Shown one piece after another: positions 1 through 32,364 of a stretch of DNA of 32,364 nt. The position numbers and the translations under genes are program-made. Position 1 is the stretch's first letter; each line of letters starts with the position of its first letter. The stretch is from Bacillus sp. (in: firmicutes) (GTDB taxonomy: Bacteria; Bacillota; Clostridia; Lachnospirales; Lachnospiraceae): NCBI GenBank assembly GCA_023666125.1, contig JAMPCN010000001.1, positions 201,522-233,885 of the forward strand, read 5' to 3'. The notes beneath the pieces were generated by a model. That model did not search any database and was not told the origin of the DNA. It saw only the letters and a list, made by a program, of their open reading frames with translations.

Positions 1-380
1 ACTGGGCTAAGCTCTTTAAAGCCACTACATGGGAGGAGATTAAAATGTTAGCAGCAAAAGACCCATACATTAACGAAGCGTCTAAAACCATTTTTCAGTT
101 AAGCGCCGAAGAGCAGATTCTTAAGCGCTGCCGCGACCGCGAAGAATATTGTCTGGATATACGGGCATATGAGAGAGAGATTGCGGAGAGTAAGAAGATG
201 CTTGAGGAAGATAGGAAAGTTATCGAGGAAAAAGACGAAAAACTTGCTGAAGATAAGAAGATGCTTGAAGAAAAAGACAAAAAACTTGCCGAAGATGAGA
301 AGATGCTTGCCGAAAATGAGAAAACCATCAAAGAACTTCGCGATGAAATAGAAATGCTGAAAGCAAATACAGGAAAATAG
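1..380 (+). CDS. C-terminal part of Rpn-like (PD-(D/E)XK) nuclease/transposase, 5' end outside window
   Basis: The frame that contains the ATG at 45 is open back to the window edge and reads WAKLFKATTWEEIK before that methionine, so the ATG is internal and the gene is truncated by the window. The stretch WEEIKMLAAKDPYINEA, followed by a segment beginning LSAEEQ, resembles from memory the region after the nuclease domain in Rpn-family recombination-promoting nucleases/putative transposases, which are abundant in Lachnospiraceae. The catalytic domain is not visible here. From about residue 44 counted from the ATG the protein is a highly charged coiled coil with near-perfect seven-residue periodicity (KKMLEED, RKVIEEK, DEKLAED and similar). 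The coil ends in KANTGK and a TAG stop. The family call rests on the short pre-coil segment only; the coil itself is not diagnostic. Confidence 0.6.
   Translation, partial: WAKLFKATTWEEIKMLAAKDPYINEASKTIFQLSAEEQILKRCRDREEYCLDIRAYEREIAESKKMLEEDRKVIEEKDEKLAEDKKMLEEKDKKLAEDEKMLAENEKTIKELRDEIEMLKANTGK
192..344 (+). repeat. Coding heptad repeats (21-nt periodicity) in the Rpn-like tail
   Basis: The coding strand repeats the core AGAAGATGCTTG three times (around 194, 257 and 299), with related units between them. All spacings are multiples of 21 nt, so each unit encodes one coiled-coil heptad. The similarity is at nucleotide as well as protein level, which suggests expansion by slippage or unequal recombination. 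Changes in repeat number would keep the frame and only alter coil length. Confidence 0.55.
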
Positions 381-514
381 GGCGGCGGGATAGGAGACAT
401 GCATATTTCCCGGGCGAAACACCAAGCACAATCCAGGGCGAAAATATGCAGGGATTAAAATCAGAAATTTTGGTGTTTAAGATTTGAAAAAGCGGTTTGG
501 AATCGAAAAATCTC

Positions 515-543
515 TTGACATAATATAGTGATAGAGATATGAT
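515..543 (+). promoter_or_regulatory. Sigma-A-type promoter of the oligosaccharide uptake locus
   Basis: TTGACA at 515-520 is followed after exactly 17 bp by TATGAT at 538-543, a near-consensus vegetative promoter about 58 bp upstream of the binding-protein start. An inverted repeat, ATCTCT (510-515) and AGAGAT (533-538), brackets the spacer and could be an operator half-site pair. A cre-like string lies at 555-568 (TGAAAGCAATTACA), but its central CG is missing, so CcpA control is only a weak possibility. The leader ends in a strong ribosome binding site (AAGGAGG, about 590-596). Confidence 0.75.
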
Positions 544-600
544 AAAAAATAGGATGAAAGCAATTACATCTGAAGAAAATTATTTTACAAGGAGGTTTTT

Positions 601-2241
601 ATGAAAAAGAAAATTATTTCTTTACTCATGGTTGCTGTTATGACTGCTTCCTTAGTTGGATGCGGCAACAGCGGGGGGGGCAGTTCGGACTCCACAGATA
701 ATAGTGCGGCAACCACAGACAACAGCGCAGCTTCTACAGACAACAATACGGCTGCAGCAGACACACAGACAACAGAATCGGCAGCAGATGCGGCATCTGA
801 TGTTGAGAAACCGGAAGAAATTACTATCATGGTTGATGGTACTGTTTTCACAAAAGAAAACGGACGTGACGAGTTCATGGCTAAACTGGAAGAGTTAATC
901 GGCGTTAAAATTAATGTTATTCAGCCTGACCATGACGCTTATTATGACAATGTAGGCCAGACGATTGCAAGTGGCGACTGGCCGGATGTTATCATCCTTT
1001 CCGCTACTTACTATTCAGCATATGCTTCCGAAGGCGTGCTTTGGGATATGACAGACGTATATGAGGCATCAGACCTGAAAGTAAGACAGGATGCAGCTAA
1101 CAGCACAAGCGTTATTGATGGTGTTAAACTTGACGGCAGATTATATGGTATGCCTGCAACACGTGGTAACGGTTGTGTAACATATGTTAAGAAAAAATGG
1201 ATGGATAACTGCGGTATCACAAGTGTACCGACAAACTATGATGAATATCTGGCAATGTTGGAAGCATTCACAAATGGTGATCCGGATGGCGATGGTACAG
1301 ACGGTAACACATTTGGTGTAACAGCGGCAGGTTTTGTAGGACCTGAGGCTCCGTATGTAAACTACTTACCTGAGTTCTATCAGGATGCTACACCGAGTTT
1401 CTATCAGAAAGCTGATGGCTCATGGGCAGATGGTTTCACAGAGGATTCCATGAAAGCAGCTCTTGAGAGACTTGCAGACGCTTATGCAAAGGGAGTTATC
1501 GACCCGACAACTCTTACAAATGGTACGGCAGACTGCCGTAACAAATTCTACAGTGATGACTTCGGTGCATTTACTTACTGGGCAGGTACATGGGCAACCA
1601 ACTTAAAGACGAACCTTGAGAACAATGGTCTTGACGGCGAGCTGGTAGCGCTTCCTCCGATTGCAGAAGTTGGCACATACCTTGACCGTGTTCCTGTAGT
1701 TTGGGCTATTACATCTCAGTGTGAGAATCCGGAAGGCGTATTCAAATATTTCTTTGAGACAATGCAGGATGGCGGAGAGGTTCAATTCTTATGGACATAT
1801 GGTGTAGAAGGCGTTCATTGGTCAACGGCTGCTGAAACATTATATGCAGGTGAGACAAACGATAAAGGTGAGTCTAAAGAGAAAGTATACGCTGAAGGCG
1901 AGTTCCATATGTTAGATAACTTGGAGAATCCCGGAACACAGTATACAAAAGCTCATATCGACCCGAAGTTGGCGCTTGTTACATTAGCAGATGATCCGAG
2001 TGCATTGGAAGGTGAAGCAAAAGCATCAGCAGAGTTGTTTGCGACAAGCTCCAGAGCAGCAGACTTGGTTCCGAGTACCGATGCCATGACAGAGTATAAC
2101 GGTGATTTAACAACAAAGAAGAACGAATTGATTTCTAAGGTTGCTATGGGTGAAATGACAATCGAAGATGCATATGCTGAATTTGAATCCAGCGGTGCGG
2201 CAGGTTGGTCACAGCAGATTGTTGATTCTTTGAATCAGTAA
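601..2241 (+). CDS. Lipoprotein sugar-binding protein of a CUT1 ABC importer (LplA/YtcQ type)
   Basis: This is the extracellular solute-binding component that captures oligosaccharides and delivers them to the two permeases encoded just downstream. The N-terminus has a Lys-rich start, a hydrophobic stretch and a lipobox LVGC with Cys21 as the lipidated residue. Residues 22 to about 75 are a flexible linker rich in Ser, Thr, Ala, Asn and Asp. The globular family-1 binding domain follows. A DxDxDG-type loop (NGDPDGDGTDG, residues 225-235) matches the calcium-binding loop seen in large LplA/AlgQ-like binding proteins. Its length (546 aa) fits the large binding proteins that feed pectin-derived oligosaccharides in Bacillus (LplA, YtcQ) rather than 400-residue maltose-type ones. 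The start is set by AAGGAGG 4 bp upstream. The neighbouring enzymes suggest a rhamnogalacturonan or arabinan oligosaccharide ligand; this is inferred from context. Confidence 0.9.
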   Translation: MKKKIISLLMVAVMTASLVGCGNSGGGSSDSTDNSAATTDNSAASTDNNTAAADTQTTESAADAASDVEKPEEITIMVDGTVFTKENGRDEFMAKLEELIGVKINVIQPDHDAYYDNVGQTIASGDWPDVIILSATYYSAYASEGVLWDMTDVYEASDLKVRQDAANSTSVIDGVKLDGRLYGMPATRGNGCVTYVKKKWMDNCGITSVPTNYDEYLAMLEAFTNGDPDGDGTDGNTFGVTAAGFVGPEAPYVNYLPEFYQDATPSFYQKADGSWADGFTEDSMKAALERLADAYAKGVIDPTTLTNGTADCRNKFYSDDFGAFTYWAGTWATNLKTNLENNGLDGELVALPPIAEVGTYLDRVPVVWAITSQCENPEGVFKYFFETMQDGGEVQFLWTYGVEGVHWSTAAETLYAGETNDKGESKEKVYAEGEFHMLDNLENPGTQYTKAHIDPKLALVTLADDPSALEGEAKASAELFATSSRAADLVPSTDAMTEYNGDLTTKKNELISKVAMGEMTIEDAYAEFESSGAAGWSQQIVDSLNQ

Positions 2242-2302
2242 TTTTATTTCAGTATCATAATATAAGCTAAAAATTCATATGAAATAAAAAGCAACAAATA
2301 GG

Positions 2303-2341
2303 ATTATGTGGAGCTATAGCACATTTATAGTTCCACATAAT
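2303..2341 (+). promoter_or_regulatory. Long hairpin between binding-protein and permease genes
   Basis: The arms ATTATGTGGAGCTATA (2303-2318) and TATAGTTCCACATAAT (2326-2341) form a 16-bp stem with one G-U pair and a 7-nt loop. No clear T-run follows, so it is not a canonical terminator. Hairpins at this position in sugar ABC operons (for example malE-malF) protect the upstream mRNA or reduce read-through, allowing many more binding proteins than permeases. I infer the same role here. Confidence 0.7.
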
Positions 2342-2386
2342 TCATAAAATGGGGTAATCTAGTCTTATTGGGAAGGAAGAATGGCG

Positions 2387-3349
2387 ATGAGTAAAAACCA
2401 ATCAGTTTCAACAGCATCTACGGGTACCAAGAAATCATTGGGGGCAAAAATATACAAATATAGAGGATTCTATGTAATGTTCCTTCCGGTGCTTGTTTTT
2501 GCAATTATGTTTTATTATTTACCTATGCTTGGGGTAAGATATGCTTTTACGAATTATAACGGCATAAAAGACCCGTCTTTTGTGGCGTTTGATAACTTTA
2601 AGAAGATGTTTGGTATGCCGGGTTTCTGGTCGGCATTTAAAAACACATTGGTTATTAGTGTAGTTAAATTGATTTTGACAACATTATTTGCAGTTGTTGT
2701 TTCATTATTCTTGAATGAAATTATTAATATTCACTTTAAGAAAGTTGTGCAGACGATTATTTATCTGCCGCACTTTTTGTCATGGGTTGTTACGGCTTCC
2801 TTGTTCTCCCTGATTCTGGCGCCTACCGGACAGGGACTTGTCAATACGTTTCTGGTAAAACTTGGAGTCGTAGATGCAAGCAATATGATTTATTTCCTGG
2901 GAAGTTCTAAAACATGGCGCGCTACATATTATATCATTAATCTTTGGAAAGAAACCGGTTGGCAGACCGTTATCTTTATGGCGACTTTAGCGGGTATGAA
3001 TACGGAGCTTTATGAAGCGGCTTCTATCGATGGCGCGGGACGTTGGGGCAAGATGCGTTATATTACATTCCCTGCTCTTGCAAATACGATTTTAACCGTA
3101 TTTATCTTGAATCTTGCTAAGGTTATGAATTTGTTTGAATCTGCGTTCGTTTTACAGAACGATGCGGTATTGGATGTTTCTAACGTTCTCGAAACTTACA
3201 TTTACTATCAAAGTTTTAACAGTGGTTCCATTCCGAACTACGGTTATACAACTGCGGTTGGTTTATTCAAATCTTTAGTCGGCATGGTACTTGTGCTTGT
3301 ATGTAACCAGTGGAGCAAGAAAGTACGCGACGGCCGTGGAATTGTTTAG
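2387..3349 (+). CDS. CUT1 ABC importer permease, LplB/YteP-like
   Basis: This is one of two membrane subunits that form the sugar translocation path. After a polar N-terminus it has about six hydrophobic helices (first around YVMFLPVLVFAIMFYYL). The EAA loop YEAASIDGAGRWGKM, at about residues 209-223, is the contact point for the cytoplasmic ATPase. I prefer the ATG at 2387 over the one at 2381 because the AAGGAA ribosome binding site (2373-2378) is only 2 nt from the earlier codon and 8 nt from the later one. Length (about 320 aa) is normal for LplB/YteP-type permeases. No nucleotide-binding subunit is encoded in this locus, as in Firmicutes CUT1 systems that share an MsmX-type ATPase. Confidence 0.9.
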   Translation: MSKNQSVSTASTGTKKSLGAKIYKYRGFYVMFLPVLVFAIMFYYLPMLGVRYAFTNYNGIKDPSFVAFDNFKKMFGMPGFWSAFKNTLVISVVKLILTTLFAVVVSLFLNEIINIHFKKVVQTIIYLPHFLSWVVTASLFSLILAPTGQGLVNTFLVKLGVVDASNMIYFLGSSKTWRATYYIINLWKETGWQTVIFMATLAGMNTELYEAASIDGAGRWGKMRYITFPALANTILTVFILNLAKVMNLFESAFVLQNDAVLDVSNVLETYIYYQSFNSGSIPNYGYTTAVGLFKSLVGMVLVLVCNQWSKKVRDGRGIV

Positions 3350-3363
3350 GAAGGAGCGGGAAT

Positions 3364-4203
3364 ATGAAGAAAAATAAAATATCGGTTTTTTCAGTTGTAA
3401 ACGGACTTCTATTTATTATTTTAGCTATAATTATTATTATTCCGCTGTGGAAAATCTTGGTTGACTCCTTTGATTTAAGGACAGCATATGGTATGAAATT
3501 ATGGCCGGAAAAATTCGGCTTTGATGGTTATAAACTTGTATTTTCTAACCCGACGTTGTACCGCCCGTTGTTGATTTCTTTCTTTACGACCATTGTTGGT
3601 ACGGCGATTGCGTTGACATTGTCTACACTTGGCGCTTATGTGTTGATTCAGTGGGAAATGCCGGGACGTACACTTTTTGCAAATTTGCTGCTCTTTACCA
3701 TGATTTTCAACGGTGGTATGATTCCTACTTACTTGGTATTGAGGTCGCTACATTTGACAAATACATTATGGGTTGTTATTTTATTCCCTGCGTTGAATGT
3801 ATACAATCTGGTACTGATGAGGAACTTCTTTGAAGGCATCCCCGCCAGTCTGTATGAAGCGGCGACGCTGGACGGGTGTACGCCAATGCAGACATTTATC
3901 AGAATCGTATTGCCGATGTCCAAACCGGCGCTTGCTTCTATCGGTTTGATGTATGCGGTAACCTATTGGAATGATTATACACATTACAAATTGTATATCA
4001 ACAACTCTGATTTGTATAATTTCCAGATGAAGCTGCGCGGTATGATTCAGGGTAGTGATTTGCCTACGGCGGCAGGTAACGCGACAGAGAATACGATTAA
4101 GAATGCAGCGATTATTGTCGTTATCGTTCCTTTCATGATTCTGTATCCTTTCTTACAGAAATACTTTGTAAAGGGTGTTAATATCGGCGCTGTCAAAGAA
4201 TAA
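3364..4203 (+). CDS. CUT1 ABC importer permease, LplC/YtcP-like
   Basis: This is the second membrane subunit (MalG-like position) of the oligosaccharide importer. The open frame extends to 3310, but the start is set at 3364 by AAGGAG (3351-3356) at 7-nt spacing; the upstream extension overlaps the previous permease in another frame and lacks a hydrophobic start. The protein is 279 aa with about six helices. Its EAA loop, YEAATLDGCTPMQTF, begins near residue 164 and ends with the family's typical LPMSKP. It ends in VNIGAVKE, a C-terminus typical of this permease family (KGVxxGAVKG). Only 14 bp separate it from the first permease, so the two are co-translated. Confidence 0.92.
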   Translation: MKKNKISVFSVVNGLLFIILAIIIIIPLWKILVDSFDLRTAYGMKLWPEKFGFDGYKLVFSNPTLYRPLLISFFTTIVGTAIALTLSTLGAYVLIQWEMPGRTLFANLLLFTMIFNGGMIPTYLVLRSLHLTNTLWVVILFPALNVYNLVLMRNFFEGIPASLYEAATLDGCTPMQTFIRIVLPMSKPALASIGLMYAVTYWNDYTHYKLYINNSDLYNFQMKLRGMIQGSDLPTAAGNATENTIKNAAIIVVIVPFMILYPFLQKYFVKGVNIGAVKE

Positions 4204-4283
4204 GTTGAAAATCTTCGATTTTCAACTGCAAGTTTGAGTTGACGCTGTGAGCGCCTAACTCAAACATTGCGGGTTGAGAAAAA
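4202..4283 (+). repeat. Structured intergenic element, copy 1
   Basis: Starting at the permease stop codon, GTTGAAAATC (4204-4213) and GATTTTCAAC (4217-4226) form a 10-bp hairpin with loop TTC. A second hairpin is GTTTGAGTT (4232-4240) with AACTCAAAC (4257-4265), enclosing a CGCT/AGCG inner stem. TGCAA (4227-4231) pairs with TTGCG (4267-4271) at its base. The element ends GGGTTGAGA (4271-4279). A copy with the same layout lies at 13290-13359. An alternative fold is possible, because TCAAC in the first hairpin can pair with GTTGA near the 3' end. Type (REP/REPIN-like DNA repeat or RNA regulator) is unresolved. Confidence 0.75.
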
Positions 4284-4298
4284 TATAGGAGAATATTT

Positions 4299-4988
4299 AT
4301 GCCGACAATTTTTTGGGCTGGTGATTCTACCGTACAATATAATGATATTACGACTTATCCGCAGACCGGTATCGGGCAGGTCTTGCACTTGTTTTTAAAG
4401 CCGGACGTGAAAGTTGAAAATCATGCGAAAAATGGAAGAAGTACAAAGAGCTTTATCGACGAATCCAGGATGCCTGCCATCTATGATAAAATTTCAGAAG
4501 GAGATTTTCTTTTCGTCCAGTTTGGACACAACGATGAGAAAATAGAAGATGAAACGCGGTATACGGAACCGTTTTCCGACTTCATGGTGAATCTGGAGAA
4601 ATTTGTCAACGTGGCAAGAAATAAAAAGGCATATCCGGTATTGATAACGCCTGTCGAGAGAAGAGGCAGTTTTATAGATGAAACGACGCTTGGACCGGGG
4701 GCGCACGGCGATTATGTGGAGGCAATGAAGCAGACAGCGAAAAATCTGAATGTGCCATTGATTGATTTGTATAGTATGAGCCGGGCGGAACTTTTAAGAG
4801 TCGGAGCGGAGGCGTCTAAGGACTGGTATATGCACATACCGGAGGGTAAATATCCATATCATATGGAGGGGCTTGCGGATAATACGCATTTAAAGTATGC
4901 GGGCGCGGTCGTATATGCCGGATGTATTGCCAGAGGTCTGAAAGAATTAGGCGGCGTCTATAAAGACTTATTACTGGACGAAGTATGA
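4299..4988 (+). CDS. Rhamnogalacturonan acetylesterase-like SGNH hydrolase (CE12/YesT type)
   Basis: The protein should remove acetyl groups from rhamnogalacturonan-derived oligosaccharides, releasing acetate so that glycosidases can act. SGNH/GDSL blocks are clear: GDST at 8-11 with nucleophile Ser10, NGRST around 45-49, GHND at 76-79, and DNTHL near the C-terminus giving Asp194 and His197. The order and sequence fit the rhamnogalacturonan acetylesterase group. There is no signal peptide, so the enzyme acts in the cytoplasm on imported substrate. Length (229 aa) matches YesT-like enzymes. A good ribosome binding site (AGGAG, about 4287-4291) precedes the ATG. It lies between the importer genes and two GH43 genes, and a terminator follows it. 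The exact substrate is inferred from family and context. Confidence 0.88.
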   Translation: MPTIFWAGDSTVQYNDITTYPQTGIGQVLHLFLKPDVKVENHAKNGRSTKSFIDESRMPAIYDKISEGDFLFVQFGHNDEKIEDETRYTEPFSDFMVNLEKFVNVARNKKAYPVLITPVERRGSFIDETTLGPGAHGDYVEAMKQTAKNLNVPLIDLYSMSRAELLRVGAEASKDWYMHIPEGKYPYHMEGLADNTHLKYAGAVVYAGCIARGLKELGGVYKDLLLDEV

Positions 4989-5000
4989 TAAGATAAATAA

Positions 5001-5030
5001 ATGGCTCGGGCATTGACCTGAGCCATTTTT
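5001..5030 (+). terminator. Rho-independent terminator after the esterase gene
   Basis: ATGGCTCGGG (5001-5010) pairs with CCTGAGCCAT (5017-5026), ten pairs with one G-U, a 6-nt loop, and a T-run (5026-5030). Only 25 bp separate it from the next start codon, and no promoter fits in that gap. Partial read-through or a promoter inside the esterase gene must therefore serve the downstream GH43 genes. Confidence 0.8.
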
Positions 5031-5055
5031 CATAATAGGAAGGGAGTAACACGAT

Positions 5056-6654
5056 ATGGCAAAAGAACTTTTGTGGAAACCGGATTTGGGAAACGGTACG
5101 TTTAAAAACCCGATTATATTTGCGGATTATTCCGACCCGGACGTTATCAGGGTGGGAGATACATTTTATATGACGGCGTCCAGTTTTAACTATGTGCCGG
5201 GACTGCCGATTCTGACGTCGAAAGATTTGGTAAACTGGAAACTTGTCAATTATGCTCTGGATAAAATAGATTATGAGAAATACGATATTCCCCAGCACTC
5301 CAAGGGAGTCTGGGCGCCGGCAATCCGATATCATAACAACCGTTTTTATATATATTACGGTATGCCGGACGAGGGATTTTTTATGGTATCGACGAAAGAC
5401 CCGTTAGGGAAATGGGATGAACCTGTGCTTGTCTTAGAGGGGAAAGGATTGATTGATTCCTGTCCGTTCTGGGATGACGATGGAAAAGCCTATTTGATTC
5501 ACGGCTATGCGAAAAGCCGTATCGGGTTTAAGAGTTATCTGGGCATTTTCCCGATGTCTCCTGACGGAACTAAGGCAATCGGTGAAGATCGCCTGTTATA
5601 TAATGGCGTGGAGACGCAGCCGACGATAGAGGGTCCGAAAGTATATAAGAGAAACGGCTACTATTATATTTTAGCTCCGGCGGGAGGGGTAAAGCCCGGA
5701 TGGCAGACGGCGCTGCGCTCGAAAAACATTTACGGACCTTATGAGGAAAAGATTGTATTGCATCAGGGAGACAGCGTTATTAACGGACCGCATCAGGGCG
5801 GGCTGGTCGATACCGTCAACGGCGACGAGTGGTTTATTCATTTTCAGGATAGAGGCTTGTATGGACGTATCACGCATATGCAGCCTGTCGTATGGGAAAA
5901 CGACTGGCCGGTTATGGGTATCGATGCGAAAGACGGCTGCGGCGAACCCTGTCTTGTCCACAAGAAGCCGAATACGGGCATCAGTGAAAAGCCCTGTTCG
6001 CTGGAGGCTTCTGATGATTTTGAGGGTGAAAAACTGGATTTGATGTGGCAGTGGCTTGGCAATCCGAAAGAAAACTTTTATTCTTTAACCGAAAGACCCG
6101 GGTACTTACGGCTGCGCGCTTTGAATCCATCCGAACAGGCGGAGCCGATTCTCTGGGAGAGCGCCAATGTTTTGACCCAGAAATTAGTATGCCCGTATTT
6201 TAAGGCGACTGCATGTCTGCATATGAGTTCCCTGACGGAGAAAGAGCAGGCGGGAATGGTTATGATGGGCGGACATTACGCCTATATCGCCGTGCGCATG
6301 GTAGACGGGAAAAAGACGCTTATCTACGCGGAAGCCTATGACGATAAGGAAAACGGCAAAGATGTGGTCAGAGAAAAAACGAGAGTATTGACGACGCTCG
6401 ATGACAATATGGAAAAGATATACATAACATTTGTTGTGAAAAAAGAAAGCGAAAAAGATGCGCCGTTCTTTCAGATGTATTATGCGTTAGAGGATGGAGC
6501 CGAAGTGAATGTGGCAACCAACTTTATGCCGTCAGACCATACATGGGTCGGAGCGAAGATTGGACTTTTTGCAAATGTGCTGTCGAGTCAGGAAAAAGGA
6601 GGATATGCGGATTTTGAGTACATCCATGTTACACCCCTTACAGAAAGCGATTGA
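5056..6654 (+). CDS. Glycoside hydrolase family 43 (arabinofuranosidase/xylosidase type)
   Basis: This is an inverting GH43 enzyme predicted to release terminal alpha-L-arabinofuranose or beta-xylose from imported oligosaccharides. The five-blade propeller triad is visible: base Asp27 in YSDPDVIRVGD, pKa-modulating Asp134 in LIDSCPFWDDDG, and general acid Glu192 in TIEGPK. Residues about 330-530 form a second beta-sandwich domain of the kind found C-terminal in large GH43 xylosidases/arabinofuranosidases. The overall shape suggests a GH43 subfamily 12-like enzyme, but substrate cannot be fixed from sequence. There is no signal peptide, so it is cytoplasmic. GGGAG at about 5042-5046 supports the ATG. 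Its 3' end overlaps the next GH43 gene by 50 bp. Confidence 0.9.
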   Translation: MAKELLWKPDLGNGTFKNPIIFADYSDPDVIRVGDTFYMTASSFNYVPGLPILTSKDLVNWKLVNYALDKIDYEKYDIPQHSKGVWAPAIRYHNNRFYIYYGMPDEGFFMVSTKDPLGKWDEPVLVLEGKGLIDSCPFWDDDGKAYLIHGYAKSRIGFKSYLGIFPMSPDGTKAIGEDRLLYNGVETQPTIEGPKVYKRNGYYYILAPAGGVKPGWQTALRSKNIYGPYEEKIVLHQGDSVINGPHQGGLVDTVNGDEWFIHFQDRGLYGRITHMQPVVWENDWPVMGIDAKDGCGEPCLVHKKPNTGISEKPCSLEASDDFEGEKLDLMWQWLGNPKENFYSLTERPGYLRLRALNPSEQAEPILWESANVLTQKLVCPYFKATACLHMSSLTEKEQAGMVMMGGHYAYIAVRMVDGKKTLIYAEAYDDKENGKDVVREKTRVLTTLDDNMEKIYITFVVKKESEKDAPFFQMYYALEDGAEVNVATNFMPSDHTWVGAKIGLFANVLSSQEKGGYADFEYIHVTPLTESD

Positions 6655-8581
6655 AGATAAGAATTTAAGTGAAGTGGAGCGGATTTTAGTAGAAAATCCG
6701 CCCTGTATCGACGAAAAAACGAAAGACGGCGTTCCACTTGCATTATATGCCGCCAAAGCGGGGGATTTTCCGATAGTAAAGTATATCGTGGAATATTCCA
6801 GGGCAAGCATGAATACGGTGGATGATGAGAACAGGACAATTCTTCACTATGCAGCAATGTCGGGAGATTTAGAGATGAACCGCTATCTGGTGGAGAAAGT
6901 GGGAATGAGCGTCACGGCGGGAGACAGCCGCCTTATCACCCCGTATCAGATTGCGTGGGAGCGCGGGGATAAAGAGCTGCTTGCGTATTATGAGAAGCGG
7001 GTAGGAGCGCCATATGAGCATATGTACCATAACCCTGTCCGCACGGGAATGTTTCCCGACCCTTCTATCGTCAGGGTGGGAGAGGATTATTATATGGTAA
7101 ATTCCTCATTTATCTTTTTTCCCTGTATTCCGATATCGCATTCTAAGGATTTGGTGCATTGGGAGATTATCGGTCATGCCATCACCAATCCTAAGTGGGC
7201 GAAGTTGGATGAATTAGAGGGCGGCAGAGGTTACTGGGCGCCCGATATTTCCTATGATAACGGCACATTTTACATTACGGCGACCTATCGTCTGAATGAT
7301 ACCGGCACGGTATACAGAAAGCAGATAGTCGTTTCTTCCGATAAACCGGAGGGACCCTACAGCGAACCGACGATAATCGACGAAGATGGTATCGACCCGT
7401 CTATTTTCCATGAGGACGGCAGACACTATATGCTCTTAAACAGGGGAGCCAGAATCTTTGAATTAAATAACGACTGTACTAAACAGATTTCCGAAGCCTC
7501 GTTATTGTACTACGGCGACCAGAAACGTGCGCCGGAGGGACCTCATTTATTAAAGAAAGACGGATATTATTATCTGTTTCTGGCGGAGGGCGGAACCGGA
7601 CCGGGTCATCGTATCAGCGTGGCGAGAAGCAGGGAACTTATGGGCAATTATGAACCCTGCCCATACAATCCGATTATGCGGCAGATGGACGAAAAGGCGG
7701 CGATTCAGCGCTGTGGGCACGGAAAGCCGGTCTGCACGCAGAATGGGGAATGGTATATGGTCTATCTGTGCGGCAGAAGAGTAGAGGGCAGTTACAGTAT
7801 TTTAGGCAGGGAAACTGCGCTGGACCCTGTGACATGGACGGCGGACGGCTGGCCGATTGTCAATCGGCTGCAAGGGCCAAGCGTATTACAGATAATGCCG
7901 AATCTGCCTGTTTGGCACAATGGAACACACGAGGCGAAAAAGGCATATGCCGCAGGAACGGACATGGCAGACGCAGCTTTTAAGAACGGACTGCCGAAAG
8001 AGTTTGTCACGCCAAGACCGTCGGAAAAAGACGGCGTCCGCGTACAGGGCGGGAAACTCATATTAAAAGGGAGCCGCGCGCCGCTTTCTGATGTGGCGGC
8101 AAGGAATATACTGGTGAGAAGGCAGAGCGCGTTTTGTTTTAAAGCGGAGGCGGAACTTACGGTTCCTGCGCTGTCGGAGGGGCAGGAAGCGGGTATCACC
8201 TGTTATTATGATGAAAATACATGGGTATGTTTTTTCATTTCGAGAGAAAAGGAAAATTATTTTTTACAGGTAAAAGAACATATCGGTAAAGAGGATATCC
8301 GCCATACAAAAGAAGAACTGGAAAATCCTGTGGGAGAGAAGTATATTCTCGGCGTGGAAACAAGATATTTACACAGACAATTCTATTATGGTAAAGTAGA
8401 AGAAGAAAGAAAAAATGTGGTGGAACTGCCCAATGTGTATTATCTGTGCGACGAGGGGATTTCCATGGGTAAACGCTTTACGGGCGCGATGGTCGGTATG
8501 TACGCTTATGCAGGGGATAATCCGCTTTTTGCAGAGTTTGGACGGTTTCATTATCAGGAGATGCCGGATAAAAATGAATAA
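6605..8581 (+). CDS. Ankyrin-repeat/GH43 fusion glycosidase
   Basis: The protein combines an N-terminal ankyrin-repeat region (about residues 10-133) with a GH43 propeller and a C-terminal beta-sandwich. Ankyrin signatures include DGVPLALYAAKAGDFPIVKYI and NRTILHYAAMSGDLEMNRYL, with a weaker first and last repeat. GH43 catalytic residues are intact: Asp152 in FPDPSIVRVG, Asp264 in GIDPSIFHEDG and Glu311 in APEGPH. No signal peptide is present. The start is uncertain: ATG 6605 lies just after AAAAAGGAGG (spacing short), whereas ATG 6626 (MLHPLQKA) has no ribosome binding site; either gives an overlap with the preceding GH43 gene, so translation is probably coupled. Ankyrin repeats usually bind proteins; a scaffold or regulatory role in the cytoplasm is inference. 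Confidence 0.87.
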   Translation: MRILSTSMLHPLQKAIEDKNLSEVERILVENPPCIDEKTKDGVPLALYAAKAGDFPIVKYIVEYSRASMNTVDDENRTILHYAAMSGDLEMNRYLVEKVGMSVTAGDSRLITPYQIAWERGDKELLAYYEKRVGAPYEHMYHNPVRTGMFPDPSIVRVGEDYYMVNSSFIFFPCIPISHSKDLVHWEIIGHAITNPKWAKLDELEGGRGYWAPDISYDNGTFYITATYRLNDTGTVYRKQIVVSSDKPEGPYSEPTIIDEDGIDPSIFHEDGRHYMLLNRGARIFELNNDCTKQISEASLLYYGDQKRAPEGPHLLKKDGYYYLFLAEGGTGPGHRISVARSRELMGNYEPCPYNPIMRQMDEKAAIQRCGHGKPVCTQNGEWYMVYLCGRRVEGSYSILGRETALDPVTWTADGWPIVNRLQGPSVLQIMPNLPVWHNGTHEAKKAYAAGTDMADAAFKNGLPKEFVTPRPSEKDGVRVQGGKLILKGSRAPLSDVAARNILVRRQSAFCFKAEAELTVPALSEGQEAGITCYYDENTWVCFFISREKENYFLQVKEHIGKEDIRHTKEELENPVGEKYILGVETRYLHRQFYYGKVEEERKNVVELPNVYYLCDEGISMGKRFTGAMVGMYAYAGDNPLFAEFGRFHYQEMPDKNE

Positions 8582-9935
8582 GAAAAATAATCGTGACTTG
8601 TTGCTGAACGGGAATCTGCTGAAAGCAATTATGACGCTTGCAATACCAGTTGTTATTAATAGTTTTCTGCAAACCATGTATAACCTGACAGATACATATT
8701 GGCTTGGGAAGCTGGGAACAGAGGAACTTGCCGCTATCAATCTGATAACGCCGATGCAGAATATCGTTATCAATTTCGGTTCCGGTATTACGGTAGCAGG
8801 TTCGGTACTGATTTCCCAATATCTGGGAGCGAAAAGGGATGAAGATGCAAGGAGCATGGCAAATCAGATTTTTGCCTGTGCGCTGATATTTTCCGTAGTG
8901 TGTGCCGGATTCTGTGCGGTAGCGACGCCGGCTATCGTAACGTGGCTGGGGGCGGAGGCGGACACATGGAGCTACAGCAAAACCTATTTGCAGTTAGTCA
9001 TCCTGGATATGCCTTTTTTGTATACGGTCAATATCTATACGGCGATTAATCAGGCGCAGGGCGATACGGTCCGACCGATGTTTCTAAATTTATTCGGTAT
9101 CTCGCTCAATATGATATTGGACCCGCTTTTTATGATGATTCTGAAAATGGGCGTGGCGGGCGCGGCATTGGCGACGGTAGGTGCGAAAGCGGTTCCTGCG
9201 GTCATTGCGTTTATCCTGCTATTGAATAAAGATAAGGATATCCATCTGAATCTGCGCAAGCTGAAATTTGAAAAGGAAAAACTGAAGAGTATTCTGGTAA
9301 TCGGTCTGCCTACCGCAATCGGCGGAAGCACCATGCAGTTCGGTTTCTTACTGATGAGCAGAAACGTATTAAAGTACGGTACGCAGGCGATGGCGGCTTA
9401 CGGAATCGGCAATAAAATCAACAGCCTGATTACGCTGCCGACCAACGGCATCGGTTCCGCGGTGGCGACGATTGTAGGACAGAATGTAGGAGCCATGCAG
9501 CATGAGAGGGCGGAGAAAGGCTATCAGATTTCCATGAGGATAAGCGTCGTTTTTCTCTTCATAGGCGGTATGATTTTATCCAGAATGCCCATATCGACCG
9601 CGATTGTGAAGATTTTTTCACAAGATGCGGAAGTTGTCGGCATGGCGGCGGATTTTTTAAGCATTATGGCGTTCTGGTGTTTTGCCAACGGCGTCTATAA
9701 TTCCAGTATGGGACTGTTTCAGGGAAGCGGGCATACGGAGGTAACGATGCTGATTGACGCCGCCAGGTTATGGGTATTCCGTTTTGCGACCCTGTATGTG
9801 TGCGAAGCGTGGCTGCATATGGGCGTACGGAGCGTGTGGTATTCCGTTGTCGTCAGTAACGGGCTGTCCGCGATTGTTTTGTATATTGTATACAGGACGG
9901 GCTATTGGAGGAAGAAGCGGATTCAGACGGGATAA
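8574..9935 (+). CDS. MATE-family multidrug/organic-cation transporter
   Basis: This is a polytopic antiporter of the MATE (MOP) family, with about 12 hydrophobic helices across 454 residues, the usual family length. Family features include MTLAIPVVINSFLQTMYNLTD at the start, the LGTEELAA segment, and QNVGAMQHERAEKG in the C-terminal half after GIGSAVATIVG. I start it at ATG 8574 (MNKKNNRDLL) rather than the upstream methionine at 8415, because the intervening frame lies inside the GH43 gene and does not look like MATE. The start overlaps the ankyrin-GH43 stop by 8 bp, which indicates translational coupling and membership of the same operon. What it exports (or whether it handles sugar or phenolic compounds freed from pectin) cannot be told from sequence. 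Confidence 0.92.
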   Translation: MNKKNNRDLLLNGNLLKAIMTLAIPVVINSFLQTMYNLTDTYWLGKLGTEELAAINLITPMQNIVINFGSGITVAGSVLISQYLGAKRDEDARSMANQIFACALIFSVVCAGFCAVATPAIVTWLGAEADTWSYSKTYLQLVILDMPFLYTVNIYTAINQAQGDTVRPMFLNLFGISLNMILDPLFMMILKMGVAGAALATVGAKAVPAVIAFILLLNKDKDIHLNLRKLKFEKEKLKSILVIGLPTAIGGSTMQFGFLLMSRNVLKYGTQAMAAYGIGNKINSLITLPTNGIGSAVATIVGQNVGAMQHERAEKGYQISMRISVVFLFIGGMILSRMPISTAIVKIFSQDAEVVGMAADFLSIMAFWCFANGVYNSSMGLFQGSGHTEVTMLIDAARLWVFRFATLYVCEAWLHMGVRSVWYSVVVSNGLSAIVLYIVYRTGYWRKKRIQTG

Positions 9936-9963
9936 GTTAAAAGATGCAGGGAGGGTATAGAGT

Positions 9964-10896
9964 ATGGAAATGGAAAAGCTTACGAACGAATGCTTCGACT
10001 ATTGTAGCAAACAGTCAAAAGCGTGGAATTACAAAACGGGCGTTATGTTAATAGGCGCGCAAAAGATGTATGAAGCGACAGGAGAGGAAAAATATTTTTC
10101 TTTTATCAAATCTTCTATGGAGGAATTGCTGGCGCAGGACGGCGCGCTAAAAAGTTATCCGGCGGAGACGGGCAATATTGAGGGCATAAGCTGCGGCAGG
10201 ATTTTATATTTTCTGTATGATAAAACGAAAGAGGACAAATACCGCAAGGCGGTCGATAATGTGATGGACAGACTACGGGACTGCCCAAGATGTGAATGCG
10301 GGAATTTCCTGTATCAGACGAAAGAGGCGGACGAATCGTGGCTGGACGTGCTTTATATGACGCAGCCTTTCTATATGGAATACGAGACGACATATGATAA
10401 AAAAGAAAAGTACAATGACATTATCAATCAGTTTAAAAATGTGCGCGGATTTTTATATAATAAAAAAGAAGAATTTACAGGCTCCGGTTTTTCCCTAAAG
10501 AGCGTGGGAGCGTATCTGGCGGCGTTAATCGATACGATGGATAACATGAGTTTTGAAATCTATGAACAGTACAGGACATTGCAGGATGCTTTCAAACTCA
10601 CTCTGAAAAGTATGCTGCCGTGCCAGGACAAGGACAGTAAACTTTTTTCTCTGTCAAACGGCGCGGACGCAGCAGGAAATGCCATGATGAGCTATGCCGT
10701 CATGAAGGCGTGTCGTATGGGCATTGTGTTAAAGGAAAAATATGCGGATTCCGCTATGAAGATGATAGAGAGTCTGTCGGACGACACCTATGCGAACAGG
10801 AATGCTTTTACAGGCGGCGCCGGGAACGCGGGCACATTTTTAATGGCTTACGGCCAGTATTTGCAGCTAAAAAAAGAAATGGATGAGAACGGCTAA
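9964..10896 (+). CDS. GH105-like protein, degenerate paralogue of the next gene
   Basis: The protein is an alpha/alpha-barrel sequence related to unsaturated rhamnogalacturonyl hydrolases (YteR/YesR) and to its downstream neighbour. Shared landmarks are WLDVLYMTQPFYMEYET (Asp128, equivalent to the general acid/base Asp) and GRILYFLYD. Compared with the next protein it is 64 residues shorter. It has Glu in place of the first active-site Asp (GNIEG versus LNIDN). It also lacks the GLYYHAYD and LRALGWY segments that carry the substrate-binding His, Arg and Trp; the corresponding stretch reads GSGFSLKSVGAYLAALID. It is therefore probably inactive as a classical GH105, or specialised for another substrate. 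No signal peptide. A GGAGG-like site 9 nt upstream supports ATG 9964. Confidence 0.75.
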   Translation: MEMEKLTNECFDYCSKQSKAWNYKTGVMLIGAQKMYEATGEEKYFSFIKSSMEELLAQDGALKSYPAETGNIEGISCGRILYFLYDKTKEDKYRKAVDNVMDRLRDCPRCECGNFLYQTKEADESWLDVLYMTQPFYMEYETTYDKKEKYNDIINQFKNVRGFLYNKKEEFTGSGFSLKSVGAYLAALIDTMDNMSFEIYEQYRTLQDAFKLTLKSMLPCQDKDSKLFSLSNGADAAGNAMMSYAVMKACRMGIVLKEKYADSAMKMIESLSDDTYANRNAFTGGAGNAGTFLMAYGQYLQLKKEMDENG

Positions 10897-10908
10897 AAGG
10901 AGGACGCC

Positions 10909-12033
10909 ATGGACAGGATTGAAAAGTATATTGACGAATTGATGGAAAAGAGTACGCCGGAACGCCCGATATGGAACATCGAGAAAATCATGCAGGGGGT
11001 AAAATCCACATGGAATTATATCGACGGCTGTATGATTAAGGCAATTTTAGAGATGTATGCCATTACCAAAAACGAAAAATATTTTCAGTTCGCAGACGCA
11101 TTTATCGACTGCAAAGTGAATGAGGACGGAACCATCGACGGCTATGACGTACAAGAATTAAATATCGATAACGTCAACGCCGGAAAGACGTTATTCGAGT
11201 TATATGATTTGACAGGGAAAGAAAAATACCGTAAGGCGATTGATTTGGTATACAGCCAGATAAAGCAGATGCCGCGGACGAAAGAGGGAAATTTCTGGCA
11301 TAAGAATATTTATCCCAATCAGGTGTGGCTGGATGGTCTGTATATGTGTCAGCCGTTTTATATGGAGTATGAGACGCGTTTTAATAATAAGAAAAACTAT
11401 GACGATATTTTCAGTCAGTTTGAAGAGGTTGTTCTGAATATGAAAGATCCTAAAACGGGGCTTTACTATCATGCCTACGATTCTTCCAGAGAAATGTTTT
11501 GGTGTGATAAAGTTACGGGTCTTAGCCAGAATTTCTGGCTGCGCGCGCTTGGATGGTATTCCATGGCGTTACTGGACACTTTGGATAAAGCGGACGCTTC
11601 ATATGGAGCGCCATATGAAACGCTGAAAGGGGTGTTCGTAGAACTGATGGATGCGATGTTACGCTATCAGGATGAAAGCGGTATGTGGTATCAGGTCGTC
11701 AATGTCGGCGGTATGGATAAAAACTATCTGGAAACGAGCGGAAGCTCCATTATGGCATATGCCTTGTTAAAGGGCGTACGGCTTGGATTCTTACCGGAGA
11801 AGTACCGCGAATACGGAAAAAAGGCATTTCAGGGCATCTGCGATAAATATCTGACTACGGACGAAGAGGGCAATCTGCATCTGGATGGTATCTGTCTGGT
11901 GGCAGGACTTGGCGGAAAGCAGATGCGTTCGGGAACGTATGACTACTATATGTCGGAGCCGGTGGTAAAGGATGACGCGAAAGGCGTGGGACCGTTTTTA
12001 CTTGCCTATACGGAAATGCTGCGTCTGCAGTAA
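10909..12033 (+). CDS. Unsaturated rhamnogalacturonyl hydrolase, GH105 (YteR/YesR type)
   Basis: This cytoplasmic enzyme should hydrolyse the unsaturated galacturonyl residue from the non-reducing end of lyase-generated rhamnogalacturonan oligosaccharides, starting by hydration of the 4,5 double bond. Active-site landmarks of GH105 are all present: Asp87 (LNIDNVNAG), Asp142 (WLDGLYM), His188 (YYHAYD) and the LRALGWYSMALLD segment at about 211-223. These closely match Asp88, Asp143 and His189 of Bacillus YteR. Length (374 aa) is normal, and there is no signal peptide. It follows the degenerate paralogue by 12 bp with a strong AAGGAGG site. It is the last gene of the pectin-oligosaccharide locus; no terminator is evident before the next promoter. 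Confidence 0.92.
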   Translation: MDRIEKYIDELMEKSTPERPIWNIEKIMQGVKSTWNYIDGCMIKAILEMYAITKNEKYFQFADAFIDCKVNEDGTIDGYDVQELNIDNVNAGKTLFELYDLTGKEKYRKAIDLVYSQIKQMPRTKEGNFWHKNIYPNQVWLDGLYMCQPFYMEYETRFNNKKNYDDIFSQFEEVVLNMKDPKTGLYYHAYDSSREMFWCDKVTGLSQNFWLRALGWYSMALLDTLDKADASYGAPYETLKGVFVELMDAMLRYQDESGMWYQVVNVGGMDKNYLETSGSSIMAYALLKGVRLGFLPEKYREYGKKAFQGICDKYLTTDEEGNLHLDGICLVAGLGGKQMRSGTYDYYMSEPVVKDDAKGVGPFLLAYTEMLRLQ

Positions 12034-12066
12034 CAGACGGGAATCAGATATTTATTCCATTCGGTA

Positions 12067-12095
12067 TTGTAAATGGTTTGGACATTCTTTATAAT
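12067..12095 (+). promoter_or_regulatory. Probable sigma-A promoter for the SDR/NTF2-like pair
   Basis: TTGTAA (12067-12072), 17 bp spacer, then a perfect TATAAT (12090-12095), 55 bp upstream of the dehydrogenase start. The -35 matches consensus at four of six positions. The 117-bp gap contains no convincing terminator, so read-through from the GH105 gene is also possible. Confidence 0.6.
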
Positions 12096-12150
12096 AAAAT
12101 TGTATGCAATAATAGCAAAAACTATATAAAAGAGAAGTGGAGGAAAAGTT

Positions 12151-12939
12151 ATGGGTGTATACGCAATCTCTGGCGCTTCGAGCGGAATCGGCGCCAAGAC
12201 AAAGGAGCTGTTGTTACAGCGTGGGCATGAGGTTATCAACATCGATTTAAAAGATGGCGATATCTGTGTCAATCTGGCAACGGAGGAGGGAAGGCAGGAA
12301 GCGATTGACAGTTTGAAAAAGCTGCATCCCGAAGGTCTGGACGGCATCATTTGTAATGCCGGTGTGTCCGGAGCCTGCGGCAATCTTCCGCTGATTATTT
12401 CCCTTAATTATTTTGGTACGCTTGCCCTTGCAAAAGGCAGTTATGAGCTGCTTGCAAAGAAGCACGGAAGCTGTGTGGTAACGGCTTCCAATACGATTTC
12501 ACAGGGTGCAGGACGTATGGATATTGCAGATTTATTAAATAATATCGGGGATGAAAAAAGGATTCTGAATCTGGTGGGGCAGATGGATTCCTCTAATTTG
12601 AGCGTAGGCAACAGCCTCTATGTTTCTACAAAATATGCGCTGGCAAGATGGGTAAGACGCGTTTCCGCTTCTTGGGCGGCAAACGGCGTACGCATCAATG
12701 CGGTAGCTCCCGGCAACGTAAATACGACCATGACGGCGACCATGAGTACTTCCGCCAAAATGGCATTGAACGCGCTTCCGATTCCGACCAAGTACGGTCA
12801 GGAGTGCTTGATGGATGCGGACGAAATTGCAGAAGTAATGGTATTTCTGGCGTCGGATGCAGCAAGAGGCGTAAACGGTAATGTCATGTTTGTAGACGGC
12901 GGTACGGATGCGCTGCTTAATACGGAAAAAGTATATTAA
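12151..12939 (+). CDS. Short-chain dehydrogenase/reductase, 3-alpha-hydroxysteroid dehydrogenase-like
   Basis: This is a classical SDR that interconverts an alcohol and a ketone with NAD(P)(H). The Rossmann motif GASSGIG is at 8-14; Asp32 at the end of the second strand favours NAD(H). NAG is at 69-71, with catalytic Asn86, Ser113, Tyr157 and Lys161 (YVSTK). The early SGASSGIG, the [13 protein letters not shown] segment, the NYFG motif and a long insertion before the active Tyr resemble the Comamonas HsdA-type 3-alpha-hydroxysteroid dehydrogenase subgroup, recalled from memory. Steroid or bile-acid activity is therefore possible but unproven; a sugar or other alcohol substrate is an alternative. 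Length is 262 aa. GGAGG precedes the ATG. An NTF2-like gene follows by 16 bp, and the pair has its own promoter. Confidence 0.85.
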
Positions 12940-12955
12940 GACGGGAGGGGATAGA

Positions 12956-13288
12956 ATGAGACCGATTGAAAAATATGTAGAAGCTATGGAAAAGAAAGAC
13001 TTTGCAGGTCTTGCAGAGCTGTTTACGAAAGATGGAATTTTGTGCGATTACTGCACCAACTCTTCCGCGCAGAAAGAGTATCATATTTATGGGCAGGAAG
13101 CGATTAATATGTTTTTTAGAAATAAATTCGGTTTCCGTCAATACTCCATTGCCGAGGCGGAAGTGGTAAACGACACGCAGGCGGAGTTTATCGCAAACTT
13201 CGGCGGCTATAACATTATGGCGATTGCTACGGTGCGGGAAGTCAATGAGGACGGTCATATTCAGATGTTGACGGTAAGACCGAAATAA
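12956..13288 (+). CDS. Small NTF2/SnoaL-like fold protein
   Basis: The protein is 110 aa and begins with the cone-shaped NTF2-like pattern: helix (PIEKYVEAMEKKDFAGLAELF), then KDGILCDY, a middle helix around GQEAINMFFRNKFG, and strands to the end. Such proteins often bind small hydrophobic molecules or act as isomerases/dehydratases. The pairing with the SDR 16 bp upstream suggests action on the same or a sequential intermediate. I cannot identify catalytic residues with certainty. The start at 12956 is chosen because GGGAGGGG lies 5 nt upstream; the in-frame methionine at 12908 lies inside the SDR gene. The stop is followed immediately by copy 2 of the intergenic element. Confidence 0.75.
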   Translation: MRPIEKYVEAMEKKDFAGLAELFTKDGILCDYCTNSSAQKEYHIYGQEAINMFFRNKFGFRQYSIAEAEVVNDTQAEFIANFGGYNIMAIATVREVNEDGHIQMLTVRPK

Positions 13289-13289
13289 C

Positions 13290-13359
13290 AAGTTGAAAAT
13301 CAGAGATTTTCAACTGCGAGTTTGCGCATATATGCACAAACATCGTGGGTTGAGATGTT
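13290..13359 (+). repeat. Structured intergenic element, copy 2
   Basis: The same layout as at 4202-4283. GTTGAAAATC (13292-13301) and GATTTTCAAC (13305-13314) form a hairpin with loop AGA. GTTTG (13320-13324) pairs with CAAAC (13337-13341) around the palindrome GCATATATGC. TGCGA (13315-13319) pairs with TCGTG (13343-13347). GGGTTGAGA follows. Relative to copy 1, an A-U pair becomes G-C and a G-C pair becomes G-U in the basal stem, which keeps the helix. Confidence 0.75.
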
Positions 13360-13374
13360 TTAAAACTTCGTATG

Positions 13375-13404
13375 GAAGAATGCCTTAAAAAACAGGCATT
13401 CTTC
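13375..13404 (+). promoter_or_regulatory. Hairpin upstream of pta
   Basis: GAAGAATGCCT (13375-13385) pairs with AGGCATTCTTC (13394-13404), 11 bp with an A-rich loop. No T-run follows on either strand, so it is not a standard terminator. It may be an mRNA leader structure or a site ending the preceding transcript. A clear promoter for pta was not found between here and 13458. Confidence 0.55.
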
Positions 13405-13458
13405 GCGCGAGTGTCTGTGTCGGTAAACTTGCAATAGGATAGAAAGGAGAATAGAAAA

Positions 13459-14460
13459 ATGTCGTACATTGACTTGATGAAAGAAAAAGCTAGAAGTGAT
13501 AAAAAGACGATTGTACTGCCGGAGACAAGTGATAAGAGAACTCTGATTGCAGCATCGCATATCATTAAAGAAGGAATTGCCGATATTATTATGATTGGTA
13601 ATGAAGATAAGATTCTGGATGGTGCGGGATGGCTGGAAGTAGAGCTGGACGGCGTTAAGATTATTGACCCTGAAAAGACGGATAAACTGGACGGCTATGT
13701 GGATTTGCTGTATGAAACCAGAAAGAATAAAGGTATGACGCCGGAGAAAGCAAGGGAAACGCTTTTAAAAGATTATTTGACATTCGGCGTTGTTATGGTA
13801 AAAGCAAACGATGCGGACGGCATGGTGGCAGGCGCGGCTCATGCGACGGCGGACACATTAAGACCGGCGCTTCAGATTTTGAAAACAGCGCCCGGCGTCA
13901 AGCTGGTATCCGGTTTCTTTATTATGGATGTGCCGGATTGTGAATTTGGAGAGGGCGGCACGTTCCTTTTTGCAGACTGCGGTTTGAATCAGGACCCGAC
14001 GGCGGAGGAGCTGGCTTCCATAGCGGACGCTTCCGCAAAGAGCTTTAAGAGCCTGGTAGGAGCAAAGCCGATTATCGCTATGCTTTCCCACTCGACAAAG
14101 GGAAGCGCAAAACATCCGTTAGTAGATAAAATGGTTGAGGCGACAAGAATTGCCCATGAACAATATCCGCATTTATGTATCGACGGCGAGTTACAGGCGG
14201 ACGCGGCTCTGGTTGCGTCGGTAGCAAAATCCAAAGCGCCGGGCAGCGAAGTGGGAGGAAAGGCAAACGTTTTGATTTTCCCGAATCCGGACTGCGGTAA
14301 TATCGGCTATAAATTGGTACAGAGACTTGCAAAGGCGGAAGCGTACGGTCCGATGTTACAGGGCATCGCGAAACCGGTTAATGACTTATCCCGCGGCTGT
14401 TCTTGGGAAGATATTGTCGGCGTAGTGGCATTGACGGCGGTACAGGCGCAGTTAAGCTGA
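13459..14460 (+). CDS. pta: Phosphate acetyltransferase
   Basis: The enzyme converts acetyl-CoA and phosphate to acetyl phosphate, the first step of the Pta-AckA route that yields ATP and acetate. The 333-aa length is that of the short clostridial/Bacillus form. Visible family blocks include KTIVLPETSDKRTL near the start, GMVAGAAHATADTLRPALQI, and NVLIFPNPDCGNIGYKLVQRL near the end. AAAGGAG upstream supports the ATG. ackA follows 80 bp downstream on the same strand, the usual pairing. The product is cytoplasmic. The reverse route could assimilate acetate released by the acetylesterase, but that is speculative. Confidence 0.97.
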   Translation: MSYIDLMKEKARSDKKTIVLPETSDKRTLIAASHIIKEGIADIIMIGNEDKILDGAGWLEVELDGVKIIDPEKTDKLDGYVDLLYETRKNKGMTPEKARETLLKDYLTFGVVMVKANDADGMVAGAAHATADTLRPALQILKTAPGVKLVSGFFIMDVPDCEFGEGGTFLFADCGLNQDPTAEELASIADASAKSFKSLVGAKPIIAMLSHSTKGSAKHPLVDKMVEATRIAHEQYPHLCIDGELQADAALVASVAKSKAPGSEVGGKANVLIFPNPDCGNIGYKLVQRLAKAEAYGPMLQGIAKPVNDLSRGCSWEDIVGVVALTAVQAQLS

Positions 14461-14540
14461 AAATCGGAGGTTTGATTGTTTTGTCAGCGGATTTGTAAGA
14501 GCGTTGAAAAGAAGTATGAGGAAAGGAGTATAGTGATAAA

Positions 14541-15743
14541 ATGAATATATTAGTCATTAACTGCGGAAGTTCATCTTTGAAATTTCAGTTGATTGATGCA
14601 GTTACGGAGGAATTAATTGCAAAAGGTTTGTGTGAACGTATCGGCATTGAAGGAAGCCAGATTGTTTATCAGCCGACAGGCAAAGAGAAAGTAGAAACGG
14701 TAACGCCGATGGCAGACCATACACAGGCAATCAGACTGGTGTTAAATTCGCTGATTGATGAAAAAAACGGCGTAGTAAAATCATTGTCCGAAATCGGCGC
14801 GGTCGGTCATCGTATCGTACACGGCGGAGAGAAGTTTGCATCCTCTACCCTGATTACGGACGAAGTGGTACAGGCAATTACCGATTGTAACGAACTGGCG
14901 CCGTTACATAATCCTGCGAATCTGATAGGTATTGCGGCTTGTAAGGAATTGATGCCGCAGACCCCTATGGTGGGAGTGTTTGATACGGCGTTCCATCAGA
15001 CAATGCCCAAAGAGGCTTATCTGTATGGTATTCCTTATGAATATTATGAGAAGTACAAGGTAAGAAGATACGGTTTCCATGGCACAAGCCACTCTTATGT
15101 GTCCAAACGGGCAGCAGAGGTACTCGGACAAAAGTATGAGGACTTAAAGCTTATCGTATGCCATCTTGGAAACGGTGCAAGCGTATCAGCGGTTAAGAAC
15201 GGAAAATGCGTGGATACCTCCATGGGACTTACGCCGTTAGAGGGTCTTATTATGGGAACGCGTTCCGGCGATATCGACCCTGCGATTATTGAGTTTATCG
15301 CACATAAAGAGGGAAAATCCATTGATGATGTGATGACGATTCTCAATAAAAAATCCGGCGTGCTTGGATTATCCGGAAATCTTTCCTCTGATTTTAGAGA
15401 TTTACAGAAAGCATATGAGGACGGCGACGAAGCGGGTATCCGTACAATGGAGGCATTTGCATATCGTGTGGCAAAATACATCGGCGCTTATACGGCAGCA
15501 ATGAACGGCGTAGACGCTATCTGCTTTACGGCAGGACTTGGAGAAAACAGTGCGTTCATGAGAAATATGATATGCAGCCGCCTTGGATATCTCGGCATTA
15601 CGTTAGACCAGGAGCAGAATGCGAAACGCGGCGAGGATTTAGTCATTACAACCCCGCAGTCTCAAACAAAAGTGCTCGTGATTCCGACCAATGAGGAACT
15701 TGCGATTGCAAGAGAGACTTATGCGATTGTGAAAAATAAGTAA
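14541..15743 (+). CDS. ackA: Acetate kinase
   Basis: The enzyme transfers the phosphate of acetyl phosphate to ADP, making ATP and acetate. The protein is 400 aa, the usual length. Family signatures are present: NILVINCGSSSLKFQL at the N-terminus (ASKHA phosphate-binding block), VGVFDTAFHQTMP, RRYGFHGTSHSYV, HLGNGASVSAVKNGK and FTAGLGENS. An AAAGGAG site lies a little far (about 13 nt) upstream of the ATG. The gene ends at a strong terminator, so pta-ackA forms the end of its transcription unit. Confidence 0.98.
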   Translation: MNILVINCGSSSLKFQLIDAVTEELIAKGLCERIGIEGSQIVYQPTGKEKVETVTPMADHTQAIRLVLNSLIDEKNGVVKSLSEIGAVGHRIVHGGEKFASSTLITDEVVQAITDCNELAPLHNPANLIGIAACKELMPQTPMVGVFDTAFHQTMPKEAYLYGIPYEYYEKYKVRRYGFHGTSHSYVSKRAAEVLGQKYEDLKLIVCHLGNGASVSAVKNGKCVDTSMGLTPLEGLIMGTRSGDIDPAIIEFIAHKEGKSIDDVMTILNKKSGVLGLSGNLSSDFRDLQKAYEDGDEAGIRTMEAFAYRVAKYIGAYTAAMNGVDAICFTAGLGENSAFMRNMICSRLGYLGITLDQEQNAKRGEDLVITTPQSQTKVLVIPTNEELAIARETYAIVKNK

Positions 15744-15774
15744 TCAAACGGCATAGAGTACATGCTGTGCAGAG

Positions 15775-15810
15775 AAAGAGATTCAGGGGATAGCCTGAAT
15801 CTCTTTTTTT
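15775..15810 (+). terminator. Strong rho-independent terminator after ackA
   Basis: AAAGAGATTCAGG (15775-15787) pairs perfectly with CCTGAATCTCTTT (15794-15806), with loop GGATAG and a run of seven T ending at 15810. The A-rich 5' arm also makes it partly usable from the other strand. Confidence 0.95.
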
Positions 15811-15842
15811 ATGTAATAGAAAATTCTTCATAAGATGAGATG

Positions 15843-15888
15843 GTTTTAAACAGAAAAAATGTTTAAAACTATATAAAAGTGTGATAAT
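15843..15888 (+). promoter_or_regulatory. Extended -10 promoter with upstream palindrome before the ATPase gene
   Basis: TGTGATAAT (15880-15888) is an extended -10 with a poor -35, about 45 bp upstream of the ATPase start. Just upstream, GTTTTAAAC (15843-15851) and GTTTAAAAC (15861-15869) form a perfect 9-bp inverted repeat with a 9-nt spacer that covers the expected -35 position. It could be an operator for a repressor of the two-gene island. Confidence 0.55.
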
Positions 15889-15932
15889 ATATATTAAAAG
15901 CCTAAGTAATGAGGAATGTTAGGAGAAAAATC

Positions 15933-17051
15933 ATGAAAATATTAAAAGTAAAGGCAAAAGGTTTTAAAAATTGCGCAGATGATTTTATGATTGATTTTCT
16001 TGCAAAATCAAAAAAGACAAGTGAAGATAAAGAATATGAACTGCTGGAAGTGGATGAAGATTTGTATGTATACAGCACTGTGGGAATAGTCGGGAAAAAC
16101 GCTTCCGGTAAAACTTCGACGCTGGTATTGCTGGACTGGTGTTATGATATATTAAGTACATTTAGATTGGGCGGGAAAAATAGTAATTATCAGGGAATAG
16201 AATTGACTATATATTTTTATGAAGAGGGCTATATTTATCAATATTTGGTTGAATTGGATAATGCAGATACATTAGAGGACAAAGCAGTTTTTAAAAATCA
16301 ACGCTTATTTAGAAAAAAATATTATAAATCAAAATTAAAACAGATAATGACAGAAGATTGGAAAGAAGAATATCCGGTAGGCGGAGAACTTCCGGAAGAT
16401 CTTTCCATTGTTTTTTTCGTACTGAAAAAATCGGCTATCAGAGAAATATATTATGATGTATCCAGAGAAGATGAAAAAGGATATTTTTTTACATTCTTGT
16501 TTATGGAAAAGGTAATGCTGGATAATAAATTTTTAACCCGGATACTTAGAATATTTGATGATAATATTGTCAGCTTGAAACAGGTGGATGATAATAATTA
16601 TCTTTTGAATTATCAGGGAAGAGAGAAAGTATATTCGGACAGGGAACTGTTTGCGTTTTTATCGAGTGGAACAACAAAAGGTATTAATTTATATATTCTT
16701 GCGGTTGCATCCTTAAGAATGGGGTTTGATTTGATTGTAGATGAGATAGAAAACCATTTTCATAAGACGCTGGTTGAAAACCTGATTATGTTATATAAAG
16801 ATAAGCAGGTAAACAAAAAGAATGCGACACTGTATTTTTCAACACATTATTGCGAATTGTTAGATTTATTTAATCGCAGTGATAATATTTGGATAACACA
16901 TGCTGAAGGAAAAGTCACAATTAGCAATATGTATGAAGAATATGGTATCAGGGCGGAGCTTTTAAAAAGTAAAAAATTTTATCAAAATGCGTTTGATACA
17001 GCAGTTAATTATGAAATGCTGATGGAGCTGAAGAAGGAATTGATGCAATGA
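15933..17051 (+). CDS. ABC-type AAA ATPase (AAA_15/AAA_21, AbiLi/RloA-like)
   Basis: This is a predicted ATP-driven sensor or effector subunit of the SMC/ABC-like AAA class often found in phage-defence pairs. Visible motifs, numbered from ATG 15933, are Walker A GKNASGKT (54-61), an ABC-signature-like LSSGTTKG (243-250), Walker B DLIVDEIEN (266-274) and an H-switch STHYCEL (His305). Between Walker A and the signature is a variable insert of about 180 residues. The frame extends to 15909, but AGGAG at 15921-15925 supports 15933. It overlaps the next gene by 4 bp (ATGA). The sequence is far more AT-rich than its neighbours: 16 of 60 bases are G or C at 16261-16320, versus 33 of 60 at 18001-18060. 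This suggests horizontal acquisition. Defence function is inference from organisation. Confidence 0.8.
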   Translation: MKILKVKAKGFKNCADDFMIDFLAKSKKTSEDKEYELLEVDEDLYVYSTVGIVGKNASGKTSTLVLLDWCYDILSTFRLGGKNSNYQGIELTIYFYEEGYIYQYLVELDNADTLEDKAVFKNQRLFRKKYYKSKLKQIMTEDWKEEYPVGGELPEDLSIVFFVLKKSAIREIYYDVSREDEKGYFFTFLFMEKVMLDNKFLTRILRIFDDNIVSLKQVDDNNYLLNYQGREKVYSDRELFAFLSSGTTKGINLYILAVASLRMGFDLIVDEIENHFHKTLVENLIMLYKDKQVNKKNATLYFSTHYCELLDLFNRSDNIWITHAEGKVTISNMYEEYGIRAELLKSKKFYQNAFDTAVNYEMLMELKKELMQ

Positions 17052-17572
17052 GATATTTGATTATGTGTGAGGGAGCAAATGAAAAGAAAATTATTGATAT
17101 GCTGTTGGAAAATAAAAAATTAATCGTGAGCGAAGATGATTTACTGGGACGAATTACCTATCATGCACGGCAGATTAAAAAATCGCCAATGGTTATGGGG
17201 CAGTTGCGAATTTATAACGGGGATGTGGAAATATGGAGAATCGGCGATAAGCAGAATATTCCTTTGGAATTTAAATCGCAGATAAAGAAAGTAACAAAAT
17301 TCTGTACATTGCCGGAGCTGGAAATTTTATTGATATTATCGGAGAAAAAATTCAGAGAGTATGAAAAGGGAAAATCTCAAAAACATCCCAAAGATTTTGC
17401 CAGAGAAAATATCGTTTATAATAAATGCAAATATAAAGGCGATACAAAATTTTATGAAGCGTATTATGGCAGTGATATTGATAAGTTGATAAGAGCAATT
17501 CGAGAATATAAACAGCGTAACCATGCGCATAAAAATGATGAACATTATTTACTTGAAATATTAAAGGAGTAA
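17048..17572 (+). CDS. Partner protein of the AAA ATPase, TOPRIM/RloB-like start, function unknown
   Basis: The protein is 174 aa and basic. It opens with a strand followed by CEGANEKKII (residues 7-16), which resembles the first TOPRIM motif (Glu8-Gly, then Glu12) of RloB, AbiLii and related nucleases. A clear DxD motif is not visible; the only candidates are YNGDVEIWRIGD (Asp51 region). Later features include TLPELEILLILSEKKFREYEKG and a C-terminal basic segment with YKQRNHAHKNDEHYLLEIL. Its ATG overlaps the ATPase stop by 4 bp, so the two are translationally coupled and likely work as one system. A nuclease role is only suggested. A shared low G+C content with the ATPase gene supports joint acquisition. 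Confidence 0.6.
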   Translation: MRYLIMCEGANEKKIIDMLLENKKLIVSEDDLLGRITYHARQIKKSPMVMGQLRIYNGDVEIWRIGDKQNIPLEFKSQIKKVTKFCTLPELEILLILSEKKFREYEKGKSQKHPKDFARENIVYNKCKYKGDTKFYEAYYGSDIDKLIRAIREYKQRNHAHKNDEHYLLEILKE

Positions 17573-17603
17573 ATTTACGTAGTCAGAAAGGCGGACAAAT
17601 AAC

Positions 17604-18488
17604 ATGAAACTCGGAGCATTAGAAGCGGGCGGCACAAAAATGGTATGTGCCATTGGTAATGAAAACGGGGAAATACTGGAACAGGTTTCGATTCCGACTG
17701 TGACGCCGGAAGTAACGATACCAGAACTGCTGTCCTTTTTTCAGGAGAAAAATATAGAGGCGCTTGGTATCGGCTGTTTTGGACCGATAGATTTGAACAG
17801 AAGTTCCGATACCTATGGTTATATTACAACGACGCCCAAGACGGCATGGCAGAATTATAATATCGTGGGAGCTTTTCAAAAAGAACTTGGCGTGCCGGTA
17901 GGGTTTGACACGGATGTGAATGGCTCGCTGTTGGGCGAATCCACATGGGGCATTGGAAAAGGGCTTCATAGCTGTATTTATATTACCGTCGGGACCGGTA
18001 TTGGCATTGGAGTCATGGCGGACGGAAAACTTGTGCATGGTATGCTGCATCCGGAAGGCGGGCATATTTTACTGCACAGGCTGCCGGAGGATAACTACCG
18101 GGGATTTTGCCCTTTTCATGAAAACTGCTTCGAGGGGTTAGCAGCGGGACCGGCGATAGAGGGAAGATGGGGCAAAAAGGCGGCGGCGCTGGCGGACGAA
18201 AAGCAGGTCTGGGAAATGGAAGCGGAATATATCGCGCAGGCATTGGTTAATTATACCTGTATTTTATCCCCGCAGCGCATCATTCTGGGAGGCGGCGTTA
18301 TGCACCAGCAGCAGTTGTTTCCACTGATTCGTGACAGATTTGCACAGTTATTGAATGGTTATTTGCAAACAGAGGAGCTGGAGGATTTGGATTCATTCAT
18401 TGTGCCGCAGAGTCTGGATGATAAGCAGGGCATTATGGGTGCGTTAAGGCTTGGTATGGTGGAACTGGAAAGATACTTGAAGGCATAA
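17604..18488 (+). CDS. ROK-family sugar kinase, fructokinase-like
   Basis: The enzyme phosphorylates a hexose, most likely fructose, with ATP in the cytoplasm. ROK features are the phosphate-binding EAGGTKMVCAIG at the start, DTDVNGSLLGE containing the catalytic Asp, and the zinc site: HPEGGHILLHR followed by CPFHENC (His, Cys, His, Cys ligands). The C-terminal LGGGVM segment is also present. Length (294 aa) fits bacterial ROK fructokinases (ScrK/GmuE type). The start has an AAAGG site about 13 nt upstream. It lies 31 bp after the AT-rich pair without a terminator between, yet its base composition returns to that of the host. The sugar is not certain; mannose or allose are alternatives. Confidence 0.88.
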   Translation: MKLGALEAGGTKMVCAIGNENGEILEQVSIPTVTPEVTIPELLSFFQEKNIEALGIGCFGPIDLNRSSDTYGYITTTPKTAWQNYNIVGAFQKELGVPVGFDTDVNGSLLGESTWGIGKGLHSCIYITVGTGIGIGVMADGKLVHGMLHPEGGHILLHRLPEDNYRGFCPFHENCFEGLAAGPAIEGRWGKKAAALADEKQVWEMEAEYIAQALVNYTCILSPQRIILGGGVMHQQQLFPLIRDRFAQLLNGYLQTEELEDLDSFIVPQSLDDKQGIMGALRLGMVELERYLKA

Positions 18489-18495
18489 AATAAGG

Positions 18496-18536
18496 AATGC
18501 CTGCATAAATTTTAAAAAGGAATTTATGCAGGCATT
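18496..18536 (+). terminator. Long perfect hairpin after the ROK gene, terminator or attenuator
   Basis: AATGCCTGCATAAATT (18496-18511) and AATTTATGCAGGCATT (18521-18536) form a perfect 16-bp stem with a 9-nt loop. Only a short T stretch follows, so termination may be partial. The loop contains AAAAAGG, which is the only good ribosome binding site before spmB; the stem therefore covers the translation start region. Confidence 0.65.
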
Positions 18537-18543
18537 TCTATGA
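18526..18543 (+). CDS. Possible five-codon leader ORF (MQAFL) coupled to spmB
   Basis: ATG at 18526 follows AAAAAGGA with good spacing and reads MQAFL before TGA at 18541-18543. That TGA overlaps the spmB ATG (18540-18542) in an ATGA arrangement, typical of translational coupling. spmB itself has no other clear ribosome binding site. The ORF could also be a chance product of the hairpin sequence. Confidence 0.3.
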   Translation: MQAFL

Positions 18544-19070
18544 CACAGGTTTTTGCTCACTTTTCTAATATTATTATTCCCGTTATTATTTTTTACATAG
18601 TTGCTTATGGCATTACGGCGAAAACGAAAGTTTATGAAGATTTTATCAAAGGCGCAAAAGACGGCTTTCATACCGTGATACAGATTATGCCGACGCTAAT
18701 CGGCTTGATGGTGGCGGTGGGGGTTCTTCGTGCGTCGGGTTTTTTGGATTTCCTGGGCGGATTATTTTCCGGGATAACGGAGAGGTTTGGATTTTCTTCG
18801 GAACTGATACCGCTTATTTTGGTGAAAATGTTTTCTTCCTCCGCGGCAACGGGGCTGGTTCTGGATATTTTTAAAAATCACGGGCCGGATTCTTTAATAG
18901 GCATGACGACGTCTATTTTGATGAGCTGTACGGAGACTGTTTTTTACACAATGTCTGTTTATTATATGGCGGCAAAGGTAACGAGAACAAGGTATACGCT
19001 TACTGGGGCGGTTCTGGCGACTGTTGCCGGGGTGGCGGCGAGTATTGTTTTGGCGGGGATGATGAAGTAA
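18540..19070 (+). CDS. spmB: Spore maturation protein B, nucleoside-recognition/gate domain membrane protein
   Basis: SpmB is a membrane protein needed for proper dehydration of the spore core in Bacillus. The 176-aa length matches SpmB. Typical segments are FIKGAKDGFHTVIQIMPTLIG, LMVAVGVLRASGFLDFL and the C-terminal TSILMSCTETVFYTMSVYY, with about four to five hydrophobic helices. SpmA, which normally sits directly upstream, is absent here; a ROK kinase occupies that place. No conventional ribosome binding site precedes ATG 18540; translation may depend on a five-codon leader ORF overlapping it. Its presence implies a spore-forming or spore-gene-retaining host. Confidence 0.9.
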   Translation: MTQVFAHFSNIIIPVIIFYIVAYGITAKTKVYEDFIKGAKDGFHTVIQIMPTLIGLMVAVGVLRASGFLDFLGGLFSGITERFGFSSELIPLILVKMFSSSAATGLVLDIFKNHGPDSLIGMTTSILMSCTETVFYTMSVYYMAAKVTRTRYTLTGAVLATVAGVAASIVLAGMMK

Positions 19071-19112
19071 TTAAACTTAATGAATATATTAAGAAATGAT
19101 TTTAATCTCAAA

Positions 19113-19134
19113 CTAAATATGATACACTATTTAG
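19113..19134 (+). promoter_or_regulatory. Palindrome over a putative -10, candidate operator of the ABC-MarR operon
   Basis: CTAAATA (19113-19119) and TATTTAG (19128-19134) form a 22-bp inverted repeat with an 8-nt centre. TATGAT (19118-19123) inside it is a good -10 sequence, although the -35 is poor. A MarR-family gene is the last gene of the downstream operon, and MarR proteins bind palindromes of about this size at their own promoters, so autoregulation is plausible. Confidence 0.5.
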
Positions 19135-19183
19135 GTAACGGCTCAATTTGAAAAAGGACAGTACGATAGAGGAGACACAGCAG

Positions 19184-19888
19184 ATGGGTTCTTTTGTGGA
19201 ATTTAAAAATGTCAGCAAAACGTATCATGTGGGTGAAGTGGATATTGATGCGTTAAAAGACGTTAATTTTACCATCGAAAAGGGAGAATTCTGTGTTATA
19301 GTCGGGGCATCCGGCGCAGGGAAAACGACGATTTTAAATATTCTGGGCGGTATGGACAAACTTTCCTCCGGCCTTGTTCTGTTGGACGGAGAAGAGATTT
19401 CCGCATACAATAGTAAGAAGCTGACAACATACAGGCGATATGATATTGGATTTGTATTTCAGTTTTATAATTTAGTGCAGAATCTGACTGCGCTGGAAAA
19501 TGTAGAACTGGCGGCGCAGATTTGCAAAGAGCCGCTGGATGCAAAGTCTGTTTTAGAACAGGTTGGATTAAAGGACAGGGCGGAAAATTTCCCGGCGCAA
19601 TTATCCGGAGGAGAGCAGCAGCGTGTAGCCATTGCGAGGGCGCTTGCCAAAAATCCGAAGCTTTTGCTTTGCGACGAGCCGACGGGAGCATTGGATTATA
19701 ATACGGGCAAGGCTGTTTTGAAGCTGTTGCAGGATACCTGCAGAAAAGAGGGAATGACGGTTGTCGTCATTACGCATAATCAGGCATTAACGGCGATGGC
19801 TGACAGGATTATTACGGTCAAGAGCGGAACCGTGCAGAAGATGGAATTAAACGAACATATTATTCCGGTAGAAGATATTGAGTGGTAG
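19184..19888 (+). CDS. ABC transporter ATPase, LolD/MacB type
   Basis: This is the ATP-hydrolysing subunit for the large FtsX/MacB-type permease encoded next. Motifs from ATG 19184: Walker A GASGAGKT (41-48), signature [14 protein letters not shown] (from 140), Walker [13 protein letters not shown] (from 160) and the H-loop ITHN. The NFTIEKGEF region and [11 protein letters not shown]-loop match the antimicrobial-peptide/lipoprotein exporter class. An in-frame TTG at 19148 exists, but GAGGAG (about 19169-19174) at 9-nt spacing favours ATG 19184, giving 234 aa, a normal length. The permease starts 30 bp downstream. Confidence 0.93.
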
Positions 19889-19918
19889 CATACGAACTAT
19901 GGGCAAATGGTGGTATGA

Positions 19919-22900
19919 ATGAGCGGTGGAATGATAAAAACAACAATCAGGGAAATAAAAGGCAGTTTTGGGCGGTATCTGGCGATTTTTGCGATTGTCA
20001 TGCTGGGCGTTGCATTGTTTATCGGATTGAAAGCGACGACACCGGCAATGATAGCGACGGAACAAGATTATTTGCGGGAACAGCATTTTTATGATTTCAG
20101 GTTGTTGTCTACGATTGGATTTGAACCGGAGGATGTAGAGCGGCTGGCGCAGTTTCCGGAGATTGAGGATGTGGAGGGAACGATTACCGTGGATGCCATA
20201 TGTGCGATAGGAGACGGTAATGAATCTGTCTACAAGTTACAGGTGGTGCCGGAGCGTATTAACCAGGTTGTGCTGTCTGCGGGCAGGATGCCGGAACGTA
20301 GTGACGAGTGTGTTTTGGATGACGCTATGTATGATGAAAGTCTGCTGGGCGCAAAGATAACGGTGACGGAAAATAACGGCGAAGATACGCTGGATATGCT
20401 GCATCATACAATCTATACGGTAGTCGGGTTTGTGCGTTCCCCCTGTTATATTAATTTTGAACGGGGAAATTCCTCTGTCGGAGACGGAAAAATAGCAGGC
20501 TTTTTTTGTGTACCGAAAGAGGCTTTCGACTGTGATTATCTGACAGAAATTTATCTGACGACGAAAAGTAAGTATGATGTTTACACGGATGAATATAACG
20601 ATTACATAGATTCTTTGCAGGACGGGCTGGAAGATAAGACAGAGGAACTTGCGCTGGCAAGGTATACGAGGCTGGTTGAGGACGCGCAGGTAGAGATAGA
20701 CGACGCGCGCATAGAGCTTGCCGATAAGACGAAAGAAGCACAGGAGGAACTGGCCGACGCTTGGCAGGAGATTCTGGATGGTGAAAAAGAGATTCTGGAC
20801 GGCGAACAGGATATCGCCGACGGTGAAAAAGAAATCCGTGACGGCGAACGGGAGATTGCGGACGCTGAACAGGAAATCCGCGACGGAGAGAAAGAAATCG
20901 CCGACGGCGAGCGGGAGATTCAGGAAAAGGAAGTGGAAATCGCCGACGCCGAGGAAGAACTTTCCTATCATGAGTGGGAGATTTTCGATAATGAGATACG
21001 CTTAATCAGCGCGAGGGATGAATTGGAAGCGGCCAAAGGAGAATTGAGCGAACAGGAGAACGCTCTGGCGGCAAAAGAGGCAGAATTACTTTCGGCAGAA
21101 TCAGACCTGGAAGAAATGAAAGCGGACCTGGAGGCTCAGAGGGAAGAAGCGATAGCCGGGAAAAAATACATAGAGGATACCTTGGCGGCCGTACCTCCGG
21201 GTGTGAGTGCGGAATTGGACGCAATGAGACCGCAGCTTGAAGAACAGCTTGCCGCGATAGACGCAGGCCTGGCACAGATACAGGACGGACTCAATCAGAT
21301 AAACAGCGGACAGGCGCAGATGCAGGAGGGAAAGGAACAGATTCAGGCGGGCAAGGAACAACTGCGGGCAGCTCGTGATGAGATTACATATAATGACGAG
21401 GTATTAAAGAAAGCAGAAGAAGAACTGCAATCCGCCAAAGATGAAGTAACCAAGGCAAGGCAGGAATTGGAAGACGGGAAAGAGGAACTTGCCAAGGCAA
21501 AGCAGGAACTGGAAGATGGCAAGGCGGAACTTGCCGATGGCAGAAAAGAACTGGCGAAAGCAAGGACGGAACTGGCCGACGCCAAAATAGAGTTAGAAGA
21601 TGGAAAAGCAGAATTAGAGGACGGCAGGATAGAGCTTGCCGATGGCAAAAAAGAGTATGAGGACGCCAAGGCGGAGTTTGAAGAAGAGGTGGCGGACGCG
21701 CAGCAAAAAATTGAGGATGCACAGAAAGAGTTGAATGATATTGAAGAGCCGGATGAATATGTATTAACCAGAAATGCCAATGTCGGTTATGCCTGTTATG
21801 AGAGCGATTCTAATATTGTAGCGGGCATTGCAAATGTTTTTCCCGTGTTTTTCTTTCTGGTAGCGGCGCTTATCTGTATGACAACAATGAACAGAATGGT
21901 GGAGGAGCAGAGAACGCAGATTGGCGTATTAAAAGCGCTTGGTTACGGAAATGCCGCCATTATGGGTAAATTTTTGTTTTATGCAGGTTCGGCGGCGGCC
22001 ACCGGTGCGGCAGCGGGTTGTGCGGTTGGCACATGGCTGTTTCCGAAAGTCATCTGGACGGGCTACCGCATTATGTATAGCATGGGAGATATTCAATATT
22101 ATTTTGATATTTGGACAGCGATTCTTTCCATGGCGGCGGCGCTTTTATGTTCCGTGGGTGCGGCATATTTTTCCTGCCGTTATGAACTCTACAGCGAACC
22201 GGCGAATCTGATACGTCCTAAGGCGCCGAAAAGCGGGAAAAGGATTTTTTTGGAGAAGATTCCTTTTATCTGGAGCAGGATGAAGTTTTTACATAAGGTT
22301 TCCGCGAGAAATCTTATCAGATATAAGAAAAGATTTTTCATGATGATACTCGGTATCAGCGGCTGTACGGCGTTACTGGTAACGGGATTTGGCATAAAGG
22401 ATTCCGTGACCGATGTAGCGGATATGCAGTATGATGAAATTCAGATGTACGATATCGGTATTTCTTTTTCAGAGGGATTAAAAGAGGCGCAGTTTGATGC
22501 GCTGACGGAGCAGACAGAAGATATGCTGTCACAGATAGCCTTTCTGTATGAAGAAAGCGTAGACATGGATTTTGGCGGTAAAACAAAATCGGTCTATCTG
22601 GAGATTCCTGAAAATGTAGAGGAAATCGCTGCTTTTTTGAGTCTGCATACAAAAGATGGGGAAGAGATTCCCTATCCGGGTAAAGGAGAAGCGGTGCTGA
22701 CGGAGAAAATTGCGGAAAACATGGGCATTAAGGCGGGCGATAAGGTTACGCTGCGAGACAGTGATATGAATCAGATGACGGTGACGGTATCCGCTCTTTG
22801 TGAAAATTTTGTATCCAATTATATCTATATTCATCAGGACACTTACGAAGAGCAGCTTGGCATAGAGCCGGAATATAAAAACGCCTACGCGATGCTGCAG

Positions 22901-23413
22901 GAGGGGGCGGACGCACACGAGGCATCGGCCGCGCTTTCCGACAGAAAAAACGTGCTTTCCGTTACGGTCATACAGGATATGCGGGAGCGGTTATCGACGA
23001 TGATGGAGAGTATGGATTATATTGTCGCGTTGATTATTATCTGTGCGGCCAGTCTGGCATTTATCGTGCTTTACAATCTGACGAATATCAATATTACGGA
23101 GAGAATACGCGAGATTGCCACTATCAAGGTACTTGGATTTTACGCGAAAGAGACGGCGGACTATGTATTCCGGGAAAATATGGTATTGACCGGTATGGGC
23201 GGCATTGTCGGTTTGTTTCTCGGGAAATGGCTGCACTGGTTCGTCATGCGCCGCGTGAATATCGATATGGTGTCGTTTAAGATATTAATTACGCCGCTCA
23301 GCTATGTATTAAGTTTGTTGTTTACGTTTGCTTTTGCTGCTTTTGTAAATCTTATTATGTTTTTCAAACTGGAAAAAATCAATATGGCAGAGTCTTTAAA
23401 ATCCATAGAATAG
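19919..23413 (+). CDS. Large FtsX/MacB-type ABC permease with extracellular heptad-repeat coil
   Basis: The protein is 1164 aa. A first helix lies at about 18-38 (YLAIFAIVMLGVALFIGL), followed by an outer domain, then a very long charged coiled coil (about residues 260-608) built of heptads such as EKEIRDG and AELADGR. The first FtsX domain (about 630-770, including VLKALGYGNAAIMGKFLF) follows, and then a second core with helix at about 805-825, an outer domain and an FtsX domain at the C-terminus (IATIKVLGFYAKE). This is the two-FtsX-domain architecture of peptide/lipid exporters, with the coil as an extracellular stalk. A hairpin of two antiparallel coils is suggested by a Pro-Gly break in the middle (VPPGVSAELD, near 427). 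Substrate is unknown. The start at 19919 has only a weak ribosome binding site; 19931 is an alternative. Confidence 0.88.
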   Translation: MSGGMIKTTIREIKGSFGRYLAIFAIVMLGVALFIGLKATTPAMIATEQDYLREQHFYDFRLLSTIGFEPEDVERLAQFPEIEDVEGTITVDAICAIGDGNESVYKLQVVPERINQVVLSAGRMPERSDECVLDDAMYDESLLGAKITVTENNGEDTLDMLHHTIYTVVGFVRSPCYINFERGNSSVGDGKIAGFFCVPKEAFDCDYLTEIYLTTKSKYDVYTDEYNDYIDSLQDGLEDKTEELALARYTRLVEDAQVEIDDARIELADKTKEAQEELADAWQEILDGEKEILDGEQDIADGEKEIRDGEREIADAEQEIRDGEKEIADGEREIQEKEVEIADAEEELSYHEWEIFDNEIRLISARDELEAAKGELSEQENALAAKEAELLSAESDLEEMKADLEAQREEAIAGKKYIEDTLAAVPPGVSAELDAMRPQLEEQLAAIDAGLAQIQDGLNQINSGQAQMQEGKEQIQAGKEQLRAARDEITYNDEVLKKAEEELQSAKDEVTKARQELEDGKEELAKAKQELEDGKAELADGRKELAKARTELADAKIELEDGKAELEDGRIELADGKKEYEDAKAEFEEEVADAQQKIEDAQKELNDIEEPDEYVLTRNANVGYACYESDSNIVAGIANVFPVFFFLVAALICMTTMNRMVEEQRTQIGVLKALGYGNAAIMGKFLFYAGSAAATGAAAGCAVGTWLFPKVIWTGYRIMYSMGDIQYYFDIWTAILSMAAALLCSVGAAYFSCRYELYSEPANLIRPKAPKSGKRIFLEKIPFIWSRMKFLHKVSARNLIRYKKRFFMMILGISGCTALLVTGFGIKDSVTDVADMQYDEIQMYDIGISFSEGLKEAQFDALTEQTEDMLSQIAFLYEESVDMDFGGKTKSVYLEIPENVEEIAAFLSLHTKDGEEIPYPGKGEAVLTEKIAENMGIKAGDKVTLRDSDMNQMTVTVSALCENFVSNYIYIHQDTYEEQLGIEPEYKNAYAMLQEGADAHEASAALSDRKNVLSVTVIQDMRERLSTMMESMDYIVALIIICAASLAFIVLYNLTNINITERIREIATIKVLGFYAKETADYVFRENMVLTGMGGIVGLFLGKWLHWFVMRRVNIDMVSFKILITPLSYVLSLLFTFAFAAFVNLIMFFKLEKINMAESLKSIE
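20702..21742 (+). repeat. Coding 21-nt/heptad repeat arrays in the permease coil
   Basis: Two arrays (about 20770-20960 and 21430-21690) repeat units such as GAAATCCGTGACGGCGAAC and their variants every 21 nt, encoding seven-residue coil repeats EKEIADG and AELADGK. Repeats are conserved at nucleotide level, so expansion or contraction in steps of 21 nt is plausible. Confidence 0.7.
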
Positions 23414-23440
23414 GGTTAGTGTAAACATGGAGGATTTAGT

Positions 23441-23884
23441 ATGGACATTAATCAGGCGCTGAATGATGTGCTGGTAAAGGTATTTCGGAATATTAATGCG
23501 GTGGAAGAGCAGGCAATCCGCACGGAAGAGTATAAGGATGTTACCGTAAACGACATGCACGTGATAGAGGCAATCGGAATAGAAGAAAAAAAGAATATGA
23601 CCACCGTTGCCAAGTCGCTTCATGTGACGACGGGAACGCTTACCATTTCCATTAACAGTCTTGTGAAAAAGAATTACGTGGAAAGGGTAAGGAGCGAAGA
23701 GGACAGACGGGTTGTCCTTGTCTCTCTGACGGAAAAAGGGAAAAAGGCGTTTCTCCACCACAGGCAGTTTCATGACAAAATGGTACATGAAATCGTGGAA
23801 GAACTTTCGGACGAGGAAAAGCTTGTGCTGGAGAAAGCCTTAAACCGTATTAATCAGTTCTTTCTTTCCAAAGAAAGAGGCTGA
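23441..23884 (+). CDS. MarR-family transcriptional regulator
   Basis: This is a winged-helix repressor/activator expected to bind palindromic DNA as a dimer. The 147-aa protein has the MarR pattern: N-terminal dimerisation helix, DMHVIEAIG, recognition helix region TTGTLTISINSLVKKNYVERV, and the wing with conserved SEEDRRVVLVSLTEKGK. It follows the ABC permease by 27 bp with a GGAGG site, so it is probably the last gene of that operon and its regulator. Its 3' end overlaps the convergent DUF885 gene by 31 bp. The ligand is unknown; for an exporter operon, the transported toxic compound would be a natural candidate. Confidence 0.92.
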   Translation: MDINQALNDVLVKVFRNINAVEEQAIRTEEYKDVTVNDMHVIEAIGIEEKKNMTTVAKSLHVTTGTLTISINSLVKKNYVERVRSEEDRRVVLVSLTEKGKKAFLHHRQFHDKMVHEIVEELSDEEKLVLEKALNRINQFFLSKERG

Positions 23885-25713
23885 CGTCCTGTGCGGGTAA
23901 CGGCAAGCAGGCGGGAGAGTGTGCGAAAATCTGCGGGGCCGTTATTTAACAGGAAAGTATGAAAGCGGTATAAAGTATAGGAATCACCCCAGGCGTTTTC
24001 GGCCTGGTTTTTTAACCTTTCGATTTCCAGATATCCCAAATAGTATTGGGGATAATTGCACGGTTCTTCTATGATGTATTCATAAACGGCGAGAATATCT
24101 TCCTCATTGGTAAAACCTACTGTGGAAAGAATTTCGCGGACTCTTTCATAGGAAGCGCCCTCATAATGGATAATAATATCTAATAGGGAATACAGGCATA
24201 ACTGAATCTGCCTGTTCAGTTTATGTATCTGATATATTACTTCCGTTTCCGGGTGTGCGTCCTTTGTCATTTGTATGGCATAGTCATAGGAGTTGAGTTC
24301 AACATACATGGCCCATCCCTCTACATAGCCGCCATAATGTAAGATGCTGCGCAGTGGGGAAACGCCGGTAAGCTGCCGGTGATATCCGCTGTAGACGGTC
24401 TGATAAAGATGTCCGGGATATCCCTCATGCGCAAGCGTTGTAAAAAGAGAAAGTCCATCTGCGGTGTCCATGCCGTTAATGTAAATGGTATTTTTGCTCA
24501 TGTCATCGATGGGCGGCGTTAAATAAAAGGCGGGCGCGGAGTAGGGAGCCAGGCTTGCGTCCAGATATTTAACGCTGCATAGAGGAGGCGTTTCGCCAAG
24601 GGTAAGAAGCGGTATGGCGGGGTAGTCCTCCGCTATCATGTTTTGCAGATAGGAGAGCATATTTTCCGCGGACAGGTCGGGGAAAGAGGTATCTTCTTCG
24701 GACAAAGTATCTTTCAGCCCGGGATTTTCCTGTAATAAACGGATAAGAGCCGTATAATTTTTCTCAAAGTCCAGGGAGAGCATTTGTTTCATTTCCGGAA
24801 TACTATGGGAAGAGCCGGTTATAAAACGCAGATATGCCTGATAGTATTCCTGTCCGTCGGCATAGTGGGAAAGACCGCACAGGCTGCCGTTTTCGGCTTT
24901 TAACAGTGTCAGTTCATCGGCAAGTCTGTTGTATGCGGGAGCGACAACGGTTGTAAGGAGACGCTTGTTTTCCGCCTGCCAGGCTTTTGCTTCCGATTCA
25001 TTGATGATGTTTTCCTGCACCAATGTTTCCAGACGTTCCGCAAAAGTAGTTTCCAGAAAGTGGCTGTCCGTAGTTAATTGTTCCGCATCCATGAATGCGC
25101 TGCATTGCTCGATTACTTTATTGGCAGAACGCTCGGACATAAAAAGACCGTAGTCGGCTTTTTCCTGTTCATAAAGGATAAGGCCGCTTAGGTAGGCGGG
25201 AATCTGCGACAGGATCGACAGATAGCTTTCAATATCCTCTGCGGAGGATATGCGGTAGTTGGCGAGCAGGATAGGTAGTTGAGCCTGTACGCCGGAAGCC
25301 GGGGAAAGCGGTTCTTCATAATACGGGTAGGAAGCGCAGGCCTCACGCGCCGTTAAGTAAGTGGAGAGCAGGATATAGGTGTATTGATTGGCGGAAGACA
25401 TTTTTTCCGGATGGAATTTTTGCAGCGCGTTAAGCGCGGCCCGGGTGTTTTCCAAATCTTCTAACGCCTGACCGGCATGGTAGGCGTTAAGCGTAAGCGT
25501 TTTTTCATCGATGCCGTATGCGGCGGGGTTTGTCAACGTATAGTGCAGGTTGATGGGGTTGGAACATAACTCCGACAAAAAGAATTTCTCCGCATATGTT
25601 TCAAAGCGGGAATCTTCATGAGAGCGGCTGTAAAGAAAAAGAGTGAATAAGATAAAAAGGAGCAGTAAAAGAATTGCCCCTATCCATTGTTTGGGAGAAA
25701 GCTTTTTTTTCAA
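23854..25713 (-). CDS. Membrane-anchored DUF885 zinc peptidase-like protein
   Basis: This is a predicted metallopeptidase of the DUF885 group, anchored to the outer face of the membrane. An N-terminal signal anchor (about residues 11-28, rich in Leu/Ile) has no lipobox Cys. The helical body of 619 aa carries the HEGYPGH motif at 429-435, a variant of HExxH with a wider spacing that is standard for this family. Another family block, YVEGWAMYVE, lies about 35 residues later and probably supplies the third ligand. The start is a TTG (25711-25713) preceded by a weak AGG; no better start is visible. The 3' end runs 31 bp into the convergent MarR gene. Substrate unknown. Confidence 0.85.
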   Translation of the reverse strand: MKKKLSPKQWIGAILLLLLFILFTLFLYSRSHEDSRFETYAEKFFLSELCSNPINLHYTLTNPAAYGIDEKTLTLNAYHAGQALEDLENTRAALNALQKFHPEKMSSANQYTYILLSTYLTAREACASYPYYEEPLSPASGVQAQLPILLANYRISSAEDIESYLSILSQIPAYLSGLILYEQEKADYGLFMSERSANKVIEQCSAFMDAEQLTTDSHFLETTFAERLETLVQENIINESEAKAWQAENKRLLTTVVAPAYNRLADELTLLKAENGSLCGLSHYADGQEYYQAYLRFITGSSHSIPEMKQMLSLDFEKNYTALIRLLQENPGLKDTLSEEDTSFPDLSAENMLSYLQNMIAEDYPAIPLLTLGETPPLCSVKYLDASLAPYSAPAFYLTPPIDDMSKNTIYINGMDTADGLSLFTTLAHEGYPGHLYQTVYSGYHRQLTGVSPLRSILHYGGYVEGWAMYVELNSYDYAIQMTKDAHPETEVIYQIHKLNRQIQLCLYSLLDIIIHYEGASYERVREILSTVGFTNEEDILAVYEYIIEEPCNYPQYYLGYLEIERLKNQAENAWGDSYTLYRFHTFLLNNGPADFRTLSRLLAVTRTGRQPLSLERKN

Positions 25714-25792
25714 TGATATAACCTGTTTCCGACAGCTTTACTTCAATATATGTAAAAATGGCGTGAAGCATGCATGGAAAGTGCCTGTAACG

Positions 25793-26881
25793 TCAGAAGA
25801 CAATCCGGTCTCTGCCGTTTTCTTTTCCCATATATAATTTTTCGTCGGCTTCCTTGATAGTGGAGTCGATATCGGAATGAAAATCGTATTCCGTAAGGCC
25901 GAACGTCATGGCGATGGAGAATGTTTTTTCGCCTGCACGAAATTGCAGGGCTTTAATGTTATCTTTTAATTCTTCCAAAAGACAGAACGCTTCGTCGCCG
26001 TTGCAGGAGGGGAAAACAATCAAAAATTCCTCGCCGCCCCATCTGGCGATGAAACTCTTTTTACCCAGAGTGGTCTGCATTGTCTTGGCGATACCCTGTA
26101 AAACGGAGTCTCCAACGTCATGTCCGTAATTGTCGTTTACCTTTTTGAAAAAGTCAATATCGCAGATACAGATGCTGGTGAACTCCTGATTAGAGGGAAT
26201 TAAAAGCGTCTCCAGATACTGCATTGCCTTACGCCTGTTATGCAGTCCGGTCAGTGCGTCAGTATTCGCCTGTCCTAAAAGCTGGTTGTTGTAGTCTATC
26301 AGTTTGCTTTCCATCGCCTGAGAGTCCTTGCTAAAAATATAGACTATCATGGAGATGCACCAGAAAATAGCGATGGTATTAATAATCTGTAAAATATTAA
26401 CGCTGATGGTCGGCAGCGTAACAACAGGGTCTCTCATACGGCAGAAAAAGAAAAGATAAATGCGCAAAAGACAGAGTACGGAAGCGACAAAAATCTTAAA
26501 CTGATATTGGGAATAGCCGGAAAAAAAGCAGAGTACCAGCAGAACGAGAAGAAAATGCTGTACGCCGATATCCCAGCCGAAGTAAACAAGATTGACAATA
26601 ATCCATGCAGCCGTACATGCATTCAGCGTATAGACAACAGCAGTCGTATTGTGGCGGTATGACATGATAAAAATATACAGATACATCAGAAAAGAAACTA
26701 ATAAAATCGCAATTCCGATATTGTTTAACATACTGATATAGATTATACTATTTAAAACAATATAAAAAAGCATGGAGAGAACCAAAATTCTAACGACAAC
26801 AATTAACTTAGGAGATTCGTTGGGGTCGCTTGTATCTTTGCTTATGTATTTGACTGCTTTATCAAGCCAGGGATGGTTCAT
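25793..26881 (-). CDS. Integral-membrane diguanylate cyclase (GGDEF)
   Basis: The enzyme makes cyclic di-GMP from GTP. Residues about 25-190 contain about six hydrophobic helices, without a recognised sensor domain. The GGDEF domain covers about 205-362, with TDALTGLHNRR, the metal site DIDFFKKVNDNYGHDVGD and the active-site loop RWGGEEF (GGEEF at 282-286). The RxxD inhibitory site that normally lies five residues before GGDEF is not seen, so product inhibition may be absent. The start at 26881 has an AAAGG about 13 nt upstream and shares a 100-bp divergent intergenic region with the histidine kinase gene. The lone DUF885 gene follows 79 bp downstream. Confidence 0.93.
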   Translation of the reverse strand: MNHPWLDKAVKYISKDTSDPNESPKLIVVVRILVLSMLFYIVLNSIIYISMLNNIGIAILLVSFLMYLYIFIMSYRHNTTAVVYTLNACTAAWIIVNLVYFGWDIGVQHFLLVLLVLCFFSGYSQYQFKIFVASVLCLLRIYLFFFCRMRDPVVTLPTISVNILQIINTIAIFWCISMIVYIFSKDSQAMESKLIDYNNQLLGQANTDALTGLHNRRKAMQYLETLLIPSNQEFTSICICDIDFFKKVNDNYGHDVGDSVLQGIAKTMQTTLGKKSFIARWGGEEFLIVFPSCNGDEAFCLLEELKDNIKALQFRAGEKTFSIAMTFGLTEYDFHSDIDSTIKEADEKLYMGKENGRDRIVF

Positions 26882-26924
26882 TATGGTATCCGTGCCTTTC
26901 TCGTTAAGAAATAATAAGACATAT

Positions 26925-26930
26925 TATAAT
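26925..26930 (+). promoter_or_regulatory. Probable -10 of the sensor-kinase operon in the divergent region
   Basis: A perfect TATAAT lies 51 bp upstream of the kinase start. No good -35 is seen at 16-18 bp spacing. The same AT-rich stretch may carry the divergent promoter of the GGDEF gene, for which TATTAT-like strings exist on the minus strand. Confidence 0.4.
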
Positions 26931-26981
26931 AATACACCCATTTGCGAAAAAACGCAATATAAGCGTAAGAAAGACGAATCG

Positions 26982-28475
26982 ATGAATAAATATTCTTTAA
27001 AAAATAAGTTAATGCTGTTGACATTAGTAACGGTGCTTCCTTTCGTGGGCATTACGCTCTATCTTATTTTTTCCCTGCATAATTACAGTAACGCTTATGA
27101 TGAGATAGTCAGCAACATGACGATTGCAAACAGTTATAATTTATACTTCAAGGAAGAGATGGACGAGAGCCTTTATAAATTAGTGGTAGGCGCCGTGACT
27201 TTTGATACTATAAAAGAAGACGATACCTTACAGGATCCGTATGAAGTGATAGACGATTTACGGGAAGACTTTGGCGTTCTGATGCGGATTACGACGGACA
27301 GGGAAAGTAAATCGTGGTTACAGCGTCTGCTGCGAAATATTGATACCTTGCAGGACAGGGTCGATGATATCAAAGTGAATCTGGATGAGGGCGGACACTA
27401 TGATGAAAATATTGATATGCTGGATAACAACATTTATATTTTGACGGAGTTGATTCAGGATAATATCCAATATTATATTTACTATCAGACGCAGAGTATT
27501 GAAAGCCTCAAAGTGCAGTTAAACAGCCAGATTCAGAAATTTGTCGTTTTGTGGATAATGCTTTTATCGGCTATTATCGTATGTGTCCTGGTCGTGGCGG
27601 TTGTTATTTCCAACAGCATTACGGAGCCTATCAGAAAATTGTGCGGTGTGACAAGGCAGATTTCAGAGGGCGATTTTTCGGTTCGCGCCGGGGTGAAGAC
27701 AAGAGACGAGGTAGCGCAGCTTTCCGACAGTATTAATGAAATGTCGCAGCATCTGGAAGTGATGGTCAGCCAGATTAAGGAGGATGAGAGGAAGATGCGT
27801 TATGCGGAACTGCGTCTTTTGCAGGAACAGATTAATCCTCATTTTCTGTACAATACGCTTGATACGATTATCTGGTTGATAGAGGGGAATCTGACAGGGC
27901 AGGCGGTGGACATGGTAGTCTCGTTATCGGATTTTTTCCGTCTGGTTTTAAGCCATGGGCAGGAATTTATTACGATTAAGGATGAGGAACTGCATATCCG
28001 CAGCTATTTGGAAATCCAGCAGGTACGCTACCATGATATTCTGGATTATGAGATTACGATTGCGGAGGAATTGTATCCTTATAAAATTTTGAAACTGACC
28101 TTACAGCCGCTTGTGGAGAATGCTTTATACCATGGCATTAAATATAAAAGGGCAAAAGGAAAGATTACGATTACCGGTTCCATGACGGAAGATGAGAACG
28201 GTAAGAAAATCTGTCTTTCCGTCATGGATAACGGCGTGGGAATGGAGCAGGACGAGCTGCAGCGTCTGCAAAAAGAGATTACCCGCCCCTGCAAAGAGAC
28301 GGAAAGCGGATTCGGACTGGCCAATGTCAATGAACGGATTCGTATGAATTTCGGCATGGCGTACGGCATGACGATTACTTCCGAAAAGGGAAAGGGAACA
28401 ACCGTAACGGTAATGATTCCGGCACAGCGGATGGAGAGTTCGGCGGAAAGGAGTGCGTATGAGGTTCCGGTATAG
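26982..28475 (+). CDS. Sensor histidine kinase, YesM/LytS type
   Basis: This membrane kinase probably receives a sugar signal from the binding protein encoded next and phosphorylates the AraC-type regulator. It has a first helix at about 10-32, a modest extracellular helical domain (about 33-185), a second helix at about 187-208 and a HAMP domain (SITEPIRKLCGVTRQI onward). The His_kinase domain contains QINPHFLYNTLD with phospho-acceptor His287. The HATPase domain follows, with PLVENALYHGI (N box), MDNGVGM and GFGLANVNERIRM. The start at 26982 (MNKYSLKNKL) fits the signal-anchor position; the longer open frame overlaps the GGDEF gene antisense. The gene overlaps the next by 17 bp, which indicates coupling. 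Confidence 0.92.
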   Translation: MNKYSLKNKLMLLTLVTVLPFVGITLYLIFSLHNYSNAYDEIVSNMTIANSYNLYFKEEMDESLYKLVVGAVTFDTIKEDDTLQDPYEVIDDLREDFGVLMRITTDRESKSWLQRLLRNIDTLQDRVDDIKVNLDEGGHYDENIDMLDNNIYILTELIQDNIQYYIYYQTQSIESLKVQLNSQIQKFVVLWIMLLSAIIVCVLVVAVVISNSITEPIRKLCGVTRQISEGDFSVRAGVKTRDEVAQLSDSINEMSQHLEVMVSQIKEDERKMRYAELRLLQEQINPHFLYNTLDTIIWLIEGNLTGQAVDMVVSLSDFFRLVLSHGQEFITIKDEELHIRSYLEIQQVRYHDILDYEITIAEELYPYKILKLTLQPLVENALYHGIKYKRAKGKITITGSMTEDENGKKICLSVMDNGVGMEQDELQRLQKEITRPCKETESGFGLANVNERIRMNFGMAYGMTITSEKGKGTTVTVMIPAQRMESSAERSAYEVPV

Positions 28476-29499
28476 AAAAAGAAGACGGTATATGGCCGTT
28501 TTGGCACTATGTTTTGGGCTTGCGGGAATCTTTTCCGGGTGTGGGCCGTTTCAGGATGTGGTGATTGATAAGACGGATATGGAAAGACTGCCGGAGGAAG
28601 AGGAGGATTTAATTGTTGTCGGATTTTCACAGCTTGGAAGCGAATCGGTCTGGCGGACGGCCAACTCGGAATCCATTCAAAGAACGTTGACGAAAGAGAA
28701 CGGATTTTTTCTGGAATTTAATAATGCCAGACAGAAACAGGAAAACCAGATTAAGGCAATCCGGGGCTTTATTTCGCAGAGAGTGGATTATATCATATTT
28801 TCACCGGTGATGGAAGACGGATGGGAAACCGTTTTGCAGGAGGCGAAAGATGCCGGTATTCCTGTCATTTTAGTGGATAGAAGAGCGTCAGTTTCGGAGT
28901 CTCTCTATACGGCATGGGTTGGTTCCGACATGATGAAAGAAGGAGAGAAGGCAGGGCTTTGGCTGGAGGATTACCTGAAATCGCTTGGCAGAGAGGATGA
29001 TGAGATTAATATTGTCGTCTTGCAGGGAACAAGCGGTTCTTCGGCTTTACTTGGGAGGACGGCGGGCTTTGACGTCATTGCAAAAAAGCATTCCAACTGG
29101 CATATACTGGAACAGAAACCGTCGGATTTTACAACGGCAAAGGGCAAAGAAGTTATGGAGCAGTTTTTGAATAAATATGCGGACATTGATGTCGTTGTTT
29201 CCCAGAATGACGATATGACATTCGGCGTCTTGCAGGCCATGGAAGAAAAAGGCATTACAACGGGCGTAAACGGTGATGTGATTCTGATTTCTTTTGATGC
29301 GGTGCATGATGCGCTGGAAATGGTAGCGCAGGGCATTATTAATGTGGATGTGGAATGTAATCCTGAGCAGGGAGAGTACATTATGGACATTATCCGGAAA
29401 TTGGAAAACGGGGAGACGGTGGAAAAAGAAAATAACGTAGAGGAAAAGGTGTTCACGCCGGAAAATGTGGGGGAGTATCTGGATACGAGGACCTATTAA
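28459..29499 (+). CDS. Lipoprotein sugar-binding protein (Peripla_BP_4, YtfQ/RbsB-like), likely co-sensor
   Basis: The protein should bind a monosaccharide outside the cell and, given its position, present it to the histidine kinase. It has an Arg-rich start, a hydrophobic stretch and lipobox IFSGC (Cys28). The mature domain has the ribose/galactofuranose-binding pattern: VVGFSQLGSESVWRTANSES, QIKAIRGFISQRVDYIIFSP, AGIPVILVDR and a C-terminal EYIMDIIRKLENGE. ATG 28459 is preferred over the GTG at 28453, because AAAGGAG (28447-28453) then has 5-nt spacing. No permease or ATPase gene accompanies it. The arrangement parallels the XylFII-LytS/YesN xylose sensor of Clostridium beijerinckii. The ligand is not known. 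Confidence 0.88.
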   Translation: MRFRYRKRRRYMAVLALCFGLAGIFSGCGPFQDVVIDKTDMERLPEEEEDLIVVGFSQLGSESVWRTANSESIQRTLTKENGFFLEFNNARQKQENQIKAIRGFISQRVDYIIFSPVMEDGWETVLQEAKDAGIPVILVDRRASVSESLYTAWVGSDMMKEGEKAGLWLEDYLKSLGREDDEINIVVLQGTSGSSALLGRTAGFDVIAKKHSNWHILEQKPSDFTTAKGKEVMEQFLNKYADIDVVVSQNDDMTFGVLQAMEEKGITTGVNGDVILISFDAVHDALEMVAQGIINVDVECNPEQGEYIMDIIRKLENGETVEKENNVEEKVFTPENVGEYLDTRTY

Positions 29500-29518
29500 A
29501 GACAGGAGATAGGAAAGT

Positions 29519-31141
29519 ATGGCGTTAAAAGTTTTTTTGGTAGAGGATGAAAGCGTAGTAAGAGAGGGGCTTCGGGATAATATTCCGTGGCAGCAGTTTG
29601 GATATCAGTTTGTCGGGGAGGCGGGAGACGGAGAGATGGCCTTGCCGTTAATCAGAAAGACCAAACCGGATGTGTTGATTACGGATATTAAAATGCCGTT
29701 TATGGATGGGCTTTCCCTAAGCCATATCGTAGGACAGGAATTTCCGGAGATGAAAATCATTATCATCTCGGGATATGACGATTTTGAATACGCAAGACAG
29801 GCAATCAGGGAGGGGGTCGAGCAGTATCTGCTCAAGCCCATCACGAGAAGAACCCTGCAAAAAGCGTTGACGGAGGTAAAAGAAAAAATCGAGTCTGAAC
29901 AGGAACAGAAAAATTATCTGCATAAATATCAGGATGATATGCACGAGTATGAGCAGTTCTTTTTACGGAATTTTTTTGAGAAAGTCTTTGCGGGACAGCT
30001 TTCCGTGCAGGAGATTTATGAAGAGGCGCAGAAGCAGTCTTTGGATATCAATGCGCCGTGTTATAATTTGATTTTGATGAATGTGCAGGAGAAAAATGAT
30101 AAACGGATGGCAGGGGAAATCTGTCAAAAATGTTATGAGGAACTGATGCGGTTTTTGCTGCGCTTTTCCAATTATTATGTAGTCTTTCGCTGGAATGTCA
30201 ATATTTATGGCATTATGATAAAAGGAGAAGAGGAAAATATATTAGAGCGGACAAACAAGTGTCTGGAGGGCATAGAGCATATTTGCAGACCGTATGAGGA
30301 AGAACTGGACTGGTATGCGGCGGCAGGCGCGCCGGTGGAGCGGTTCAGTATGCTTTCCGACTGTTACCGGAAAGTAAATCATATTTTCAACTATCGTTTC
30401 TTTGAACCGTTTAAACATATTCTGTCGGAAAAGGCGCAGAGCGAGCCGGTGAGGGAGGGTGAAGCCGGGGCGTTGGAGAACATTGACACTTCCAAAATTA
30501 ATCCGGAATTAATCAAAGCGTTTCTGGCAAAAGGGCAGAAAGAGGAGGTCGGGGACTTTGTCGGCAATTTCTTAAACGGCATTGGAGAGGCGTTAAAGTC
30601 TAAGATATTCTGGGATTATCTGCTATTAAACGTCCGCTTTACCGCGCTTGCTTATATAGAGAGTCTTGGCGGCACACAGAAAGAATTTTTACAGAATGTG
30701 AATGCCGATAATATCCGGAAGATGGAAATGAGCCTGGAAAATATGCAGCATTATATAGAGGATATTTTAACGCAGGCGATTGCGTACCGTGACAGGGAAA
30801 ATGCCAGCCAGGGCAGGAAAGCCATGCAAAAAGCGCTCGCATATATCGAAGAAAATTACATGCAGGAGAGCCTTTCTTTGAATGAAATTGCGGAGACAAT
30901 GGAGGTAAGTCCTAATTATTTCAGCGCGACGTTCAGTCAGGAAATGCAGATGACATTTGTGGAATATGTGACGCAGAAGCGGATGGAGAAAGCAAAAACG
31001 CTGCTTTCAGATACGGAAATGCGCTCTCATGAGGTTGCGCTGGCGGTAGGTTATAAAAATCCTCATTATTTCAGTTTTGTTTTTAAGAAGACACAGGGAT
31101 GCACTCCCAGAGAATATCGGGCAGGCAAAGAGAAAGCTTAG
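29519..31141 (+). CDS. Response regulator with AraC DNA-binding domain, YesN type
   Basis: This is the cytoplasmic output of the sensing system. The receiver domain is at about 1-125, with acidic pocket VEDE, phospho-acceptor Asp56 in LITDIKMPFMDG, and the Thr/Ser and Lys switch residues in IIISGYDDFEYARQA and YLLKPI. A central region (about 150-420) is typical of long YesN proteins. Two AraC helix-turn-helix motifs are at about 440-535 (SLNEIAETMEVSPNYFSATFSQ and HEVALAVGYKNPHYFSFVFKK). AGGAG upstream supports the ATG; the gap to the binding-protein gene is 19 bp. Its stop overlaps that of the convergent repressor gene. Targets are not shown; the pectin-oligosaccharide or an unseen sugar operon are possibilities. 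Confidence 0.94.
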   Translation: MALKVFLVEDESVVREGLRDNIPWQQFGYQFVGEAGDGEMALPLIRKTKPDVLITDIKMPFMDGLSLSHIVGQEFPEMKIIIISGYDDFEYARQAIREGVEQYLLKPITRRTLQKALTEVKEKIESEQEQKNYLHKYQDDMHEYEQFFLRNFFEKVFAGQLSVQEIYEEAQKQSLDINAPCYNLILMNVQEKNDKRMAGEICQKCYEELMRFLLRFSNYYVVFRWNVNIYGIMIKGEEENILERTNKCLEGIEHICRPYEEELDWYAAAGAPVERFSMLSDCYRKVNHIFNYRFFEPFKHILSEKAQSEPVREGEAGALENIDTSKINPELIKAFLAKGQKEEVGDFVGNFLNGIGEALKSKIFWDYLLLNVRFTALAYIESLGGTQKEFLQNVNADNIRKMEMSLENMQHYIEDILTQAIAYRDRENASQGRKAMQKALAYIEENYMQESLSLNEIAETMEVSPNYFSATFSQEMQMTFVEYVTQKRMEKAKTLLSDTEMRSHEVALAVGYKNPHYFSFVFKKTQGCTPREYRAGKEKA

Positions 31142-32223
31142 TTTTCCGGAGAAGAGACGCTTCCCCGTTCGATAAGATTCCAGCCTAACTGTACGGATAC
31201 AGGGTTTCGGCCCTGTATTTTCTTTATCAGAAGTGAAACTGCGGCGGATGCCATTTCGTGTGTCTCGTGGGAAAGGGAAGTCAGCCGCGGGGTGGACAGT
31301 TCACTAAGATAACTGTTATCAAAACCGACGATGCTGATATCCTCCGGAACGCGGATATTGCGGTAGGACAGTTCCTTTATCAGCCAATAGGCTATTTCAT
31401 CATTATAACAGACAACAGCGGAGCAGGATTGCAGATTCTGTCGGATAAAATCGGATAAAAAGCGGGTATCCTGCTTTTCCTCTAATTGCAGCAGTTGTTC
31501 CATGGTAAACCAGAAAACGTTATCGTCATTGACGGGTATGCCGGATTCCAATAAAGAACGCATATAGCCAAGATAACGCTCCTGCCCTTGCAGTGTGTCC
31601 GATTGGAAAATGCCGGCAATTTGTTTGTGCCGTTGGTTTAATAAAAACTGTCCGAGCATATATCCGCCGGCATAGTTATCATCCTTGACATAGAGAGAAA
31701 GCGGAAGATTAGCATAATATCCGTGCAAGAAAACAATGTTGCATCCCTTGGCGGAAAGTTCTTCATATAAGTCGTAGTTCGGCGTCGGCAGCGCGCAGCG
31801 GGAGGGTTCTACAATCAGGCCGCGCGGAGGCGTTTTACACAGGCTTTGTAAAACGGCACGTTCCGTATCCGTCCGGTTTTTTGTGATAAAAACGGACAGA
31901 GAATAACTTTCTTTTGATAAAAGGGATTCCAAATCGCCGAGTAACGACGGAAAGATATATTCCGTATCGGAGGAAAGTAAAATAGCGATTTGGTTTTTGC
32001 TTTTTTCGGGAAGAAGTCCGGTTGCGTAAGAGCCGCTTCCCTGCTTTCTGGCAATCAGTTTTTCTTCCTCCAATAATAAAAGCGCCTGCCGCACGGTCTG
32101 GCGGCTGACTTGAAATCTTGCGCATAATTCTTTTTCCGTTGGCAGTTTGGAAATGCCGTGCGCTAAATTATCCGTCAATTCTTTTTTTAACTGTTCTGCC
32201 AATGTCCGGTATTTTTTACCCAT
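31138..32223 (-). CDS. GntR-LacI hybrid repressor, AraR-like
   Basis: This is a transcriptional repressor with an N-terminal GntR winged helix (about 1-70, with LPTEKELCARFQVSRQTVRQAL) and a C-terminal LacI/periplasmic-binding domain (about 75-361, ending SIVGFDNSYLSELSTPRLTS and LIERGSV). That order defines the AraR family, which responds to L-arabinose in Bacillus and relatives. The AraR operator consensus was not found in this window. A strong GGAGG precedes ATG 32223, and a good promoter lies upstream. It converges with the YesN gene, with overlapping stop codons at 31138-31141. It could control arabinan or arabinose use by genes outside the window; arabinose as the inducer is inferred. 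Confidence 0.9.
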   Translation of the reverse strand: MGKKYRTLAEQLKKELTDNLAHGISKLPTEKELCARFQVSRQTVRQALLLLEEEKLIARKQGSGSYATGLLPEKSKNQIAILLSSDTEYIFPSLLGDLESLLSKESYSLSVFITKNRTDTERAVLQSLCKTPPRGLIVEPSRCALPTPNYDLYEELSAKGCNIVFLHGYYANLPLSLYVKDDNYAGGYMLGQFLLNQRHKQIAGIFQSDTLQGQERYLGYMRSLLESGIPVNDDNVFWFTMEQLLQLEEKQDTRFLSDFIRQNLQSCSAVVCYNDEIAYWLIKELSYRNIRVPEDISIVGFDNSYLSELSTPRLTSLSHETHEMASAAVSLLIKKIQGRNPVSVQLGWNLIERGSVSSPEN

Positions 32224-32248
32224 GAATATGCCTCCGCTATTGCCTTCT

Positions 32249-32277
32249 ATTATAAAAATATCATAAATTTATCGCAA
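32249..32277 (-). promoter_or_regulatory. Promoter of the AraR-like repressor gene
   Basis: On the minus strand TTGCGA (32277-32272) and TATAAT (32254-32249) are spaced by exactly 17 bp, about 25 bp upstream of the start codon. The palindrome ATAAATTTAT (32263-32272) overlaps the -35 and spacer. Confidence 0.75.
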
Positions 32278-32329
32278 AATTAAGAGATTCTCATTTTTTT
32301 GATATAAAAATTTTATGATTTTCGCAAAA
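32263..32329. promoter_or_regulatory. Repeated palindrome plus CGCAAAA motifs, candidate auto-operator
   Basis: ATAAATTTAT (32263-32272) is followed by CGCAAAA, and ATAAAAATTTTAT (about 32304-32316) is followed a few bases later by TTTCGCAAAA. The two similar units, about 50 bp apart, sit over and upstream of the repressor promoter, where an autoregulatory LacI/AraR-type protein could bind in two places. The AT-richness makes chance occurrence possible. Confidence 0.35.
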
Positions 32330-32364
32330 GAAAAAGTAAAAAAACAACTTTTTGATTACTATAT

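Follow-up and report, generated by a model that had tools for sequence, protein, structure and literature searches.

The window, that is, the whole stretch of 32,364 nucleotides that was analysed, carries the same small element in two gaps between genes, each time at a stop codon, and both copies were found where the sequence-only reading had placed them. Copy 1 (4202..4279, + strand) lies between an ABC-transporter permease gene and a GDSL-hydrolase gene. Two covariance models, R1, the first one, made from five copies, and R2, made from 36 copies of the source genome, match it at G000:C50:205723-205805 (window 4202-4284) with 65.2 and 82.0 bits, respectively. The element starts at the second base of the TAA (4201..4203, + strand) that ends the upstream ORF 3310-4203, a permease by Pfam, and the stop codon overlaps its first two bases. 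A first hairpin of 10 bp (HP1), GTTGAAAATC-TTC-GATTTTCAAC, spans 4204..4226 (+ strand) and was seen by pattern, fold and covariation across copies. It is followed by a second hairpin (HP2), TGCAAGTTTG...CAAAC-A-TTGCG, at 4227..4271 (+ strand) with a bulged A at 4266, and by the tail GGTTGAGA at 4272..4279 (+ strand), the conserved right end, which reads GGYTGAGR in most copies. After the tail come a ribosome-binding-like stretch and an ATG at 4299. The site is also occupied in the sister genome G006 (L154).

Copy 2 (13290..13355, + strand) lies between a 126-aa ORF and the pta-ackA genes, starts one base past the upstream TAA (13286-13288) and was matched by R1 at G000:C50:214811-214881 (window 13290-13360) with 52.1 bits. 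Its HP1, GTTGAAAATC-AGA-GATTTTCAAC, was found by pattern and fold at 13292..13314 (+ strand), and its HP2, TGCGAGTTTG...CAAAC-A-TCGTG, occupies 13315..13347 (+ strand) with the bulged A at 13342; the tail GGTTGAGA (13348..13355, + strand) has no start codon directly after it, the pta ATG standing at 13459. At the same site in G006 one HP2 pair is changed on both sides, in a compensated manner (CGCATATATGCA versus CACATGTATGTG). The anatomy given in the sequence-only reading was borne out for both copies: the HP1 arms are identical around the loops TTC and AGA, HP2 shares the outer GTTTG/CAAAC arms around interiors that differ, the basal stem TGCAA/TTGCG of copy 1 reads TGCGA/TCGTG in copy 2, with one two-sided change (A-U to G-C) and one change from G-C to G-U, and the ending is common to both.

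A search for the HP1 pattern with up to three mismatches found two places in the window, the two copies, and none in 100 shuffles. Both copies fold better than any of 200 shuffles, with z-scores of -5.33 (copy 1) and -4.24 (copy 2), and Rfam gave no match at gathering cut-offs anywhere in the window. Two other repeats were noticed in the window, namely a 19-nt, 95% inverted repeat with a 9-nt spacer that fills the gap between two ORFs (18493-18539), and 21-nt repeats within a 1164-aa ORF with FtsX/MacB domains (20744-20953).

The two copies belong to a multi-copy, patchily spread family. In the source genome (3.23 Mb in 138 contigs, 88% complete) the HP1 pattern occurs at 10 places and the reversed pattern at none; one of the ten places, L010, was judged by eye to be a non-member. 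A lack of further copies in the genome had been named in advance as an outcome that would count against the element, and R1 gave 37 matches at E<=1e-3 in the source genome and 50 in G006. Family members measure about 65-100 bp and consist of HP1, HP2 and the tail GGYTGAGR. Compared with one another, the copies have an HP1 of free sequence that is mostly a perfect palindrome; the HP2 foot, YGCRAGTTTG...CAAAC(A)TCGCR, largely keeps its sequence, with the bulged A present in one form and absent from the other, and the tail is kept likewise. Foot and tail are maintained in sequence across genera, and the loops are not conserved among copies. Some places are more elaborate: three copies stand in tandem at L053, an extra hairpin lies between HP1 and HP2 in L162, and in L173 an HP1-type hairpin is nested in the HP2 loop, as a module inside a module.

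Within the genus, 19 of 25 genomes carry 1-50 copies, the range being 0-28 in the 23 besides the source genome and G006. The search of 16 genomes that belong to other families of the order gave no copy. A wider sample of the family, searched at E<=1e-4 with stricter filters, gave a match in 4 of 120 genomes, the source genome included. When 150 candidates per genome were scored in six named Lachnospiraceae MAGs, five had at least 67, 45, 41, 22 and 1 matches, and the sixth had none among the matches listed. A pattern search of genome contigs returned 43 stretches, of which the 29 from Lachnospiraceae or Clostridium enter the counts; four spirochaete stretches represent one orthologous site, and ten from other taxa (Akkermansia, Alphaproteobacteria, Bacteroidaceae and others), in which no HP1 was seen, were taken as chance. 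Among viral contigs the HP2 pattern matched one stretch. The loci scanned, in sets of 77 and 37, exclude L057, most G006 orthologues and the 14 stretches from outside Lachnospiraceae and Clostridium. No literature on this repeat family was found among papers judged by their titles and the openings of their abstracts. In a Lachnospiraceae MAG, two opposed matches to TwoAYGGAY RNA (L253:349-499 and 640-787), of 69.4 bits each against a cut-off of 43, lie near a family member.

Where both neighbouring genes point the same way, the element lies nearly always in transcription sense, in the gap between a stop codon and the next gene. Of 131 distinct copies, which are not all independent because they include orthologues (for example L022/L149, and pairs drawn from HAN047 and HAN048) and of which seven come from spirochaete MAGs, 76 lie in sense with both neighbours and 3 are antisense to both; the remaining 52 have divergent, convergent or undecided neighbours. 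Among the 92 copies with a sense frame upstream, 70 have its stop codon between -8 and +16 nt from the element start, and in L016, L017, L039 and L050 the stop lies inside HP1. The proposal of a multi-copy, structure-conserved repeat placed at stop codons proved right. Copies sit inside the gene pairs mutS-mutL and clpP-clpX, which we took as co-transcribed, and the genes downstream of copies include those for MutL, ClpX, AlaRS, a sigma factor, Pta, FHIPEP, RF-1, UppS and RimM. Other placements occur as well: L026, L029, L042 and L053 come directly after what by eye are promoter-like -10 boxes, and in L034, L035, L036 and L048 the copy is followed by a convergent gene or, by eye, a terminator-like hairpin and not by a gene start, with no gene directly after it in L034, L036 and L048.

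Individual sites differ between the two sister genomes: one has the element where the other has an empty site between homologous flanks, as expected of a mobile repeat. With flanks aligned to the source genome, five copies detected by the model are present in G006 only (L180, L159, L148, L189, L186), and two more G006-only inserts were recognised by eye, one with HP2 alone (L196) and one degenerate (L157). Conversely, L055 is occupied in the source genome and absent from G006. Of the 26 source-genome loci with a G006 partner, 23 were compared (L035, L053 and L057 being left out) and 22 are occupied in G006 too, L040 lacking HP1 there and L055 being the exception; this share is biased, since pairs were detectable only near the G006 copies retrieved. 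The other 24 source-genome loci had no partner among the G006 stretches retrieved, and in the comparison of empty sites two of six loci, L032 and L058, had no homologous stretch. In three comparisons (L055, L159, L186) the empty allele retains a GGYTGAGR-type tail, so part of the difference is probably deletion and not insertion. No consistent target-site duplication was visible in the site comparisons between the two genomes. The gap between clpP and clpX gave a model match in 2 of 30 genomes of the genus, the source genome and G006, and none in the other 28, and the copy there is best read as a gain. In three genomes (G001, G043, G010; L212, L213, L216) the same gap holds another palindromic repeat, GATATTCT...AGAATATC or similar, and in G011 a family member (L202:811-879) lies about 0.7 kb upstream of clpX, outside the gap.

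The stems covary. The sequence-only reading had named stems lost as the sequence diverges as the other outcome that would count against it, and across the copies the stems are kept. In an alignment of the 36 source-genome copies, made to R1 and hence leaning to the structure of that model, the covariation score was 0.338 against 0.125 after shuffling (0 of 500 shuffles as high) and at most 0.057 when the partner was slid. In the same alignment 23 of 28 stem pairs are changed on both sides, pairing cells amount to 93.8% (80.0% in shuffles), and double-change cells number 127 versus 35 in the shuffled control. RNAalifold, run on this alignment, returned 18 pairs within the two hairpins, and 15 of these show double changes. 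At two orthologous sites of the source genome and G006 the HP1 arms have been replaced (L034/L170, L026/L167), and uncompensated changes also occur (for example L038/L191 and L033/L192).

The types of pairs qualify what this covariation means. G-U cells make up 18 of 1261 (1.4%) in HP1 and 18 of 1178 (1.5%) in the HP2 foot, compared with 10 of 198 (5.1%) in a small control of 9 distinct tRNAs, while A-C cells number 7, 42 and 0, respectively. Under symmetric scoring, the ratio of G-U to A-C was 10:1 in HP1 and 9:39 in HP2 for 120 of the 124 Lachnospiraceae copies, HP1 leaning opposite to HP2, and 0:2 and 0:5 for 20 copies of the Rfam TD-2 RNA discussed below. The excess of A-C over G-U in HP2, together with the rarity of G-U, fits poorly with selection on the sense RNA alone. 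What is kept are near-perfect palindromes, not helices bearing wobble pairs, which indicates a need at the DNA level, or correction by template switching, at least as much as a role of the RNA; quasipalindrome correction by template switching could yield covariation without function. A pure mRNA-end stabiliser, also put forward in the sequence-only reading, is a possible reading of these sequences.

The nearest known kind is TD-2 (RF03162), of which we file the element as a relative and not as a member. TD-2, found here in Treponema, shares the clan CL00124 with TD-1 (RF03155). Both motifs were reportedly first described in a 2017 paper. In nine source-genome loci searched at E<=1 the only Rfam matches, each lying on the element, were to TD-2 at five loci and to TD-1 at one, and at E<=10 TD-2 was aligned at its full length (1-98) in 7 of the 9. 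All scores lie below the gathering cut-offs: against 48.7 bits for TD-2, the best was 38.4 in the source genome and 40.8 among the Lachnospiraceae copies reported, in another MAG; against 64.5 bits for TD-1, the best was 33.0, at L002. There, L002:1517-1619 (window 13308-13410) aligns with the TD-1 hairpin CGAGUUU...AAACaUCG, with the same bulged a. As in TD-2, a middle hairpin gcGAGUUU...AAACUCg stands beside a long perfect hairpin, with the same spacing over the full model length, and several copies occur per genome. The element departs from TD-2 in its third helix, which has one to three broken pairs and no AUGGAU in seven alignments, and in the HP1 loops, which in Lachnospiraceae are short, variable and without GGA, whereas most of the printed Treponema TD-2 loops have CATCC or similar on the gene strand, equal to GGA on the Rfam strand.

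Among 98 genomes of the genus to which the Treponema MAG G058 belongs, 47 gave a TD-2 match at E<=1e-4 and 26 gave one above the cut-off. Of the 20 TD-2 sites retrieved, R2 matched 12 on the strand opposite to TD-2 at E<=1, with E<0.01 for 7 of them, and left eight unrecognised; L258 was matched on the other strand too, and L269 had an extra match elsewhere. When these sites are oriented as the element is, 11 of the 20 read in sense with both neighbours and none is antisense to both, and the upstream sense frame ends no more than 14 nt from the start in 12 of 15. These orientations indicate that the TD-2 annotation runs against the strand of the flanking genes; architecture, sequence core, orientation and docking at stop codons are common to it and the element. 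The spirochaete copies found with R2 (L240, L246 and L252, assigned to spirochaetes by elimination among the genomes scanned) have the same order, HP1 and then CGAGTTTT...AAAAC.

On the evidence of sequence, we read the element, with a probability of about 0.6, as a non-autonomous mobile palindromic repeat that would be co-transcribed as an intercistronic double hairpin and would shield or process the mRNA. An enzyme that recognises its hairpins in DNA would move it; after insertion it would be transcribed together with the flanking genes, and its two hairpins would shield or process the mRNA between the cistrons, so that the upstream message is guarded at its 3' end and the downstream message at its 5' end. 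Copies would then be tolerated or useful as long as they leave translation unblocked. The family is large, was active recently and lies in housekeeping operons, and none of its scanned copies reaches the Rfam cut-offs; it ties the unexplained TD-1 and TD-2 motifs to the behaviour of mobile elements. The sense landing at stop codons makes it testable what moves such hairpins and whether they tune operon expression.

Co-transcribed intergenic hairpin repeats are known, BOX being one. ERIC and NEMIS are described as co-transcribed and able to fold into hairpins, and preliminary data point to a possible stabilising effect of Ype and Efa RNA on mRNA (PMC1590033); like the element, these four are short interspersed palindromes in transcribed gaps. 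Unlike all five, the element docks its start on a stop codon, has an orientation nearly fixed to transcription, and is free in the sequence of HP1.

Neutral or selfish DNA, with hairpins kept perfect by template switching or by being needed in single-stranded DNA during transposition, and with an RNA without a role, is a possible alternative that we would put well below even odds. It would account for the scarcity of G-U and the more numerous A-C cells in HP2, for the replacement of whole arms at the orthologous sites L034/L170 and L026/L167, for the hairpin nested inside HP2 in L173 and for the patchy distribution, but an orientation bias of 76 to 3 is unexpected for neutral insertions, and from genus to genus the sequence of the HP2 foot and of the tail is preserved.

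A long form of the element, in which HP1 and HP2 are joined by a third hairpin and, near the start codon, by a Shine-Dalgarno-like AATGGAG of its own, may have a more specific role. Two long-form inserts, L018 in the source genome (L018:563-696) and L151 in G006 (L151:1950-2083), are 91% identical over 141 nt and stand at different genes, each in one sister genome only. In the long form the HP2 loop CCGGAGCGT is complementary over nine bases to ACGCTCCGG, which lies just before the Shine-Dalgarno; in L222, from another genome, loop and partner read CCGAAGCGT and ACGCTTCGG, a compensated change, and in L058, by eye, two of the nine pseudoknot pairs are lost. CTCC can alternatively pair with the Shine-Dalgarno-like stretch. 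A covariance model of the long form (R3), made from L018, L151, L058 and L222, also matches L195, L031 (cut by a contig end) and weaker places. In L004, which is the place of L018, Rfam gave no match on the long form at E<=10, nor did it give one at E<=3 in L222, L195, L151, L058 and L031; the pseudoknot pattern had no match in viral contigs. The family might on this basis be a mobile, portable intercistronic module that inserts itself from stop codon to start codon and takes over translation initiation of the downstream gene, the long form being its full version, a moving translational switch, the short window copies cut-down forms, and TD-2 a distant branch. We consider this doubtful, the reading as a switch resting on few sequences.

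It is unlikely that the element is a class of cis-regulatory RNA, either a riboswitch or a leader that binds a protein, with some 40 operons as its regulon. The consistent sense orientation, often upstream of start codons, the strong covariation and the filing of TD-1 as cis-regulatory by Rfam would all suit it. Against it, Pfam domains were found in 38 of 40 downstream proteins scanned, from 43 downstream ORFs listed, and revealed no pathway common to the 40, for which reason the regulon was rejected; in addition, L034, L035, L036 and L048 precede a convergent gene or a terminator-like hairpin, the loops are unconserved, and the sites differ between sister genomes.

The guess of a REPIN-like mobile repeat or a new RNA motif, made in the sequence-only reading, was a fair one, but a true REPIN, or an IS200/IS605-type non-autonomous element moved by a Y1 (RAYT) transposase, is largely refuted and very unlikely. 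The hairpin ends, the small size, the copies dispersed between genes as in REP/REPIN, and an (A)AT preference apparent by eye before the element speak for such a parent; the RAYT partner is where the likeness ends. Y1 was the sole enzyme family searched, and its number does not track the copy number of the element: the source genome has one Y1_Tnp fragment (L014), in which no hairpin of the HP1 or HP2 type was seen, none was found in G006 (50 copies) or G017 (26 copies), and G023 has 16 Y1 matches but 2 element copies. An IS200/IS605 or RAYT parent was rejected because no Y1 transposase was found in the copy-rich G006 and G017. A likeness of the right end to the core site of integron attC was dropped because HP1 is free in sequence.

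The two exclusive folds proposed in the sequence-only reading can be drawn in the window copies, where TCAAC may pair with the terminal GTTGA, but the family as a whole does not keep this pairing. Over 106 distinct copies, pairing of the HP1 arm has an energy of -3.20 kcal/mol with the tail of the same copy and of -3.25 kcal/mol with a swapped tail (1282 of 2000 swaps as low), and an attenuator-type exclusive fold was rejected because the own tail does no better; the minimum-energy fold keeps HP1 in 100 of the 106 and contains an HP1-tail pairing of at least four pairs in 7. That each gene is followed by an intrinsic terminator or attenuator is highly improbable: hairpins do stand directly after stop codons, and on the - strand the scan marks HP1 as terminator-like in both window copies, but the + strand has no terminator-like site at either, the G+C-containing stem with a T run on the transcribed strand being absent, and copies lie inside the pairs mutS-mutL and clpP-clpX, taken as co-transcribed. 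As a last observation on gene starts, the context AAAGGCATGGNNATTAAAATG recurs before several genes of the genus (for example L203, L207 and L064), with an in-frame ATG upstream in some, and it also precedes clpX in genomes free of the element.
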